64,000 nucleotides of DNA from Fibrobacter sp. UWR2 (GTDB lineage Bacteria > Fibrobacterota > Fibrobacteria > Fibrobacterales > Fibrobacteraceae): assembly GCF_002210285.1 (NCBI RefSeq), contig NZ_MWQE01000004.1, positions 124,001 to 188,000 on the forward strand. Direction: 5' to 3'. The translations under genes and the position numbers were made by a program. The notes beneath the pieces were generated by a model. The model was not told the origin of the DNA. It did no database searches and saw only the letters and a program-made list of their open reading frames with translations. Below, in pieces: positions 1 through 64,000 of the stretch (the first letter of the stretch is position 1; each line of letters begins with the position of its first letter).

Positions 1-1740
1 GCGGTTTTGCCAGTGGATGCCGCCCTTGTAGTAGAGTTCCGGCGTGTCGATAATCTTTTCTTCGCGGCTAAGCACCTGCCCGCGTTCCAGGTAGAACTTC
101 CAGTTCCCGAGCCTAAACCCGATTTTAAAGAGCCAGTCCCAGGTAGATGCTTCGTCCAGGTTTGTCCAGCGGAAGGCTTCGTTCACCGATTCCATGCCTT
201 CGCCCAGCACCCAGCGCTGCTTTATCAGGTTTTCGGCGCTCTCGTGCCGGAGACTGAGCCCGTAGAAAACTTCTCGCGAATACCAGCCAATGTTCAGCGC
301 CTGCCTGTTGCGCCTTTCGAAATCGAGGTCTTCGTTCGGGAAGGAGAGGCGCCCCGTTTCAATGAGCTTGAGTTCCTTTACGTCGGGGAACTTGTTGTCG
401 TGGCGGAGCATCGCGTTGAGTTTTAGATGGAAGGGGAGATTGAACGTTGCATCGGCAGAATAGGCCGGTGCAAAATCCACGCGGTCCATGAGCGAACTGT
501 TGCGCTGCATACCGGCCTGTATGCGGAAGAACGCAAACTTGAGCGTGTCCGAGATTTCACCGTAACCGATTTCGCGGTCCTGGTAGTAGGTCTTCGAGAG
601 GTCGGTGCGTTCGTCGTCCGTGTTTACGAATTCGTACTGGAAATGGACTGCGGGGTTGAGGAGTGTCGCATAACGGACCGAGGCGTCTCCGAGTACCGTG
701 TTGTAGGTATAGGCGTGAGAGGTGTCGTAGTAGAGGCTGTCTGTGCGCTGTATGCCGAGCGTATCTTTCCAGGTCTTGGTCCCGTACCCGATTTTTACAA
801 GCGAGTCCTCTTCGATTTCGTGCGTGCCGTAATGGAAACTTGTAGCAACCGTGAGTTTCCTGATGGGGTAAAGTTCGATTCCGCCGCCGTAGGTGACGAT
901 TTTTTCGTCAATGGTGTAGGGCGGTTTCTGGAAGGTGCGCTTGGCGAGGTCCAGCGTGTCGAGTAATACCTTGTAGCTGGTGTTGTCGGCGTTTTCCAGC
1001 GAGAGGAAGTTCATCTTGAAAAAAGCCTTGCCGTACCCGAAACGCCACGTGAGGATGGGCTGGATGTGCATGGAGTTCACGGCGATGTTCCTGCCGGTGA
1101 ACGGGATGCTCGAGGAGTCGCGCCCGAGAGCAAAGTACGGTGAACTTGTCACGTTCTGGTAGTCGTATTCCTTGGAATCCTTGTTCGAACGGCTCTGCAC
1201 GCCGAAGTCGAGCATGACGGAGTCGGTGACGAGCCTCCGGAAATCCAAATGAAGCGCGTTGCCACCGAAGGCGCCGCGTTCCCAGGCGACGTCCGTGACG
1301 GGAGTATCGACGGGAATGCCGTGGCGTTCCTCGAAGAGGATTCCGTTTTCGCCGTTGAGCGAAAGCTGCGACGGGTCGAACCCGAGGCGCGTGGTGTAGA
1401 TGCCCGAAAGCATGGCAGGGTAACGTCGGCTTGCGCTGGCGAGCCCCATTGTCGACGGGGTGAGTTCCGGATTCCCGAGGATAGATGTTCCGAGTGTCCA
1501 TTCCGATTTCTGGCCCGAGACGTCGTAGAGCCTCTGCATGACTTCGGGGTGCACGAGCCCGAATCGTCCGGCATCGTTTTCGCGAACCTGCGGGTCGAGG
1601 CGGTCAGGGACGATCATGACGGAATCCTGCCGTGCCGGCTGCGTGTACTGCTGTGCGGGCATGACTTGCGCGAAGGCCGTTGATGCTAGGCCTGCGGCAA
1701 CAATGAGGGCGGTAATGGCGTGGCTTATGCTCTTTACCAT
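1..1740 (-). CDS. Outer-membrane beta-barrel protein, TonB-dependent-receptor-like (3' end outside window)
   Basis: From the ATG at 1740 the frame stays open for 580 codons to the window edge, so the C-terminus is missing. Residues 1-24 form a signal peptide (hydrophobic ITALIVAAGLAS, likely cut after AFA). The rest has no recognisable enzymatic domain and alternates short aromatic/polar strands typical of outer-membrane barrels, for example LGNWKFYLERG near the edge. I see no clear TonB box or plug motif, so a transporter role is only a guess; a structural barrel or porin is equally possible. It starts one base after the stop of the PHP gene on the same strand, which suggests one transcript. 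Confidence 0.6.
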   Translation of the reverse strand, partial: MVKSISHAITALIVAAGLASTAFAQVMPAQQYTQPARQDSVMIVPDRLDPQVRENDAGRFGLVHPEVMQRLYDVSGQKSEWTLGTSILGNPELTPSTMGLASASRRYPAMLSGIYTTRLGFDPSQLSLNGENGILFEERHGIPVDTPVTDVAWERGAFGGNALHLDFRRLVTDSVMLDFGVQSRSNKDSKEYDYQNVTSSPYFALGRDSSSIPFTGRNIAVNSMHIQPILTWRFGYGKAFFKMNFLSLENADNTSYKVLLDTLDLAKRTFQKPPYTIDEKIVTYGGGIELYPIRKLTVATSFHYGTHEIEEDSLVKIGYGTKTWKDTLGIQRTDSLYYDTSHAYTYNTVLGDASVRYATLLNPAVHFQYEFVNTDDERTDLSKTYYQDREIGYGEISDTLKFAFFRIQAGMQRNSSLMDRVDFAPAYSADATFNLPFHLKLNAMLRHDNKFPDVKELKLIETGRLSFPNEDLDFERRNRQALNIGWYSREVFYGLSLRHESAENLIKQRWVLGEGMESVNEAFRWTNLDEASTWDWLFKIGFRLGNWKFYLERGQVLSREEKIIDTPELYYKGGIHWQNR

Positions 1741-1741
1741 T

Positions 1742-2611
1742 CTAGAACCATTCGGCACGCGATTTCTCGCGGCATTCCTTGAGAGCCTGGACGACGGTGT
1801 AGGGCATCTTCATGCAGCCTGGCGGGTAGGCGCCGCTTTCGGTGTGAAAATCCGAACCGCCTGTGCCGACTAGCCCGTATTTTAAGGCCATTTCCTTGTA
1901 CTTGCGGCCTACGGCTCCTTTTTGAGCGGGGCTGTAGACTTCCATGCCCTTGATTCCCCATTCCACCATGTTCTCGATGAATTCGTCGGAAAGGCCCGAC
2001 TTGTAAGGGTGGGCGAGGACGGCGATTCCGCCCGCATTTTCGATGAGGCGGATGGTCTGCTGCGGGTTTAAGCCCTTCTTTTCGACGAAGGCGACACAGC
2101 CGTCGCCGAGGTACTTGGTAAATGCTTCGGCAAAGTTCCCGATGTATTCCTCGTCGACAAGCGACATGGCAATGTGCGGGCGCCCGATGACCTTGCCCTT
2201 GCAATAGGAGTGGACCTTTTCGTAGGATATGTCTATGCCGAGCGCATTGAGTTTCTTGATGATAGCCTTTACGCGAGCAATGCGCTGCTTCGCGAAGTCC
2301 TCAAGTTCCATGTTCAGGGCGAGGTTCGTCGGGTCGCAGAAGTAGCCGAGGATATGAATGTCCTTCCCCTGCCATACGGCCGAAATCTCGATGCCCGGGA
2401 TGAGCTCGAGCCCGATTTCCTTGGCCTTGTCTTCGGCCAGCTTGTAGGAATCCAGGTTGTCGTGGTCCGTGATGGAAATGCAGCGCAGCCCCTTGCGTTT
2501 GCAAAGAGCAAGGAGTTCGTCTACGGAGAGCGTGCCGTCAGAAAGGCGGGTGTGCAGGTGCAAATCCGCGTATCCTCCGCTCTCGGTAATGATCGGCCCT
2601 CCGCGGTTCAC
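1742..2611 (-). CDS. PHP-domain phosphoesterase (YciV/TrpH type)
   Basis: 289 residues. The N-terminal metal motif is DLHLHTRLSDG (residues about 16-26), followed by ITDHDN (about 47-52), PGIE, a GRPHIA segment, LAHPY and a C-terminal GSDFH. These are the histidine/aspartate metal ligands of PHP phosphoesterases. The closest characterised relatives hydrolyse 3',5'-nucleotide bisphosphates (pAp) or act as RNase AM; the exact substrate cannot be told here. The start is GTG at 2611, which overlaps the upstream stop (GTGA), so it is translationally coupled to the 197-residue gene before it. Confidence 0.85.
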   Translation of the reverse strand: MNRGGPIITESGGYADLHLHTRLSDGTLSVDELLALCKRKGLRCISITDHDNLDSYKLAEDKAKEIGLELIPGIEISAVWQGKDIHILGYFCDPTNLALNMELEDFAKQRIARVKAIIKKLNALGIDISYEKVHSYCKGKVIGRPHIAMSLVDEEYIGNFAEAFTKYLGDGCVAFVEKKGLNPQQTIRLIENAGGIAVLAHPYKSGLSDEFIENMVEWGIKGMEVYSPAQKGAVGRKYKEMALKYGLVGTGGSDFHTESGAYPPGCMKMPYTVVQALKECREKSRAEWF

Positions 2612-3201
2612 TTGCTGACTCCGTAATACTGAGCCACGAGTTCCGCTTCGCTAAGGTGCTCGGGATGGAGGCTTAAGTTCAGGTACGGATAGAGATTTTC
2701 GGAATTGAACCCGATGCGCAGGCCCGCGCCGCTTTTTTTGGCAAGGTAGAGCCTGGGCAGGAAGGGCTGGCCGAGATAGATGCACACCGTGGGGGCGAAC
2801 TCGATAACCTTCTGTTCGATTTCTTCAAAGACGCGTTCGCCATAACGGCATTCCGCATCGCTGAAATAGACGGCATGTGCACGTTTGGCAGAAATGAGTG
2901 CGTGGAGCGATTCGTGGGCGACGCAAAGAACGTTCGTGAACCAGGAACTGGGCATCTTGTGCAGGAACCCTGCGGAACTTTCCATGTCGCGCGGCAAGAT
3001 GACGAGCGTTTTCGGATTGTTCCTGAGTGCTTCCGGAAAACTGAATGCCGCCGAATCTTCCCCCGCCATTTTCAAGAACCACTTGAACAGCGAGTCCTTA
3101 CTTGAGAATCGTTTGAAGAAAAAACGGAACTGGTCTGCAAAATACGGCGACGGCTTCAAAATCACTCCAATGTTTGGAGTGAAATATATAAATTTGGGCA
3201 T
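2608..3201 (-). CDS. Hypothetical protein, possibly glycosyltransferase-9-like
   Basis: 197 residues when started at the ATG at 3201 (MPKFIYFTPN). A longer reading from 3714 only runs antisense to the RNase H gene and is not credible. The protein has a stretch NNPKTLVILPRD and a C-terminal part with LRIGFNSENLYPYLNLSL that vaguely recalls ADP-heptose glycosyltransferases (family 9), but no full catalytic domain is visible. It shares a four-base stop/start overlap with the PHP gene. Its start codon touches that of the RNase H gene on the other strand (CATATG at 3199-3204). Function unknown. Confidence 0.65.
   Translation of the reverse strand: MPKFIYFTPNIGVILKPSPYFADQFRFFFKRFSSKDSLFKWFLKMAGEDSAAFSFPEALRNNPKTLVILPRDMESSAGFLHKMPSSWFTNVLCVAHESLHALISAKRAHAVYFSDAECRYGERVFEEIEQKVIEFAPTVCIYLGQPFLPRLYLAKKSGAGLRIGFNSENLYPYLNLSLHPEHLSEAELVAQYYGVSK
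3189..3196 (+). promoter_or_regulatory. TAnnTTTG promoter-like octamer before rnhA
   Basis: TAAATTTG lies five bases before the rnhA ATG. If it is used like the -7 element of Bacteroidetes, or as an extended -10 box, transcription would begin at or within a few bases of the start codon, giving a leaderless message. Inferred from position and recurrence only. Confidence 0.4.
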
Positions 3202-3804
3202 ATGCCTAAGCAGAAATTTTATGCAATCAAGCGCCCCGAGGGGGGGCAAATCGTAGATTCCTGGGAAGTTTGCGAAACGTTGGTCCGTGGGGAGAAGGGC
3301 GTCAAGTATAAATCTTTTTCGAGCAGGGCCGAAGCCGAAGCCTGGTTGAGCGGAGAAGTTGCCGAGGAACCCAAGGGTGTCCGCGTGTATGTGGACGGTT
3401 CCTTTATGCCCGGTTGCGACAAGGCGGGCTGGGCATTTGTCGTCATCGAAGACGGCAAGGAAATCGCCCGCGGTTCGGGCTTTACCGCATTCGCTGCAGA
3501 GAGCAGGAACATTGACGGCGAATGCATGGCAAGTTACCAGGCAATGCGCTGGCTCGACCATAACGACAAGTATGCGACTATTTGCCATGACTACGAGGGC
3601 ATTGCACGCTGGGCAAGGGGCGAATGGCAGGCCAAGAGCAATATTGCGCGGCAGTACGTGGCGGCGGTAAAGCCGCTCCTTTTCAGGGTGAAGTTCGAGA
3701 AGGTCGCCGCACATACCGGCGTCAAGTGGAACGAGATTGTAGATAAACTTGCAAAAGAGGCCGTAGAGAAGGCCAAGAAGGGTACAGAAGGGACAAACGC
3801 CTGA
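3202..3804 (+). CDS. rnhA: Ribonuclease H1 with N-terminal viroplasmin-type hybrid-binding domain
   Basis: 200 residues. The N-terminal 50 residues (MPKQKFYAIKRPEGG, then a region ending SRAEAEAWLSG) are the caulimovirus-viroplasmin/RNase H1 hybrid-binding domain. The catalytic domain begins at VRVYVDGSFMPG (first Asp), followed by the acidic sites in DGECMASYQAMRW and HDYEGIARW, and ends with the VAAHTGVKWNEIVDKLAK segment. It degrades the RNA of RNA-DNA hybrids. The domain start fixes the ATG at 3202; no Shine-Dalgarno is visible, and the next gene (mfd) starts on the last base of its stop (TGATG). Confidence 0.93.
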   Translation: MPKQKFYAIKRPEGGQIVDSWEVCETLVRGEKGVKYKSFSSRAEAEAWLSGEVAEEPKGVRVYVDGSFMPGCDKAGWAFVVIEDGKEIARGSGFTAFAAESRNIDGECMASYQAMRWLDHNDKYATICHDYEGIARWARGEWQAKSNIARQYVAAVKPLLFRVKFEKVAAHTGVKWNEIVDKLAKEAVEKAKKGTEGTNA

Positions 3805-6800
3805 TGGATCTTCAGGAATTCATACAGGATTGCCGGATTCCTTCGCTTTCGCACTTTGCGGATGCGGGGCGCGAAGCCATTCATGTGAATGGCGCTTCTG
3901 TGCCGCTAGCCTCCATGATGGTGGCTCAGCGATTTTTCGAGAAACCGGGCCCGGTTCTTGTTGTCGCGAAGGATTACAAGAGTGCCGAGGTCTGGATGGA
4001 GAACCTCCAGAGCCTCGTGGGCGAGGAGTTTGTTCGCTTTTTCCCGTCGATAGGGCTCAAGCCCTACGAGCAGAAAGTCCCCTTTGAGGGCGTGGTTGAA
4101 GAGCGTCTGAGGTTTTTCCGCGATGCAGGAAACTTGCAGAAGCCGATTGTGGCGGTGTGCCCGCTCGATGCCCTGCTTATGAAGTTGCCGAAGCCGGGCG
4201 GACTTGCGCAGAAACTGCGCGCGCTGAAGGTGGGTGACGTCGTGGAACCCTCGACACTGCGCCCGTGGTTCCTGGACCACGGATTTACGGAACAGCCGGT
4301 CGTGAGTTCGGTGGGCGAGTTCTCCATACGCGGGTGCATCGTGGACGTGAACTGTTTCCTGTATCCGCACCCGATACGTATCGAATTCTTTGGCGACGAG
4401 ATTGAATCCATCCGCAGTTTCGATATCTTCACGCAGCGCTCCGTCGAGGCGATGGAACGCGTGACGCTTTACCCGATGGGGGAATGGACTCTCCCGGATA
4501 CGGAACTCGCGAAATACAACGGCGAACTTGCAGGCATGTGGTGGAACCGTAGCCGTTACGAGAAACTGGATTCCTCCCTGCTCGATTACTTGCCGGATAC
4601 AAGCCTCGTGTTCGAGGAACTCTCTTCGCTTGCCGAGACGGCTTCCCGCCTGAACCAGGCTTACGATAGTGCTTTTGAGGAATTGCGTGCCACGGCGGTG
4701 GACGTCATCCCGTCGGGCGATATCTGGTGGAAATTCGGCGAGATTTCAGCGACATTCCCGGGGCATGCCTCGATGGATATCACGCATGTGGAGGCCGATG
4801 CTTCCAACTGGTACAGCGTGCAGTCTCGCCCGCAGGATTTTGCCAGCGCGGGTACAGAAGAAGTCGCCAAGAAAATCGAGGACTTTTATGCCGGCGGTGG
4901 GCAGGTCTATGTGGTCGCGCCGACCCCGGGCGCATTGGCCCGCTTAAAACACGTCTTTACCGGACTGCCTGTTGAGGATTACTTTGTCGGAAACCTTACT
5001 GAAGGTTTTTGGCTCGATGACGACAAGGTCGCCTTCCTTACGGAAACGCGTATTTTTAACCGCCATGCGACAAAATCGCGCAAGCGCCAGATTGCAGGCT
5101 CGGTGACGACCGCCTTGATGGTGGAATCGCTCAACCGCGGCGACCTGGTGGCGCACGAGGACCACGGTGTGGGCCGTTACCTCGGGCTTGTGCGCGTGGA
5201 GGTGAACGGCGGCCTTGTGGACTGCGCCTTGCTGGAATACGACGGCGGTGACCGCCTCAAGTTCCCGGTATCGGACTTGCAGAAAATTGAGAGGCTCGAA
5301 CCGCGCGAAGGCGAAGCGCCGAAACTCGACCGCCTTGGCAGCAAGACGTGGGAAAACCTCAAGAAGCGCGTCAAGCAGAAGGTGGTGCAGATTGCGCGCG
5401 ACCTCGTGGAACTCTATGCGAAGCGTGAATTGGTAGACGGCTTTGCGTTCCCGCCCGATGGCAAGATGCAGAAGGAATTCGAGGATGCCTTCGAGTACGA
5501 CCCGACACCCGACCAGGTGAAGGCTACCGCCGAAATCAAGCGGGACATGGAAAGCAGGAAGCCGATGGACCGCCTTGTCTGCGGCGATGTTGGCTTTGGC
5601 AAGACGGAAGTTGCCATGCGCGCCGCCTTCAAGTGCATTACCGCGAAAAAGCAGGTGGCGATACTCGTGCCGACGACAATCCTTGCGGCGCAGCATTACG
5701 AGAACTTCTGCGACCGCTTTGCTGCCTTCCCGGTGAATATCGCGCTTGTAAACCGCTACAAGACGGCGAAGGAAAAACGTGAGATTTTCAAGCGGGTTTC
5801 CGAAGGGAAGGTTGACATTGTCGTCGGTACGCATGCACTCCTGAGCGAGAAGAACCAGTTCAAGGACTTGGGCCTGCTCGTGATTGACGAAGAGCAGAAG
5901 TTTGGCGTGAAGCAGAAGGAAAAGTTGCGCGAGCTCCGCATGACGGTTGATACGCTCAGTATGAGCGCTACACCGATTCCGCGTTCGCTGCACCTGAGCA
6001 TGACGGGCGTGCGCGATATTTCGCTTATCAATACGCCCCCGATGAACCGCCTGCCGGTAGAGACAAAACTCCTGAAGCGCGACGACGTGGTGTTGGCGGC
6101 TGCCATCCGCGACGAACTTGCGCGCGGCGGCCAGGTGTTCGTGGTGAACGACCGCGTGCAGAACATCAACATGCTGGCTGAAGATGTGGAATCGTGGGTG
6201 CCGGAAGCCCGCGTCGCGGTTGCCCACGGGCAGATGAATGACCGCGACCTGGAACGCGTGATGGAAAGTTTCCTCTCGAAGGAATTCGATATCCTGATAA
6301 GCACGAGCATTATTGAATCCGGCCTGGATGTTCCGAATGCGAATACGATTATCATCATGAACGCGCATCACTTTGGCATAAGCCAGCTTTACCAGATGCG
6401 CGGGCGCGTGGGCCGCAGCAGCGTGCTGGCGAAGGCCTTCCTCGTGATACCGGCGAATAGCGGCATATCGCAGGAATCCATGCGCAGGCTCAAGGCTCTC
6501 GAGCAGTTCAGCGACCTCGGCAGCGGTTACCAGTTGGCGATGCGCGACCTCGAGATTCGCGGGGCAGGCAACCTGCTCGGCGAAGAACAGCACGGCTTTA
6601 TCGCCGAGGTCGGCTTCGAGACGTATGTGCGTCTCGTGCGCGAGGCGGTGGACGCCTTGCGCGGCGGCTCGAGGGAAAAGCCGATTCAGCCTCGAGTGGA
6701 AATCGGCGTGGATGCCTACCTGCCCGAAGACTACATCCAGGATGGCCTCACGCGCATCGGGATGTACCAGCGTATTGCCCGCATTTCCAGTTCCGAGGAA

Positions 6801-7193
6801 GTCGAGAATATTCGTCAGGAACTGGCAGACCGCTTCGGTGAGCTGCCGGTGGCTGCAAACATGCTCCTGCTGGTCACGGAAATCGCGCTTCACGCAGGGC
6901 GCCTCCGCATGCAGGGGATCCAGCAGCGCAAGGGAATCCTTGTGGCGACGTTTGTGGAATTCCCGCCCATCGAGACGCGCGTGCTCGGCGAAATTGCGGG
7001 CAAGAGCTCTTGCCCCATGCGTTATGTGGGCACGTCGCCTCTGCAGGCTGTTTTTGAACTGGGTGCAGCCCCCGCCGAGAAGATGGCCGAAAAGATTGCG
7101 GAACTCTTCCGCGGTTTCGAGGACATCACGCTTACGCCGCCGAAGGCCGAACCTTCGAACCCGCTCTTTCAGGACACGAATATCCTGAGCTAG
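3804..7193 (+). CDS. mfd: Transcription-repair coupling factor Mfd
   Basis: 1129 residues, full length for the family. The UvrB-like N-terminal module contains PGPVLVVAKDYKSAEVW and PIVAVCPLDALL; the RNA-polymerase interaction module follows (DLVAHEDHGVGRYLGL, about 430-445). The RecG-like translocase has Walker A GDVGFGKTE (about 594), a DEEQ box (about 693), SATPIPR and the motif VI region QMRGRVGRSS. The C-terminal D7 domain is present. Mfd removes stalled RNA polymerase and recruits UvrA. One-base overlap with rnhA implies an rnhA-mfd operon; the pairing fits hybrid removal and transcription-coupled repair. Confidence 0.97.
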   Translation: MDLQEFIQDCRIPSLSHFADAGREAIHVNGASVPLASMMVAQRFFEKPGPVLVVAKDYKSAEVWMENLQSLVGEEFVRFFPSIGLKPYEQKVPFEGVVEERLRFFRDAGNLQKPIVAVCPLDALLMKLPKPGGLAQKLRALKVGDVVEPSTLRPWFLDHGFTEQPVVSSVGEFSIRGCIVDVNCFLYPHPIRIEFFGDEIESIRSFDIFTQRSVEAMERVTLYPMGEWTLPDTELAKYNGELAGMWWNRSRYEKLDSSLLDYLPDTSLVFEELSSLAETASRLNQAYDSAFEELRATAVDVIPSGDIWWKFGEISATFPGHASMDITHVEADASNWYSVQSRPQDFASAGTEEVAKKIEDFYAGGGQVYVVAPTPGALARLKHVFTGLPVEDYFVGNLTEGFWLDDDKVAFLTETRIFNRHATKSRKRQIAGSVTTALMVESLNRGDLVAHEDHGVGRYLGLVRVEVNGGLVDCALLEYDGGDRLKFPVSDLQKIERLEPREGEAPKLDRLGSKTWENLKKRVKQKVVQIARDLVELYAKRELVDGFAFPPDGKMQKEFEDAFEYDPTPDQVKATAEIKRDMESRKPMDRLVCGDVGFGKTEVAMRAAFKCITAKKQVAILVPTTILAAQHYENFCDRFAAFPVNIALVNRYKTAKEKREIFKRVSEGKVDIVVGTHALLSEKNQFKDLGLLVIDEEQKFGVKQKEKLRELRMTVDTLSMSATPIPRSLHLSMTGVRDISLINTPPMNRLPVETKLLKRDDVVLAAAIRDELARGGQVFVVNDRVQNINMLAEDVESWVPEARVAVAHGQMNDRDLERVMESFLSKEFDILISTSIIESGLDVPNANTIIIMNAHHFGISQLYQMRGRVGRSSVLAKAFLVIPANSGISQESMRRLKALEQFSDLGSGYQLAMRDLEIRGAGNLLGEEQHGFIAEVGFETYVRLVREAVDALRGGSREKPIQPRVEIGVDAYLPEDYIQDGLTRIGMYQRIARISSSEEVENIRQELADRFGELPVAANMLLLVTEIALHAGRLRMQGIQQRKGILVATFVEFPPIETRVLGEIAGKSSCPMRYVGTSPLQAVFELGAAPAEKMAEKIAELFRGFEDITLTPPKAEPSNPLFQDTNILS

Positions 7194-7195
7194 GG

Positions 7196-7273
7196 CAGCA
7201 TTTCGTCATTCTCGCGTAGGCGAGAATCTTGAAAAAGCAGCATCTCGTCATTCTCGCGTAGGCGAGAATCTTG
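7196..7273. repeat. Two tandem copies of a 36-bp hairpin repeat (GTCATTC...GAATC family)
   Basis: Copies at 7196-7231 and 7238-7273 differ by one base. Each holds an inverted repeat ATTCTCGC-gtag-GCGAGAAT (7208-7227 and 7250-7269). The first copy directly follows the mfd stop. The second copy runs into the 3' coding end of the TatD gene on the other strand, encoding its last residues. The hairpins could end transcription of the convergent genes. A related element is at 14077-14097. Confidence 0.85.
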
Positions 7274-8045
7274 TGAAAACGTCTCTGAGCGCACTTTCGA
7301 GCGCCTTTGCGACATCCTTGGGCGAGTCGGAGTCCTTTAACCCATGTGAAGCGACAAACGTTTCGTCTGCATCGGTCTCGAACCGCAAGCTTTCTGCCGG
7401 GATAAGCGCAAGGGCTTCCCGCGTCGCCTTCTTGCGGAATGAATCTGCGTGAATGGAGAATATTGCGCCCAGCGCCCGGCCCGCCTTCACGATGCCCGCG
7501 TCCCCGCCGAACCTGTGGAATACGGGGCGTGACCGTTTAATGCCTGCGGCGCATTTTTCTCCTGCAACGCATGAAAACCCGACTTCCCGCAAAATCTTGA
7601 CCACGCGCCCATAGTCGCCCACGCAGTGGATTTGCAAATCGCGCCCGAGTTCGAGAGCCATTTTCGCCTGCATGCGGAAGACTTCTTCTTGGATGCCGCC
7701 TGGTTCGTAGCCTGCGTATCGCTTGTCGAGGCCCGCCTCGCCGACCTGGGCGTCTGGGAACTCTTTTAGCAGGCGGCGCATTTCCGGCCAGCATTCATCA
7801 GAAGAACTGTCCCGGAGTTTGCATGCAACATCTGCTGCGACCATCGGGTGCACCCCGAACGAGAATCCGCAACCATTTTGCCACCCTTCGGCAGAGGCCT
7901 TTTCCCATAGTTCCTTCACGGCTTTCCATTCCCACGGTTCGCACGCCACGGCCATGTACTTGTAGCCCCGTTCGTGGAGCTCCCTGGCCATTTCTAGGGA
8001 GCGGGGGAGCCTTGTAATGTGGATATGGTTGTCGAAATATTCCAT
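7248..8045 (-). CDS. TatD-family metal-dependent hydrolase
   Basis: 265 residues. Metal-ligand motifs of the TatD amidohydrolase fold are present in order: NHIHI (residues 6-10), GVHPM, GEAGLDKRY, QIHCVG, FHRFGG and ETDADETF. TatD proteins are 3'-5' deoxyribonucleases active on damaged DNA and misincorporated ends. The last eight codons lie in a hairpin repeat, so the C-terminus (FSPTRE) was probably acquired by repeat insertion. Convergent with mfd. Confidence 0.85.
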   Translation of the reverse strand: MEYFDNHIHITRLPRSLEMARELHERGYKYMAVACEPWEWKAVKELWEKASAEGWQNGCGFSFGVHPMVAADVACKLRDSSSDECWPEMRRLLKEFPDAQVGEAGLDKRYAGYEPGGIQEEVFRMQAKMALELGRDLQIHCVGDYGRVVKILREVGFSCVAGEKCAAGIKRSRPVFHRFGGDAGIVKAGRALGAIFSIHADSFRKKATREALALIPAESLRFETDADETFVASHGLKDSDSPKDVAKALESALRDVFTRFSPTRE

Positions 8046-8161
8046 TTTACCCGTAAAATATCTTTTTTTTACAAATTTTGCTTGTTTTTTCGGAATAAAA
8101 AGCCTAGTTTAAGGGGGCGCAGGTTTTTCGCCCTGCAAACGTTTAAAATAAAGGAGTCTAT

Positions 8162-8359
8162 ATGCGCGACTTGCTGGAAAAAGCCCTGAAGAAAGGCCTT
8201 TGTGTCACTTTTTCTAACGAGAATGGCTATGCGGTCATTCGTATTTCCAAGAATGGCGACGTGGTTGCTTCGTGCAGCCTTGGTTCTGCCAACTTCCGTG
8301 ATTCCGTGGAAGACTCCCTACAGTCACTTCTCCTTGACCTCGAACGCAAGGGTGTCTAG
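8162..8359 (+). CDS. Small hypothetical protein
   Basis: 65 residues, preceded by a strong ribosome-binding site (AAAGGAG, seven bases before the ATG) and followed by an intrinsic terminator, so it is a real single-gene unit. The sequence starts MRDLLEKALKKGL, has a central strand-rich part (YAVIRISKNGDVVAS) and a helical C-terminus with LLLDLERKG. No signal peptide, no membrane segment and no motif I recognise. Function unknown. Confidence 0.75.
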   Translation: MRDLLEKALKKGLCVTFSNENGYAVIRISKNGDVVASCSLGSANFRDSVEDSLQSLLLDLERKGV

Positions 8360-8383
8360 CGGTATCTTGCAAGTTTAAACTCG

Positions 8384-8411
8384 CAAAAAAAGCCCCTTCA
8401 GGGGCTTTTTT
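8384..8411. terminator. Bidirectional intrinsic terminator
   Basis: A-tract, then stem AGCCCC / GGGGCT with loop TTCA (8391-8406), then a T-tract. Serves the 65-residue gene on the plus strand and the signal peptidase gene on the minus strand. Confidence 0.9.
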
Positions 8412-8428
8412 CGTTGTCTCTCGGCCAT

Positions 8429-9406
8429 TTAATTTGCGGTATTGGTTTCGGGCCGGTCTTGCTTTTGAAGGGCTTCCGGTGTGTCGGGAGACTCCTTTTT
8501 AACGGAAATTTTATTAGGCGTCGTCAGCAGTTTTGCCGCAAATTGCTTTACGTAGTTGATGGCGATGCGCGGTTCTTTTACGTAGCGCCCGCGGAGGTGG
8601 CTCTGTGTAAAGTAACCCACTTCTCGGCTGTCCAGGCAGAAAGCACCCTTCTCGCAGGCAAGGAAATAGCAGTCTTCGGGGACGATAAATTCGGTTATCT
8701 GCGAGGAGTCCTCCACGTTGAAGAACTCCCTTCGGATCTGTATGGGGGAGTCTCCCGGCTCGGAGTGGAACACCTGTTCCTCGAGCAAGAAACGGTCTTG
8801 CCAGGGAAGGAGATCGATTTCCTGGAGGCTAACCTGCCTGTTGCCGAGCTTTGTCGCACCGAGGGCTTCGACCCCGATTTCGCGTTCGCCCTGCCAGAGG
8901 GTCGTCTTTACGTAGAACTTCTTGCCTGCTTCGTGCATCAGGTTTACGAAGAAGTCCTGTTCGATGTCGTTCATGCGGGCAAGCTGGAGCGTGTCGCCCT
9001 TGCGGGGAATGTGGAGCTGGCGGCTCTGTATAAAGGCGCTCTCGTCTTTCCAGCGGAATTTGCCGTGCGGAGTCTTTACGCGTCCCCTGTCTGAAAAATC
9101 GAGTCGGTCTCCGGGCAGGCCGATTACCTTGCGTACGACACTTTCTCCGTTGCGCAGTGTTGCCCAGACAGTCTCGTTGTAGTGAATATTCTCGAGACAT
9201 TGCGGAAGTTTGCACATCCACAGGTAATCACGGTCCTTGTGTCGCGGGTACATGGACGAATCATGAATCTGTACAGGCTCGAGCGCATAAAAGCGGACTG
9301 CGCATGCAAGGGCGAAACAGGCAAGGATGCCAAGAAAGAGTACGATAATACACGCCTTGGAATTTTTCCACTGCAGGGTCCGTACTTTTCTCTTCAGGTT
9401 CGCCAT
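8429..9406 (-). CDS. lepB: Type I signal peptidase
   Basis: 325 residues from the ATG at 9406; longer readings run into lepA. A single membrane anchor spans about residues 18-38 (ACIIVLFLGILACFALACAV). The S26 catalytic serine box is DSSMYP (Ser50), the general-base lysine is in VVRKVIGLPGD (Lys93), and the C-terminal box E is CLDSREVGYF. It cleaves signal peptides from exported proteins at the outer face of the inner membrane. The middle part is larger than in minimal enzymes. It follows lepA by 23 bases, the same lepA-lepB pairing seen in many bacteria. Confidence 0.9.
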   Translation of the reverse strand: MANLKRKVRTLQWKNSKACIIVLFLGILACFALACAVRFYALEPVQIHDSSMYPRHKDRDYLWMCKLPQCLENIHYNETVWATLRNGESVVRKVIGLPGDRLDFSDRGRVKTPHGKFRWKDESAFIQSRQLHIPRKGDTLQLARMNDIEQDFFVNLMHEAGKKFYVKTTLWQGEREIGVEALGATKLGNRQVSLQEIDLLPWQDRFLLEEQVFHSEPGDSPIQIRREFFNVEDSSQITEFIVPEDCYFLACEKGAFCLDSREVGYFTQSHLRGRYVKEPRIAINYVKQFAAKLLTTPNKISVKKESPDTPEALQKQDRPETNTAN

Positions 9407-9429
9407 AAGAATGTTGCCTGCTTTGGAGA

Positions 9430-11250
<1,821 letters not shown>

Positions 11251-11282
11251 AGAATCGTTGTTCGTTTGTTTTTTTACGAGTG

Positions 11283-11290
11283 CAAATATA
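11283..11290 (-). promoter_or_regulatory. TAnnTTTG promoter-like octamer before lepA
   Basis: TATATTTG on the minus strand, 33 bases upstream of the lepA ATG in the divergent lepA/cyclophilin gap. One of seven exact matches that sit just upstream of genes in this window. Confidence 0.45.
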
Positions 11291-11352
11291 GAAATCCTGC
11301 GCCATTTTTTTAATCGTGAGGGGACAAAGCCCGAAAAAATAACTATATTCTC

Positions 11353-11381
11353 TTGACATCCTAGGAAACTTTCACGATAAC
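11353..11381 (+). promoter_or_regulatory. Sigma-70-like promoter of the cyclophilin gene
   Basis: Perfect -35 box TTGACA (11353-11358), 17-base spacer, and a -10 like box GATAAC (11376-11381). This predicts a start near 11388, about a dozen bases before the GTG. Confidence 0.55.
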
Positions 11382-11399
11382 TATACTGGAAGTGCTAAA

Positions 11400-11930
11400 G
11401 TGCTAAAGAAAATTGCGTTCATACTGACTCTCGCTGGCATGCTCTGCCTGAGTTTCGCCGAGGGAGGGAAGGTCTTCAACAAGGATTACAAGGACATCAA
11501 GTCCATCGAGGCAACCATTACGACTCATGAGGGCGTCATCGTCGTTGAGCTCGATTTCAAGGCGGCCCCGAATACCGTCGCGAATTTCGTCGATCTTGCG
11601 AACAAGGGCTTCTACAACGGGCTCATGTTCCATCGCGTCATCAACGGGTTCATGATTCAGGGCGGTGACCCCGAAGGGGACGGCTCGGGCGGTCCGGGCT
11701 ACACCATCGACGATGAACAGAACGACCTGAAGCACGAAACTGGCGTGATTTCCATGGCGAACCGCGGCCCCAATACCGGCGGATCGCAGTTCTTCATTAC
11801 GCAGATGCCCCAGCCTCATCTGGATGGCAAGCACACTGTTTTTGGCAAGGTGACTAGCGGCCTTGATGTCGTATGCCGCATCGAACCTTACGATCCCATT
11901 TTAAACATAACCATCGTGGAAAAGAAGTAA
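11400..11930 (+). CDS. Cyclophilin-type peptidyl-prolyl cis-trans isomerase, exported
   Basis: 176 residues with GTG start, GGAAG upstream. Residues 1-20 are a signal peptide ([16 protein letters not shown]), so it acts in the periplasm. The catalytic cyclophilin residues are visible in [15 protein letters not shown] (Arg, Phe, Gln), [10 protein letters not shown] and HTVFGKV. It catalyses proline isomerisation during folding of exported proteins. It may be cotranscribed with the Lys/Ala/Pro-rich gene that begins three bases after its stop. Confidence 0.92.
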
Positions 11931-11933
11931 GCT

Positions 11934-13142
11934 ATGAGTTCCAAGAAAGCCTCCAGCGCAAAGAAACCCGCTGCAAAGTCCGCATCTAAGTCGGCTGCGA
12001 AAAAGCCGGCCGCAAAGTCTGCTCCGGCCAAGAAGCCTGCAGCCAAGGCCGCTGCCAAGCCTGCAGCCAAGGCTGTCAAGAAGCCGGCTGCGAAGCCTGC
12101 GGCAAAGGCTGCCAAGAAGCCTGCGGGCAAGCCCGCTCCGAAGGCCCCGGCCAAGAAGCCGGCCGCAAAGCCTGCGGTGAAGGCTTCCGCAAAGGTCGTT
12201 GCGAAGAAGCCCGAAAAGGCGAAGGCATCCAAGGTATCTACGAAGGCCGTAAAGCAGCCGTCGAAGGGTAAGGCACCGAAGGCGAAGGTCGAAAAAAAGA
12301 AGACCGCCCAGAAGGTTGTCGCTAAGCCGGTGGACAACAAGGCCAGGAACGCGAAGAATGCTGTAAAGGAACTTCCGAAGTCCAAGGTGAAGGCTAGTGC
12401 CAAGCCGGAACAGAAGGCCAAGGCTGAAACGAAGAAGCCTGTTGCGAAGCCCGAAGTAAAGGCTGAAACTCCGAAGCAGAAGGGCGGCAAGAAGCCTGCC
12501 GTGAAGCCGGAACCGGAGCAGCCGAAGGCCGACAACGCGAAGAAGCCGGTCAAGGCCAGCTCGAAGCCCGAGGTCGAAGTTGTTGAAGAGGATGTGAAGC
12601 CCGAACCGGCTCCGGCCCCTGCTAGCAACAAGAAGGTTATCGCCTATGCGGTTCTTCTTGAAGGCGGCAAGAAACTTTCAAAAACCATCATGTTCACGGA
12701 AGTTCCGGAAGATGCCGACCGCACCAACCAGAAGAAGGTGTCCTCTTCTGACGCGAAACTCGAACGCAAGCCCACGATGGCTATCCGCCATAAGCTTTCG
12801 CTTGCCGAAGAAACGCAGGAAGAACTGACGGAACGCATCCTGAAGGAACTCGAGGAACAGAATGCTGCGTTCACGCGCGAAGCCGCAACGCAGATGTGCA
12901 CCCGCTGCAACCGCAATCTCGTTTCCCCGGAATTCTGGGTCGACAAGCATCTCGGTTATTGTGAGGAATGTGCTGCAATCCTCAAACTTGGCCAGTCGAA
13001 GGAAGCCCGCAAGGTGGAATATACTCTCGGTGCCATGGGCGGTGACTCGCTCGACGAGGCGGATGACGAGGATTTCGAAGGACCGGACGCCGCCGACCTG
13101 AAGGAAGCGGAAGAAGATTTCGCAGAACTCGACGACAACTAG
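11934..13142 (+). CDS. Lys/Ala/Pro-rich histone-H1-like protein with C-terminal four-cysteine zinc finger and acidic tail
   Basis: 402 residues. Roughly residues 1-220 are low complexity, built of AAKKPA- and KPAAK-like units, as in eukaryotic H1 tails and bacterial histone-like proteins; this part is strongly basic. Residues about 290-320 are a helical KELEEQNAAFTREA segment, followed by a zinc finger of DksA/TraR type with cysteines at 322, 325, 343 and 346 (CTRC...CEEC). The last 40 residues are very acidic (DEADDEDFEG). It could bind nucleic acid and RNA polymerase or the ribosome, but no function is established. Lies between a cyclophilin and a TraB-like lipoprotein gene, three bases from each. 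Confidence 0.85.
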   Translation: MSSKKASSAKKPAAKSASKSAAKKPAAKSAPAKKPAAKAAAKPAAKAVKKPAAKPAAKAAKKPAGKPAPKAPAKKPAAKPAVKASAKVVAKKPEKAKASKVSTKAVKQPSKGKAPKAKVEKKKTAQKVVAKPVDNKARNAKNAVKELPKSKVKASAKPEQKAKAETKKPVAKPEVKAETPKQKGGKKPAVKPEPEQPKADNAKKPVKASSKPEVEVVEEDVKPEPAPAPASNKKVIAYAVLLEGGKKLSKTIMFTEVPEDADRTNQKKVSSSDAKLERKPTMAIRHKLSLAEETQEELTERILKELEEQNAAFTREAATQMCTRCNRNLVSPEFWVDKHLGYCEECAAILKLGQSKEARKVEYTLGAMGGDSLDEADDEDFEGPDAADLKEAEEDFAELDDN

Positions 13143-13145
13143 CCT

Positions 13146-14063
13146 ATGGTTCGCAAATTCGCGATTATTGCATGCATCCTGCCGATATTGGCAGGATGTT
13201 CTGCGTTGAAAAACGAAAACGCCCGCAAGCATATCCTGTGGAAGGTGTCTGATTCCAATTCGAGCGTCTACCTGCTTGGGAGTGTGCATTTTGCGGATTC
13301 CTCGTTCTATCCGCTTGATTCCGCAATAACGGTTGCATTTGAACATTCGGACGAATTGGGTGTCGAACTCGATATGGGCGATACCTCTGTAATCCAGAAA
13401 ATCATTGAACTTTCTGCACAGCGCGGGTTGCTTCCGGAAGGCGAAAGCCTTGACAGGATTTTGCCTGCGGATGTGCAAAATTCACTCGATAGCCTCTGCA
13501 TGGCGTGGTACATTCCGCTCGGGACGTTCAACCGCTACAAGCCCTGGGCTGCGGCTATGACTTTGAGTTCCGTTGCCATTGGACGCAAGGGGCTCAATCC
13601 GATATACGGAATAGATGTCTATTTTCTGCGTGCGGCAAGTGAAAGGGGAATGCCTATTCTTTCGCTTGAAACTGTCGAGGATCAGGTCAACGCCCTTACC
13701 GGAGAAGGAACTCTGGATTCGCTCAGCATTTACTATGTGAAGAGCACGCTGCGCGACATGCCGCTACTCGATTCTAGTATCACGATGATGGTGCGCGCTT
13801 GGAAAACCGGTGATGTCGCGATGTTCCGCGGTGCGATGGAACTAGAATCGCAGCCGGAAGATGCTATGGATTCACTCCTGTCGGAGGAACTCAACGAGCG
13901 TATTTATACTTCGCGCAACAGGAAAATGGCAAAAAAGGTCGAAGGCTTGTTAGCCTCCGACCGCAAGGTCTTTATCGTTGTAGGGGCTGCACATCTGGTG
14001 GGGAAGGACGAGAACGTCATCGACCTTCTCCGCGCCAAGGGCTTTACCGTCGAACAACAGTAA
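13146..14063 (+). CDS. TraB/GumN-family lipoprotein
   Basis: 305 residues. Signal peptide with lipobox LAGC (Cys18), so it is lipid-anchored. The body has the TraB/GumN (Tiki-like) pattern: ILWKVSDSNSSVYLLGSVHFAD near the N-terminus (the GS-H motif), the central YGIDVYFLRAASERG and the C-terminal VFIVVGAAHLVGKDENVIDLLRAKGF. Members of this fold are putative metalloproteases. Begins three bases after the zinc-finger gene, probably the same operon. Confidence 0.85.
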   Translation: MVRKFAIIACILPILAGCSALKNENARKHILWKVSDSNSSVYLLGSVHFADSSFYPLDSAITVAFEHSDELGVELDMGDTSVIQKIIELSAQRGLLPEGESLDRILPADVQNSLDSLCMAWYIPLGTFNRYKPWAAAMTLSSVAIGRKGLNPIYGIDVYFLRAASERGMPILSLETVEDQVNALTGEGTLDSLSIYYVKSTLRDMPLLDSSITMMVRAWKTGDVAMFRGAMELESQPEDAMDSLLSEELNERIYTSRNRKMAKKVEGLLASDRKVFIVVGAAHLVGKDENVIDLLRAKGFTVEQQ

Positions 14064-14076
14064 AACTGAGATTGTC

Positions 14077-14097
14077 ATTCCGGGCTTGACCCGGAAT
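14077..14097. terminator. Hairpin repeat between convergent genes (GTCATTC...GAATC family)
   Basis: Perfect inverted repeat ATTCCGGG-cttga-CCCGGAAT between the TraB-like gene and argH. The flanks GTC and C match those of the two copies at 7196-7273. It likely acts as a shared transcription stop and is probably a dispersed repeat. Confidence 0.7.
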
Positions 14098-14103
14098 CAT
14101 CGA

Positions 14104-15528
14104 TTACTTCTTGAAAGCCTTCAGGATTGCGGCGGCCTTCACGAACTGCTGCTTCACGGATTTGGGACCCGTACCGCCTTCGATGTTACGGCGGGAAACG
14201 CTGTATTCAAACGTGAGCGTCTTCTTCATCTGCTTTACGTTCGGGACGCCGGCGCTTGCCCAGGCCTCGTCGCTGAGGTCAGTGAATTCGAGGCCTTGGC
14301 GGGCGGCTTCGCCGACCAGGCTACCGACCACGTGGTGGGCATCGCGGAACGGCACGCCGGATTCGACCAGCAAGTCTGCGAGGTCAGTAGCCAGCAGCGC
14401 CGGCAGCATCTTCGCGTGCATCTTGTCGAAATTGAAACGTGCGCTTTCCAAGGCTTCCTTCATTACGCGGAGGATCACCTTCACGTTATGGACGGAGTCG
14501 AAAACCGGTTCCTTGTCTTCTTGCAAATCGCGGCTGTAGCTGAGCGGGGCTCCCTTCACCAGCGTGTAGAGGGCGCTGAAGTTACCGAGCATGCGGCCGG
14601 ACTTTCCGCGGATAAGTTCCATGGAATCCGGGTTCTTCTTCTGCGGCATCATCGAGGAACCGCTGGAGAAGGCGTCGTGCAGGGTGAGGTAGCCGAATTC
14701 ACTGGTGCTCCAGTTCACAAAGTCTTCGGCGTAGCGGCTCATGGTGTTCGCGATAATCGCGAGGTCGGCTTCGAATTCGAGCATCATGTCGCGGTGGCTC
14801 ACTGCATCGATGCTGTTGGGGGAGACCCCGTTAAATCCGAGTTCCTTTGCGACGAGGGCACGGTGATAGGGGAATGCGGAACCGGCCATGGCGCCGCTAC
14901 CGAGCGGGAGTTCGCTGTGCAGTTCCAGGAAGTTGTCGAGGCGCTTCACGTCGCGGCTCACGGCAAAGAACATGCTCATCAGGTAATGGCTAAAGTAGAT
15001 GGGCTGAGCCTGCTGCAGGTGCGTGTAGCCCGGCATCATCTTGCCGAAGTACTTTTTCGCGAGGTCGAGGACCGTCTCCATCAGGCTCACTTCGAGAGCG
15101 CGGATTTCGGCGGCGCGGTGACGCATGTACAGCTTGAAGTCAGTGCAGACCTGGTCGTTACGGCTGCGGCCCGTGTGGATTTTTTTGCCGAGGGCGCCGA
15201 TGCGTTCTGTGAGCACGCGTTCCACGGCCATGTGAATGTCTTCGTCAGATTCCTGCCACAGGTTCTTGCCCGCCTTGTAGTCCTTGAGGATGCTGGCCAA
15301 GCCATCGCAAATTTTCTTGTAGTCGGCCTTGCTGAGCACGCCCGATTCTACTAGGCCCTTGCCGTGGCCGATGCTGCCTTCGATGTCTTCTTCGATGAGT
15401 TCGGCGTCGAATTGCAGGCTGAAGCTCAGGTCCACCATGCTCTGTGCCATGCCGCTAGCAAAACGGCCGGTCCACATGTTGGTCTGGGTGCCTTTCTTTT
15501 CAGTTTTCTTTGCAGTAGTCTTAGCCAT
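14104..15528 (-). CDS. argH: Argininosuccinate lyase
   Basis: 474 residues from the ATG at 15528, chosen because AAGGAT lies eight bases upstream; a TTG two codons earlier has no such site. It makes arginine and fumarate from argininosuccinate. Family signature GSSMMPQKKNPD with the catalytic Ser loop is present, as are MWTGRFASG, HTGRSRNDQV and THLQQAQP. The N-terminal tail AKTTAKKTEKKG is an unusual lysine-rich extension before the normal start of the fold. Carries its own octamer promoter candidate, so it can be expressed apart from dprA-ftsB. Confidence 0.95.
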   Translation of the reverse strand: MAKTTAKKTEKKGTQTNMWTGRFASGMAQSMVDLSFSLQFDAELIEEDIEGSIGHGKGLVESGVLSKADYKKICDGLASILKDYKAGKNLWQESDEDIHMAVERVLTERIGALGKKIHTGRSRNDQVCTDFKLYMRHRAAEIRALEVSLMETVLDLAKKYFGKMMPGYTHLQQAQPIYFSHYLMSMFFAVSRDVKRLDNFLELHSELPLGSGAMAGSAFPYHRALVAKELGFNGVSPNSIDAVSHRDMMLEFEADLAIIANTMSRYAEDFVNWSTSEFGYLTLHDAFSSGSSMMPQKKNPDSMELIRGKSGRMLGNFSALYTLVKGAPLSYSRDLQEDKEPVFDSVHNVKVILRVMKEALESARFNFDKMHAKMLPALLATDLADLLVESGVPFRDAHHVVGSLVGEAARQGLEFTDLSDEAWASAGVPNVKQMKKTLTFEYSVSRRNIEGGTGPKSVKQQFVKAAAILKAFKK

Positions 15529-15553
15529 TTTCAAATCCTTTTTATTCCGGGGA

Positions 15554-15561
15554 CAAATATA
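15554..15561 (-). promoter_or_regulatory. TAnnTTTG promoter-like octamer before argH
   Basis: TATATTTG on the minus strand in the 52-base gap between the ftsB-like gene and argH, 26 bases before the argH ATG. Confidence 0.45.
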
Positions 15562-15580
15562 GAAATAGGTGAGACGCAGG

Positions 15581-15874
15581 CTAGTCCTTTTTTCCCTTCA
15601 CCATCTGGAAAACTTTCTCGCCTTCGCGGCTCATGCCGTACCTGGTGCGCAGGATTTCTTCCTTGTATAGCGAATCGTGCAGCAGACGGTCTATCTCGAG
15701 TGAATCATTCTGGATGATTTTCTTGAGAGAGTCTACCTTGAATTCGTATTCCGCAATTTGCTGAGCGACTTTGCCCTGTTCGATGAGGTTTCCCTTGCTG
15801 AAGAAAAGCTGCAACAGGAGAATGCCGATAAAGAATATGAAGGCGATAACGGCAATGTAGATTCTCTTGTGCAT
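15581..15874 (-). CDS. FtsB/DivIC-family septum formation initiator
   Basis: 97 residues: short cytoplasmic start (MHKR), one membrane span at about 5-25 (IYIAVIAFIFFIGILLLQLFF), then a coiled coil of about 45 residues and the typical ILRTRYGMSREGEKVFQM end of DivIC/FtsB proteins. These bridge FtsL and FtsQ in the divisome. Its ATG overlaps the dprA stop by one base (TAATG), so translation is coupled to dprA. Confidence 0.85.
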   Translation of the reverse strand: MHKRIYIAVIAFIFFIGILLLQLFFSKGNLIEQGKVAQQIAEYEFKVDSLKKIIQNDSLEIDRLLHDSLYKEEILRTRYGMSREGEKVFQMVKGKKD

Positions 15875-16785
15875 TAGTTGACTCCGTCGAACTGGAAAAC
15901 GAAATTATCGTCAGTGTGGGCGAGCCCCGCTATTTCCAGCTCTGTCAATATAGTTAAAAGTTGGCTTATGTTAAAGTCAAATTCTGACTGAAGTTCACAA
16001 ATTGTTTTCCGGAAACCGTTCACATGCTTGAAAAGGTCTAGTGCGTCGTTTCCCAGATGCAGGCCGGCGAGCGATAGTCCTTGTAGGCTTAGTCCCTCGG
16101 TCTTGGGAAAACCGAGTACGGTGCGTAGGCTTTCGGGGATGAATACGGGTTTTGCGAGGCCTCCATTGAGTAGGGCGTTCGGCCCACTAGCGACCTCGTT
16201 GTCAAAATCGCCCGGGATGGCGTAGAGGGGTTTGCCTTCCTTGCGGGTGAATTCGCCGGTAAGGAGCGCTCCGCCTTTCGCCTTGCTCTGGACAATAAGG
16301 GTTGCCGCGCTCATGCCCGATATTATGCGGTTCCGTGCAGGAAAGTTGCTTTTGTATGCGGGTTCGTCCGGTTCGAATTCGCTAACGAGTGCGCCGCCCG
16401 TCGCAAGGATTCTTTTGGCGAGTTCCCCGCGGGTCCCTTCGATTCGGGTGCCTAGCCCCTGCGCGAGTACAGCGACAGTCGGGATGCCCGCATCGAGTGC
16501 CGCTTCGTGGCTAAAACTGTCGATGCCTTGCGCAAGGCCGGAGACGACGACGGCGCGGGTGCCCTGCAGGGAATCCACGAGCCTCTTGCAGAGCAGTTTT
16601 GCGTTAGCTCCAGGCCTGCGGGTGCCGACCATCGCGATGCCGATGGGTATATCGGTGCGGTCGTTCTCCTTAACAGTGGCTGGTGGCAGTTTCCCTATTG
16701 CATAGAGTTGCTTAGGTTTGTAGATAGAACTGCCAAGTAACAGCGGGTATTTTTCGGGCGGTACGAGGTATATTTCGTGCTTCAT
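15874..16785 (-). CDS. dprA: DNA-processing protein DprA (Smf)
   Basis: 303 residues. Rossmann-like DprA core: IAMVGTRRPG (about 48-57), VVSGLAQGIDSFSHEAAL, LAQGLGTRIEG, SEFEPDEPAYKSNFPARNRIISGMS and TGEFTRKEGKPLYAIPGDFDN. A winged-helix-like C-terminus follows (ICELQSEFDFNISQLLTILTELEIAG). DprA loads RecA on incoming single-stranded DNA during transformation. The ATG has a ribosome-binding site AAAGGAAC that lies in the closing stem of a long hairpin (16790-16858), so translation may be controlled by RNA folding. Confidence 0.93.
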   Translation of the reverse strand: MKHEIYLVPPEKYPLLLGSSIYKPKQLYAIGKLPPATVKENDRTDIPIGIAMVGTRRPGANAKLLCKRLVDSLQGTRAVVVSGLAQGIDSFSHEAALDAGIPTVAVLAQGLGTRIEGTRGELAKRILATGGALVSEFEPDEPAYKSNFPARNRIISGMSAATLIVQSKAKGGALLTGEFTRKEGKPLYAIPGDFDNEVASGPNALLNGGLAKPVFIPESLRTVLGFPKTEGLSLQGLSLAGLHLGNDALDLFKHVNGFRKTICELQSEFDFNISQLLTILTELEIAGLAHTDDNFVFQFDGVN

Positions 16786-16789
16786 GGGC

Positions 16790-16858
16790 GTTCCTTTTTG
16801 GCGCAGTTTAAATTGTGCAGTAATCGCGCAATAAACTGCGTAAAAGAATTAAAGGAAC
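16790..16858 (-). promoter_or_regulatory. Leader hairpin that can sequester the dprA ribosome-binding site
   Basis: In the dprA message GTTCCTTT (16858-16851) can pair with AAAGGAAC (16797-16790), which is the Shine-Dalgarno region. Between them lies a 15-bp stem: CGCAGTTTA (16840-16832) with TAAACTGCG (16810-16802), stacked on TTGCGC (16831-16826) with GCACAA (16818-16813), loop of seven. The structure is seen directly; regulation is inferred. Confidence 0.55.
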
Positions 16859-17062
16859 ATGCCGTGCGTTTTTTATAGGATTAACGCTAGCCGGCAATCG
16901 CCCGGGTCCGGAAAGTCCGGTACCTGAATTTAACTAGGCCCACGAACAATATAGCAATAATGTGTGGTGTGTAATGTGTGATGTGAAATGTAAAATTATA
17001 ATTAGTCATCACACACTCCACATTTCACATTGCTTGGCATTTGATTATCTATCTTTTAGAGT
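16859..17062. repeat. dprA-mazG divergent gap with GT-rich inverted repeats
   Basis: No gene is supported here. At 16904-16924 there is a small imperfect hairpin (CCGGA-aag-TCCGG core). A TATATTG box on the minus strand at 16947-16953 could start the dprA message. From 16961 to 17031 TG-rich sequence holds two overlapping inverted repeats: ATGTGAAATGT (16981-16991) with ACATTTCACAT (17020-17030), and AATGTGTGATG (16973-16983) with CATCACACACT (17007-17017). They compete for pairing. Confidence 0.5.
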
Positions 17063-17863
17063 ATGAAATACACGTTTGACGATTTGGTGGATATTTTAAA
17101 GAGGCTCCGTGCCGAAGACGGCTGCCCGTGGGACCGCGCTCAGGATACGCATACGCTCTTGCCGTACTTAGTAGAAGAAAGTAGCGAGTTTATCGATGCC
17201 GCGCTCGACGGCGACAAGGCGCACATGTGCGAGGAACTGGGCGATGTCTTGTTGCAGGTGGTTTTCCACGCGCAGGTGTGCCGCGAGCAGGGCGATTTTA
17301 CTATCGACGATGTGGTGCAGGGAATCTGCGAAAAGATGATCCGCAGGCATCCGCATGTTTTTGGCGACGCGCAGGTGGATACGGCCGGCGAAGTCAGCCG
17401 CCGCTGGGAAAAGATCAAGGCCCAGGAAACGATGCACTTGCATGATGCGGAAAAGTCTGTTATGGACAAAGTAAGCAAAAGTATGCCGACGCTCGCCCGT
17501 ACGCAGGATATTATCCGCCGGGTGGCGAAGGTTGGCTTTGACTGGGGCGAGGCCGCTCCCGTGTTCGACAAGGCTCAGGAGGAATTCGCGGAATTCCGTG
17601 CCGAGATGGAGAAGGTCACGCCCGAAAATGCGAACACCGACCGCCTGGAAGATGAGTTCGGCGATATTATGTTCTGCCTCGTGAACGTGGCGCGCCACAG
17701 CGGGTTCAATGCCGATGTTGCACTCCGCCGTGCAAATGCGAAGTTCGAGAAGCGCTTCCGCGAGGTGGAGCGCCTGGCTGCCGCACAGGGCAAGCAGGTC
17801 AAGGATATCGGGCTAGATGGCCTGCAGAATCTGTGGAAACAGGCCAAAAACGCCACTAGATAA
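17063..17863 (+). CDS. mazG: Nucleoside triphosphate pyrophosphohydrolase MazG
   Basis: 266 residues, like the E. coli enzyme, with two MazG helical domains. The first has DGCPWDRAQDTHTL, the metal-binding EESSEFIDA and EELGDVLLQVVFHA; the second has GFDWGEAAPVFDKAQEEFAEF and EDEFGDIMFCLVNVARH. It hydrolyses (d)NTPs to the monophosphate and pyrophosphate, and limits mutagenic nucleotides and (p)ppGpp. A TATCTTTT box ends six bases before the ATG and no clear Shine-Dalgarno is seen. Confidence 0.95.
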   Translation: MKYTFDDLVDILKRLRAEDGCPWDRAQDTHTLLPYLVEESSEFIDAALDGDKAHMCEELGDVLLQVVFHAQVCREQGDFTIDDVVQGICEKMIRRHPHVFGDAQVDTAGEVSRRWEKIKAQETMHLHDAEKSVMDKVSKSMPTLARTQDIIRRVAKVGFDWGEAAPVFDKAQEEFAEFRAEMEKVTPENANTDRLEDEFGDIMFCLVNVARHSGFNADVALRRANAKFEKRFREVERLAAAQGKQVKDIGLDGLQNLWKQAKNATR

Positions 17864-17868
17864 AAACC

Positions 17869-17898
17869 ATTCCACTTTGGAATGTTCCTTACGGGAAC
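17869..17898 (+). terminator. Two small hairpins after mazG
   Basis: ATTCCA-ctt-TGGAAT (17869-17883) and GTTCC-ttacg-GGAAC (17884-17898) in series directly after the mazG stop. No T-tract follows, so this may be a weak or processing site rather than a proper terminator. Confidence 0.35.
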
Positions 17899-17916
17899 GA
17901 TTGCTTGTGAAAATTT

Positions 17917-17949
17917 TTGTTCACGATGTTTTCGTTCGTGGTATATTAT
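17917..17949 (+). promoter_or_regulatory. Promoter candidate for the small RNA gene
   Basis: -35 like TTGTTC (17917-17922) or TTCACG (17920-17925) and -10 like TATATT (17942-17947) or TATTAT (17944-17949). The inverted repeat GTGAA (17907-17911) / TTCAC (17920-17924) could be an operator. Start would be near 17952-17956. Confidence 0.4.
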
Positions 17950-17951
17950 GA

Positions 17952-18070
17952 GTGTGCTTCCAGTCAGTCCTGGTTCTGGAGAAGGGATGCCGGATCGAAC
18001 CGCGGGGTAGGACTTATTGGGTGTACACTTTCTATTCCAAAAGCACTCGGCGCTTGCGCCGGGTGTTTTT
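17952..18070 (+). ncRNA. Putative structured small RNA of about 119 nt
   Basis: The sequence between mazG and fusA has a promoter candidate, a long helix and an intrinsic terminator, with no credible reading frame. The 5' arm 17952-17970 pairs with 18010-18028 over 19 positions with only two mismatches. Inside it GGTTC (17972-17976) pairs with GAACC (17997-18001), or TCTGG with CCGGA, around a loop AGAAGGGATG. The end is a GC-rich hairpin CACTCGGCGC / GCGCCGGGTG (18044-18065) followed by TTTTT. I do not find the SRP, 6S, RNase P or tmRNA signature motifs, so the class is unknown. Confidence 0.5.
18044..18070 (+). terminator. Intrinsic terminator of the small RNA
   Basis: Ten-base stem with G-T pair, two-base loop (18054-18055), followed by TTTTTGTTTTT. 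Confidence 0.8.
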
Positions 18071-18093
18071 GTTTTTACCGACAAACGAAAAAA

Positions 18094-18115
18094 GGCCCCG
18101 GCATTTGCCGGAGCC
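18094..18115 (-). terminator. Terminator of fusA
   Basis: On the minus strand GGCTCCGGC-aaat-GCCGGGGCC is followed by TTTTTT, 22 bases after the fusA stop. An A-rich/T-rich flank on both sides allows bidirectional use. Confidence 0.85.
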
Positions 18116-18137
18116 TTTTAACTTTGGTGCTTAAAAA

Positions 18138-20267
18138 TTAACCGCGCTGGTTAACCTTGTCGCCGTACTTCTTGATGAGTTCTTCCTGGATGTTGCGCGG
18201 CACCGGAGAGTACTTGCAGAATTCCATGGTGAACTCGGCCTTGCCCTGAGTCATGGAGCGGAGGTCGGTAGCGTAACCGAACATTTCGGAAAGCGGGACT
18301 TCGGCGGTGATGGTCGTCGTGCCGAGTTCTTCGCTCGTACCGGTGATGGTACCGCGACGCTGGGAGACGTTACCCACAACGTTGCCCTGGAATTCGGTCG
18401 GGGTGGCGATTTCGACCTTCATGATCGGTTCAAGAATCTGGGCGCCAGCCTTGGCGAAAGCTTCGCGGAAGGCCATACGGGCACAAATCTGGAACGCCAT
18501 GTCAGAGGAGTCCACCGGGTGGAACGCACCGTCCTGAACTTCCATTTCGATACCCACGACCGGGAAGCCGATGAGGGAACCGGCCTGCATGCAGCTCTGG
18601 AAGCCCTTGTCGCAAGACGGGATGTATTCCTTAGGAATGCGGCCGCCGACGACGGAGTTGATGAAGTTGTAGACCTTTTCGGAGTCGCCTTCGACAGGCA
18701 TCGGGCGCATCACGCCGGACATCTTAGCGAACTGACCCGAACCACCGGTCTGCTTCTTGTGGGTGTATTCGAACTTGGCTTCGCGGGTAATGGTTTCGCG
18801 GTAGGCCACCTGCGGAGCACCGGTCTGCACGTCGACCTTGTATTCGCGGCGCATACGTTCGATGTACACGTCGAGGTGAAGTTCGCCCATGCCCTTGATG
18901 ATGGTTTCGCCGGATTCCTTGTTGACTTCGACCTGGAAGGTCGGGTCTTCCTTGGTGAAGCGGTTGAGGGCCTTCGACATGTTGTCGAGGTCGTCGCGGT
19001 TCTTGGCTTCGATAACAAGTTCGATAACCGGGTTAGGAACGTGCATGGAAGTCATGTTGTAGTGGTTCTTGCCGTCGGTGAAGGTCGTACCGGAAGCACA
19101 GTCGATACCGAACAGTGCAACGATGTCGCCGGCGCCGGCTTCGGTGATGTCCACCATTTCGTCGGCGTGCATACGCACGAGACGGCCCACGGACACCTTC
19201 TTGCCGGTGGCCATGTTGGTGATCATGTCGCCCTTCTTGAGGGTGCCCTGGTACACGCGGACGTAGGTGAGCTGGCCGTAGCGGTCGTTCACGAGCTTGA
19301 ACGCGTAGCAGACGAGCGGTTCGTTGTCGTCGCTCTTGAGGATGACTTCGGCTTCGTTGTTGTCGAGGTCGAGGGCCTTGTTTTCAACGTCGGTCGGGCA
19401 GGGGAGGTAGTCGATAACACCGTCGAGGAGCTTCTGCACGCCAATGTTCTTGTGGGCAGAACCCATGAACACCGGAGTGATTTCGAGGCGGATGGTGGCT
19501 TCGCGGATGGTCTTCTTGATGAGGGCCTTATCGATATCGTCCACACCGTACTGGCCTTCCATGGCCTTTTCCATGATTTCGTCGCTGTAGTCGGCGCAGC
19601 AGTCGATGAGCTGGGTGCGGTATTCGTTAGCCTGGTCGACGAGTTCGGCCGGGATTTCCTTTTCGATCATGTCGTCGCCGTTGGCGCCTTCGAAGTAGTA
19701 GGCCTTCATTTCGACGAGGTCGACCACGCCCTTCAGTTGGTCTTCGAGACCGATAGGAATCTGCATCACGCAGGGCTTGTGGTTGAGCTTTTCCTTGAGC
19801 ATCACGGCCACGCGGAGCGGGTTTGCACCAGAGCGGTCGCACTTGTTGACGAACACGACGCGCGGCACATGGTAGCGCTTCATCTGGCGGTCAACAGTAA
19901 TAGACTGGGACTGAACGCCTTCCACGCCGGTAAGAACGAGGATAGCACCGTCGAGCACGCGGAGAGAACGTTCCACTTCGATAGTGAAGTCCACGTGCCC
20001 CGGGGTATCGATGATGTTGATGGAGTCCTGTTCACCGCTCTTGGTGTGGGTCCAGTTTGCGAACGTAGCGGCGGACTGGATAGTGATGCCGCGTTCGCGT
20101 TCAAGTTCCATGGAGTCCATCGTGGCACCGACGCCGTCTTTACCACGAACTTCGTGGATAGCGTGGATACGCTTTGTGAAGTAGAGGATACGTTCGGTAA
20201 GGGTAGTCTTACCGGAGTCGATGTGGGCAGAAATACCAATATTTCTGTGCTTTTCAATGTTTTTCAT
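18138..20267 (-). CDS. fusA: Elongation factor G
   Basis: 709 residues. GTPase motifs: [14 protein letters not shown] (G1), RERGITIQ (G2), [12 protein letters not shown] (G3), NKCDRSGA (G4) and GSAHKN (G5); domains II-V follow with [14 protein letters not shown] and [13 protein letters not shown]. The G1 motif HIDSGKTT and the segment DYLPCPTDV resemble the mitochondrial EF-G1/spdEFG1 subfamily rather than the E. coli type (HIDAGKTT). It drives tRNA-mRNA translocation. It stands alone, not in a str operon with rpsL/rpsG/tuf, with its own promoter and terminator. Confidence 0.96.
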
Positions 20268-20311
20268 ATTTTAGTCCACTAATGGAGTTGATGTTTTTTG
20301 AAGTTTGCGCC

Positions 20312-20341
20312 CAAAGATAGAAAATTTTGGGGGGTATTCAA
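20312..20341 (-). promoter_or_regulatory. fusA promoter
   Basis: On the minus strand TTGAAT (20341-20336), 16-base spacer, TATCTT (20319-20314) extended to TATCTTTG. This both fits a sigma-70 promoter and matches the TAnnTTTG octamer. It lies about 45 bases before the ATG. Confidence 0.6.
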
Positions 20342-20383
20342 GGGGCAGGGGAGCCTATTTGGGGCTTTAAGGATGACGAAAAT

Positions 20384-20408
20384 AGCGGACTAGGGGCTAT
20401 AGTCCGCT
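20384..20408 (-). terminator. Terminator after the EcsC-like gene
   Basis: Nine-base stem AGCGGACTA / TAGTCCGCT with a seven-base loop. On the minus strand it is followed by ATTTTCG, a short T-tract, about 25 bases after the stop. Confidence 0.6.
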
Positions 20409-20431
20409 TGTTTGGGGAAATGTGGGCTGTA

Positions 20432-21085
20432 TTACTGGTTCTGCGTGCTGGTGTTACACGCTTCGTCGGTCTTGGGTTCGCTTTCTTCTTGCACTTCCTG
20501 GTCGACAAGGGCCTTGAAGTACGTAACGGCGGTCTTGCCGACCTCTTTGGTGTCGTAGTAGGCGTAGGCGCCGTTGCCGATGGCGCCGATGGCGGGTATG
20601 GCCCTGAGCAGGGACTTGCTCAGGAAAGTGGACGAAATCTTGATGCCGACCTTCTCGACGAGCTTCTTGAGGGCGGTTGTCGAGAGTTTCTGGACGACGA
20701 TACGGCTCCCGGTACGGACGGCGAGGTCTCTCAGGAGCGATGCCGCGCTATGGCGGAATAGGCACCAGACCATGGCTTCGCGACTGAGCAGGGCGAGTTT
20801 GCCGTATGTGGCGGCGACATCGGCAACAAGCTGGGCCTGGATGCGCCAGATGGCGGCGATGTCGGGAATGGCGGTGAGGATACCCGTGAAGCCTGCCGGG
20901 ATCGATAGCGTGGCGCTTACCGTGGCTGCCTTTAGCGAGGCCTGCTGGATGAGCAACTTGACCCTGTCCTCGGGGGTGTTCGTCGGGTTGTGGAGCGAGT
21001 CCGGAATCTCCGTGATGAGGTCGAAAATGATATTTACGGCCTTATCCTTCAGTTTGTCTATGGTTTCTTTCTTGCTTTCGGACAT
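20432..21085 (-). CDS. EcsC-family protein
   Basis: 217 residues from the ATG at 21085, which has AAAGGAG seven bases upstream; a longer reading lacks such a site. Central part is hydrophobic with small residues: LSIPAGFTGILTAIPDIAAIWRIQ, as in EcsC-type proteins, and near the C-terminus AIPAIGAIGNGAYAYYDTKEVGKTA. The family is found in ABC-transporter and other membrane contexts, with no firm biochemical role. Last gene of a minus-strand series map - 119-residue protein - this gene. Confidence 0.75.
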   Translation of the reverse strand: MSESKKETIDKLKDKAVNIIFDLITEIPDSLHNPTNTPEDRVKLLIQQASLKAATVSATLSIPAGFTGILTAIPDIAAIWRIQAQLVADVAATYGKLALLSREAMVWCLFRHSAASLLRDLAVRTGSRIVVQKLSTTALKKLVEKVGIKISSTFLSKSLLRAIPAIGAIGNGAYAYYDTKEVGKTAVTYFKALVDQEVQEESEPKTDEACNTSTQNQ

Positions 21086-21139
21086 TAGAAGCTCCTTTTT
21101 CCATGAATATATAAAAAAGGGAGCGCCGGAGCGCACATT

Positions 21140-21499
21140 CTAGAAGAATATCTTCGCGATTCCGCCGGCAAGGCCTGCGAAAGTCTCGCCACTGTAGTCG
21201 GCGACGGGGAACCGGAGCTTGCGCCCGTCCATATAGAGCTTGAGCGCCTCGTTAATCCATGTCCTGTCGCAGGTGAGTTTCTCGAATACGAGTTCCGTAC
21301 CCTTGTCGCCTTCCTCGAACCCGTAGTAACCTCTGAACAACGTTGTCTGCGTCTCTCCGCGGAGGATTATTTTCACGCTCGCAATCCTTACGTCGGAATC
21401 GATGGCAACATCCTGGATAGAGCCGAATCGCTGGACGATTTCGTTCTTGCGGATAAAGGACTCTACGGCCTTGTCCCTGATGTTGCCTAGTATGGACAT
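21140..21499 (-). CDS. Hypothetical protein between map and the EcsC-like gene
   Basis: 119 residues. Starts MSILGNIRDKAVESFIRK, with a strand-rich middle (VRIASVKIILRGE, TLFRGYYGFEEG) and the C-terminus ETFAGLAGGIAKIFF, which may be an amphipathic membrane-associated helix. No family recognised. It begins 10 bases after map and ends 54 bases before the EcsC-like gene, so it may work with the latter at the membrane. Confidence 0.7.
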   Translation of the reverse strand: MSILGNIRDKAVESFIRKNEIVQRFGSIQDVAIDSDVRIASVKIILRGETQTTLFRGYYGFEEGDKGTELVFEKLTCDRTWINEALKLYMDGRKLRFPVADYSGETFAGLAGGIAKIFF

Positions 21500-21509
21500 G
21501 CGCTTCCGT

Positions 21510-22271
21510 TTACCGGGGTAGGGTCAGGATTTCGATGCCGTTCTTGGTCTTTACTACGGTGTGTTCCCACTGCGCGGAAAGGCTTCCGTCGCGTGTCACC
21601 GCCGTCCAGCCGTCGCTGAGCGTCTTGGTGCCCGGACGGCCCACGTTGATCATGGGCTCGACGGTGAAAACGTTACCGACTTCGATGAACGGACCGCGTT
21701 CGTTATTACGGAAATGGAGAACGGTCGGCTCCTCGTGGAATCCGCGCCCGATGCCGTGGCCGCAGTAGTCTTCCACCACACTGAACCCGTGCTCGTCGGC
21801 GATGTCCTGGATGGCGCAACCGATGTCGCACCAGCGGGCTCCCTGTTCACCTGCTGCACGGATACCCTCTTCCATGCAGAACTTGGCGGTGTCGACGAGT
21901 TCCTGTGCGATGTTGGATACCTTGCCTACGCAGAACATGGCGCTCGTGTCTCCGTGGTAGCCGGAGAGGATTGTCGTGATGTCGATGTTCACGATGTCGC
22001 CATCCTTCAGGATGGTCTGCGCGTTGGGGATGCCGTGGCACACGACCTCGTTGATGCTGATGCAGGCGTATCGCGGGTAGCCGTGGTAGCCCATGCAGGC
22101 AGAAATACCCTTGTGGGCTCGGGTGTAGTCGCCGATGAATTCGTCGATTTCGAGCGTAGAGACGCCCGGTTTGCACATTTCACCCGCACGGATGAGCGTT
22201 TCGGCGGCAAGCGCGCCGGCATCACGGATGAGTTCAATTTCTTTTGCGGATTTTACCTTGATTTTAGCCAT
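21510..22271 (-). CDS. map: Methionine aminopeptidase, type I
   Basis: 253 residues. The five metal ligands of the pita-bread fold are in DGDIVNIDITTILSGYHGDTS (two Asp), GHGIGRGFHEEP (His), FTVEPMI (Glu) and SAQWEHTVV (Glu). It removes the initiator methionine from nascent proteins. No zinc-finger or SH3-binding extension, so it is the short type Ia form. It follows the DEAD helicase gene by 20 bases. Confidence 0.96.
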   Translation of the reverse strand: MAKIKVKSAKEIELIRDAGALAAETLIRAGEMCKPGVSTLEIDEFIGDYTRAHKGISACMGYHGYPRYACISINEVVCHGIPNAQTILKDGDIVNIDITTILSGYHGDTSAMFCVGKVSNIAQELVDTAKFCMEEGIRAAGEQGARWCDIGCAIQDIADEHGFSVVEDYCGHGIGRGFHEEPTVLHFRNNERGPFIEVGNVFTVEPMINVGRPGTKTLSDGWTAVTRDGSLSAQWEHTVVKTKNGIEILTLPR

Positions 22272-22291
22272 TTTACTTACCTAAACCTATA

Positions 22292-23683
22292 TCACTTCTT
22301 CCAGGCGTAACGGTCCACCAGGTATGCGAGCAGCATCTGGTCTTCGACGGGGCCGTTTGCAAGTTCTTTTACGAGCGGGAGCATGCGGCTGATTCGTTCG
22401 GTCGCCTTCTGTCCGCCGAAGTGGTTTCTTTCTTGTTCAAGTGTAACGCGGGTACGGTCGCTCACCTTCTTTGCAATCTCCTCGCCGGTGAGCGGTTCCA
22501 TCTTGATGAAATTGATGCCGAAGTCTGCCGCAGTCTGGCGGATTTCGATTTCTTCGACCGGCGTGATGAGCGAAATGCAGAGCCCGCTACGGCCTGCACG
22601 GGCGGTGCGCCCGCTGCGGTGCACGTAGACTTCGTGGTCGGCCGGATGGTCGTACACGATAACGTGGGTCACGTGGTCCACGTCGATACCGCGGGCGGCA
22701 ACATCGGTGCAGATGAGGATGCGGAGCTTCTTTTCGCGGAAGGCGTTTAAGGTCTTTTCGCGCATGGACTGCGCTACGTCTCCACTGAGGGCGCCGACCT
22801 TGAAGCCGTAGCCCGAAAGTACCTGTTCCAGGTAGCTTACGTCGCTCTTCTTGTTGCAGAAAATCATGCAACTATCGGGGTTATAGTATTCCAGCACCTT
22901 GATGGTCATGGAATCCTTTTCCATCACGTCGCAGGGGTACCAGCGGTGTTCCAGGTTGTTCGCGATGACCTTGTCGTAACTGAGCGAAAGGAATTCTGCA
23001 CTCGGGCGCTGGAATTCGCGGGCGAGGCTCTTCACAGTCTGCGGGATGGTTGCGCTGAACATCGTGCACGAAATCATCTTGGGCAGGTACTTGCGGATGC
23101 GCTGCATGTCGGGGTAGAAGCCCATCGAGAGCATCTCGTCGGCTTCGTCGAGCACCAGGTCACGGATATCGAGGAAGTCGACGTTGCCGCGCTGTACATG
23201 GTCCATGAGGCGGCCCGGGGTAGCGACGATGATATGTACGCCGTTCTTGAGTGCCTTAAGCTGCGGCTCGTAGCTCACGCCGCCGAAGATGGCGACCGAG
23301 CGGATGCCTGTGCCCTTCGAGAGTTTCTCGATTTCGTCTTGCACCTGCATGCAGAGCTCGCGGGTCGGCACTAGGATAAGTGCCTGTGGGAAAATGTGGT
23401 CGCGAACGATAACCTGCAAGAGCGGGAGTACGTAGGCGCCGGTCTTGCCCGAGCCGGTCTTGGACTGCACCAGCATATCGCGGGCGGCGAGCATGTAGGG
23501 GATGGTCTTGCGCTGGACCGGCATCAGCTGGGTCCAGCCGTGTTCCGCGAGAACCTTCTTCTGTTCTTCGGGGAGCATGTCGAATGTGTAGTCGGGGAGC
23601 GGGTGCTCGGGTTCTATAATGTTGACAGGCGTCAGGAACGGATTTACTTCTTCTTTCTTCTCTTCAATATTGTTTTCACTCAT
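22292..23683 (-). CDS. DEAD-box RNA helicase
   Basis: 463 residues. Q motif MPVQRKTIPY, Walker A SKTGSGKT, PTRELCMQV, TPGRLMDH, DEAD box LVLDEADEMLSMGF, SAT in MFSATIPQ, and C-terminal domain motifs ARGIDVDHVTHVI and HRSGRTARAGRSG. It remodels RNA duplexes, for instance in ribosome assembly or mRNA decay. The C-terminal part after the core is short (about 100 residues) and lacks the DbpA-like RNA-binding domain. It has an octamer promoter motif only nine bases before its ATG. Confidence 0.94.
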   Translation of the reverse strand: MSENNIEEKKEEVNPFLTPVNIIEPEHPLPDYTFDMLPEEQKKVLAEHGWTQLMPVQRKTIPYMLAARDMLVQSKTGSGKTGAYVLPLLQVIVRDHIFPQALILVPTRELCMQVQDEIEKLSKGTGIRSVAIFGGVSYEPQLKALKNGVHIIVATPGRLMDHVQRGNVDFLDIRDLVLDEADEMLSMGFYPDMQRIRKYLPKMISCTMFSATIPQTVKSLAREFQRPSAEFLSLSYDKVIANNLEHRWYPCDVMEKDSMTIKVLEYYNPDSCMIFCNKKSDVSYLEQVLSGYGFKVGALSGDVAQSMREKTLNAFREKKLRILICTDVAARGIDVDHVTHVIVYDHPADHEVYVHRSGRTARAGRSGLCISLITPVEEIEIRQTAADFGINFIKMEPLTGEEIAKKVSDRTRVTLEQERNHFGGQKATERISRMLPLVKELANGPVEDQMLLAYLVDRYAWKK

Positions 23684-23691
23684 AGTGCGAG

Positions 23692-23699
23692 CAAATTTA
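23692..23699 (-). promoter_or_regulatory. TAnnTTTG octamer just before the DEAD helicase gene
   Basis: TAAATTTG on the minus strand, nine bases from the ATG; a second copy of TAAATTTG lies at 23701-23708. No Shine-Dalgarno is seen, so a leaderless start is possible. Confidence 0.4.
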
Positions 23700-23705
23700 G
23701 CAAAT

Positions 23706-24971
23706 TTACAGGCTCCAGTGGTATTCCAGGCCGACGCTGGCGAACCAGTCTATGGTAGAACCGCCGATAACCGAGGGGGCGGCGGCCGCATCGGGCGTCG
23801 GATCGACGTACATGTCGCGTCCGCGGCTCGAAATGCCTGTGCGTAGAGCGATGCCGTAGTGCTTGAAGAATACGAACTGGGCGCCTCCGCCGATTAGCCC
23901 GCCCTTGTAGGCCTCCTCGAACCGGATGCGGACATTGTATGCCTTTGAGGGCTTCTTGACATCGTCCTTGAGCGCGATGTCCTCGACGTAGAAACTGTAC
24001 TGGAATCCTAGGAAGGCGAACAGGTCGATGTCTAGCCATTTCTTGATGGTGTAGGACCTTGCGAACATGGCGTTGAGCCCGACTTCGTGCTGGTAGAAGT
24101 TCCAGTGGTCTAGTTCCTCGTAGACGGTGTCGCGCTCGTCTGTCTTGACCTTGTGCTTGGCGAATCGATAGATGAGCTCTAGGCCGATAAATCCATACCA
24201 GATTCCGCCCACGTGCACGGAGAGCAACGGGTCGTCGTCTTCGATAAAGTTCCAGAGGCTCACGGAATCTTTGGTAATCCTGTAGTTCCTCACCTTGCTT
24301 TTCGTGTGGCTTTCGGTCCAGTCGTCGGGTGTAAGCGGGATATGCGCTTGCGAGTATCCGATGGAAACTCCGGCCCAGGCGCGGAACTTGGGTACTTCCT
24401 GGTAGAACTCGTCGGGCTCGTCGAGCAGCTTCTTGCGCTCCTCTTTCGAAAGCCTGCGTTTTGTCTTTCCGGAGAAGAATGTCTGGGCAATCTCGTCGCC
24501 GAGCGCAATCTTGTCGTTTGTCTTCAGGACGGAGCCTGCGACCTTCGGGTTCGTGGAGGTCTCGTCAAATATGGCTACGCTAACCTTGTTCCCGTTGTCG
24601 GCGAGGTAGAGCACGATGTTGTCCTCTATCTGCTGAACCTTTGCCATGAGAGCCGGGTGGCGAATGTGCAGGTATTCGTCGTTTAGCTTCGGGTCGATAT
24701 TCTTTTGCAGCCATTTCGCATAGTGCAGGGCGATGCTGTCGCGTTCCCATTCACCGAAAATGCGGCACTTGGGTTCGCCTATTCCCGTGTTTGTCCTCTT
24801 GAGCGAAAGGCAGAGTTCCTTCGGGTCTATCGGGCTCTTGCCATCCGGCGTCCAGATGAGAATGTCGGGATTTTCCCAGAGCACGGGGTGCTTGTTGAAG
24901 TAGATATCGCCTGCAAGGGCTTGCGCAGCAAGCGAGAAAACCAGGAGTATCGCGAAGGAGATGCGTTTCAT
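23706..24971 (-). CDS. Outer-membrane beta-barrel protein with signal peptide
   Basis: 421 residues. Signal peptide 1-20 (ISFAILLVFSLAAQALA). The first half (about 20-180) is a soluble region with several Cys and charged residues; the second half starting near AWAGVSIGYSQAH reads as beta-barrel strands (VGGIWYGFIGLELIYRF, LFAFLGFQYSFYV, IDWFASVGLEYHWSL) and ends in aromatic-Leu as BAM substrates do. No known family. Its ATG overlaps the upstream lipoprotein stop (ATGA), so the two are coupled and may act together in the envelope. Confidence 0.75.
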   Translation of the reverse strand: MKRISFAILLVFSLAAQALAGDIYFNKHPVLWENPDILIWTPDGKSPIDPKELCLSLKRTNTGIGEPKCRIFGEWERDSIALHYAKWLQKNIDPKLNDEYLHIRHPALMAKVQQIEDNIVLYLADNGNKVSVAIFDETSTNPKVAGSVLKTNDKIALGDEIAQTFFSGKTKRRLSKEERKKLLDEPDEFYQEVPKFRAWAGVSIGYSQAHIPLTPDDWTESHTKSKVRNYRITKDSVSLWNFIEDDDPLLSVHVGGIWYGFIGLELIYRFAKHKVKTDERDTVYEELDHWNFYQHEVGLNAMFARSYTIKKWLDIDLFAFLGFQYSFYVEDIALKDDVKKPSKAYNVRIRFEEAYKGGLIGGGAQFVFFKHYGIALRTGISSRGRDMYVDPTPDAAAAPSVIGGSTIDWFASVGLEYHWSL

Positions 24972-25654
24972 TTGCGGACTCCTTCGTACAGGTTGATGCG
25001 GATTCTCTTTGCCGCCTCGACAACGGCGGCTCGCAGGTCGTCTATGCTAATCTTTGTAATCGGGCGCTGGACTTCGTCGACGGCGCTGAACAGTGGGCGC
25101 TGATTCTCGTTGTCCCACAGCGTGTACGAAAGTACGATGCTCAGGTTGTTCGATGTCTTTTTCTCCGCGCTTTCCTGACGGATGAGCTCGTAGTCGTAGA
25201 ACACTTCGCGGTTGATGTCGGTCCCGATGATGAATTCGTGCAGGATAAGGATGTAGGGGGGGATGTTCCCGCCGTCCGTGACGCTCACGCCTTGCTCGGG
25301 GAAATGCCCCTTGATGAACACGCGGTCGTCAATTTTTTGGCTTTCCTCGGGGAACCTGTTCACGACGGAATCGGGAATCTGCTTGAGAGTGGGGTAGGCG
25401 CGTTTCATCTCGTCGAGGAAAGCTTGCTCGCAGAATTTCGTTGCTTCGCCCTGCACCTTCAGCGGGTCGATATTGAGCTTTTTCGCAAACCACTTGGAAC
25501 GGGTCAGGATGAAGGCATTCTCGGTTCCGGTAATGGAAAGCGTGCTGTAGGGGACTTGCCTGTAGAGCGGATGGCTTTTCGTCCAATGGTAAGATGGCCC
25601 GCACCCGGTAAGGATGCAGGCAATCGCGCAGACGATTGCAAACCGCTTAAACAA
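24968..25654 (-). CDS. Hypothetical lipoprotein
   Basis: 228 residues. Signal peptide and lipobox LTGC (Cys18) mark it as a lipid-anchored envelope protein. The remainder includes FILTRSKWFAKKLNIDPL, VFIKGHFPEQG and SIVLSYTLWDNENQRPLFSAVDEVQ; no catalytic motif seen. Coupled by ATGA overlap to the barrel gene downstream. Follows pyrE by 23 bases without a visible terminator. Confidence 0.75.
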   Translation of the reverse strand: MFKRFAIVCAIACILTGCGPSYHWTKSHPLYRQVPYSTLSITGTENAFILTRSKWFAKKLNIDPLKVQGEATKFCEQAFLDEMKRAYPTLKQIPDSVVNRFPEESQKIDDRVFIKGHFPEQGVSVTDGGNIPPYILILHEFIIGTDINREVFYDYELIRQESAEKKTSNNLSIVLSYTLWDNENQRPLFSAVDEVQRPITKISIDDLRAAVVEAAKRIRINLYEGVRK

Positions 25655-25677
25655 CGCGTCCCCTTCTTTCGCCTAGG

Positions 25678-26349
25678 CTATTTTGCGCCCCATTTTTCGC
25701 GGTAGGCGTACACCTTTTCGAGGATTCCTTCGGGTGCATTGATTGCCTTGCGGTTATCTTCGCTCTCGAGGAACGCGATGATATCGTTGATATCGATGAT
25801 GGAGTGAGCCTCAATGCCGTATTCGTCCTGCACGGTCTGCAGTGCGGACTTGCCGTTTTCGAGTTTTTCCTTGCGGTCGACCGAGATGAGCAATCCGATG
25901 ACGTTGGCGTTTTCAATCTGCGAAAGCGCCTGCATGGTCTCGTTCACGCTCGTGCCTGCGGTAATCACGTCCTCGATGATGACGACATTCGTCTTTTCGG
26001 TATACTTGTAGCCGACGAGCGAACCGCCTTCACCGTGGTCCTTGACTTCCTTGCGGTTGTAGGTGAACGTGAGGTTCTGGGCGTACTGGTCGCTGAGCTT
26101 CATCGCGGTGGCGGCGCACAGCGGGATGCCCTTGTATGCCGGGCCGTAGAGGTTCTGGGCCTTGCCGTCGAAGTGTACCATGAACGTGCTTGCGTAGTAT
26201 TCGGCAAGCTTGGAAAGGGTTGCACCCGTGCGGAACTCTCCGGTGTTGATGAAATACGGGGTCTCGCGGCCGCTCTTGGTCACGAAGTTACCGAACTTGA
26301 GGGTACCTGCCTCGACAAGGAAATGTACGAATGATTCTTTTGCGTTCAT
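25678..26349 (-). CDS. pyrE: Orotate phosphoribosyltransferase
   Basis: 223 residues. The PRPP-binding motif is VVIIEDVITAGTS (about 123-135); other family segments are SGRETPYFINTGEF, YGPAYKGIPL and FTYNRKEVKDHGEGG. It converts orotate and PRPP to OMP in pyrimidine synthesis. No other pyr genes lie nearby; it sits in a mixed series after purU and a membrane protein gene. Confidence 0.95.
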   Translation of the reverse strand: MNAKESFVHFLVEAGTLKFGNFVTKSGRETPYFINTGEFRTGATLSKLAEYYASTFMVHFDGKAQNLYGPAYKGIPLCAATAMKLSDQYAQNLTFTYNRKEVKDHGEGGSLVGYKYTEKTNVVIIEDVITAGTSVNETMQALSQIENANVIGLLISVDRKEKLENGKSALQTVQDEYGIEAHSIIDINDIIAFLESEDNRKAINAPEGILEKVYAYREKWGAK

Positions 26350-26368
26350 AATGGGAATACTTCTTAGG

Positions 26369-26863
26369 TTAACCTGCGGCTCCGGTCAAGAGCGCGAAGA
26401 TGCTAGAGAATACGTTGAGGTTGTCGGTCAGGACCTCGATAGCGATAAGGATAGCGAGGACTACGACACACAGTCCGATGTAGATGTAGAAGGACTTCTT
26501 GAAGCCCTTGATCTTCAGCTTGAACACGAGCCAAATGACAAAGCTCAGGATGGCGCTGAAAATCCATGCGGCTGCACCGGGCAGCGGAACGAGCCTGCTC
26601 ACGCCGAAGGTGAGTGCGATACCCGGCATAAAGAAGAAGCAGATGCAGAGTACGCACAGGAGTGCAAATCCGACATAGTGGGCGAAACCGCGTTCCTTCT
26701 GGATAATGACCTGCGGTTCCTCGGTTTCAGCAACCGGGGCCGGTTCCTGCGGAACTTCGCTCACGGGAGTTTCTGCAGGGGCGACCTGGGTGGTAGCATC
26801 GGCAGAAACGGGGGCTTCGGCGGCTTCCGGCTGTACTTCGTTGTTCAGATTTTCTTCGGACAT
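26369..26863 (-). CDS. Hypothetical membrane protein
   Basis: 164 residues. A Pro/Glu/Ala-rich soluble N-terminus (residues 1-60, with repeats of APV and EEP) is followed by three or four membrane spans at about 65-85 (FALLCVLCICFFFMPGIAL), 95-113 (AWIFSAILSFVIWLVF) and 122-142 (FYIYIGLCVVVLAILIAIEV). No family recognised. It lies nine bases after purU and 19 before pyrE. Confidence 0.75.
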   Translation of the reverse strand: MSEENLNNEVQPEAAEAPVSADATTQVAPAETPVSEVPQEPAPVAETEEPQVIIQKERGFAHYVGFALLCVLCICFFFMPGIALTFGVSRLVPLPGAAAWIFSAILSFVIWLVFKLKIKGFKKSFYIYIGLCVVVLAILIAIEVLTDNLNVFSSIFALLTGAAG

Positions 26864-26872
26864 GGTTAACTC

Positions 26873-27718
26873 CTATAAAATAAACGTTCTTCCGGCGTAC
26901 ACGAACACGCGGTGTTCGAGCCAGAGCTTGAGCGCCTGCGAAAGCGTGCGCTTTTCGATATCCTTTCCGAGTTCGACAAGTTCGTCGATGCTAGCCGTTT
27001 CGGGCACTCGCTGGATATCCTGGCAAATGATGGGCCCCTGGTCGAGGTCTTCGGTGGCAAAATGCGCCGTGGCACCGATAATCTTCACACCCTTGTGCCA
27101 TGCCTGGTGGTAGGGCTTGGCGCCCTTGAATGCCGGCAGGAACCCGTGGTGGATGTTGATGATGCGGTACTTGAATTCCTCGGTGAAGGCTTCGCTCAAA
27201 ATCTGCATGTAGCGGGCGAGGACGACCGTATCGGTACGGGTCTCGGCGATGATTTCGCGGAAACGGTTCTCGGGGATGCTCTTGTCCGGGTTGCTCGGCA
27301 CGTAGTAGAACGGCACGCCGAAGGTGCCGCCCACGGGGCCCAAGTCGGGGTGGTTACCGACGATGCAGCTAAATTCGCAGGGAAGGTCCCCGTCGCGGTG
27401 CTTCAGGAGCAGGTCGTAGAGGCAGTGGTCCGTCTTGGATACAAAAATTGCGACACGCTCCGTCTTGGAGGTGTCGAAAAGTTTCCAGTTCAGTTGCAGG
27501 TGAGGCGCGAGTGTCTCGAGGTGCTTGTTGACTTCGGCGATGTCGCTTGCTTCAAGTTCAAAGACGGCGCGAAGGAAGAATGTCTCGATATCTTTCGCCG
27601 TATGCTGCTGCAGGTCGACAATGTTGGCGCCTGCCTTGGCGAGCACCTGTGTGGTGCCGGCGATAAGCCCTTTCTGGTCGGGACAGTGGATTTGCAAAAT
27701 GTAACGTGTTGTTGCCAT
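26873..27718 (-). CDS. purU: Formyltetrahydrofolate deformylase
   Basis: 281 residues: N-terminal ACT domain (ILQIHCPDQKGLIAGTTQVLAKAGANI) and a C-terminal formyltransferase-type domain with catalytic NIHHGFLPAFKGAKPYHQAW and HFATEDLDQGPII. It releases formate and THF from 10-formyl-THF, balancing one-carbon units and giving formate to PurT. First gene of the minus-strand series down to 23.7 kb. Confidence 0.95.
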   Translation of the reverse strand: MATTRYILQIHCPDQKGLIAGTTQVLAKAGANIVDLQQHTAKDIETFFLRAVFELEASDIAEVNKHLETLAPHLQLNWKLFDTSKTERVAIFVSKTDHCLYDLLLKHRDGDLPCEFSCIVGNHPDLGPVGGTFGVPFYYVPSNPDKSIPENRFREIIAETRTDTVVLARYMQILSEAFTEEFKYRIINIHHGFLPAFKGAKPYHQAWHKGVKIIGATAHFATEDLDQGPIICQDIQRVPETASIDELVELGKDIEKRTLSQALKLWLEHRVFVYAGRTFIL

Positions 27719-27812
27719 GCTTAAAATGTAGATAATTGCAGCCCGCGGCCCCTGCCGAATAATGAAAAAATGCTAACATTGTTCATGTTCTCAACAAAAA
27801 GGCAGGCAGAAA

Positions 27813-28925
27813 ATGATCTGTTTCAGTAAGAAGGTTTTCGCGTGTGTAACCCTTATGGGTGTCGCCGCCTTTGCAGTCCCGCCCAAGACATGGGATGCAA
27901 TCTATAAGGCAGAAGGTGAAGGCGATTACACGTCGGTGAAGGTTTCGGGCAACATCCGCATGGGCAAGTACACCAACTACAAGGAAGTACAGCCGGTTTC
28001 GTTCAAGGTGGACGATGGCCTGTTCTCCTTCTCGGCATCTGGGAACATGACCGTCCCCGCCGACAAGATTGAGAAGGGCAATTTCTACGGTCTGTGCAAT
28101 TCCACAAAGGAAGCTTGGGTATCGTACTTCAACAAGCCCATGACGTTTGGCAAGGAAGAGAAAATCGTGAACATTGCGGGCGTCGACTTGGCCTGTGGTG
28201 ACGATGTGTATGCGCTTTCTGACTTGAAAATCAAGTTTGCGAATCCGAAGGCCCAGGAATACTGGGTGGCGAATCTCGAAGGCCGCGAAAAGTACTTGCG
28301 CAAGCAGGTTGCCGAGTTGCGTACGGCCGAACAGCAGCACCATGCCGATATCCGCAGCATGTCGAGCTCGTTTACTGACCCGCGCGATGGCCAGGTTTAC
28401 CGCACCATCAAGGTGGAAGGCCGCGAATGGTTCGCCCAGAACGTGAACTACGAAGTGCCGGGCCATTCCTGGTGCTACGAGGACAAGGAAAACTACTGCA
28501 CTCGCAGCGGAAAGCTGTATGATTTGGAAGGTGCCCGTCAGGCCTGCCCTGCAGGCTGGCACTTGCCGCGCGACCGCGAATGGATGGACATGCTCGTCGG
28601 GCTTACCAAGTGCTACGAGGGCGTGGACAAGTGTGGTAAGTTTGCCGAGAAGATGAAGGCGACTACCGGCTGGCACGGCGGTGGTGGTACGGATGAATAT
28701 GGATTCTCCGTTTATTCTTCGGGTTACCGCAAGGTGATTGGCAAGTCTACTGTTCGCTATGAGGAAATGGGTGAGTATGCTGGATTCTGGAGTGCACAGA
28801 ACGGCCGTAACGAGACTATCTGGCTTTGGTCTATGGGCCGCATGAGCGACCAGATGGTTCGCCAGCTTGTGCCGAATAATGCGAAGAATAACGCATACTC
28901 TGTTCGCTGTATTAACGGAAACTAG
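27813..28925 (+). CDS. FISUMP-domain exported protein
   Basis: 370 residues with a signal peptide (about 1-21, VFACVTLMGVAAFA). An N-terminal domain of about 170 residues ends in a short helix (REKYLRKQVAELRTAEQQHH). The C-terminal FISUMP domain (about 190-370) starts DPRDGQVYRTIKVEGREWFAQNVNYE, has paired Cys (SWCYEDKENYC), ACPAGWHLPRDREWMDML, TGWHGGGGTDEYGFSVYSSGYR and ends AYSVRCIN. FISUMP is related to the formylglycine-enzyme/C-type lectin fold and is expanded in Fibrobacter; its ligand is unknown. Confidence 0.88.
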   Translation: MICFSKKVFACVTLMGVAAFAVPPKTWDAIYKAEGEGDYTSVKVSGNIRMGKYTNYKEVQPVSFKVDDGLFSFSASGNMTVPADKIEKGNFYGLCNSTKEAWVSYFNKPMTFGKEEKIVNIAGVDLACGDDVYALSDLKIKFANPKAQEYWVANLEGREKYLRKQVAELRTAEQQHHADIRSMSSSFTDPRDGQVYRTIKVEGREWFAQNVNYEVPGHSWCYEDKENYCTRSGKLYDLEGARQACPAGWHLPRDREWMDMLVGLTKCYEGVDKCGKFAEKMKATTGWHGGGGTDEYGFSVYSSGYRKVIGKSTVRYEEMGEYAGFWSAQNGRNETIWLWSMGRMSDQMVRQLVPNNAKNNAYSVRCINGN

Positions 28926-28934
28926 GTGGTGGCA

Positions 28935-29900
28935 ATGCTGAATCGTCCGCGTCGCTTGCGCCAGAACGAGGCTATCCGCAATATGGTGGCCGAGACCGCC
29001 GTGAACCCTGATGCACTTGTCTACCCGATGTTCGTGGTGGAAGGTTCGGGTATCAGGGAAGAGATTCCTTCGATGCCGGGCCAGTTCCGCTTCAGCATCG
29101 ACGAGATTATCAAGGAAGTGGGGACATTCGAGGCGATTGGCCTCAAGAGCGTACTCCTGTTCGGGATTCCCGACTCGAAGGACGAGATGGCGACTTCTGC
29201 ATACGATGACGACGGAATCGTGCAACGCGCCGTCCGTGCCATCAAGGCGAAGGCTCCTAGTTTGTATGTAGTTACGGATGTTTGCCTGTGTGAATACATG
29301 AGTCACGGGCATTGCGGGATCATCAAGAACGGTGACGTGGATAATGACTCTACGTTGGAACTCCTCGCGAAAACGGCGGTGTCGCATGCTCGCGCCGGTG
29401 CCGACATGGTGGCCCCCTCCGACATGATGGACGGGCGCGTGGCGGCTATCCGCAAGGCTCTTGACGAGAACGGGTTCCAGAACACTCCGATTATGGCCTA
29501 CAGCGCGAAGTTTGCGAGTGCCTACTATGGCCCGTTCCGCGATGCGGCAGATTCTGCCCCGCACTTTGGCAACCGCAAGACATACCAGATGGACGTGCGC
29601 AATGCCCGCGAGGCACAGCACGAAGTGGACCTCGACATCGAAGAGGGCGCCGACATCGTGATGGTGAAACCGGGCCTTGCCTTCCTCGACATTTTGCGCC
29701 AGACGGCGGAAACGAGCCCCGTTCCCGTGGCCGTCTATAACGTGAGCGGTGAGTATTCCATGGTGAAGGCCGCTGCAAAGATGGGCTGGATTGACGAGGA
29801 TGCCATCATTCGCGAAAACTTGCTCGCTTTCAGGCGTGCAGGTGCCGACATCATTATTACCTACCATGCCAAGGAAGCGCTGGAAAAGCATCTCTTTTAA
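28935..29900 (+). CDS. hemB: Porphobilinogen synthase
   Basis: 321 residues from the ATG at 28935, chosen because AGGTGG lies seven bases upstream; GTG codons three and two codons earlier are less likely. Schiff-base lysines are in AYSAKFASAYYGPFRDA and VMVKPGLAFLDIL. The segment DVCLCEYMSHGHCG has three Cys, so it is the zinc-dependent type. It condenses two 5-aminolevulinate to porphobilinogen. It begins nine bases after the FISUMP gene, and hemL follows 26 bases later. Confidence 0.94.
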   Translation: MLNRPRRLRQNEAIRNMVAETAVNPDALVYPMFVVEGSGIREEIPSMPGQFRFSIDEIIKEVGTFEAIGLKSVLLFGIPDSKDEMATSAYDDDGIVQRAVRAIKAKAPSLYVVTDVCLCEYMSHGHCGIIKNGDVDNDSTLELLAKTAVSHARAGADMVAPSDMMDGRVAAIRKALDENGFQNTPIMAYSAKFASAYYGPFRDAADSAPHFGNRKTYQMDVRNAREAQHEVDLDIEEGADIVMVKPGLAFLDILRQTAETSPVPVAVYNVSGEYSMVKAAAKMGWIDEDAIIRENLLAFRRAGADIIITYHAKEALEKHLF

Positions 29901-29926
29901 TAGAAAGCGGCGCTTAGGCTAGAAAA

Positions 29927-31213
29927 ATGAAACACTCCCTTAGTGAAAAGCTTTTTGCCGAAGCCAAGAACCTGATGCCGGGCGGCGTGAATAGCCCTGT
30001 CCGCGCATATGGTAATGTCGGCACGACTCCTCCGTTTATCGCCCGCGCGAAGGGTAGTCACATCTATGATGTGGACGGTAACGACTATATCGACTACGTT
30101 GGCAGTTGGGGCCCGATGCTCCTGGGCCATGCGCACGATGCCGTTATCAATGCCGTTGCAGAAACGGCGAAGAATGGTTTAAGTTTTGGCGCTCCCTGCG
30201 GGCTCGAATCCGAACTTGCGAAACTCGTGATGGGCCTTGTGCCGAGTGTGGAGATGATCCGCATGGTGAACAGCGGGACCGAGGCGACGATGAGTGCCAT
30301 CCGCGCGGCCCGCGGCTTTACCGGACGCGACAAGATTGTGAAGTTTGAAGGCTGCTATCATGGCCATAGCGATAGCCTGCTCATCAAAGCGGGTTCGGGC
30401 ATGCTCACTACGGGCAAGCCGAGCAGCAAGGGAGTGCCCGCCGACCTCGCGAAGTATACGCTCACGCTCCAGTACAACGACGTGACGGGCGTTAAGGAGC
30501 TCTTCGACAAGATTGGCGACGAGATTGCGGGTGTCATCGTGGAACCGGTGGCCGGCAACATGGGCGTTGTACCTGCGAAACCTGAATTCTTGCAGACGCT
30601 TTCCGCGGAAACCACGAAGCATGGCGCGCTCCTGATTGTGGACGAGGTCATGACCGGTTTTCGCGTGGGTATCCACTGCGCGCAGGGGCTTTACGGCATC
30701 AAGCCCGACCTTACGACCTTCGGGAAGATTATCGGCGGCGGCATGCCCGTCGGTGCGTACGGCGGGCGTCTCGATGTTATGCAGCAGATTGCACCGCTCG
30801 GTGGTATTTACCAGGCGGGGACACTTTCCGGTAACCCGGTCGCGATGGCGGCGGGGTTAACGACGATGCGTGAACTTAATGCGCATCCCGAATACTACGT
30901 GCATGCGGAAGCGATGACCAAGCGTTTGCTTGAGGGCCTCAAGGATGCGGCCGCCTCTGCGGGCGTCGCCATTTCTGCGAACCAGGTGGGCTCCATGGGT
31001 TGCATCTTCTTTACCGAAGGCCCCGTGGAAAGCTTTGCCGACGTGCAGAAGTCCGACCTGGAACTGTTCCGTAAGTACTTCCTCGGGATGCTCGACGAAG
31101 GCATCTACCTGGCGCCGAGCCAGTTCGAGGCCATCTTCGTGAGCGCCGCGCATACAGAAAGCGACATCGACCGTACCGTCGATGCCGCCAGGAAAGTCTT
31201 CAAGACACTTTAA
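29927..31213 (+). CDS. hemL: Glutamate-1-semialdehyde 2,1-aminomutase
   Basis: 428 residues. PLP enzyme motifs: [37 protein letters not shown], the aspartate in [12 protein letters not shown] and the PLP lysine in [18 protein letters not shown]. It makes 5-aminolevulinate from glutamate-1-semialdehyde, the C5 route of tetrapyrrole synthesis. hemB and hemL together supply the tetrapyrrole precursor; no hemA or hemC/D is seen in the window. Confidence 0.96.
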
Positions 31214-31217
31214 CGAC

Positions 31218-32951
31218 TTATCCTTCCTGCTCTGAATTGGTTTCAGGGCTGGTTGTTGCTTCGGCGCTTTCTGCGTTTTCCGCGTTCTGCGCTTCGGCGT
31301 CCTTGTCACGGATGGTGGCGCGGCGAATCTTTCCGCTGATGGTTTTCGGCAGTTCCGTCACGAAGTCGATGATGCGCGGGCTCTTGTAAGAGGCCGCGAC
31401 CTTCTTGGTGAACAACTGGATTTCCTTCGCGAGGTCCTTCGACGCCTCGTAGCCCTTCTGGAGCACGATGGTCGCCTTCACGGCCTGGCCGCGGTCCTTG
31501 TCCTCCACGCCCGTTACCGCCACTTCGAGGACGGCGGGGTGCTTGTGGATGACTTCTTCCACTTCGAAGGGGCTGATGCGGTAGCCCGAACTCTTGATGA
31601 GGTCGTCGTTACGGCCCACGAACCAGTAATAACCGTCCTTGTCGCGGGTAGCGGTGTCGCCCGTGTGGTACACTCCGCCCTCGAACACGCGTTCGGTGCG
31701 TTCCTGGTCGCGGTAGTAGCCGCCGAACATGCCGAAGGGCTTGCCCTGGTCAATCTTGATGATGAGCTCGCCGACTTCGTCGTCGGCGCAGGGGTTGCCT
31801 TCGGCGTTCACGATTTCCATGCGGTATCCCGGGGAGGGCTTGCCCATGGAGCCCGGGCGCGGTTCGCTGAAACCGAAGTTGCCCGTGGTGAGTGTAAGTT
31901 CCGTCTGGCCGTAGCCTTCCTGCATGCGGATGCCCGTCTGTTCGTAGAACCTGTTGTAGATGTCGAGGTTCAGGGCTTCGCCTGCGGTAGTGCAGTACTT
32001 TAGGCTCGAAAGGTCGTACCTGCCGATGCCGTGCTGCAAAATGTAGCGGTAGACTGTCGGCGGGGCGCAGAATGTGGTCACCTTGTATTCGGACATCTTC
32101 TCGAGCAGCTTGCCCGGGATGAACACCTTCATGTCGTAGGTAAATACGGCGGAACCGGCAATCCACTGCCCGTAAATCTTGCCCCAGAGCGCCTTGGCCC
32201 AACCGGTCTCGGCGACGGTCAGGTGGCGGCCTCCGTCAACAACGTGCTGCCAATACTTGGCGGTCACGATGTGCCCCAGCGGGTAGGTGAAGGTATGTGC
32301 CACCATCTTCGGGTTTGAACTCGTACCGCTCGTGAAGTACACGATCATGATGTCGTCGTTGTGCGTGGCGGCATCGCCTTCGGGGCGCGGGAACTTGGCC
32401 GGGTAGATTTCGTAGTCGTCGTAGAAGCTCACCCAGTTCTGGCGGGCGGTCTGGCCTACGGTCACGAGTTTTTCTACGGAAGCGCACTTGGATTTCGCCT
32501 TGTCGACTTCTTTTTGCAGTGCGGGTTCGTCGTAGGTCACGACCATCTTCACGTCGGCGGCCTTGAATCGGTATTCCAGGTCTTCAGCGGCGAGCATGTT
32601 GGTCGCCGGGATGGCAATGGCGCCAATGCGGTGGAGCGCCAGCAAGAAGAACCAGAATTCGTAGCGGCGGCGGAGGATGAGCATCACGCGGTCGCCCTTC
32701 TGGATACCCTGTTCTACGAGGAAGTTTGCCGTACGCTGGGAGGCAAGCGAAAGGTCCTTGAATGTGAAAATATGGCTTTCGTCATCGTCGTCACACCACA
32801 CGAGGGCTTCGCGCTTGGGTTCTGTTTTTGCGTATTCGTCAACGACGTCGTAGGCAAAGTTGAAGTTATCCGGGATGGTTATCTTGAAGTTCTTGTAGAG
32901 GTCTTCGTAAGATTCGTAATCCGTGCGGGATAGAAACTTGTTTAGCAACAT
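31218..32951 (-). CDS. AMP-forming acyl-CoA synthetase (medium-chain type)
   Basis: 577 residues. ANL-family motifs: P-loop YFTSGTSSNPKMVAHT, YGQTE, YHTGDTATRDKDGYYWFVGRNDDLIKSSGYRISPFEVE and the catalytic lysine in LPKTISGKIRR. The overall sequence resembles AcsM/medium-chain acyl-CoA ligases rather than acetyl-CoA synthetase. An extra acidic, Ala/Glu/Asn/Ser-rich tail of about 30 residues follows the last motif. It may activate branched or medium fatty acids; Fibrobacter requires short branched acids, so this is a plausible role but inferred. Confidence 0.9.
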   Translation of the reverse strand: MLLNKFLSRTDYESYEDLYKNFKITIPDNFNFAYDVVDEYAKTEPKREALVWCDDDDESHIFTFKDLSLASQRTANFLVEQGIQKGDRVMLILRRRYEFWFFLLALHRIGAIAIPATNMLAAEDLEYRFKAADVKMVVTYDEPALQKEVDKAKSKCASVEKLVTVGQTARQNWVSFYDDYEIYPAKFPRPEGDAATHNDDIMIVYFTSGTSSNPKMVAHTFTYPLGHIVTAKYWQHVVDGGRHLTVAETGWAKALWGKIYGQWIAGSAVFTYDMKVFIPGKLLEKMSEYKVTTFCAPPTVYRYILQHGIGRYDLSSLKYCTTAGEALNLDIYNRFYEQTGIRMQEGYGQTELTLTTGNFGFSEPRPGSMGKPSPGYRMEIVNAEGNPCADDEVGELIIKIDQGKPFGMFGGYYRDQERTERVFEGGVYHTGDTATRDKDGYYWFVGRNDDLIKSSGYRISPFEVEEVIHKHPAVLEVAVTGVEDKDRGQAVKATIVLQKGYEASKDLAKEIQLFTKKVAASYKSPRIIDFVTELPKTISGKIRRATIRDKDAEAQNAENAESAEATTSPETNSEQEG

Positions 32952-32975
32952 GTGTCGATACCGTGGTTTCGGGTC

Positions 32976-33746
32976 TTAAAGATCCCGGTACATGATTTTC
33001 TCGCGCATTGTCGAGGTGTAACGAACCATATTTAGAATGCGTTTTTCACCGATGGTCCTGAAGTCCTTGTCATGGAACACCAGGCGGTGGACTCCTCCCG
33101 GCAGGAGCATCTTGAGGCAGGCGTATGTCTGCGTAAGCCCGAGGAGCGGGGTAGGGATGATGGAAAAACTGAGCGTGCCGGAACGGGTCTTCTTGATTTT
33201 CCCGTCTACCATCTGGTAAATGCCGTGGAAGTCTTCGTAGTAATCGAAGATATCGAGCGCGAGTTTCTTCAGGTATTTGTTCCCGAACCAAATGGGAGGG
33301 ATGAATCCGGAGGCTTCGCCTGTCCCGTGCGCCTTCCAGAGGGCGAGGCTCCTCTTGAGGAGCGCCTGCGTGAAGCGTTCGTCGATGCCGGCGAATTCGG
33401 CCTCGTTGTTTGATATCCAGAGGGCGATTTTACCGGAAATACTGCGTTTGAGGGAAAGGTCTGCGCGGTGACGGGCTCCGTGCAGCATGATTTCGTAGCC
33501 CTCGTCCACGAACTTTTCGATTTCTTCGCGGAATTCTTCTGCTTCGGATTCGGGGGCCGCGCCGAAGGAGGGAATCACGGCGATGCTGATGGGCGAGCCT
33601 GCCGCATCGGCAATCTTGCGTATCTGTACGCTGGCCCTCTTGTAGTTCAGCACGCTAAAGCTGTGGTAGCACAGAATGAACTTCTTCTTTTTCTGCGAAG
33701 TGGCCTCGGCAGCCTGGATATCGGCGATGTCCTTGTTATGTTCCAT
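32976..33746 (-). CDS. DUF2334-type polysaccharide-deacetylase-like protein
   Basis: 256 residues. The NodB-like barrel pattern of DUF2334 is seen: FILCYHSFS, ISIAVIPSFG, DEGYEIMLHGARHRAD (metal-type His pair), GFIPPIWFGNKY and HRLVFHDKDF. No signal peptide. Substrate unknown; such proteins are deacetylases of sugars or inactive relatives. Begins six bases after the 44-residue membrane protein gene, so they are probably cotranscribed. Confidence 0.75.
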   Translation of the reverse strand: MEHNKDIADIQAAEATSQKKKKFILCYHSFSVLNYKRASVQIRKIADAAGSPISIAVIPSFGAAPESEAEEFREEIEKFVDEGYEIMLHGARHRADLSLKRSISGKIALWISNNEAEFAGIDERFTQALLKRSLALWKAHGTGEASGFIPPIWFGNKYLKKLALDIFDYYEDFHGIYQMVDGKIKKTRSGTLSFSIIPTPLLGLTQTYACLKMLLPGGVHRLVFHDKDFRTIGEKRILNMVRYTSTMREKIMYRDL

Positions 33747-33752
33747 AATGGC

Positions 33753-33887
33753 CTACCTGCGGATGTCGCGGTTAGAGGTGTAGTACTCTTCCTCGAGTTT
33801 CTGGGAGATGAAAAGATGGTAAAAGAAGAACAGGATTGCCGTGATTACGGAAACCTTGACCCACGATTTGAACAGCCAATCAGACAT
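33753..33887 (-). CDS. 44-residue single-span membrane protein
   Basis: ATG at 33887 with AAGGAG eight bases upstream. Residues 8-28 form one membrane helix (SWVKVSVITAILFFFYHLF), followed by a charged tail KLEEEYYTSNRDIRR. The strong ribosome-binding site and the six-base gap to the DUF2334 gene show it is a real gene. No family recognised; it may anchor or regulate the DUF2334 protein. Confidence 0.7.
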   Translation of the reverse strand: MSDWLFKSWVKVSVITAILFFFYHLFISQKLEEEYYTSNRDIRR

Positions 33888-33946
33888 ACGGAACTCCTTG
33901 GTTCGCTGCGGTACAACGCCCGCGCTCTACTCGAAAAATACAATAA

Positions 33947-33964
33947 TTGCCCCAAAAAGGGCAA
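33947..33964 (-). terminator. Terminator-like hairpin after fabF
   Basis: Stem TTGCCC / GGGCAA with a six-base loop, ending 11 bases downstream of the fabF stop; on the minus strand TTATTGTATTTTT follows. The same T-rich stretch may hold the -10 box of the 44-residue gene. Confidence 0.5.
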
Positions 33965-33974
33965 AGAATTTCGG

Positions 33975-35225
33975 TTAATCCTTGTATTTCTTAATGACAA
34001 CCACGCCGTTGTGGCCGCCAAAACCTAGGGAGGCCGATACTGCCACGTCGATGTTGCCCTCGACGCCCTTGTGAGGTACGTAGTCGAGGTCACATTCCTC
34101 GTCTGGGTTGTCGAGGTTGATGGTGGCGGGGTAGAACGAGTCCTTGACGGCGAGCGTAGAGATAATGGCCTCGATGACGCCCGCGGCGCCGACGCAGTGG
34201 CCGGTCATGCTCTTGGTGCTCGATACCTTGATCTTGTAGGCGTGTTCACCGAGCGCGATCTTGAGCATCTGGGTCTCGGTGAGGTCGTTCAGATGGGTGG
34301 AAGTGCCGTGCGCATTGTAGTAGTTTACGTCGGTGGGGGCGATTTCGGCGTCCTTCATGGCGCGGACCATGGCCTTGGCGCAGGTTTCACCACCCGGGCG
34401 CGGGCTCGTGATGTGGTAGGCGTCGGCGGACGCGCCGTAACCGGCCAGTTCCGCATATATCTTGGCGCCGCGGGCCTTCGCGTGCTCGAGTTCCTCGAGA
34501 ACCATCACCGCACCGCCTTCGCCCATGACAAAGCCGCTACGGTCTTTGTCGAACGGGCGCGACGCCTTCTCGGGGGCGTCGTTGAACTTGTCGGTGAGGG
34601 CGTGCATGCCTGCAAAGCTCTTGATGGAGTATTCGGTAATCCCGCTTTCGGAACCGCCGGCAAGGCACACGTCGAGCCTGCCCGAGCGGATTGAATCCAG
34701 GGCGACCCCGATGGCGTCGGTGCCGGAGGCACAGGCGGTGCAGACCGTGTGGGCGAGTCCCGTAATCCCGAGAGCGATGGAGACGTTTGCGCACGCCTCG
34801 TTCGGGATGAGTTCCGGCATCGCAAGTGGCGAAACCCTGCGCTTGCCGCCTTCGATATACTTGTTGTAGGTCTCGTCGAGTACGTCCATGCCCGAAAGGC
34901 CGTTGCCGGCCACGATGCCGGTTGTGTCTTCGGCGAGCTGTTCGCGGGTGAGACCCGCATCCTTGACGGCTTCGTTGGCAGCGGCAACCAGGAACTGCGT
35001 GAAGCGTGCCATGCGGCGTGCTTCCTTCGGGTCAATCCCGTGTTCCTCGGGCTTAAAGTCCTTGATTTCGGCGGCAATCTTCACCGGGCAGTTGCTGGCA
35101 TCGAACTGCGTGATGGGCCCGATTCCGCATTTTCCGTCGCGGATGGAATTCCACATTTCGGGGATAGATTTCCCTACGGGGGTCACTGCACCCATGCCGG
35201 TGATAACAATTCTTCTTTTGGTCAT
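33975..35225 (-). CDS. fabF: 3-oxoacyl-ACP synthase II
   Basis: 416 residues. Cys-His-His triad: CTACASG (Cys165), YNAHGTST and SMTGHCVGAAG. The condensing enzyme elongates acyl-ACP in fatty acid synthesis and controls chain saturation. No acpP or fabG is next to it, so it is monocistronic here. TATCTTTA, one base off the octamer motif, is 25 bases before the ATG. Confidence 0.95.
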   Translation of the reverse strand: MTKRRIVITGMGAVTPVGKSIPEMWNSIRDGKCGIGPITQFDASNCPVKIAAEIKDFKPEEHGIDPKEARRMARFTQFLVAAANEAVKDAGLTREQLAEDTTGIVAGNGLSGMDVLDETYNKYIEGGKRRVSPLAMPELIPNEACANVSIALGITGLAHTVCTACASGTDAIGVALDSIRSGRLDVCLAGGSESGITEYSIKSFAGMHALTDKFNDAPEKASRPFDKDRSGFVMGEGGAVMVLEELEHAKARGAKIYAELAGYGASADAYHITSPRPGGETCAKAMVRAMKDAEIAPTDVNYYNAHGTSTHLNDLTETQMLKIALGEHAYKIKVSSTKSMTGHCVGAAGVIEAIISTLAVKDSFYPATINLDNPDEECDLDYVPHKGVEGNIDVAVSASLGFGGHNGVVVIKKYKD

Positions 35226-35320
35226 TCTGGCCTCATTGTTTTTTGGCGCTAAAGATAGTTTTTTTGCCTGTTTTCTTCTGCAGATTTCTATCTTGTAGGG
35301 CGTTCTGAACGAGGTTTGTA

Positions 35321-36313
35321 ATGATTGTATCTTGGATGACCACCAACAAGTGTAACCTGACCTGCAAGCACTGCTACCAGGACGCGGGCGAGAACAAGGC
35401 TGCCGAACTCACGACGCCGGAGTCCCTCAAGCTGATTGACGAAATCGCGAAGGCGGGGTTCAAGATCATGATTTTCAGTGGTGGCGAGCCGATGACCCGC
35501 CCGGACATCGTGGAACTGGTGGCACACGCCTCGAGCAAGGGACTCCGCCCGGTGTTCGGCACCAACGGCACGCTCATTACGCACGACTTGGCCTTTGAAC
35601 TCAAGAAGGCGGGCGCCATGGCGATGGGCATCAGCATCGACAGCATCGATCCCAAGCGCCACAACGATTTCCGCGGGCTCCCGAACGCCTTCGAACTCAC
35701 GATGATGGGCATCGAGAATTGCAAGGCGGCGGGCCTCCCGTTCCAGATCCACACGACCATCATGGACTGGAACCAGAACGAAATTTTAGATATCATGGAC
35801 TGGGTCAAGGAAATCGGTGCGGTGAACCACCAGATTTTCTTCCTCATCCCTGTGGGTCGCGGAAAAGAAATTGAAGGTCACGCCCTGCGCGTCGCTGAAT
35901 ACGAGGGCCTGCTCCGCAAGATTATGGAAAAGAGCCGCACGCTCGGCATCCCCGTCAAGCCCACCTGCGCCCCGCAGTTCCTGCGCATCGCAGACCAATT
36001 GGATATCAAGACGCGCTACAGCCGCGGCTGCCTTGCGGGCATTGACTACTGCATCGTAAGTCCCATTGGCAAGGTGCGCCCCTGCGCCTACATGATGGAA
36101 GAGGCGGGCGACGTGCACGATACCCCGTTCGACGAAATCTGGGCCAATGCCGAAGTGTTCAAAAAACTCCGCACCAAGGCATACTCCGGTGCCTGCGGCA
36201 AGTGCAAGTTCAACGACCGCTGCGGCGGTTGCCGTGCCCGCGCCGCCTACTACCACGACGGCGACTACATGCAGGAAGATAGCTACTGCGCCTATGGGAG
36301 AGGAATTAAGTAG
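35321..36313 (+). CDS. Radical SAM/SPASM protein of the AhbC/AhbD-NirJ type
   Basis: 330 residues. The radical SAM cluster motif is CNLTCKHCYQDAGE (Cys11, 15, 18), followed by MIFSGGEPMTRPDI, GTNGTLIT, GISIDSIDPKRHN and FQIHTTIMDWN. The C-terminal SPASM-type cluster region has RGCLAGIDYCIVSPIGKVRPCAYM and CGKCKFNDRCGGCRARAAYYHDGDYMQE. These traits match enzymes that modify siroheme-derived tetrapyrroles (AhbC, AhbD, NirJ). Which step it performs is not clear from the sequence; a peptide-modifying SPASM enzyme is a less likely alternative. Confidence 0.8.
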   Translation: MIVSWMTTNKCNLTCKHCYQDAGENKAAELTTPESLKLIDEIAKAGFKIMIFSGGEPMTRPDIVELVAHASSKGLRPVFGTNGTLITHDLAFELKKAGAMAMGISIDSIDPKRHNDFRGLPNAFELTMMGIENCKAAGLPFQIHTTIMDWNQNEILDIMDWVKEIGAVNHQIFFLIPVGRGKEIEGHALRVAEYEGLLRKIMEKSRTLGIPVKPTCAPQFLRIADQLDIKTRYSRGCLAGIDYCIVSPIGKVRPCAYMMEEAGDVHDTPFDEIWANAEVFKKLRTKAYSGACGKCKFNDRCGGCRARAAYYHDGDYMQEDSYCAYGRGIK

Positions 36314-36750
36314 TGGCTCATTGGCCGGTAATCCTGATAATATTGATTTTCGTCGCTATACCTTCTTTGCTTAAGTCAAAGGAGTATATCGAAAGAGAAA
36401 ATCTTAAATGGAAAGTTTGGCTAATTTCATTACCGGCATTCTGTGCTTTGTGGTTTATTGAATTTTTTTGTGGAGACGATTTTAGCAATTTTGATTTGAG
36501 TAGTATATCAGCGTGGCTAGGTTTAACTTTGGGAGTTTGGCTTTTGATGCTTCCAATTGTTTTTCTAGGAAGGTCTTTTGGAAAACATGTTCTGCCTTGG
36601 GAAAAATCCCCTGATGAAGTTGAAGATGATCTGAGTAACCTTTTTAATTCGGCTATGAATATCTGTAAAGAAAAACGTGAAGGGAAGAACACTTCAACAA
36701 AGGAAGCTGAATATAAAAGGCAAATGAAAGATTTTGAAGAGAATGGTTGA
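36313..36750 (+). CDS. Hypothetical membrane protein, AT-rich
   Basis: 145 residues starting at GTG 36313, which overlaps the radical SAM stop; AGAGGA is eight bases upstream. Three membrane spans: about 4-20 (WPVILIILIFVAIPSLL), 35-52 (VWLISLPAFCALWFIEFF) and 66-88 (ISAWLGLTLGVWLLMLPIVF), then a charged cytosolic tail with KEKREGKNTSTKEAEYKR. The base composition is clearly more AT-rich than both neighbours, suggesting later acquisition. No family recognised. Confidence 0.65.
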   Translation: MAHWPVILIILIFVAIPSLLKSKEYIERENLKWKVWLISLPAFCALWFIEFFCGDDFSNFDLSSISAWLGLTLGVWLLMLPIVFLGRSFGKHVLPWEKSPDEVEDDLSNLFNSAMNICKEKREGKNTSTKEAEYKRQMKDFEENG

Positions 36751-37241
36751 TGATGGATAACACGAACGACGACGAAAAATACATGCGCATGGCGCTTCGC
36801 GAGGCGCAAAAGGCCTTCGAGGAGAAGGAAATCCCCATCGGCTGCGTTATCGTGAAGGATGGCGTAGTCATCGGTCGCGGCCACAACCAGATTGAAATGC
36901 TCAAGGACGCCACCGCCCATGCCGAAATCCTTTCTATCGGCACGGCTTCCGGCAAGCTCGAAAACTGGCGCCTGGAAGGTGTTACTTTATATGTAACACT
37001 TGAGCCGTGCCCGATGTGCGCTGGCGCCATCCTCAACAGTCGCATCTCGCGCGTGGTCTACGGTTCCCCGGACACCCGTTTTGGCGGTTGCGGGACGACC
37101 ATCGATGTCATTTCGAACAACGCACTCAAGCGCGAGGTCGAGGTGGTGGGCGGAGTGCTCGCCGACGAGTGCCTTGGGCTCCTAAAGGCGTTCTTCCAGC
37201 GGATGCGTCTTGAAAAGGGCGACTCTGGGGCGAAATCCTAG
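36750..37241 (+). CDS. tadA: tRNA-specific adenosine deaminase
   Basis: 163 residues from ATG 36750, which overlaps the previous stop (TGATG); ATG 36753 is also possible. Zinc and catalytic residues: ATAHAEILS (His, Glu) and PCPMCAGAI (two Cys). The rest fits TadA: IPIGCVIVKDG, SRISRVVYGSPDTRFGGCG. It converts A34 of tRNA-Arg(ACG) to inosine. Confidence 0.93.
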   Translation: MMDNTNDDEKYMRMALREAQKAFEEKEIPIGCVIVKDGVVIGRGHNQIEMLKDATAHAEILSIGTASGKLENWRLEGVTLYVTLEPCPMCAGAILNSRISRVVYGSPDTRFGGCGTTIDVISNNALKREVEVVGGVLADECLGLLKAFFQRMRLEKGDSGAKS

Positions 37242-37304
37242 TTTTTTGCCTTAAAAAGCCGTTTTTTCCTGCGCTTTTCCTTTCTTTTTACTTAAATTTC
37301 AAGT

Positions 37305-38135
37305 ATGAGTTTTATCAAGTTTTGCGCAGCATCGGCTACGCTGATTTTCCTGTGTTCTTGCGATGGCAATGACGTTTCCCTGGCATTCAACACCCAGAGT
37401 GCCCCCGTTCAAAAGTATTTCCTGGAATCATCCATCGATGCCATGCTCCCGAGCGATTCCGGAGTCACCGTCCCCGAGGCGATGGAGACCCACCTCAAGG
37501 TGCAGGCGACACTTTCCGAACTGGTGGCCTACGACAATGGCTCCGGCCGTTTCGAGATGAAGATTGATTCGGTCGACTACAAGAGCGATAAACGCACGGT
37601 CGAGGATTACCTCTATATCGAGAAGTATCTCCTGACGCAGCACTTCCAGTACAAGATGGCTCCTGACGGCTCCGTGAGCGAACCTGCTGTGGAAGATGTC
37701 GCCCTGCAGCCGGGCTCCGAGGAACTCAACCTGCTCAAGTTGTTCATGAAGGTGCAACCGATTCTTCCGGGCAACCCGGTGAAGGTGGGCGAGACCTGGG
37801 AACGGTCGGTCGAGATTCCCGAGAGCAACAAGACGACTACGGTCTACAAGTCCTTCACCCTCGAGGAGGTCTACCTGCACGATGGTGTCCAGATGGCGAA
37901 AATCGGGATGAACGTCAAGTATCGCGAGGTGGCGGACACTACCGTGAACGTGCAGATGGAAAGCAAGGGCTTTGTTGTCGGTACGGGTTCTATCCTGTTC
38001 GATATGACACATGGCGTTATCTCGTCGGTGTCGCTTGACCTTTCGGGCCATGTCGACGTGAATGACCTTGTTGCGGGGGCCGTGATACCCGATATGCACG
38101 TGCTCCAGAAAATCAAGCTTCGGAGTGAGTTCTGA
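37305..38135 (+). CDS. Hypothetical lipoprotein
   Basis: 276 residues. Lipobox LCSC (Cys19) after a short signal peptide. Mature part is strand-rich, with VTVPEAMETHLKVQATLSELVAY, PGNPVKVGETWERSVEIPESN and DMTHGVISSVSLDLSGHVDV, a pattern seen in DUF6263-like surface lipoproteins (weak match). First gene of the close-packed series that continues through the stator-like genes; the next ATG overlaps its stop (TGATG). Confidence 0.75.
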   Translation: MSFIKFCAASATLIFLCSCDGNDVSLAFNTQSAPVQKYFLESSIDAMLPSDSGVTVPEAMETHLKVQATLSELVAYDNGSGRFEMKIDSVDYKSDKRTVEDYLYIEKYLLTQHFQYKMAPDGSVSEPAVEDVALQPGSEELNLLKLFMKVQPILPGNPVKVGETWERSVEIPESNKTTTVYKSFTLEEVYLHDGVQMAKIGMNVKYREVADTTVNVQMESKGFVVGTGSILFDMTHGVISSVSLDLSGHVDVNDLVAGAVIPDMHVLQKIKLRSEF

Positions 38136-38854
38136 TGTTCCCGCGCGGTTCTAGACAAGTATTCTGCTCGGCGCTGCTGCTTGCGGTTGTCTCCCTTGCG
38201 AGTGAGATGCCGTTCCCTCATCCTGAGAACGGAAACATCCGCCTTACGGAGAAGGATAGCCCCTACATCCTTGAACAGGGGGTCGTGGTTACCTCTACCG
38301 ATACGCTTTATGTTGAACCGGGCGTTGTCGTGCACATGGGTGAATATGCGAAACTAACCCTCCGCGGGTCGGTCCATATCCTGGGTACGGAAGCCAAGCC
38401 TGTCGTGTTCCGCAGCGTCGATTCCAGCGGAAGCTGGAACGGAATTCATTTCGTGTCTACGAACCGTCCCTTCGAGGTAAAGAACTTTGTCGTCCAGAAT
38501 GCGTTTCGCAATACGGTGTTCCGGTCCCGCGGAATTTTCGAGAATGTGAAGTTCGTGAACAACTACTACGGCCTCTGGGTCGACGATGTCCCCGAGGTAT
38601 TCCTTGCACGCTGTGATTTCGTACGTAACCGCTTTGCGCTTTCCGTACGTGCGGGCAAGGTCATTTCTGCCGATTCCAAGATTACCGAGAATGTCTACGG
38701 GCTGTATCTTGAAGCGGGCGGCAACTATAATGGCGATCTCTCTGCCATCAAGGGAAACCTGGAGTCGGATGTCCGCAAGGAATCCGACGAACTGGCGGGT
38801 GCAGGCAAGCGCGTGAGCCGGAGTGTCTGGCAGCGCATAGAGACTGGATTCTAA
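38135..38854 (+). CDS. Exported right-handed beta-helix protein
   Basis: 239 residues. Signal peptide about 1-23 (VFCSALLLAVVSLAS). The body is a series of short parallel strands: DTLYVEPGVVVHMGEYAKLTLRGSVHILG, KPVVFRSVD, NGIHFVS, FVVQNAFRNTVFRSRGIFENVKFVNNYYGLWV and SKITENVYGLYLEAGG, typical of pectate-lyase-like beta-helices. No catalytic residues identified. Coupled to the lipoprotein upstream and nine bases from the next gene. Confidence 0.75.
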   Translation: MFPRGSRQVFCSALLLAVVSLASEMPFPHPENGNIRLTEKDSPYILEQGVVVTSTDTLYVEPGVVVHMGEYAKLTLRGSVHILGTEAKPVVFRSVDSSGSWNGIHFVSTNRPFEVKNFVVQNAFRNTVFRSRGIFENVKFVNNYYGLWVDDVPEVFLARCDFVRNRFALSVRAGKVISADSKITENVYGLYLEAGGNYNGDLSAIKGNLESDVRKESDELAGAGKRVSRSVWQRIETGF

Positions 38855-38863
38855 GAGGTTCAT

Positions 38864-39772
38864 GTGGAAGAAGCTTTCCGTCGGTCCATAAGAAAGATGA
38901 CTGGTGCGAGCATTCGCCTGAATGCCTGCCCGAACAGGTCGTCCATGGTGGCGGATTTATCCCAATCCATGATGGTCACCTGGTCCATTGCTCTTTTTGA
39001 ACATCTCGACGCATTGCTCAACAACCTCGATCCTTCAGTCGGAAATTCCGAACAGATTTCTTACAGCGAGACGGCATGGAAACTTGCCGACGCAAGTTTC
39101 CCGCAGATTATTGCCGATGCGAACAAGCTTTACGACGAGTTTCGCGCCAAGTGGATGCAGCGCTTTTCGACCGACGAGGTCTTGCGCCTGCTGCTTGAAG
39201 GCGGTGACTTTATCCATCACGATGAGGAGAAGGGCTGGGCCCTTACGGTCAAGAACAACAAGCAGGATATAAGCGCGTTCTATTCGGCGACAATCCATTT
39301 GCTGGTAAGCGATGCTGAACCGCTGTTTGTGCGCATGCATGGCCGCGTAATGCAGTTGCAAGAAAAACTCTGCAAGTACTGGCATGGCGAAAGTGCCGTC
39401 GATGCGGTCTCTAAACTTTTGCCCTGCCTGGAATCGTCGTTGCGTGAAAAGGAAAACGCAATGGTGGTTTCCTTGCGCAGTTCGTTGAATTCCCTTGCCA
39501 AGAAGCGCTTTGCCGCAGCGTTCAATACAAAGGCTCCGGCCCGCTATTACCGCACGGCGGCTTCGTGCGCCAGGAATGTTGGCCGTTTTTGGAACCCGCA
39601 TTACGCCTATGAAAACGGATTCCTCGCTTTTACGGATGACTTCTGTGATTACGCTCGTGAATTGACGCTCCATGTGATTGAATGGTATCACAGTAAGTGG
39701 TCTGTTTTCCTCCGCGGGTTTTCCCGTGGACAGTTGAACTTGTTTGAAACAACGGCCTCTGCCGAGGCCTAA
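38864..39772 (+). CDS. Helical cytosolic protein, DUF3348-like (stator-like cluster)
   Basis: 302 residues from GTG 38864, with AGAGG five bases upstream; an overlapping ATG at 38862 is in a frame that stops after nine codons. No signal peptide or membrane span. The sequence is largely helical, with FSTDEVLRLLLEGGDFI, the segment AVDAVSKLLPCLESSLREKENAM and LNSLAKKRFAAAF. That last block resembles the DUF3348 pattern I remember (a ...VDAVM...ERERALL...LLxxxF... helix), and position as the gene before a MotA-like gene agrees. Function unknown. Confidence 0.7.
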   Translation: MEEAFRRSIRKMTGASIRLNACPNRSSMVADLSQSMMVTWSIALFEHLDALLNNLDPSVGNSEQISYSETAWKLADASFPQIIADANKLYDEFRAKWMQRFSTDEVLRLLLEGGDFIHHDEEKGWALTVKNNKQDISAFYSATIHLLVSDAEPLFVRMHGRVMQLQEKLCKYWHGESAVDAVSKLLPCLESSLREKENAMVVSLRSSLNSLAKKRFAAAFNTKAPARYYRTAASCARNVGRFWNPHYAYENGFLAFTDDFCDYARELTLHVIEWYHSKWSVFLRGFSRGQLNLFETTASAEA

Positions 39773-39786
39773 CATTAAGGAAGAAA

Positions 39787-41430
39787 ATGAAGAACGCATA
39801 CAACCTGATTCTCGTTCTCTCTGTCGTCGGTCTTGCCGTGTTGGTGGCTGGCGCCTCCTACTTCGGTGCACCGCTTTTTGGCTGGGTCATCATGGTGGCG
39901 ATTTTCGCTGTCTTCATTGTTGACCAGTTCAAGCTTCTTGCAAGCCTCAAGCGCATCGGCGAAGAAGAAAGCCTTATTGAATCGTGCGAGAGCCGCCACA
40001 CGTTCTCGGTCTCAGGTGACGGAATTGTGGCGAAGCGCTTGAATCAGGCGCGCGAGATGCTTTCGCAGGGACTCAGGCTCGATTCCCCGATTGCATTTGA
40101 GGTCCTTTCGAACGGTTCTACTGTGGCTGTCCCCCGCAGTTCCGGCGGCACGGTGATCCTCCTTGGCCTTATGGGTACGTTCTTCGGTCTTATGTATTCC
40201 GTCGCCACGGCCGGTGTGGCTATCGACAATTCCTCGACGCAGGGTACGCTCGATACTATCCAGGTGCTGTTCGGCAACATGAAGGGTATTTTCGGTACGA
40301 GCCTTTGCGGCCTGTTCGCAGCCCTCGTGCTCAATGCTTCCCGTGGGATCTTCCTTGCACGCCGTGACGCCTTTATCGTGCGTCTCGATGCGCTTACCCT
40401 GAGCATGCAGGGCGAATCTGCTGGCGAGAACGAGAAGAGCAGGGACGATCTTGCTCGCCTGTTCGATTCCGTCGAGGAAAATCTCCGCAAGGTTACCGGT
40501 TCCGTGCAGGAATCGCTCAATGCGGTTGTCTCTGAACTTAATGCAAAACTTTTGAGCACTCTCGACAACATGAACGGTTCCCTCGGTAAACTTGGCGATA
40601 GTATCGGCGGTGGCATTTCGGATGCCTTCAACCCGGTGCGAAAGGAAATTACCTCGTTGGCCGATTCCGTGAGCGCAATTCCTGGCAAGCTTGATGAAAA
40701 ACTGAACGGTATTTCTTCTACGTTGAAGGAAGGCCTTTCGGGTGTCGCCGCTGCGACAGAAAAGTCCATGGAGGGTGCGTCGAAGGATGTCGCCGTTGCC
40801 GTTTCCGAACAGGTGAAACAGTCCGGCGAACAGTGGAAGGCTTTCATGGACCGCCTGTCTGCCGAAACGAGCGCAAACGTGGAATCCCAGAAAGAGGGCC
40901 TCGAGACCCTCAAGACGGTGGCGCTCCAGGTGGCGGAGAAGGCTCAGGCGGGTTCTGCGGAACTTTCGCAGTCCGTTGCCGAAAAGCTCTCTACACTTTC
41001 TTCCGATATCCTCTCTGCATTCCAGAAACTTTCCGATACGTCTGCCGTGCTGCTCGAGGCCCAGAAGGCGCTTACCGAAAGCATCGACAACCGTGTCGTG
41101 AAGGAGAAGGAAGCGACGGACGCTCTCGGTGGCAACATCGTGCAGACCGCAGAACTCATGCGCGTGAACCAGAGCGAACTCAGCGCGAACCTCGAAATGC
41201 TCCGCAGCGCTCTCGAGACCATTCTCGAAAAACTCAGTGGCGATACTTCCGAGCACGAAGACGAAGAGAATTTTGTCGAACGCCTCAACCAGTCTCTCGA
41301 AGCGTTCCACGAACGCGCAAGCGAAGTGCTTATGGAAAATGCGGTCAAGACGCAGGAAATCCTTTTGGAAGTTCTCGAACAGACACAGCGTGCCGCGGCA
41401 CAGCAGTCGTCTCCGAAGGCAGAGGGCTAG
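39787..41430 (+). CDS. MotA/TolQ/ExbB-like channel protein with long helical tail (DUF802-like)
   Basis: 547 residues. Four spans: about 7-22, 31-49, 121-142 (GGTVILLGLMGTFFGLMYSVA) and 167-187 (IFGTSLCGLFAALVLNASRG). TM3/TM4 have the glycine-rich pattern of MotA/TolQ/ExbB proton channels. From about 210 to the end the chain is nearly all helix and polar, without a globular domain; it contains repeats around SLNAVVSELNAKL, DSVSAIPGKLDEKL and VEQVKQSGEQ-like units, recalling the long tail of ZorA and the DUF802 repeats. SD AAGGAAG precedes the ATG. It is expected to form a pentamer with the next gene's protein. Confidence 0.8.
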   Translation: MKNAYNLILVLSVVGLAVLVAGASYFGAPLFGWVIMVAIFAVFIVDQFKLLASLKRIGEEESLIESCESRHTFSVSGDGIVAKRLNQAREMLSQGLRLDSPIAFEVLSNGSTVAVPRSSGGTVILLGLMGTFFGLMYSVATAGVAIDNSSTQGTLDTIQVLFGNMKGIFGTSLCGLFAALVLNASRGIFLARRDAFIVRLDALTLSMQGESAGENEKSRDDLARLFDSVEENLRKVTGSVQESLNAVVSELNAKLLSTLDNMNGSLGKLGDSIGGGISDAFNPVRKEITSLADSVSAIPGKLDEKLNGISSTLKEGLSGVAAATEKSMEGASKDVAVAVSEQVKQSGEQWKAFMDRLSAETSANVESQKEGLETLKTVALQVAEKAQAGSAELSQSVAEKLSTLSSDILSAFQKLSDTSAVLLEAQKALTESIDNRVVKEKEATDALGGNIVQTAELMRVNQSELSANLEMLRSALETILEKLSGDTSEHEDEENFVERLNQSLEAFHERASEVLMENAVKTQEILLEVLEQTQRAAAQQSSPKAEG

Positions 41431-41433
41431 CCT

Positions 41434-42072
41434 ATGCGTTTGCGTCGCGAAGAAGGCAGCAATCCCTGGATGGCGTATACCGACCTTGGCATAGCCCTGG
41501 TATCGCTGTTCATATTGGCGTTTGTCGCCATGGCAACACTTAAGGAGCAGAAGGCCGAAGACCTTACGCGTACCGAAGAAGAAGTGCTCAGCTGCCAGGA
41601 AGAAATGCGCAAGATTGCCGCCGAGCGCAATGCGCTTTTGGCGAAGAGCCTGCAGACTTCTATCGAGGCGGGCCTTATCGCGCTTGAAGACGGGAAAATT
41701 CAGATTCAGGCTTCGTTCCTGTTCCCGACCAATGGCGCGAATCTCACACAGGAAGGTATCGGCGTCATCAAGGGTATCAGCAAGGGCCTGCTCGATGCGC
41801 TCGATACTGGCGATGTAATTATGGTGAGCGGCTTTACCGACGACATCCCGTTCAGCGGCTCTACCACCTACACGAACTGGAACCTTTCTACCGAACGCGC
41901 CGTGAACGTGGTGAAGACGCTTATTAAGGAAGGGTTCCCTTCTGACCGCCTGTTTGCTGCGGGCTTCGGCGAATTCCAGCCCAAGTACCCCAACGACACC
42001 GAGGAACACCGCCGCCTCAATCGTCGCGTGGAAATCGGTGTGACACCGTTACGCCTGGGGAGTACCCGCTAA
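41434..42072 (+). CDS. MotB/ZorB-like stator protein with OmpA peptidoglycan-binding domain
   Basis: 212 residues. Short cytosolic start, one membrane span about 14-34 (AYTDLGIALVSLFILAFVAMA) with the conserved channel aspartate (Asp17, in WMAYTDL), then a helical linker and an OmpA-like domain (about 85-207) with FLFPTNGANLTQEG, VSGFTDD, NWNLSTERAVNVVKTL and GFGEFQPKYPNDTEEHRRLNRRVEI. This is the arrangement of MotB, TolR-OmpA fusions and ZorB. It begins three bases after the MotA-like gene. Confidence 0.88.
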   Translation: MRLRREEGSNPWMAYTDLGIALVSLFILAFVAMATLKEQKAEDLTRTEEEVLSCQEEMRKIAAERNALLAKSLQTSIEAGLIALEDGKIQIQASFLFPTNGANLTQEGIGVIKGISKGLLDALDTGDVIMVSGFTDDIPFSGSTTYTNWNLSTERAVNVVKTLIKEGFPSDRLFAAGFGEFQPKYPNDTEEHRRLNRRVEIGVTPLRLGSTR

Positions 42073-42728
42073 TGCAGGAACGCATAGAATCCGTACGCCG
42101 CACGATAGATTCCATACGCAAGTCTGGAAGTCTTCCGCATTGGCGCATGGTCTATGCCGATATGCTTCTGGAACGAGCCGAAGACTATATCGCGATTGAC
42201 AGGATTCCCGAAGCGGGAATGGTACTGGATAAGTTGACCCGGTGGACGGAAACCCACATGCCTCCCGCAGCCGCAGATACGGCAAGCGAGGCTGCCCCCA
42301 TCGTGTTCTGGAATGCAGACCTGCTGAAAGGCATTGTCGAACAGGTCCGCAGCACGCTAGCCAGGAAGAAGATGCTTGTGCCTGCTACGGAACGGGATGC
42401 CATTTTGCGCCGTCTGGACTTGGTCGAAAAGTGGATCGAGGAATCGAATATCCTCGAGGCGCACCAGGAACTGCTTGCGCTTCGCAGTGCCCTCATTGCC
42501 CGCCTACGCCGCTCGTACAGGGCTCGTCTGGCTTCTAGCGACTACCGTTCGGGGACATTCGTACAGCCCGCGGGTACGCTTGTGGGCCCGTACAATGCCC
42601 GCCATACGCTCGAGGAAACTTTTCAGGTGGTGGGCGAACGAGACCCGATTTGGGTCGAAGATTTTCTTGATATCTATAACGATTTGTTCCGCATCGTCGA
42701 AAGACTTGCTCCACAAGAGAAAAAATAG
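42072..42728 (+). CDS. DUF2894-like helical protein (stator-like cluster)
   Basis: 218 residues, ATG overlapping the previous stop (TAATG). No signal or membrane span. Helical repeats with LRRLDLVEKWIEESNILEAHQELLALRSALIARLRRSYRARL. The C-terminal block GPYNARHTLEETFQVVG...DPIWVEDFLDIYNDLF matches the layout GPLN-S-...-SPxYLxxFLxYVDxL that I remember from DUF2894. It closes the four-gene stator-like set. Cytosolic partner of unknown role. Confidence 0.7.
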   Translation: MQERIESVRRTIDSIRKSGSLPHWRMVYADMLLERAEDYIAIDRIPEAGMVLDKLTRWTETHMPPAAADTASEAAPIVFWNADLLKGIVEQVRSTLARKKMLVPATERDAILRRLDLVEKWIEESNILEAHQELLALRSALIARLRRSYRARLASSDYRSGTFVQPAGTLVGPYNARHTLEETFQVVGERDPIWVEDFLDIYNDLFRIVERLAPQEKK

Positions 42729-42757
42729 TTGTATATTCATTAGGGAAAGGGGTACTT

Positions 42758-44071
42758 ATGAAAAAAATTATGTTTTTCTATGTGTTGGCCGCACTCGCCT
42801 TGTCTCTTGTGGGCTGTGGTGATTCCGGTTTTGACACGGGCAAAGATTCTTCGTTGATAGTCCACATAGAGGACGGAGTATTCGTCGACCAGCGTGATGG
42901 CGAAAGGTATCGCGTAATCAAGGTCGGCAGTGATGTTTGGCTGGCCGAGAACTTGCGCTATAAGGATAGCACGGAATCGCCGAATCTGGAGGGCAATATG
43001 TGGTGCCCTGACGATGACCCCGCGAAATGCGCCAAGTTTGGCCCGCTCTATTCCTGGACTGCGGCAAGGAATGTTTCTTCGGACTATTCGCAAAGGACCT
43101 TGGGGCGTAACATATCCCAGTTGCGCGGAATCTGCCCGGAAGGATTTCGCCTGCCGACGAATAGCGATTGGGTGTATTTGGCGATGGTTGCGGATAAGTT
43201 CTCCGGGGAGTGGGCTGTTGCCGAAATCCTTAAGGCGCCGGAAGGCTGGGAAAGCTGGAGTTCTGACATCCTTATCTATGATTCCACCTGGTACAGTTTC
43301 GATGCGCTTCCTGCCGGAAGGCGTAACATGGAAGGCGGCTTCCTGGAAAGCGGGCTGTTCGCGTTCTTCTGGACTGCCGACGAGATAGACAACGCAACGG
43401 CTTCGGGCTGGACTCTCCGCGATGATAATGACTTGTTGGATTCGGGAAGGTATTACAAGGAACACGGAATGTCGATTCGCTGCCTCGTCGAAGATCCGGA
43501 ATCGGTCGAATGGAAGGGTGAAACGAACAGAGGGGGATTCCAGTTCCATTATTCGACATTGGAATACGAAGGCCAGGAATACAAGGTTCTGGATTTCGGT
43601 GGCGTGACCTGGATGGCCGAAAACCTGAATGTTGAATCGGAAAATAGCCGCTGCTATGCAGATAAGGAAGAAAACTGCGAGAAGTACGGACGTCTCTATT
43701 CTAGGGAAGATGCCTCGAAGGTTTGCCCGGAAGGCTGGAGATTGCCTACTAATGCCGAATGGAACAATCTGTTCTATGCTGCCGGCTTGAGTGCGACAAG
43801 ATTGATGTCCACGGAAGACTGGCACGGAGGAAACGGAACGGATGATATTGGCTTTACGGCTCTCCCGGCAGGCATATATGATAATGGCTCGTTCTCTGAT
43901 TTGACAATCTCTACCTATTTCTGGGAAGCGGACAAGGGGAATGTTTGCTCGGCGGCACAAACCGGAGTGAGCATGAATTACTACAGTACGGGTCTTACAT
44001 CAAATACGTTCTCTTCCAACACCTACGTATCTGTGCGTTGTGTCAAGTTGGGGTCGTGCAATGGACTATAG
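42758..44071 (+). CDS. Lipoprotein with two FISUMP domains
   Basis: 437 residues. Lipobox LVGC (Cys20). Two FISUMP repeats: about 45-245 (DQRDGERYRVIKVGSDVWLAENLRY ... ICPEGFRLPTNSDWVYL ... SIRCLVED) and about 260-432 (EYEGQEYKVLDFGGVTWMAENLNVE ... VCPEGWRLPTNAEWNNL ... TDDIGFTALPAGIYD ... SVRCVKLG). Domain two is close to the canonical form, while domain one is longer. Likely surface-exposed; ligand unknown. Starts 29 bases after the stator-like set, with a possible TATATTC promoter box in between. Confidence 0.88.
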   Translation: MKKIMFFYVLAALALSLVGCGDSGFDTGKDSSLIVHIEDGVFVDQRDGERYRVIKVGSDVWLAENLRYKDSTESPNLEGNMWCPDDDPAKCAKFGPLYSWTAARNVSSDYSQRTLGRNISQLRGICPEGFRLPTNSDWVYLAMVADKFSGEWAVAEILKAPEGWESWSSDILIYDSTWYSFDALPAGRRNMEGGFLESGLFAFFWTADEIDNATASGWTLRDDNDLLDSGRYYKEHGMSIRCLVEDPESVEWKGETNRGGFQFHYSTLEYEGQEYKVLDFGGVTWMAENLNVESENSRCYADKEENCEKYGRLYSREDASKVCPEGWRLPTNAEWNNLFYAAGLSATRLMSTEDWHGGNGTDDIGFTALPAGIYDNGSFSDLTISTYFWEADKGNVCSAAQTGVSMNYYSTGLTSNTFSSNTYVSVRCVKLGSCNGL

Positions 44072-44474
44072 GATTCTGCTGCGCTTTGTCGGGAACAGTG
44101 CCGATCTAGATGCAATCTGGAACGAACTGATGGAACGCTTCCCGGAGGCCGACTTGCCGGGAGTGGATTCTGGTGACTGGTACGGTGTTGACGACGTGAT
44201 GACCGACGAGTACGAGTGCCGTTTCGAGGAATTGCCCGAAGAAGAACTGATGGCCATGGATGGCTCGCTGCTTGTCGACGACGAGTTTCCTGAAGACTTT
44301 TTCGATGAACTGATGGAACGATTTGAACGTGTCTATGGCGTTTTCAAGTGGTCGTCGATGGAGGTTGGGATTGGTTGCGGCACGAGTGAGGGGTGGGGCG
44401 AGTTTATTGCGGACTATGCCGACGATTCCTCCGACGAGGCCTACGAAATATCCGAGGCCGTCCTTGGATTCTAG
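44061..44474 (+). CDS. Small acidic hypothetical protein
   Basis: 137 residues from the ATG at 44061, which overlaps the end of the FISUMP gene by 11 bases; GGGG lies nine bases upstream. Very acidic (many D/E in ELPEEELMAMDGSLLVDDEFPEDFFDELMERFE), one aromatic cluster at VFKWSSMEVGIG. No signal peptide, so probably cytosolic. A GTG 21 bases earlier would overlap more and is less likely. No family recognised. Confidence 0.65.
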   Translation: MDYRILLRFVGNSADLDAIWNELMERFPEADLPGVDSGDWYGVDDVMTDEYECRFEELPEEELMAMDGSLLVDDEFPEDFFDELMERFERVYGVFKWSSMEVGIGCGTSEGWGEFIADYADDSSDEAYEISEAVLGF

Positions 44475-44480
44475 GAGATA

Positions 44481-44517
44481 TTACCTCGAGCGAAAAGTCT
44501 CGAGGTAAATTTTTTTT
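44481..44517 (+). terminator. Intrinsic terminator
   Basis: Perfect 10-base stem TTACCTCGAG / CTCGAGGTAA (44481-44508) with an eight-base loop and an eight-T tract, seven bases after the stop. Confidence 0.93.
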
Positions 44518-44737
44518 ATGCATGCCCTTAAAAAGGTGTATTGCATAAACGAGACAAATAATGTCATCCTTATGTGTGCCGGTGTTGAAGGATAGGCTTA
44601 TGTATGGCAATGTGCTGAAGGCTTCGTACAAGGCCTCTAGAAAGGGGATAGTATAAATAACGTTTTTATGTAAGTTGTGCTAGTTTGTTCGGAATCTACA
44701 TTTTGAGGACAATATTTTGTTCATAAAATAGGAGTAG

Positions 44738-46633
44738 ATGATGAATAAAAAATTAGCCTTGTGTGTGGCGATGGGGTGTACAGCAGCCTTTGCCGCGACA
44801 AACTATGACCTTCTTGGCCGTAACGGGAGCAAGAAGAATTCCCCGATGGTCTACAGGAATGTGGACTATGGTGCAATGAAAAAGGATCGCCAGCACGATG
44901 CCGCCTCGTTGCGGGGTGACAGGTCCTTGAAGAAACTTTCGTCCGGCCTGAATGGCCTCGTTGCCCTAGAGGGTGCGTTTAGCACTAGGGGACTCGCATT
45001 TAGTAAGAACGGGAATCCTTATTCATTCTATTTGAAACGGTATTATCAAAACGGGTACGAAGGGTATGGCTATTACGAGTTGCTTAATGGTTCCAGCAAT
45101 ACGTATTTGAACGAATTGAATAACGTCTTTAAACCCGTTAACATTGTACAGAACTATACGCCTAATGGCCTGATTGTTAATAACAGTTCGCCCAATAATG
45201 GTCCCGCATCCAATGTGTATGGTTTTGATTTTACGGAACAGTACTATTATAACTTCAACAATTCCACTCCTTTCTCAGCCTTGGAATATAATGTTGCCAA
45301 AAAGGGGGATGTTGAATGGTGGCTGTATAACTCTGGCTATAGCCAGTGTCAGGAATGTGGAGATGTCGGCCTCTATATGGATGCGGATGCGTTCCCTGTA
45401 AGATTGAATCCATCAAAGGTCGTAAAGTATCTCGTTTACGATGAAAACGACCACATTTTCCCGAGTAAGGCAACCGAAATGCTTTCGGCCAGGACGTACA
45501 GCATACTTCAGGCTTCGACTACCGAAAATACCAGGGTCTTTGTCACTAATGCCTTGCCTCAAAATCCGGGCTCCAAGACTCCGCAGGTGTATATGGGCGT
45601 CCATAATCGCGCGAATAGCCCCGAGGTGCTCCAGGAGGATGCTGTGTACTATGGTCCCGAGGCCAGGGACCTGGATAACTATATCTACAACAATCGTACT
45701 GTAGAAGTTGTGGCTGCAGGTAATTACTGGATTCGAAACAACGATGCCCAGCTTAATGCTCAGGCGCATGCGGCCAACGCCATTACGGTTGGCGCCGTCA
45801 ATGCCGGTGACCAGAAAATTGCGGACTATACGTCGAACAATTCCAAGTACTGTACTAGAGGCATTGGAAATTGCCCGAATGGCTACTATACCAATAATGG
45901 TTCTAGCAAGCCTGAAATCTACGGTTACACCAATTTCTATATGGATAACGACAGGAAGAGGACGTATACCAACTGGTTTACGCAAGAGGCTTTCGTCTAT
46001 GATCCTTACTATAGTGGAACCGAATCTGCTGCATCGTATACGGCAGGTATGGTTGCTGGGCTCCTGAGGGCCAACCCCTTCTACCGTTGGCATCCTGAAG
46101 TGGTCAAGGCGGTACTTTTGGCTTCTGGTGATAACAACATCAATACGCCGTATCCGCATGGGCAAACCCCGGCGACGACAAAGGTGCCGACTTACAGGAG
46201 TACGGTCTTTAATCGTTTCCACAATGACTACTTCCATGAATCGCGTTATTGGATTGGCGACTGGGATAATCTTTATACGCATTCCGAAGGCAACTCGACT
46301 GAAATCCGCTTTAGCGTTAAGCGCCCGGACAACAAGTACAATTTCTCTGCGGCCATTGCCTGGTTGACGAGTGGTAACGATATTGCCAATTATGGCAAGA
46401 TCCCGCAGGACTTTGATCTGTATGTGTACGAGAGTAATTCTTCGAATGTCGATAACATAGATGTCTATAATTACAAGACGTCATCTCGCAGTGGCGGTAA
46501 TGCGTTCGAGAAGGTTTCGTTTACCTCGAGTGCGCAGTATCTGACGTTCCGCATACTACTCTATACGGAAGATTCACGCTCCGAAAACTATAGGCAGGCC
46601 GTTATAGGCTTTGACGTCGCCTCGGCAAACTGA
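44738..46633 (+). CDS. Divergent subtilase-like (S8) exported protein
   Basis: 631 residues, two tandem ATGs; AGGAG is seven bases before the first. Signal peptide 1-19 (LALCVAMGCTAAFAA). The S8 oxyanion Asn block is VEVVAAGNYW (about 328-337), then AHAANAITVGAVN, and the Ser block GTESAASYTAGMVAGLLRANP (Ser near 430). I do not find the usual Asp (D-S/T-G) or His (HGTHVAG) motifs, so catalytic status is uncertain. The C-terminal 130 residues (RFSVKRPDNKYNFSAAIAWL, DFDLYVYESNS) resemble a pre-peptidase C-terminal beta-sandwich. The gene is Asn/Tyr-rich and more AT-rich than its neighbours. Confidence 0.75.
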   Translation: MMNKKLALCVAMGCTAAFAATNYDLLGRNGSKKNSPMVYRNVDYGAMKKDRQHDAASLRGDRSLKKLSSGLNGLVALEGAFSTRGLAFSKNGNPYSFYLKRYYQNGYEGYGYYELLNGSSNTYLNELNNVFKPVNIVQNYTPNGLIVNNSSPNNGPASNVYGFDFTEQYYYNFNNSTPFSALEYNVAKKGDVEWWLYNSGYSQCQECGDVGLYMDADAFPVRLNPSKVVKYLVYDENDHIFPSKATEMLSARTYSILQASTTENTRVFVTNALPQNPGSKTPQVYMGVHNRANSPEVLQEDAVYYGPEARDLDNYIYNNRTVEVVAAGNYWIRNNDAQLNAQAHAANAITVGAVNAGDQKIADYTSNNSKYCTRGIGNCPNGYYTNNGSSKPEIYGYTNFYMDNDRKRTYTNWFTQEAFVYDPYYSGTESAASYTAGMVAGLLRANPFYRWHPEVVKAVLLASGDNNINTPYPHGQTPATTKVPTYRSTVFNRFHNDYFHESRYWIGDWDNLYTHSEGNSTEIRFSVKRPDNKYNFSAAIAWLTSGNDIANYGKIPQDFDLYVYESNSSNVDNIDVYNYKTSSRSGGNAFEKVSFTSSAQYLTFRILLYTEDSRSENYRQAVIGFDVASAN

Positions 46634-46655
46634 TTTCCTTGACCACCGGATAAAT

Positions 46656-46696
46656 AAATCCCCGAAAGCCAGAAGGTTTTCGGGGATTTGATTTTT
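46656..46696 (+). terminator. Intrinsic terminator after the subtilase-like gene
   Basis: Stem AAATCCCCGAAA / TTTCGGGGATTT (46656-46667, 46678-46689), followed by GATTTTT. Confidence 0.88.
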
Positions 46697-46728
46697 AAAG
46701 GTGCTGGCGGTCGTCCGTGAGCAACAAA

Positions 46729-46750
46729 GCCCCTGGTATTAACCAGGGGC
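46729..46750 (-). terminator. Terminator after ilvH
   Basis: Stem GCCCCTGGT / ACCAGGGGC with an ATTA loop; on the minus strand TTTGTTG follows. It is about 60 bases after the ilvH stop. Confidence 0.75.
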
Positions 46751-46809
46751 GGTTGCGAGAGTGAGCGCTGACCGGAGAAGTAGTCCCCGAGTTTGGCGCG
46801 AACGGTCGC

Positions 46810-47304
46810 TTAAGTCTTGTCTTCGCCGCGGAGCATGATGACCTTGCCCGTGCGGATGTATTCGACGATTTCGAACTTCTGCAACAGGCTCTTGAGCGTG
46901 TCGACCTTCGTGCTGTTTCCGGTAATCTGGATGATCATCGAAGTGGCGGTCATGTCGACGGTGTTCGCCTTGAAGTGGTCGCACAGCTGCAGAATTTCGG
47001 TACGCTGGTCTGGAGTGCAACGCACCTTGATGAGTGCGAGTTCCTTCTCGACGGCGTCCGTGCCGGTGTGGTCCTTCGCTTGCACCACGTCGACGAGCTT
47101 CTCGAGCTGCTTGATGATCTGCATCAGGATTTCGGGATTGCCGTGGGCGATGATGTTCATGCGGCTGAAGTTCGGGTCGAGCGTGGGGGAGACAACGAGG
47201 GAATCGATGTTGTAGCCACGGCGGGAGAACACGAGGGCGATACGCACGAGCACGCCCGGGCGGTTCGCCACCAACAAACTAATGGAATGTCCTTTATCTA
47301 TCAT
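46810..47304 (-). CDS. ilvH: Acetolactate synthase small subunit
   Basis: 164 residues. N-terminal ACT domain (SISLLVANRPGVLVRIALVFSRRGYNIDSLVV), whose Asn/Gly-Val loop binds valine in homologues, followed by the ALS_SS C-terminal domain (KELALIKVRC, SMIIQITGNSTKVDTL, GKVIMLRG). It regulates the large subunit encoded 15 bases upstream, so the two form an ilvBH operon for branched-chain amino acids. Confidence 0.95.
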   Translation of the reverse strand: MIDKGHSISLLVANRPGVLVRIALVFSRRGYNIDSLVVSPTLDPNFSRMNIIAHGNPEILMQIIKQLEKLVDVVQAKDHTGTDAVEKELALIKVRCTPDQRTEILQLCDHFKANTVDMTATSMIIQITGNSTKVDTLKSLLQKFEIVEYIRTGKVIMLRGEDKT

Positions 47305-47319
47305 GGTAATGTCCTCCTA

Positions 47320-49038
47320 TTAGGTCGATCCTGTGGGCTTTTCGAGTTTAGCCTTGGGCGGTTCGGTAATCATGCTGGTGATGGGCGCACCCGCTGGAAT
47401 CATCGGGAACACGTTGTCTTCCTTCTCGCATTCGCAGTGGATGAGGATCGGGCCGTCCTTGTATTCGAGCGCCTTCTGGATGACGCGTTCGGCGTCGGCG
47501 GCACGCTTGATGCGCAGCCCCGGGATGCCGTAGGCTTCGGCGAGTTTCACGAAGTCGGGGTTGCCCACCATGTCCACGCTGGAGTAGCGGTGGTCGTAGA
47601 AGAGTTCCTGCCACTGGCGCACCATGCCGAGGTACTTGTTGTCCATCACGAAGATCTTGATGGGGAGCTTGTGGATGGCGGCGGTAGCGAGTTCCGCTTC
47701 CGTCATCTGGAAGCCGCCGTCACCGCTGAAACTCAAGACCGGCCAACCGGTCTCGTTGCCGAACGCGGCGCCGATGGCTGCGGGGAAGCCGAAGCCCATC
47801 GTGCCTGCACCGCCGCTGGAGTGCAGCTGGCGCGGATAGTTGATGTCAAAGAACTGGGCAACCCACATCTGGTGCTGGCCCACGTCGGTCGTGACGATGG
47901 CCTTGCCCTTGGTGAGCTTGCTTGCAGTCGCGATCACGTGCTGCATGCGTAAGCCCCCCTGCTTGGGGTAGGTGAGCGGGAAGCGCTTCTTCCAGGTCTG
48001 GCAAGTCTTGATCCATTCGGCGGTATCGAGCTTGTGGACCATCGGCAAAAGCTGCTCGAGCACGAGCTTCGCGTCGCCGCACATGAACACATCCGGCTGC
48101 AACACCTTGCCTTCTTCGGCGGGGTCGATGTCGATGTGCATCTTGATGGCGTCTTTGCAGAACACTTCGAGCTTGCCGGTGATGCGGTCATCCCAGCGGC
48201 TACCGATGGAGAGAATCAAATCGCAGTCGAGCACGGCCTTGTTCGCGTACACGGTGCCGTGCATGCCGAGCATGCCGAGCGAAAGCTCGTGATTGGTGGG
48301 GAAGGCGCCGAGGCCGAGCATGGTGCAGCAGACCGGAGCGCCGATCTTTTCGGCGAGTTCCTTCACCTGGCGGCTGGCCCCGCTGATCATGGCACCGTGG
48401 CCCACGAGCAGCAACGGCTTCTTGGAATTCTTGAGGTATTCGGCGGCCTTCTCGACGCTTTCGGTCGGGGCGTACGTCGGAATCTTGTAGCCGGGCAGGT
48501 CCATCTGGTCGGTGAACGGGGCGGTGCAGGGGCCTGCGGTCACGTCCTTGGGCAAGTCGATGAGCACGGGACCCGGACGGCCGCTGCGGGCGATGTGGAA
48601 GGCTTCCTTCATGATGCGCGGGAGGTCGTTGGAATCCTTCACCAGGTAAGAATGCTTGACTGCAGCGAAAGTCATGCCGCTCGTGTCGCATTCCTGGAAG
48701 GCGTCCTTGCCGAGGTTCGGGGTCGTCGTCTGGGCGGCGAGCACCACGATGGGGCTCGAATCCATGAGGGCGGTGTAGATGCCGGTGAACGTGTTGGTTG
48801 CACCCGGACCGCTCGTCACGAGGGCGACGCCGACCTTGCCCGTCTGGCGGGCGTAGCCGTCGGCCATGTGGGTTGCACCCTGTTCGTGGCGGGAGAGGAC
48901 TACCTTAATATTAGAATCGAGAATTGCGTCGAACATCGGGATGGCGGATCCACCGGGATAGCCGAAAATGGTGTCGATGCCTTCGCGTTTCAGGCATTCG
49001 ATAATCACTTCGGCACCGCTAAGAGTCTTGTTTGCCAT
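47320..49038 (-). CDS. ilvB: Acetolactate synthase large subunit
   Basis: 572 residues. ThDP enzyme motifs: FGYPGGSAIPMFDAIL, the catalytic Glu in SRHEQGATHMADGYAR, SGPGATNTFTGI, the FAD-binding region and the ThDP motif GDGGFQMTEAELATA ending in NKYLGMVRQWQE. It condenses pyruvate to 2-acetolactate or with 2-ketobutyrate. Its upstream region is a 390-base AT-rich gap with a TATATTTT box 45 bases before the ATG. Confidence 0.96.
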   Translation of the reverse strand: MANKTLSGAEVIIECLKREGIDTIFGYPGGSAIPMFDAILDSNIKVVLSRHEQGATHMADGYARQTGKVGVALVTSGPGATNTFTGIYTALMDSSPIVVLAAQTTTPNLGKDAFQECDTSGMTFAAVKHSYLVKDSNDLPRIMKEAFHIARSGRPGPVLIDLPKDVTAGPCTAPFTDQMDLPGYKIPTYAPTESVEKAAEYLKNSKKPLLLVGHGAMISGASRQVKELAEKIGAPVCCTMLGLGAFPTNHELSLGMLGMHGTVYANKAVLDCDLILSIGSRWDDRITGKLEVFCKDAIKMHIDIDPAEEGKVLQPDVFMCGDAKLVLEQLLPMVHKLDTAEWIKTCQTWKKRFPLTYPKQGGLRMQHVIATASKLTKGKAIVTTDVGQHQMWVAQFFDINYPRQLHSSGGAGTMGFGFPAAIGAAFGNETGWPVLSFSGDGGFQMTEAELATAAIHKLPIKIFVMDNKYLGMVRQWQELFYDHRYSSVDMVGNPDFVKLAEAYGIPGLRIKRAADAERVIQKALEYKDGPILIHCECEKEDNVFPMIPAGAPITSMITEPPKAKLEKPTGST

Positions 49039-49428
49039 AATTTTTCCTATCTGAAAGAAGATTGTCTTTTGGTGTTTGCTTAAAAATATAGGAGATTTTT
49101 TTTAAAGTGGCAATAGATTCTGTTGCAAAAATTGAAAAATTATTCGAATTTTTTATAAAGATTGCGTTTTGAATAAATTTTTGTCGTGAAAAATTGATAA
49201 ATATTACACTATTTTTACTCGGCGTTCTTGTTTTGATGCTAAAAATGTCCTGTTTTTGGTGAAACTTTTGTTATTTTGATTTGTTGATTGGTAAAAATAA
49301 GTGGTTTTTGCTGGCGAATGTTGCCCGGTGATTCTCCTTTTTCCTGTTTTCTATAAAAAAGGTGCCTTTTTGGCTGATTTTTCCCCTGAACTCGTTTTAT
49401 AAGGTAGAAACGATCCTAAGGACTGCCT
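49039..49428. other. AT-rich divergent intergenic region (ilvB / radC)
   Basis: 390 bases with no credible gene. Low GC compared with the rest, with poly-T/A runs. It holds a TATATTTT box on the minus strand (49083-49090) for ilvB, and an AAAAAGG-tg-CCTTTTT inverted repeat in the radC leader. I see no leader peptide or attenuator for ilvB. Confidence 0.6.
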
Positions 49429-50091
49429 ATGCATGAAAATCTACTTCCCCGCGAAAAGCTCCGGATGAGGGGGGCGAGTGCCCTTTCCAATGAGGAACTC
49501 ATTGCCCTGATTCTTGGAAGCGGTACCCGCGAGTGTGGCGTGTTCGAACTCTCTCGCCATATTTCGGACTACCTTTCTTCAGCAACCACGCTACCCTCGA
49601 TGGATTCCCTGCGTAAAATACGCGGGCTTGGGACCGTCAAGGCTACGCAGATTTTGGCCTGTCTGGAACTCTCGAACCGCTACATACTGAGTTCGAAGGC
49701 GGTGTCGGTCCTCTCGCCCGAAGACCTGCTTGCGCGCCTCGCCGGGCTCAAGTTTGAGCAGAAGGAACATTTCGTCGTGGTGACCCTCAATGCGGCGAAC
49801 TTCGTCATCGGCGTTCACGAAGTCACTTCCGGACTAGTGAACCAGGCTCCTATCGCACCGAGGGAGGCTTTTGCGAAGGCCATCGAGGACAATGCGGTCT
49901 CGGTCATCTTTGCGCATAACCATCCTTCGGGTTCTACTGAGGCTTCCCCGCAGGACTATACCATTACGCGGGTGCTGTGTGCGGCGGGGAAGGTGCTCCA
50001 GATTCCGGTCATCGATCACATCATCGTTGGGAAGGGCGGATATACTAGCCTCTGTCGCGAGAACCCGGAAATGTTCGAGAAAAGCCTCTAG
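49429..50091 (+). CDS. radC: RadC/JAB-domain protein
   Basis: 220 residues. N-terminal helix-hairpin-helix-like part (SNEELIALILGSG, LRKIRGLGTVKATQILACLEL) and C-terminal JAMM domain with metal-binding motif HNHPSGSTEASPQD. A DNA-repair role is traditional but unproven; JAMM enzymes act on isopeptide or ester bonds. CTAAGGA lies seven bases before the ATG. Confidence 0.9.
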   Translation: MHENLLPREKLRMRGASALSNEELIALILGSGTRECGVFELSRHISDYLSSATTLPSMDSLRKIRGLGTVKATQILACLELSNRYILSSKAVSVLSPEDLLARLAGLKFEQKEHFVVVTLNAANFVIGVHEVTSGLVNQAPIAPREAFAKAIEDNAVSVIFAHNHPSGSTEASPQDYTITRVLCAAGKVLQIPVIDHIIVGKGGYTSLCRENPEMFEKSL

Positions 50092-50272
50092 TTTCGTGGC
50101 GTTTCTGGTGAAAAAACGGCATTTTTGAAAAGTTTCGTTTACATTAGCGTTATTTTGTCTGTCTTTCAAAACGTTCGCTGTGACCGTTGTCATAAAAACA
50201 CTGAATATTTAGCTCATTTTATACTTATAAATGTCGTTTTTTGGCTAAAAAGTTATATTTAACGCAGAAGTT

Positions 50273-50291
50273 TAGGGAAAACCCTATTTTT
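50273..50291 (+). promoter_or_regulatory. Small hairpin in the leader of the giant OmpA gene
   Basis: TAGGG-aaaa-CCCTA followed by TTTTT and then the Shine-Dalgarno AAGGAG. It looks like a minimal terminator or an mRNA-stabilising 5' hairpin. A TATATTTA box is at 50254-50261. Confidence 0.4.
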
Positions 50292-50302
50292 AAGGAGACT
50301 CT

Positions 50303-53300
50303 ATGAAAAGAGTAGTAACAGGGCTTGCGCTTGCACTCGCCGTCCAGGCTTTTGCAGACCACCCGCAGACAATCAACAAGACAGGCTTTGTTGGTGTCAA
50401 TAAGACTCAGTCTGCCCAATCCTTGGGACATTCTAAATTGTCTTTCTATGGCTTGATGGACGCAACGACGGATGTCAACAACATTGCTCCGGAAGGCGTT
50501 ACCGAAAGCTATATCGGCCCCTACCAGGAAGGTGTTGTCGGATTGCCTCCGGGAACCGTCATGCGTAAGGGCATGGTCGAGGACTATATCGGCTTAGGCG
50601 CCCAGGTCGGTTTCGGTATCGGCATCTGGCATTACTTCGATATCGGTGTCGGCATTCCTGTTTACTATGACAAGTTTACCGTTAACAACACGGGCTGCCC
50701 GTACAACGGTGTCGTTACCTACGATCCCGGTGATGGAATTCAGCCGGCTACGGCTTGCCAGCCGGGTCAGGTCGCTGGTACCAATATCGGCTACATCGGC
50801 AACATCAAGGCCGACTTGAAGATCCGTCTCCCGCTCCCCGACGAACAGCCGGTGGACATCGCCGTTTTCGGTGAAGGCAACTTCGGTACGGCGAATACCG
50901 CGAAGGATGGTATCTGGATCCGCGAACCGGAATTCATCAACAAGAACGACAAGGCCGCGCAGGCATTCGGCGTGCGTAGCACCATTGCCAAGGTTGGCGG
51001 TGCGTTGACCCTCGATTTCGACAAGATCGACGCCATCCCGCTCGTTATCCATGGTAACGGCGGCTATGTCTATTCTACCGACGCGAACTACCTCTCCTAT
51101 CCGTATGCGTCTGGAGCCCTTGAAATCTATTTCATGGACTTCCTCTCGATCTTTGCGGAATACTACATGATTTTCCAGATGGATGAGTTCAGCGATGGAA
51201 CTAAGCTCGATGTCAAGGACTTGACCGGTGCGGTCGTGTTCCACCTGCCGATCGGTCTTGATATCCACCTGGGCGGCTCCTACTCGCTGGGTAAAGGCTA
51301 CGATGCCGCCGATCCTTCGAATTTCACGTCTGTCAACGCCATGGAAAACGACCAGCGCATCCTTACCTACAGGACGACGGTCAATCCCAAGTACAAGGTC
51401 TATGGCGGTATCACCTGGAGCGGCTTCTTGCTGGCTCAGGACCGCGATGGCGATGGCGTGACGGATAATGAAGATAACTGCCCGGATGACTTTGGTCATC
51501 GTCTGAACCAGGGGTGCCCGTTGGGTAATCCGGACGTCGACGAAGACGGCGTTTGCGATGCCTGGGTTTCTGAGAAGGGCTTTGAAAATGAATTTAGGGA
51601 TGTCTGCGAAGGCATTGACGCTTGCCCGAACGAACAGGGTGAAGGCGAAGATGGCTGCCCGCTCGAAGATCCGGACCCGGATGGCGACCATGTCTGCGAT
51701 GCCTGGGTCTCCAAGAAGAAACTCCAGAAGAAGTTCAAGGAAGTCTGCGAAGGCATAGATAGCTGCCCGACTGAAAAGGGTACCGTTGCCAATAAGGGCT
51801 GCCCGGAAGATAATCCGGACCCGGATGGCGATGGCATGTGCTCTCCGTGGGTGACCGACAAGAACAAGCTCGGTGACTATGCGAACGTCTGTAAGGGTTA
51901 CGACATGTGTCCGGGTGAAGCGGGTACCAAGGCCAACAAGGGCTGCCCGTGGGATGATCCGGATAGCGATGGTGACGGCCTCTGCGACGAATGGGTGACC
52001 CAGAAGAAGATGGGCTACTACTTCGAAAAGGCTGCCGAAGACGAAAAGATCAAGAACGAATGGTTCATTGAAAAGACCTGTAAGGGTATCGACAAGTGCC
52101 CGACCGAATTCGGCCCGGCCAACAACGAAGGCTGCCCGCTCGGCGATCCGGATACCGACAAGGACGGCATCTGTGACGAATGGGTGACCCAGAAGAACAT
52201 GCTCGACCAGTACGACGGCATCTGCTCCGGTATCGACAAGTGCCCGACTGAACCTGGTGAAGCCTGGGCTAACGGCTGCCCGATGGACAACCCGGATATT
52301 GACGGCGACAGCCTCTGCGCCTCTTGGGTGACCGAGAAGAAGATGCAGGATCAGTTCAAGGATGTCTGCCACGGCGTCGACAAGTGCCCGACTGAAAATG
52401 GTCCTGAATGGAACAAGGGCTGCCCGGCTGAAAATCCGGACTCCGACGGCGACGGCGTCTGCGATGCATGGGTCTCCAAGCAGAAGATGTTCGAACAGTT
52501 CAAGGATGTATGTAAGGGCGTTGACCGTTGCCCGGATGAACCGGGTCCGGATTGGAACAAGGGTTGCCCGTCTGACGAGAACCCGGATACTGACGGCGAC
52601 AGTCTCTGCGATCCGTGGGTAAGCAAGCAGAAGCTGGCTGACCAGTTCAAGGATGTCTGTCACGGTATCGACAAGTGCCCGGACGAAGCTGGTCCTGAAT
52701 GGAGCAAGGGTTGCCCGGCTGAAAATCCGGACAGCGACGGCGACGGTCTCTGCGACGCCTGGGTTGGCAAGCAGAAGATGTTCGACCAGTTCAAGGATGT
52801 ATGTAAGGGCACAGACCGTTGCCCGGACGAAGCCGGTCCTGAATGGAACAAGGGCTGCCCGATGGACGACGATCCGGATGCCGATAAGGATGGTGTCTGC
52901 TCTGAATGGGTATCTACCAAGAAGCTCCTCAAGCAGTTCGAAGGCGTCTGCACTGGCCTCGACCGTTGCCCGGATGTTGCGGGTGATGACGGCCACGGCT
53001 GCCCGAAGAAGGCTGTCGAGAAGCTCACCGGCGTGACCTTCAAGCCGGGTAAGGCAACGCTCGAATCCAACGCCAAGAACATCCTCAAGGCTGTTGCGAA
53101 GAAGCTGAACGAAGATGATAGCTACAAGGAACTGAAGATTGTTATCCAGGGCCACACCGACAACAAGGGTAAGGACAAGACCAACCAGAAGCTCTCTGAA
53201 AAGCGTGCTCAGGAAGTCATGAAGACCCTCATCAAGTTCGGCGTGAAGAAGAACCGCATCAAGGCCGTGGGTCTCGGTGCAAGCTGCCCGGTCGACGACA

Positions 53301-53401
53301 ACAGCACCGAAGACGGTCGCGAAATGAACCGCCGTATCGAAATGCACTTCGCTACGCCGGAGAACGACGGAACCAAGTGCGAATCCGAATTCCAGCAGTA
53401 A
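50303..53401 (+). CDS. Large OmpA-family surface protein with extended thrombospondin-type-3-like repeats
   Basis: 1032 residues. Signal peptide 1-18 (TGLALALAVQAFA). Residues about 40-370 form a predicted outer-membrane barrel. One canonical TSP3 unit (DRDGDGVTDNEDNCPDD) is followed by ten repeats of about 48 residues, each NPDxDGDGxCDxWV, a helical insert of about 15 residues (KKMxDQFKDVC) and a GIDKCPTExGPxxNKGCP end. Aspartates bind calcium and Cys pairs form disulfides in TSP3 units; the insert in each unit is unusual. The C-terminus (about 905-1020) is an OmpA peptidoglycan-binding domain (VVIQGHTDNKGKDKTNQKLSEKRA). Related Fibrobacter proteins are implicated in adhesion to cellulose; that role is inferred here. 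Confidence 0.93.
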   Translation: MKRVVTGLALALAVQAFADHPQTINKTGFVGVNKTQSAQSLGHSKLSFYGLMDATTDVNNIAPEGVTESYIGPYQEGVVGLPPGTVMRKGMVEDYIGLGAQVGFGIGIWHYFDIGVGIPVYYDKFTVNNTGCPYNGVVTYDPGDGIQPATACQPGQVAGTNIGYIGNIKADLKIRLPLPDEQPVDIAVFGEGNFGTANTAKDGIWIREPEFINKNDKAAQAFGVRSTIAKVGGALTLDFDKIDAIPLVIHGNGGYVYSTDANYLSYPYASGALEIYFMDFLSIFAEYYMIFQMDEFSDGTKLDVKDLTGAVVFHLPIGLDIHLGGSYSLGKGYDAADPSNFTSVNAMENDQRILTYRTTVNPKYKVYGGITWSGFLLAQDRDGDGVTDNEDNCPDDFGHRLNQGCPLGNPDVDEDGVCDAWVSEKGFENEFRDVCEGIDACPNEQGEGEDGCPLEDPDPDGDHVCDAWVSKKKLQKKFKEVCEGIDSCPTEKGTVANKGCPEDNPDPDGDGMCSPWVTDKNKLGDYANVCKGYDMCPGEAGTKANKGCPWDDPDSDGDGLCDEWVTQKKMGYYFEKAAEDEKIKNEWFIEKTCKGIDKCPTEFGPANNEGCPLGDPDTDKDGICDEWVTQKNMLDQYDGICSGIDKCPTEPGEAWANGCPMDNPDIDGDSLCASWVTEKKMQDQFKDVCHGVDKCPTENGPEWNKGCPAENPDSDGDGVCDAWVSKQKMFEQFKDVCKGVDRCPDEPGPDWNKGCPSDENPDTDGDSLCDPWVSKQKLADQFKDVCHGIDKCPDEAGPEWSKGCPAENPDSDGDGLCDAWVGKQKMFDQFKDVCKGTDRCPDEAGPEWNKGCPMDDDPDADKDGVCSEWVSTKKLLKQFEGVCTGLDRCPDVAGDDGHGCPKKAVEKLTGVTFKPGKATLESNAKNILKAVAKKLNEDDSYKELKIVIQGHTDNKGKDKTNQKLSEKRAQEVMKTLIKFGVKKNRIKAVGLGASCPVDDNSTEDGREMNRRIEMHFATPENDGTKCESEFQQ
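51527..53008 (+). repeat. Ten tandem coding repeats of about 144 bp
   Basis: Repeat units of about 48 codons inside the large OmpA gene, from NPDVDEDG to GDDGHGCP. Later units (7 to 10) are nearly identical in the DNA, with long shared stretches such as CAGTTCAAGGATGT and GCCCGGCTGAAAATCC, which suggests recent duplication or conversion. Unit 5 has a 15-residue insertion (AAEDEKIKNEWFIEK). Confidence 0.85.
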
Positions 53402-53425
53402 TCATCTGATCGGAAACTGAAATTC

Positions 53426-53456
53426 AAATCCCTGCCCTTCGGGGCGGGGATTTTTA
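53426..53456 (+). terminator. Terminator of the giant OmpA gene
   Basis: 12-base stem closed by a TTCG tetraloop (53438-53441), with a T-tract (53451-53455). The T-tract runs into the next gene's TATATTTG box. Confidence 0.9.
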
Positions 53457-53462
53457 TATTTG
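53455..53462 (+). promoter_or_regulatory. TAnnTTTG octamer before the 79-residue gene
   Basis: TATATTTG, eight bases before the ATG, overlapping the T-tract of the upstream terminator. No Shine-Dalgarno, so the message may be leaderless. Confidence 0.45.
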
Positions 53463-53470
53463 AATACACC

Positions 53471-53710
53471 ATGACAAAACTTGACGAAATATTGCAGTCC
53501 CTCGGAGCGGCAAACCACGACCTGGTCGAGAAACTTCCCGCAAACTTGAACCACAAGATGGTGCAGAAGGCCCGCCTTGGCAAGAAGCCCGTGCCCAAGC
53601 ACACGCAAGATTTGATTCTACAGGCGGTGAACATGCTTATGCGCGAAAAGGCCGTTGCCGAAGACAAGGCCGTAAAGCAGTATAAGCGGGTGGAAATTTT
53701 CGGGGAATGA
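53471..53710 (+). CDS. Small hypothetical protein
   Basis: 79 residues, mostly helical and basic (LVEKLPANLNHKMVQKARLGKKPVPKHTQDLILQAVNMLMREK). No signal peptide or membrane span. The KPVPKHTQDLILQAVN segment suggests a helix-turn-helix-like fold, but this is weak. Isolated between a terminator and thyA; ends 31 bases before thyA. Confidence 0.7.
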   Translation: MTKLDEILQSLGAANHDLVEKLPANLNHKMVQKARLGKKPVPKHTQDLILQAVNMLMREKAVAEDKAVKQYKRVEIFGE

Positions 53711-53741
53711 ACATCTCACAATTTTTTATTAAATTAAAATC

Positions 53742-54554
53742 ATGCAGCAATACTTAGACTTACTTCGTGACATTCTTGAAAACGGTGTGGACCGTTCCGA
53801 CCGTACGGGAACGGGAACGCGCTCCGTATTTGGCCGCCAGTGCCGTTACGACCTTTCCAAAGGGTTCCCCTGCCTTACCACCAAGAAACTCCACCTGCGT
53901 TCGATTATCCACGAACTCCTGTGGTTCCTGAAGGGCGACACGAACATCAAGTACCTGCACGATAACAAGGTCACCATATGGGATGAATGGGCCGACGAGA
54001 ATGGCGACCTGGGCCCGGTCTATGGCCACCAGTGGCGCTCTTGGCCGACCCCCGATGGCGGGCACATCGACCAGATTCAGAACTTAATCAATAGCCTCAA
54101 GAACAATCCGGATTCACGCAGGCACTTGGTGTGCGCATGGAATGTGGCCGAAGTTGACAAGATGGCCCTGCCGCCTTGCCACTGCCTGTTCCAGTTCTAC
54201 GTGGGTGGAGTGGGTGCTTCGGGCAAGCGCAAACTCAGCTGCCAACTGTACCAGCGCAGTGCGGACACGTTCCTCGGCGTTCCGTTCAATATTGCGTCCT
54301 ATGCGCTGCTGACGCTCATGCTTGCACAGGTCTGCGACTACGAACCGGGTGAGTTTATCCATACTCTCGGCGATACGCACCTGTACTCCAATCACTTCGA
54401 ACAGGCGAAGGAACAGCTTACGCGTACGCCGCGCAAGCTCCCGACGATGAAGCTCAATCCCGAAATCAAGGACCTGTTCGAATTCAAGTTCGAGGACTTC
54501 GAACTCGTAGATTATGACCCGTGGCCGACCATCAAGGCCCCGATTGCAGTTTAA
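53742..54554 (+). CDS. thyA: Thymidylate synthase
   Basis: 270 residues. [30 protein letters not shown], the catalytic Cys in [30 protein letters not shown] and [13 protein letters not shown]. It makes dTMP from dUMP with methylene-THF. It is followed by folA, whose ATG is one base after its stop, giving the common thyA-folA operon. Confidence 0.97.
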
Positions 54555-54555
54555 T

Positions 54556-55044
54556 ATGCTTATCTCTGCTATAGTCGCAATTTCAAGGAACAATGTCATC
54601 GGCCGTGACGGACACTTGCCGTGGCACCTGTCTGCCGACCTCAAGCGTTTCAAGGCCATCACGACGGGGCATTCCATTATCCTCGGGCGCAAGAACTACG
54701 ACGATATCGGACGCCCGCTTCCGAACCGCACGAACTACGTGCTCACGCGGAACACGGCGTTCGAGGCTCCAGGCAGCATTGTCTGCGGTAGCCTCGAACT
54801 GGCCTTGAACAAGGCTAGCGCTGCCGGCGAGAGTGAGTGCTTTATCATAGGCGGCGCCGCCGTGTACCGCGAGGCGATGCCCCTGGTGAAAAAGATGTAC
54901 GTGACCCGTGTGGAATCTGACGTAGATGGCGACGTGTTTTTCCCGGAATGGGGCGAGGGCTGGCATAAGGTGAGTGAGGAATCTTTCCCTGCCGACGAGA
55001 AAAACGACTTCCCGACGGTGTTCGAAGTCTGGGAAAGGGATTAG
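54556..55044 (+). CDS. folA: Dihydrofolate reductase
   Basis: 162 residues from ATG 54556, right after thyA; an ATG at 54514 in frame would give a non-conserved tail. Motifs ISAIVAISRNNVIGRDGHLPWHLSADLKRFK, MGRKN-type LGRKNYDD, and CFIIGGAAVYREAMPL, ending with WHKVSEESFP. It regenerates THF from the dihydrofolate made by ThyA. Confidence 0.95.
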   Translation: MLISAIVAISRNNVIGRDGHLPWHLSADLKRFKAITTGHSIILGRKNYDDIGRPLPNRTNYVLTRNTAFEAPGSIVCGSLELALNKASAAGESECFIIGGAAVYREAMPLVKKMYVTRVESDVDGDVFFPEWGEGWHKVSEESFPADEKNDFPTVFEVWERD

Positions 55045-55078
55045 TTACAACTTGGAATAATTTTTTAGAAAATTGTCT

Positions 55079-55107
55079 CCCTCGATTTTGTCGGGGGTCT
55101 CTTTTTT
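55079..55107 (+). terminator. Terminator of thyA-folA
   Basis: CCCTCGA-ttttg-TCGGGGG with one G-T pair, then TCTCTTTTTT. Confidence 0.8.
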
Positions 55108-55122
55108 GTATAGATTAAAAAC

Positions 55123-56421
55123 ATGCTGGACTTAAATGTATTCTACCGTTTGGCGGCAGCGATTGGCATCGGCCTTATCATAGGCATGCAGCGCGAGCAC
55201 ACCTATTCCGACAAGGATGACAGACACCCTGCCGGTGTACGCACGTTTACCCTGGTTGCGCTTGTGGGGGCTATTTCTGCTCTGCTCAGTGACCAGATGC
55301 AGGGGCTTGCCCCGTTCGTGACAGGCTTTATCGTGGTAGGCATGCTCCTGATGGCATCGCACATTTCTTTTGCGATAGGGCACAGGCCCCAGGAAGGGCG
55401 GCCTGTTGTCAGCAGTGACGGCATCACGACAAGCGTTGCCGTGCTGATGGTTTATCTGCTGGGGGCGGTGTGCTGGTACGGCAGGCTCCTTGAAGCATGC
55501 GTGATTGTGGTGGTGATGCTGTGGGTGCTGATGGCAAAAGACCAGTTGCATTCTTTTGCGCAGAAACTTTCGAAGGAAGATATCCTCGCGACGGTCAAGT
55601 TTGCGGTGATATCGGCGTTGATCTTGCCGTTCCTGCCGAATCAGGCTTTCGGACCGCCGGGGCTCGAAGTGCTGAACCCGCACACCATCTGGCTTTTCGT
55701 GGTGTTCATCTCGGGCATAGGCTTTGTGGGCTATGTGCTTATCAAGCTTGTTGGTCCTGGCAAGGGAATCTGGCTTACCGGCCTTCTGGGCGGGCTTGCA
55801 AGCAGTACCGCCCTCACGCTGAACCTTGCAGGGCGCAGCCGCGAAAACGAGGATTATGCCTCGGACTTTACGCTGGGTATCGTGCTCAGCTGGGCGGTGA
55901 TGTACGTGCGTCTTTACCTTATCTGTATCTTCCTGAGCGGTGCGCTGGCAAAACCTCTGGTACTACCGCTCCTGCTCCCGGTGGTGCCGGCGCTCGGGTA
56001 TGCGCTGTTCCTCAAGATTAAGGAAGTCCGCAACCACAGGCAGAAATCCGCCGATTTCACGAACCCCTTCAAGCTTTTGCCGGCAATTAAGTTCGGCCTC
56101 GTGTTTACTGCGGTCATGTTCGTCGCGAATGCGGCGCGCGTTTACCTGGGCTCGGGAGCCTTGCTCGCCTGCAGTTTCTTGGGCGGTGCCGCCGAGATGG
56201 ATGCGGTCGCGTTCTCCGTCATCGACATGAACCTGAAATCGGGGCTTGGCGTGCATGAACTTGTGCTCGCGCTCCTGTTTGCAAGCCTTGCGAATACCCT
56301 TACCAAGGGTGCCCTGGTGTGCTTCCTCGGTGCAAAATCCATGCGTCGCCCGATAATTCCGGCGGTAGTGCTGATTTGCGCCGTGACCGGAGCCTTGATA
56401 GCATTTTATATGGGAAACTAG
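55123..56421 (+). CDS. MgtC/SapB-DUF4010 membrane protein
   Basis: 432 residues, about 12 membrane spans. The N-terminal MgtC-type domain has AAAIGIGLIIGMQREHTYS, GVRTFTLVALVGAISAL and the C-terminal DUF4010 half contains GIGFVGYVLIKLVGPGKG, GLLGGLASSTALTLNLA and LGGAAEMDAVAFSVI. Family members are implicated in Mg2+ limitation and membrane potential. No Mg riboswitch is visible upstream; only 15 bases separate the terminator T-tract and the ATG. Confidence 0.85.
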   Translation: MLDLNVFYRLAAAIGIGLIIGMQREHTYSDKDDRHPAGVRTFTLVALVGAISALLSDQMQGLAPFVTGFIVVGMLLMASHISFAIGHRPQEGRPVVSSDGITTSVAVLMVYLLGAVCWYGRLLEACVIVVVMLWVLMAKDQLHSFAQKLSKEDILATVKFAVISALILPFLPNQAFGPPGLEVLNPHTIWLFVVFISGIGFVGYVLIKLVGPGKGIWLTGLLGGLASSTALTLNLAGRSRENEDYASDFTLGIVLSWAVMYVRLYLICIFLSGALAKPLVLPLLLPVVPALGYALFLKIKEVRNHRQKSADFTNPFKLLPAIKFGLVFTAVMFVANAARVYLGSGALLACSFLGGAAEMDAVAFSVIDMNLKSGLGVHELVLALLFASLANTLTKGALVCFLGAKSMRRPIIPAVVLICAVTGALIAFYMGN

Positions 56422-56441
56422 CCTCTCTTTGCGGGAAATAA

Positions 56442-57932
<1,491 letters not shown>

Positions 57933-57961
57933 GCCTTCGTTGTTGTACCTTTGTAAAAATC

Positions 57962-57996
57962 AATCCTGTTATAGACAAACTATAACAGGATTTTTT
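57962..57996 (+). terminator. Terminator of guaB
   Basis: Perfect 12-base stem AATCCTGTTATA / TATAACAGGATT with seven-base loop and T6. Confidence 0.93.
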
Positions 57997-58003
57997 ATAT
58001 TTG
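57996..58003 (+). promoter_or_regulatory. TAnnTTTG octamer before the 244-residue lipoprotein gene
   Basis: TATATTTG overlaps the end of the guaB terminator T-tract, 21 bases before the ATG at 58024. Same arrangement as at 53455. Confidence 0.5.
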
Positions 58004-58023
58004 AGGTGAAAAAAGGAGTTTGT

Positions 58024-58758
58024 ATGAAAATAAGGTTTGTGGCTCTTTGCTTGTTGGTGTTGTTCTTTGCCTGCTGTTCGTCGGAACGCCAGTTCCTGGA
58101 TGCCGGTTGGACGCAGAAGCCCGCAAAGATGAAAATCCTGTTCACGAAGCCTAGCCTCGTAGTCGAGGATAAGGAGTTCCGGTCGACGGATCCGGCTTAC
58201 GCCAAGACGATGGACATGGTTTTAGGGTGGTTTAATAAACAGAATGATGAAGTCGAGATTCCCGAGGCGATGGAGGTGATTTCGGACTGGTTCAGGGATA
58301 AGATTGATAACGTGATGCAGTTCAATTCGAATGTCCCGAGTGTGGTGGAAAGGGTGTCGAAGAAGAAAATCTCCCGCGATACCGAGAATATGGACGGGGT
58401 CGATGTCAAGATTCCCAAGCTAGAGGCGATGTCGGACAGTTTCGATGTCTACCTGATCCTGGACGAAATCGGGATGCATATATCGAAGGTCGATACCTAT
58501 ATGTCAATGGGACCTTCTTTTGGTCCGACAGGCCTGCCTACGACCCCTGGCGTTGGCCCTAGGTTCCAGGGAGAATCCACACGAATCGATGCGAATTATG
58601 TCGTCTATGACGTGAAGACGGGCAAGCGCCTTGCATACGGTCACCTGGAAGATGGAATGTATCACGAAGACGTTGCCGCCGAAACGGGTTGGTATGACAA
58701 CCTGCGCCAGTTGATGCTGAGAATCCTTGGCACGACTCCGGTGACCCGCTTTAATTAA
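58024..58758 (+). CDS. Hypothetical lipoprotein
   Basis: 244 residues from ATG 58024 (AAAGGAG six bases upstream); an in-frame extension to 57940 lies in the terminator and is rejected. Signal peptide with possible lipidated Cys17 or Cys18 (LFFACCSS). The body (MKILFTKPSLVVEDKEFRS, FDVYLILDEIGMHISKVD, ANYVVYDVKTGKRLAYGHLED) recalls a class of Fibrobacter envelope lipoproteins, without a named family. Confidence 0.75.
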   Translation: MKIRFVALCLLVLFFACCSSERQFLDAGWTQKPAKMKILFTKPSLVVEDKEFRSTDPAYAKTMDMVLGWFNKQNDEVEIPEAMEVISDWFRDKIDNVMQFNSNVPSVVERVSKKKISRDTENMDGVDVKIPKLEAMSDSFDVYLILDEIGMHISKVDTYMSMGPSFGPTGLPTTPGVGPRFQGESTRIDANYVVYDVKTGKRLAYGHLEDGMYHEDVAAETGWYDNLRQLMLRILGTTPVTRFN

Positions 58759-58785
58759 CGGTCTGTTTCTTATACTGTCAAGAAA

Positions 58786-58817
58786 CGAAAAGCCTGTCCG
58801 TAGGGACAGGCTTTTCG
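58786..58817. terminator. Bidirectional terminator between convergent lipoprotein genes
   Basis: 14-base stem CGAAAAGCCTGTCC / GGACAGGCTTTTCG, loop GTAG. Confidence 0.92.
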
Positions 58818-58837
58818 TAAATGTGTAAGAAGGCGTG

Positions 58838-59074
58838 CTAGAAATCCCAGCAGTCCTCGTATAGGGGCGTATGGAGCGTGCCGGCTTCTTCTGCCTCCTT
58901 GGCCTTTTCTTCGGCAACGGCTTTGTCCAGGTCGCATTTCCTCTGGTTGGGGGCGTCTGTTGTCTTGTAGCAGTAGGCGACCCTTTGGCATGCCTTTGCA
59001 GAGTTGCTGTCACCGCAGGCGGTGAGCAGGCAAAGTATGGCTAGGGACGATGCGGCAATAAGAAATTTCTTCAT
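58838..59074 (-). CDS. Small lipoprotein
   Basis: 78 residues from the ATG at 59074 (AGGA five bases upstream); longer reading frames start less plausibly. Signal peptide with lipobox LTAC (Cys20). Mature part of about 58 residues has four Cys (CQRVAYCYK, RKCDLD, EDCWDF) and a lysine/glutamate helix KAVAEEKAKEAEEAG. No family recognised. Confidence 0.75.
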   Translation of the reverse strand: MKKFLIAASSLAILCLLTACGDSNSAKACQRVAYCYKTTDAPNQRKCDLDKAVAEEKAKEAEEAGTLHTPLYEDCWDF

Positions 59075-59214
59075 AAACATCCTCATTCTTTTAGTTCCTA
59101 ATGTATAATTTATTCGCATAAAAAGCACGTGTGCCGTTGTAAAAAATCGATTTTTGCCACATTTTAGGGCTAAAATACAGGTATTGCGTGTCTTAAATTG
59201 CTAATTTTTGATTG

Positions 59215-61566
59215 ATGAAGAGCTTCCTCACGAAAATTTTCGCTATCGCGGTACTGCTCATTGCTTTCGTTTCCTGTTCTGACGAAGACGAAGGCACCGA
59301 GTTCCTTTTTGACCGCGAAATCATGGAAATGAGCGTCCTTCGCAGCTGTGTCGACGAAAAAGATACTTCGGCCTGCTACCGCATCCGCTTCCGTCTGCCT
59401 ATCGAGAAGGAAGACCTGTCGTATATCCATGTGTGGCTCGATACGACTGTAATCGACGATACCTCGAAGGCCGTGACTTCGAAACAAATCGGTAAGGCGG
59501 ACACGTCCCTTGAATATGGTGAAGATTTCACAAGGCTCTATGATACGCTCGACCTTACCGATATGGTCAAGGATTACCTGGAAACTTATAAGAGCCTCCA
59601 GGTGGCATTCTTCTGCGAGTATTCCGACGACGAGGATCCTGGCTCTGTGCAGCGCGTTATCCTGCATTTCGGGGATAGCATTCCTCCTGCCAACGTGACC
59701 TTCTCTGCCGAATCCACATGGACTGACGGCATAATGTTCGAATGGTACCGCCCGACGGACCAGACTGATTTCTACAAGATGTCGGAACTTTCGGGAATTA
59801 TTGTCGGCTACAATGTCGTCATCTATTCCGAAGACAAGAGCGTAGACTTGCGCGATATCAAGGTAACCGTGACTACGGCCGAGGGTGTAGATTCTACGGG
59901 TACCGAATTTTACAGACGCCATGCGCGTGTCCGTGCGACATTCGATTCGGTCTGGATTGATACTGCGCTCTCGCATACCGATAAGGACAAGAACAAACTG
60001 CGTATCGCTGTTCTCGACGGGATGGGCTTTGATTTCGAGAATGATTCCCTGAACCGCTACCGCATGGTCGTCGAGGGCTTGCGCCCTAACTCCATCTATA
60101 CGGTCGGCATTACGGCATGGGATTCTGCCGGTAATTCTTCGAGCAAGGAAGATCTTTCTACTGTCGACAAGAACAAACGATTCGATACGACGGATTCGGT
60201 CGCGCCGGTCATGGCGAAGAAGCTGTTCTTCATGGAAGATTCGCTTTTCCCGGGTATGGCGCGCCTGGATAGCAACAACAGGCTCCGCATATTCTGGAGT
60301 ATGAGTGTCGACCCGTACAAGACTGACCATCCGGTCAAGTCCGATTCTGTAATCGACATTCCTGATTCGTGCCTGTTTACTCTTTGCTACGATACGGTCG
60401 CCACGTATGTGGTCGAGCATTACGATGTTATTGCGAAGGAATGGAAAAGTTATCTCAAGCCGGGCGATACGGCCCATTTCAATACGTTGTATGTGCTGGA
60501 AAACGATACCATGACCCTTAAGACGGATACCCTGGTACTTTCGGCCATCGAATCGTTCGTGACCGATACCATACGCTGGGTTTCTCCGGGCGATACGATT
60601 ATCTTCCGCATCCGTTCCAAGGACAAGTCCGGCTATTATTCTGCAGCTTTGATTGATACCGTTTATGTTTCCCCGGGTGCGCTTGCTTCCGAGCTGAATT
60701 GTCCAGAAGGCTTTGTTCCAGTTTCCGCGGGCGATTCGCTGAAGTTCTGCATGGAGCGTTATGAACATCGGGACGATTCGGGCGCGTTTGTCAATAACGT
60801 GCTGCATTCCGAGGCGGTTGCTGCATGCGAGGCGGTCTCTGCCTCCGGCTTTACCGTGAGCCTCTGCAAGGAACGCGACTGGGAACTGGTCTGCCTTTCG
60901 GGCGGTACGCTTGCCTATGGCGTCTTGAACGAGCGGTCCGTCGACGCGACGGAATACCTGTTCTCTTACTGCAATGTCGGTACGAATGATTCAATCTCTG
61001 CAGCGGATGTGTCCAGGCGTGACTACCGCTGTACGAACCCGATGGGCGTGAAGGATATGCCCGGCCAGTACCAGGAATGGGTTATCGGCAGGTCCGAAGA
61101 TACGGTTGCTGTTGCGAAGGGTTCCAGCTATAAGGTCTATGGCGGGCTCGATAGGGAATCGCTCGCACTTTGCACTAACCGTTCGTTCCCGTACTATACG
61201 CGCCTTGCCTATACGACGGATACCGTGTACCTGTACCGCGAAGGAGCGAAGGTCGATACGGTGTTTGCTGCCGATACGTCGCGCACGCTCTACAAGAAGC
61301 TTTCCAAGAAAGATTTCAAGGATAGCCTGCAGTTCTTCGACGTGCAGGATTCCGCTGGCAATTCCATTGGCGAAGACTACGCGCTTTATTCCGAATACAA
61401 GCAGGGTGGCGACGAATGGCTCGATACGCTGGGTAACGGGCTTAAGTATGTGCCGACCGAGGTCAAGGTCGTATTTTTGACTGGGGACAAGGTGTCTTAC
61501 CGTCAGGCGGCCGCATTCTACAAGTCTCCGACAATTGGGTTCCGCTGCTGCGCCTATCCGGAGTAG
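59215..61566 (+). CDS. Large lipoprotein with C-terminal formylglycine-enzyme/FISUMP-like domain
   Basis: 783 residues from ATG 59215. Lipobox FVSC (Cys21). Middle part is beta-rich with fibronectin-III-like pieces (PPANVTFSAESTWTDGIMFEWYRP, NSIYTVGITAWDSAGNSSS). The last 250 residues begin CPEGFVPVSAGDSLKFCMERYEH and include SEAVAACEAV, LCKERDWELVC, QEWVIG and the end TIGFRCCAYPE, a sequence layout of the sulfatase-modifying-enzyme/C-type-lectin fold, as in FISUMP. No catalytic Cys pair of FGE identified. Likely surface protein; no Shine-Dalgarno seen. Confidence 0.75.
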   Translation: MKSFLTKIFAIAVLLIAFVSCSDEDEGTEFLFDREIMEMSVLRSCVDEKDTSACYRIRFRLPIEKEDLSYIHVWLDTTVIDDTSKAVTSKQIGKADTSLEYGEDFTRLYDTLDLTDMVKDYLETYKSLQVAFFCEYSDDEDPGSVQRVILHFGDSIPPANVTFSAESTWTDGIMFEWYRPTDQTDFYKMSELSGIIVGYNVVIYSEDKSVDLRDIKVTVTTAEGVDSTGTEFYRRHARVRATFDSVWIDTALSHTDKDKNKLRIAVLDGMGFDFENDSLNRYRMVVEGLRPNSIYTVGITAWDSAGNSSSKEDLSTVDKNKRFDTTDSVAPVMAKKLFFMEDSLFPGMARLDSNNRLRIFWSMSVDPYKTDHPVKSDSVIDIPDSCLFTLCYDTVATYVVEHYDVIAKEWKSYLKPGDTAHFNTLYVLENDTMTLKTDTLVLSAIESFVTDTIRWVSPGDTIIFRIRSKDKSGYYSAALIDTVYVSPGALASELNCPEGFVPVSAGDSLKFCMERYEHRDDSGAFVNNVLHSEAVAACEAVSASGFTVSLCKERDWELVCLSGGTLAYGVLNERSVDATEYLFSYCNVGTNDSISAADVSRRDYRCTNPMGVKDMPGQYQEWVIGRSEDTVAVAKGSSYKVYGGLDRESLALCTNRSFPYYTRLAYTTDTVYLYREGAKVDTVFAADTSRTLYKKLSKKDFKDSLQFFDVQDSAGNSIGEDYALYSEYKQGGDEWLDTLGNGLKYVPTEVKVVFLTGDKVSYRQAAAFYKSPTIGFRCCAYPE

Positions 61567-61571
61567 GGTAA

Positions 61572-62360
61572 ATGCAAATAGAAGATTTCCTGTCTGTCGC
61601 TGAATCGCTTGCCAAGCAGGCGGGCGACCTCTGCCTTGAAATCCAGCAGGATTTGGGCAATGTTCATTACAAGTCTCAAAAGGATGTCGTGACGCGCGCG
61701 GATATCGCGAGCGAGAAACTCATTGTGGAAGGAATCCGCAAGGCCTTCCCGACACATTGCATCCGCACCGAGGAGGCGGGTGTCATTGAAGGCGAGGATC
61801 CGCGGTTCCGCTGGATTATCGATCCGGTAGATGGAACCGTGAACTTTAGCCGCGGTATCCCGCTGTGGGGTATTTCCATTGCTCTCCATTTTGAGGGCAA
61901 GCCCCTGTTGGCGGCAATCAACCTGCCGAAGCTCGGGGAACTCTATACGGCGGCCCGCGGGCATGGCGCCTTCATGAACGGAATGCCCATCCATGTAAGC
62001 CAGGAATCTGACTCTATCCATGCCATCGTCTCGAATGGCGACTTCAATGTGGGCGATGCCTCCAAAATCAATGCCCAGAATTCCCGCAATTTTGCCCACG
62101 AGGCAGAGGCCTTCGAGAGGGTCAAGTGCCTCGGTTCTGCGGTAATCGAGGGCTGCTTTACCGCCTGTGGGCGCATAGACTGCTTCGTGATGACCATGAG
62201 CTACCCCTGGGACATTGCCGCCATAGCCTTGATGGTGGAGGAGGCGGGCGGAAAATCGACCCGCATAGATGGCGCTCCCCTGGAATTTGTTGATGCGGAA
62301 CAGGCTATTTTCAGCAATGGCGTGCTGCATGACACCCTGATTCGCACATTATCCATGTAA
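61572..62360 (+). CDS. suhB: Inositol-monophosphatase-family protein
   Basis: 262 residues. Metal sites: EEAGVIEG (Glu), DPVDGTVNF (two Asp) and YPWDIAAIALMVEEAGG (Asp). Starts five bases after the previous gene, possibly cotranscribed. Family members hydrolyse inositol-1-phosphate or act as SuhB in rRNA antitermination; the sequence cannot separate these, so the symbol is tentative. Confidence 0.88.
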   Translation: MQIEDFLSVAESLAKQAGDLCLEIQQDLGNVHYKSQKDVVTRADIASEKLIVEGIRKAFPTHCIRTEEAGVIEGEDPRFRWIIDPVDGTVNFSRGIPLWGISIALHFEGKPLLAAINLPKLGELYTAARGHGAFMNGMPIHVSQESDSIHAIVSNGDFNVGDASKINAQNSRNFAHEAEAFERVKCLGSAVIEGCFTACGRIDCFVMTMSYPWDIAAIALMVEEAGGKSTRIDGAPLEFVDAEQAIFSNGVLHDTLIRTLSM

Positions 62361-62362
62361 AC

Positions 62363-62394
62363 AATCTTTTCGTATGCAAATACGATAAAAGATT
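62363..62394 (+). terminator. Hairpin between suhB-like gene and GH9 gene
   Basis: AATCTTTTCGTAT / ATACGATAAAAGATT with a two-base bulge, followed by TTATATTG, which may double as -10 box for the GH9 gene. Confidence 0.6.
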
Positions 62395-62441
62395 TTATAT
62401 TGTTGCGCGGTGGGATTGTGTGCGAACACTCGGAGGTGTTA

Positions 62442-64000
62442 ATGAATCTGAAAAAGAGTCTTTTTGCCGCTGTTTCTGTGCTGAGTTTAGCCCCGATGGT
62501 GGCTTTTGCTTCTCTTAGCGAAGATGACTATGTCGAAGCGGCCTGGATGACGACTCGCTTTTTTGGCGCCCAGCGTTCGGGCCAGGGGCCGAACTGGGTT
62601 CTCGACGGAACCAACCATACGACAAGTTTCCTAAAGGACAGCTACAACGGAAAGGATGTTTCCGGCGGCTGGTTTGACTGTGGCGACCACGTGATGTACG
62701 GGCAGTCTCAGGGCTATGCCTCCTACGTTTTGGCCCTGAGCTATGCAGAATTCCGACCTGGATTTTACGACCTCTATACCGGCGACTACACTGACTACAA
62801 GGCTAGCAATGACTACACCCGCAAGGGCGGCAAATCTAACGGCTTGCGCGACTTGCTCGAAGAACTCCGCTACGAGGCCGATTTTTGGGTCAAGGCAGCC
62901 ATCAGCAGTTCCGCTTTCGTGACCGTGAAGGGTGACGGCAATGCCGACCACAAGAAGTGGGTTACGGCGGGCATGATGAGTACGCTGGGTTCTGGTGACG
63001 GTGGCGACCCCAGGTCGATTACCGGCAATGCAAACGATGGCTTTACCCCGGGCATGGCTTCGGCAATGCTTGCCGTGATGGCCCGTGTCGACCCCGACTC
63101 CGCAAACAGGAAGAAGTACCTGGAAGCGGCAAAGGTCGCCTATTCGTACGCCAAGTCCCACAGTGGCGTTACCAATTCCGGTGGTTTCTATGAATCCAAC
63201 TGGTGGGACGGCCGCTGGAAGGATGGTCCGTTCCTTGCGTCACTTGAATTATTCCGCACCACCAAGGACGAAAAGTATAAGACCGAAGCCGAAGAATGGT
63301 TCTTTGACCTCAAATTTGCCTCGGGTAGCTATACTCGCCTCAACTATTCCAATGTCGTTCCGCTTTCCGTGGTGATGGCCGAAGGCGTGTTTGCCTGGCC
63401 TCCGCAGGCGGGCTCCTTCTACGATGCGGAGCAGTTCTTGTCCAACATTTACCAGAAGAAGGCCAAGGACGGCATTTTCATGGGTGAAACCGGTGGTGGC
63501 GGATCATTCTCCGTGCGTTCCCCGGCTGGCGGTGCGTTCCTCTATGCGCTTGTGTCCAAGTTCTACAACGAGGACAAGTACGACGAAATCATCGAGAAGA
63601 ACGTCGCATACTTGCTCGGCGACAACAGCAACAAGAAATCGTATGTGGTTGGCTTTACCAAGAACGGAGCTAGTGCCCCGAAGTCGCCGCATCACCGCGG
63701 TTACTATGCCAACGAGGATCCGGGTCGTGAAGTCGATTCCGGTTTGCAGCCGCCCGAAAAGAACAAACTCCTGGGAGGCTTGATTGCCGGCGATTTCAAC
63801 AGCGGTAGCCACAGCGGGACTGTTTCCAACTGGCAGGTGAACGAGGTCTGCGTCGATATGAACGCTCCTCTTGTCGGTGCTCTCGGTTATATCCTGAGCA
63901 AGAAGGCTCCGGTAACTATGGAAAACGAGAAAGAGGAAGAAGAGGAAGAACCGCAGGATACGTCCGATGTCATTCCGGGCGTGGTCAATCTTCCTGGCCT
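62442..64000 (+). CDS. GH9 endoglucanase, exported (3' end outside window)
   Basis: 519 complete codons seen, open to the edge. Signal peptide 1-23 (SVLSLAPMVAFAS). Family 9 motifs: GGWFDCGDHVMYG with the catalytic-base aspartates (Asp79, Asp82), the segment TPGMASAMLAVMARVDPDS, SPHHRGYYANEDPG and NEVCVDMNAPLVGAL with the acid Glu468. An acidic linker with a run of Glu follows at the edge (EKEEEEEEPQD), so further domains such as a Fibrobacter C-terminal basic domain may lie beyond. Cleaves cellulose beta-1,4 bonds. SD GGAGG is before the ATG. Confidence 0.93.
   Translation, partial: MNLKKSLFAAVSVLSLAPMVAFASLSEDDYVEAAWMTTRFFGAQRSGQGPNWVLDGTNHTTSFLKDSYNGKDVSGGWFDCGDHVMYGQSQGYASYVLALSYAEFRPGFYDLYTGDYTDYKASNDYTRKGGKSNGLRDLLEELRYEADFWVKAAISSSAFVTVKGDGNADHKKWVTAGMMSTLGSGDGGDPRSITGNANDGFTPGMASAMLAVMARVDPDSANRKKYLEAAKVAYSYAKSHSGVTNSGGFYESNWWDGRWKDGPFLASLELFRTTKDEKYKTEAEEWFFDLKFASGSYTRLNYSNVVPLSVVMAEGVFAWPPQAGSFYDAEQFLSNIYQKKAKDGIFMGETGGGGSFSVRSPAGGAFLYALVSKFYNEDKYDEIIEKNVAYLLGDNSNKKSYVVGFTKNGASAPKSPHHRGYYANEDPGREVDSGLQPPEKNKLLGGLIAGDFNSGSHSGTVSNWQVNEVCVDMNAPLVGALGYILSKKAPVTMENEKEEEEEEPQDTSDVIPGVVNLPG

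What the first reader, a model, noticed from the sequence alone, without database searches (positions are those of the whole stretch)
38864..42728. Stator-like four-gene set (DUF3348-like, MotA/TolQ-like with long tail, MotB/OmpA-like, DUF2894-like): candidate undescribed complex
Seen: four overlapping or nearly touching genes. The second has four spans and a long helical tail, the third one span with the MotB-type WMAYTDL aspartate plus an OmpA domain, and the first and fourth are helical cytosolic proteins. Known: MotAB, TolQR, ExbBD and ZorAB are proton-driven rotary complexes; the Proteobacterial neighbourhood DUF3348-DUF802-OmpA-DUF2894 has, as far as I know, no assigned function. Inference: this set is the Fibrobacter version, because the C-terminal GPYN...WVEDFLDIYNDL block of the last gene and the VDAVSKLL...KEN block of the first follow the DUF2894 and DUF3348 patterns I remember. 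It may couple ion flow to an envelope or cytosolic effector.
Basis: partly seen in the sequence, partly recalled or inferred. Interest (0 to 1): 0.78.

Follow-up and report, generated by a model that had tools for sequence, protein, structure and literature searches.

The report
Zorya-III-like motor operon, sometimes motorless
A four-gene Fibrobacter operon encodes a distant relative of the Zorya type III ion-driven anti-phage motor, but here it is a stable core gene set, and in some relatives the outer genes and the tip of the motor's tail persist without any motor.

Summary
In detail: four tightly packed genes at 38864-42728. Gene 3 is a ZorB-type MotB/OmpA protein (PADLOC ZorB3, E 4.7e-41). 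Gene 2 is a four-span ZorA/TolQ/ExbB-type protein with a helical tail. Genes 1 and 4 are soluble helical proteins.

Genes 1 and 4 match no DUF3348/DUF2894 model (Pfam, PADLOC). Profile-profile comparison plus identical gene order links gene 4 to DUF2894 (E 3e-4) and, weakly, gene 1 to DUF3348 (E 0.01; 0/150 shuffles).

Two things differ from a typical defence system. The set is a syntenic core locus: all genes in 44/44 near-complete Fibrobacter genomes, in housekeeping surroundings. In 26 other genomes of the class (genera g15/g17; families f3-f5), gene 1 and/or gene 4 occur without the ZorA membrane domain or ZorB anywhere; wherever resolved, they flank a 1-2-span protein carrying the tail tip. 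Gene 1, tail tip and gene 4 are thus the conserved core, and the motor is dispensable. I read the window locus as an ion-driven 5:2 motor whose tail carries genes 1 and 4. Defence versus housekeeping is unresolved.

The parts
38864..39772 (+). gene 1 (p1), 302 aa soluble helical protein; DUF3348-like (Zorya III flank)
   Evidence: ORF; no Pfam/PADLOC match; hhalign vs DUF3348 E 0.01, 0/150 column shuffles; in 117/168 Fibrobacterota genomes
39787..41430 (+). gene 2 (p2), 547 aa ZorA/TolQ/ExbB-type subunit with long tail
   Evidence: hhalign vs DUF802/ZorA3 E 1.1e-7; AF2 model, top Foldseek hits all ExbB/TolQ/ZorA; PADLOC ZorA3 8.8e-7, mostly tail
39805..39921 (+). TM1-TM2 hairpin of p2 (residues 7-45); two hydrophobic segments also kept in f3 motorless homologues
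   Evidence: hydropathy; N-terminal profile f1 vs f3 E 1e-3 (suggestive only)
40150..40359 (+). TM3-loop-TM4 of p2 (residues 122-191) with ILLGLMGTFFGLM and GIFGTS motifs; absent from motorless relatives
40360..41427 (+). cytosolic helical tail of p2 (residues 192-547), variable length among species
   Evidence: secondary structure; lengths 490-632 aa in Fibrobacter
41107..41406 (+). tail-tip block of p2 (about residues 441-540), conserved in motor-bearing and motorless forms
   Evidence: hhalign motor vs motorless tips E 3e-28, 37% identity over 98 columns
41434..42072 (+). gene 3 (p3), 212 aa ZorB/MotB-type subunit with OmpA peptidoglycan-binding domain
   Evidence: PADLOC ZorB3 4.7e-41; OmpA 3.4e-15; 33-37% identity to beta-proteobacterial Zorya III ZorB
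41482..41484 (+). Asp17 codon of p3, predicted ion-carrying aspartate; invariant in 27 aligned homologues
41719..42024 (+). OmpA domain of p3 (residues 96-197)
42072..42728 (+). gene 4 (p4), 218 aa soluble helical protein; DUF2894-like (Zorya III flank)
   Evidence: hhalign vs DUF2894 E 3.3e-4, 0/150 shuffles; no Pfam/PADLOC match
42585..42686 (+). GPYN...DPIWVEDFLDIYNDL block of p4 (residues 172-205); Gly172 and Asn175 invariant also in DUF2894 proteins
   Evidence: alignment A10
37305..38135 (+). upstream DUF6263-like lipoprotein gene, probable operon partner
   Evidence: Pfam 5.3e-7; next to the operon in Fibrobacter and other motor-bearing genera, weakly upstream in four f3 motorless loci
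38135..38854 (+). upstream beta-helix secreted protein gene, probable operon partner
   Evidence: Beta_helix 1.2e-4, below Pfam cut-off; synteny

Best explanation
A divergent, vertically inherited Zorya-type-III-like complex. Five copies of p2 around a p3 dimer form an ion-driven rotary stator. p3 anchors to peptidoglycan through its OmpA domain, and ions pass via Asp17 of p3 and the p2 TM3/TM4 Ser/Thr motifs. The p2 tails bundle into a rod reaching into the cytosol. p1 and p4 sit on the conserved tail tip as a cytosolic head, and rotation transmits an envelope signal or torque to that head. Shown here: sequence family of p2 and p3, operon structure, class-wide core status, and persistence of p1 + tail tip + p4 without the motor. 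Inferred: 5:2 stoichiometry and ion flow (by homology to solved ZorAB, PMC11890865), p1/p4 docking on the tip, and the output. The output could be resident anti-phage defence or a housekeeping envelope function; I lean slightly to a constitutive role because the locus behaves as a core gene set.
For: ZorB3 E 4.7e-41. Best plasmid-borne matches of p3 lie in annotated DUF3348-DUF802-OmpA-DUF2894 operons with the same order. p2 TM3-TM4 vs ZorA3 E 1.1e-7; fold matches ExbB/TolQ/ZorA, Foldseek probability about 1.00 although no E-value is below 0.001. p4 vs DUF2894 E 3e-4 and p1 vs DUF3348 E 0.01, each above all 150 shuffles, cross-controls ordinary. Core: all four genes in 44/44 Fibrobacter genomes at least 90% complete; synteny with tadA/DUF6263/beta-helix genes. 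Motor domain and ZorB absent genome-wide in g15/g17/f3/f4/f5 while p1 and/or p4 persist with a 1-2-span p2 and the tail tip between them in the resolved loci.
Against: No standard profile places p1/p4 in DUF3348/DUF2894. The p2 tip vs DUF802 tip is not significant (E 0.025). No complex was modelled; AF2 models are low confidence (p1 pLDDT 61, p2 59). No physical link of p1/p4 to the tip was tested.
Confidence: 0.75

Rival explanations
1. It is simply Fibrobacter's resident Zorya type III anti-phage system: p1 and p4 sense infection or act as effectors and ZorAB gates them.
For: Same order as the type III system whose Stenotrophomonas representative lowered plaquing in E. coli; ZorB3-like p3.
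Against: Universal, syntenic and single-copy as a rule in Fibrobacter, in housekeeping surroundings by gene-start reading. Defence systems are usually patchy and mobile. p1/p4 match no ZorF/ZorG model. Motorless relatives keep p1 and p4.
Confidence: 0.4
2. A housekeeping envelope machine (peptidoglycan-linked force or signal, Tol-Pal- or gliding-motor-like) working with the upstream lipoprotein and beta-helix proteins; any phage protection is secondary.
For: Core status; upstream lipoprotein and beta-helix genes conserved beside it; strong conservation of p1 and p3 (about 80-98% identity in the genus).
Against: No functional data; relatives without the motor evidently live without ion drive; proteobacterial type III loci inspected lack these two genes.
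Confidence: 0.45
3. A TolQR/ExbBD- or MotAB-type system unrelated to Zorya; genes 1 and 4 are fortuitous neighbours.
For: By single-sequence search the top solved relatives of p3 are MotB/PomB, and the p2 model also matches ExbB/TolQ.
Against: ZorB3 is the best PADLOC family and PRK09040 (an uncharacterised family of the same length) the best NCBIfam family, over nearly the whole of p3; genes 1 and 4 stay adjacent across families, even without the motor; profile links of p1/p4.
Confidence: 0.08

Closest known systems
Zorya type III (ZorA/ZorB flanked by DUF3348 and DUF2894 proteins; PMC8565338)
   Same: Gene order and orientation, ZorA-type 4-span protein with long tail, ZorB with OmpA domain, GP-N block of the last gene
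   Different: p1/p4 beyond Pfam/PADLOC detection; core and syntenic in Fibrobacter; upstream lipoprotein and beta-helix genes; motorless relatives exist
Zorya types I and II ZorAB (PDB 8qyd, 8vvn; PMC11890865)
   Same: ZorA/ZorB fold class, long cytosolic tail, peptidoglycan-binding ZorB
   Different: No ZorC/ZorD/ZorE nearby; p3 only 27% identical to a type I ZorB
TolQR / ExbBD / MotAB
   Same: Rotary stator fold, MotB-type aspartate
   Different: Long helical tail, tail-tip block, p1/p4 partners

Membership tests
Zorya type III | ZorB of type III | tested here: met
   PADLOC ZorB3 E 4.7e-41, far ahead of ZorB1 6e-20 and ZorB2 2.5e-4
Zorya type III | ZorA of type III | tested here: met
   hhalign to DUF802/ZorA3 alignment E 1.1e-7 over TM3-TM4; ZorA-like fold. 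The direct PADLOC hit is weak and mostly tail
Zorya type III | DUF3348 protein encoded beside zorAB | tested here: inconclusive
   No Pfam/PADLOC hit; profile-profile E 0.01, 0/150 shuffles; correct position
Zorya type III | DUF2894 protein encoded beside zorAB | tested here: inconclusive
   No Pfam/PADLOC hit; profile-profile E 3e-4, score 33.5 vs shuffle maximum 17.6; GP-N motif shared
Zorya type III | Order DUF3348 - zorA - zorB - DUF2894, same strand | tested here: met
   (positions of p1 and p4; their family identity is judged in the rows above)
Zorya type III | Anti-phage activity | not testable with these tools
   Needs a phage assay; shown only for a Stenotrophomonas system
Zorya type III | Patchy or mobile distribution typical of defence systems (typical, not defining) | tested here: not met
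   44/44 Fibrobacter genomes at least 90% complete carry it; syntenic
Rotary 5:2 stator | Pentamer:dimer channel | not testable with these tools
   No multimer prediction available
Rotary 5:2 stator | MotB-type aspartate in the N-terminal span region | tested here: met
   Asp17 invariant in 27 homologues

The most novel reading that the evidence does not exclude
The gene 1 - tail tip - gene 4 module is the functional core of this whole lineage and can work as a membrane-anchored complex with no ion motor. The ZorAB motor is an optional drive whose presence changed at least twice in Fibrobacterota. This would recast Zorya type III flanking proteins as a tail-tip effector/sensor head with an older, possibly housekeeping role.
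Probability: 0.4. Interest if true: 0.75.

Novelty: new variant of a known kind. Interest (0 to 1): 0.55.

Why it matters
How Zorya motors pass ion-driven rotation to their partner proteins is open, and type III partners have no assigned activity. Natural motorless versions that keep p1, the tail tip and p4 point to the tip as the docking site and give a small complex to test directly. A core, vertically inherited Zorya-like locus in cellulose-degrading rumen bacteria also asks whether some so-called defence machines are housekeeping machines.

Tried and rejected
Direct Pfam, NCBIfam and PADLOC searches for p1/p4: nothing real. The controls work: Azoarcus proteins hit their models at 1e-71 to 1e-83. 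Profile comparison on Fibrobacter-only alignments failed for p1 (Neff 1.3; E 0.6), so diverse genera were added. AF2 of p1 gave pLDDT 61, so no fold search was made. DUF2894 homologues in viral contigs: none confirmed. Proteobacterial core-versus-accessory survey: not possible, since a search centre must be a genome handle. Hendecad (11-residue) periodicity of tail-length differences: p 0.015 before correcting for 13 periods tried, not relied on. Coincidental neighbours (no functional link): rejected, because the genes stay together across families and without the motor.

Full report
What is there. Four + strand genes, 38864-42728, almost touching. p1 (302 aa) and p4 (218 aa) have no span; p2 (547 aa) has four spans and a long helical tail; p3 (212 aa) has one span, WMAYTDL with Asp17, and an OmpA domain. 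The window lies in genome G000; its close named relatives are Fibrobacter, so I take it to be a Fibrobacter.

Known relatives. p3 best matches PADLOC ZorB3 (4.7e-41), ahead of ZorB1 and ZorB2. On public plasmids and chromids its best matches (33-37% identity) are OmpA proteins; the four annotated loci read are operons of DUF3348, DUF802, OmpA, DUF2894, in the window's order. This arrangement is Zorya type III, named in 2021, and a Stenotrophomonas copy protected E. coli from phages (PMC8565338). The papers call the DUF3348 protein ZorF and the DUF2894 protein ZorG; PADLOC-DB labels them the other way round, so I use p1 and p4. p2 aligns with the DUF802/ZorA3 family over TM3-TM4 (E 1.1e-7). The predicted p2 model, though of low confidence, has ExbB, TolQ and ZorA chains as its first 45 PDB matches (best E 1.3e-3).

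Are p1 and p4 the DUF3348 and DUF2894 partners? No Pfam or PADLOC model recognises them, in the window or in any Fibrobacterota homologue tested; the number of DUF hits in the mixed alignments (six each) equals the number of proteobacterial controls in them. With alignments covering several families, profile-profile comparison gives p4-DUF2894 E 3e-4 (score 33.5; 150 column shuffles reach at most 17.6) and p1-DUF3348 E 0.01 (25.4; shuffles at most 21.3). The crossed pairs and reversed alignments are ordinary. The GP-N motif of p4 is invariant across both sets. With the identical gene order I take homology as likely for p4 and plausible for p1; neither is proved.

Distribution. All 48 Fibrobacter loci show the same neighbourhood wherever the contig reaches (tadA, DUF6263 lipoprotein, beta-helix protein, p1-p4). 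In the phylum search all 44 Fibrobacter genomes at least 90% complete carry p1, the p2 membrane domain, p3 and p4. Five Fibrobacter genomes lack them; these are 62-88% complete. The surrounding genes look like ordinary housekeeping genes by the starts of their translations (my reading, not searched).

Motorless relatives. p1 or p4 are found in nearly all genomes of the class (p1 in 117, p4 in 114 of 168 phylum genomes). The ZorA membrane domain (E below 1e-40) and the ZorB N-terminus occur only in Fibrobacter, related genera g16 and g18-g24, and family f2. In genera g15/g17 and families f3, f4 and f5 (26 genomes, several at least 95% complete) neither was found anywhere in the genome; a few have marginal hits to the ZorA domain (E 3e-5 to 0.007) that I read as ordinary TolQ/ExbB proteins. 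Of these loci 24 were read: in most, p1 and p4 flank a protein with one span (g15/g17, f5) or one to two (f3) followed by helical tail or linker sequence and the tail tip; in f4 the middle gene was not cleanly resolved and one g17 locus is cut. The tip matches that of motor-bearing p2 at E 3e-28, 37% identity. A p1 tree places g15/g17 as one clade within the Fibrobacter family and f3/f4 apart, with a best count of two changes of motor state (one change is not excluded by the bootstrap); it cannot tell loss from gain, and long branches are involved. In four f3 loci a weak DUF6263 homologue still lies just upstream of p1.

Mechanism. By homology to solved ZorAB (5:2 complex, tail bundled from five ZorA C-termini, ion flow, tail and peptidoglycan binding all needed; PMC11890865), p2 and p3 should form an ion-driven rotary stator with a cytosolic rod. 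The constant unit across the class is p1 + tip + p4, so I infer p1 and p4 dock on the tip. What the head does is not known. Resident defence (0.4) and housekeeping (0.45) are both open.

Verdict. The sequence observation is confirmed. The claim of an undescribed complex is only partly right: it is a divergent Zorya-III-like system. The new parts are its core status and the motorless forms.

Noticed in passing
L146-L152, L163-L165 (genera g15/g17); L153-L162, L168-L170 (families f3, f4, f5): p1-p4 loci without ZorA membrane domain or ZorB; the middle protein keeps one or two spans plus the tail tip, in g17 often with PKIE repeats.
   Followed up: yes
window 37305-38854: DUF6263-like lipoprotein and beta-helix genes directly upstream of p1, conserved beside it in motor-bearing Fibrobacteraceae; possible operon partners.
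   Followed up: partly
PADLOC-DB 2.0.0 vs PMC8565338: ZorF/ZorG labels are swapped: PADLOC names DUF3348 models ZorG3 and DUF2894 models ZorF3, the papers the reverse.
   Followed up: no
p2 tail, Fibrobacter loci L008-L055: Tail length varies (p2 490-632 aa) with a weak preference for multiples of 11 residues (p 0.015 uncorrected).
   Followed up: partly
window 42758-44071: Lipoprotein-like protein with Fib_succ_major domains (E 3e-47) just downstream; not conserved at this place in all relatives.
   Followed up: no
G000, C2, C3, C4, C12: Seven PF01618 (MotA/ExbB) proteins elsewhere in this genome; p2 itself is not recognised by PF01618.
   Followed up: no
window 50303-53401: 1032-aa secreted protein with a C-terminal OmpA domain (matched at E 1e-9 by p3).
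   Followed up: no
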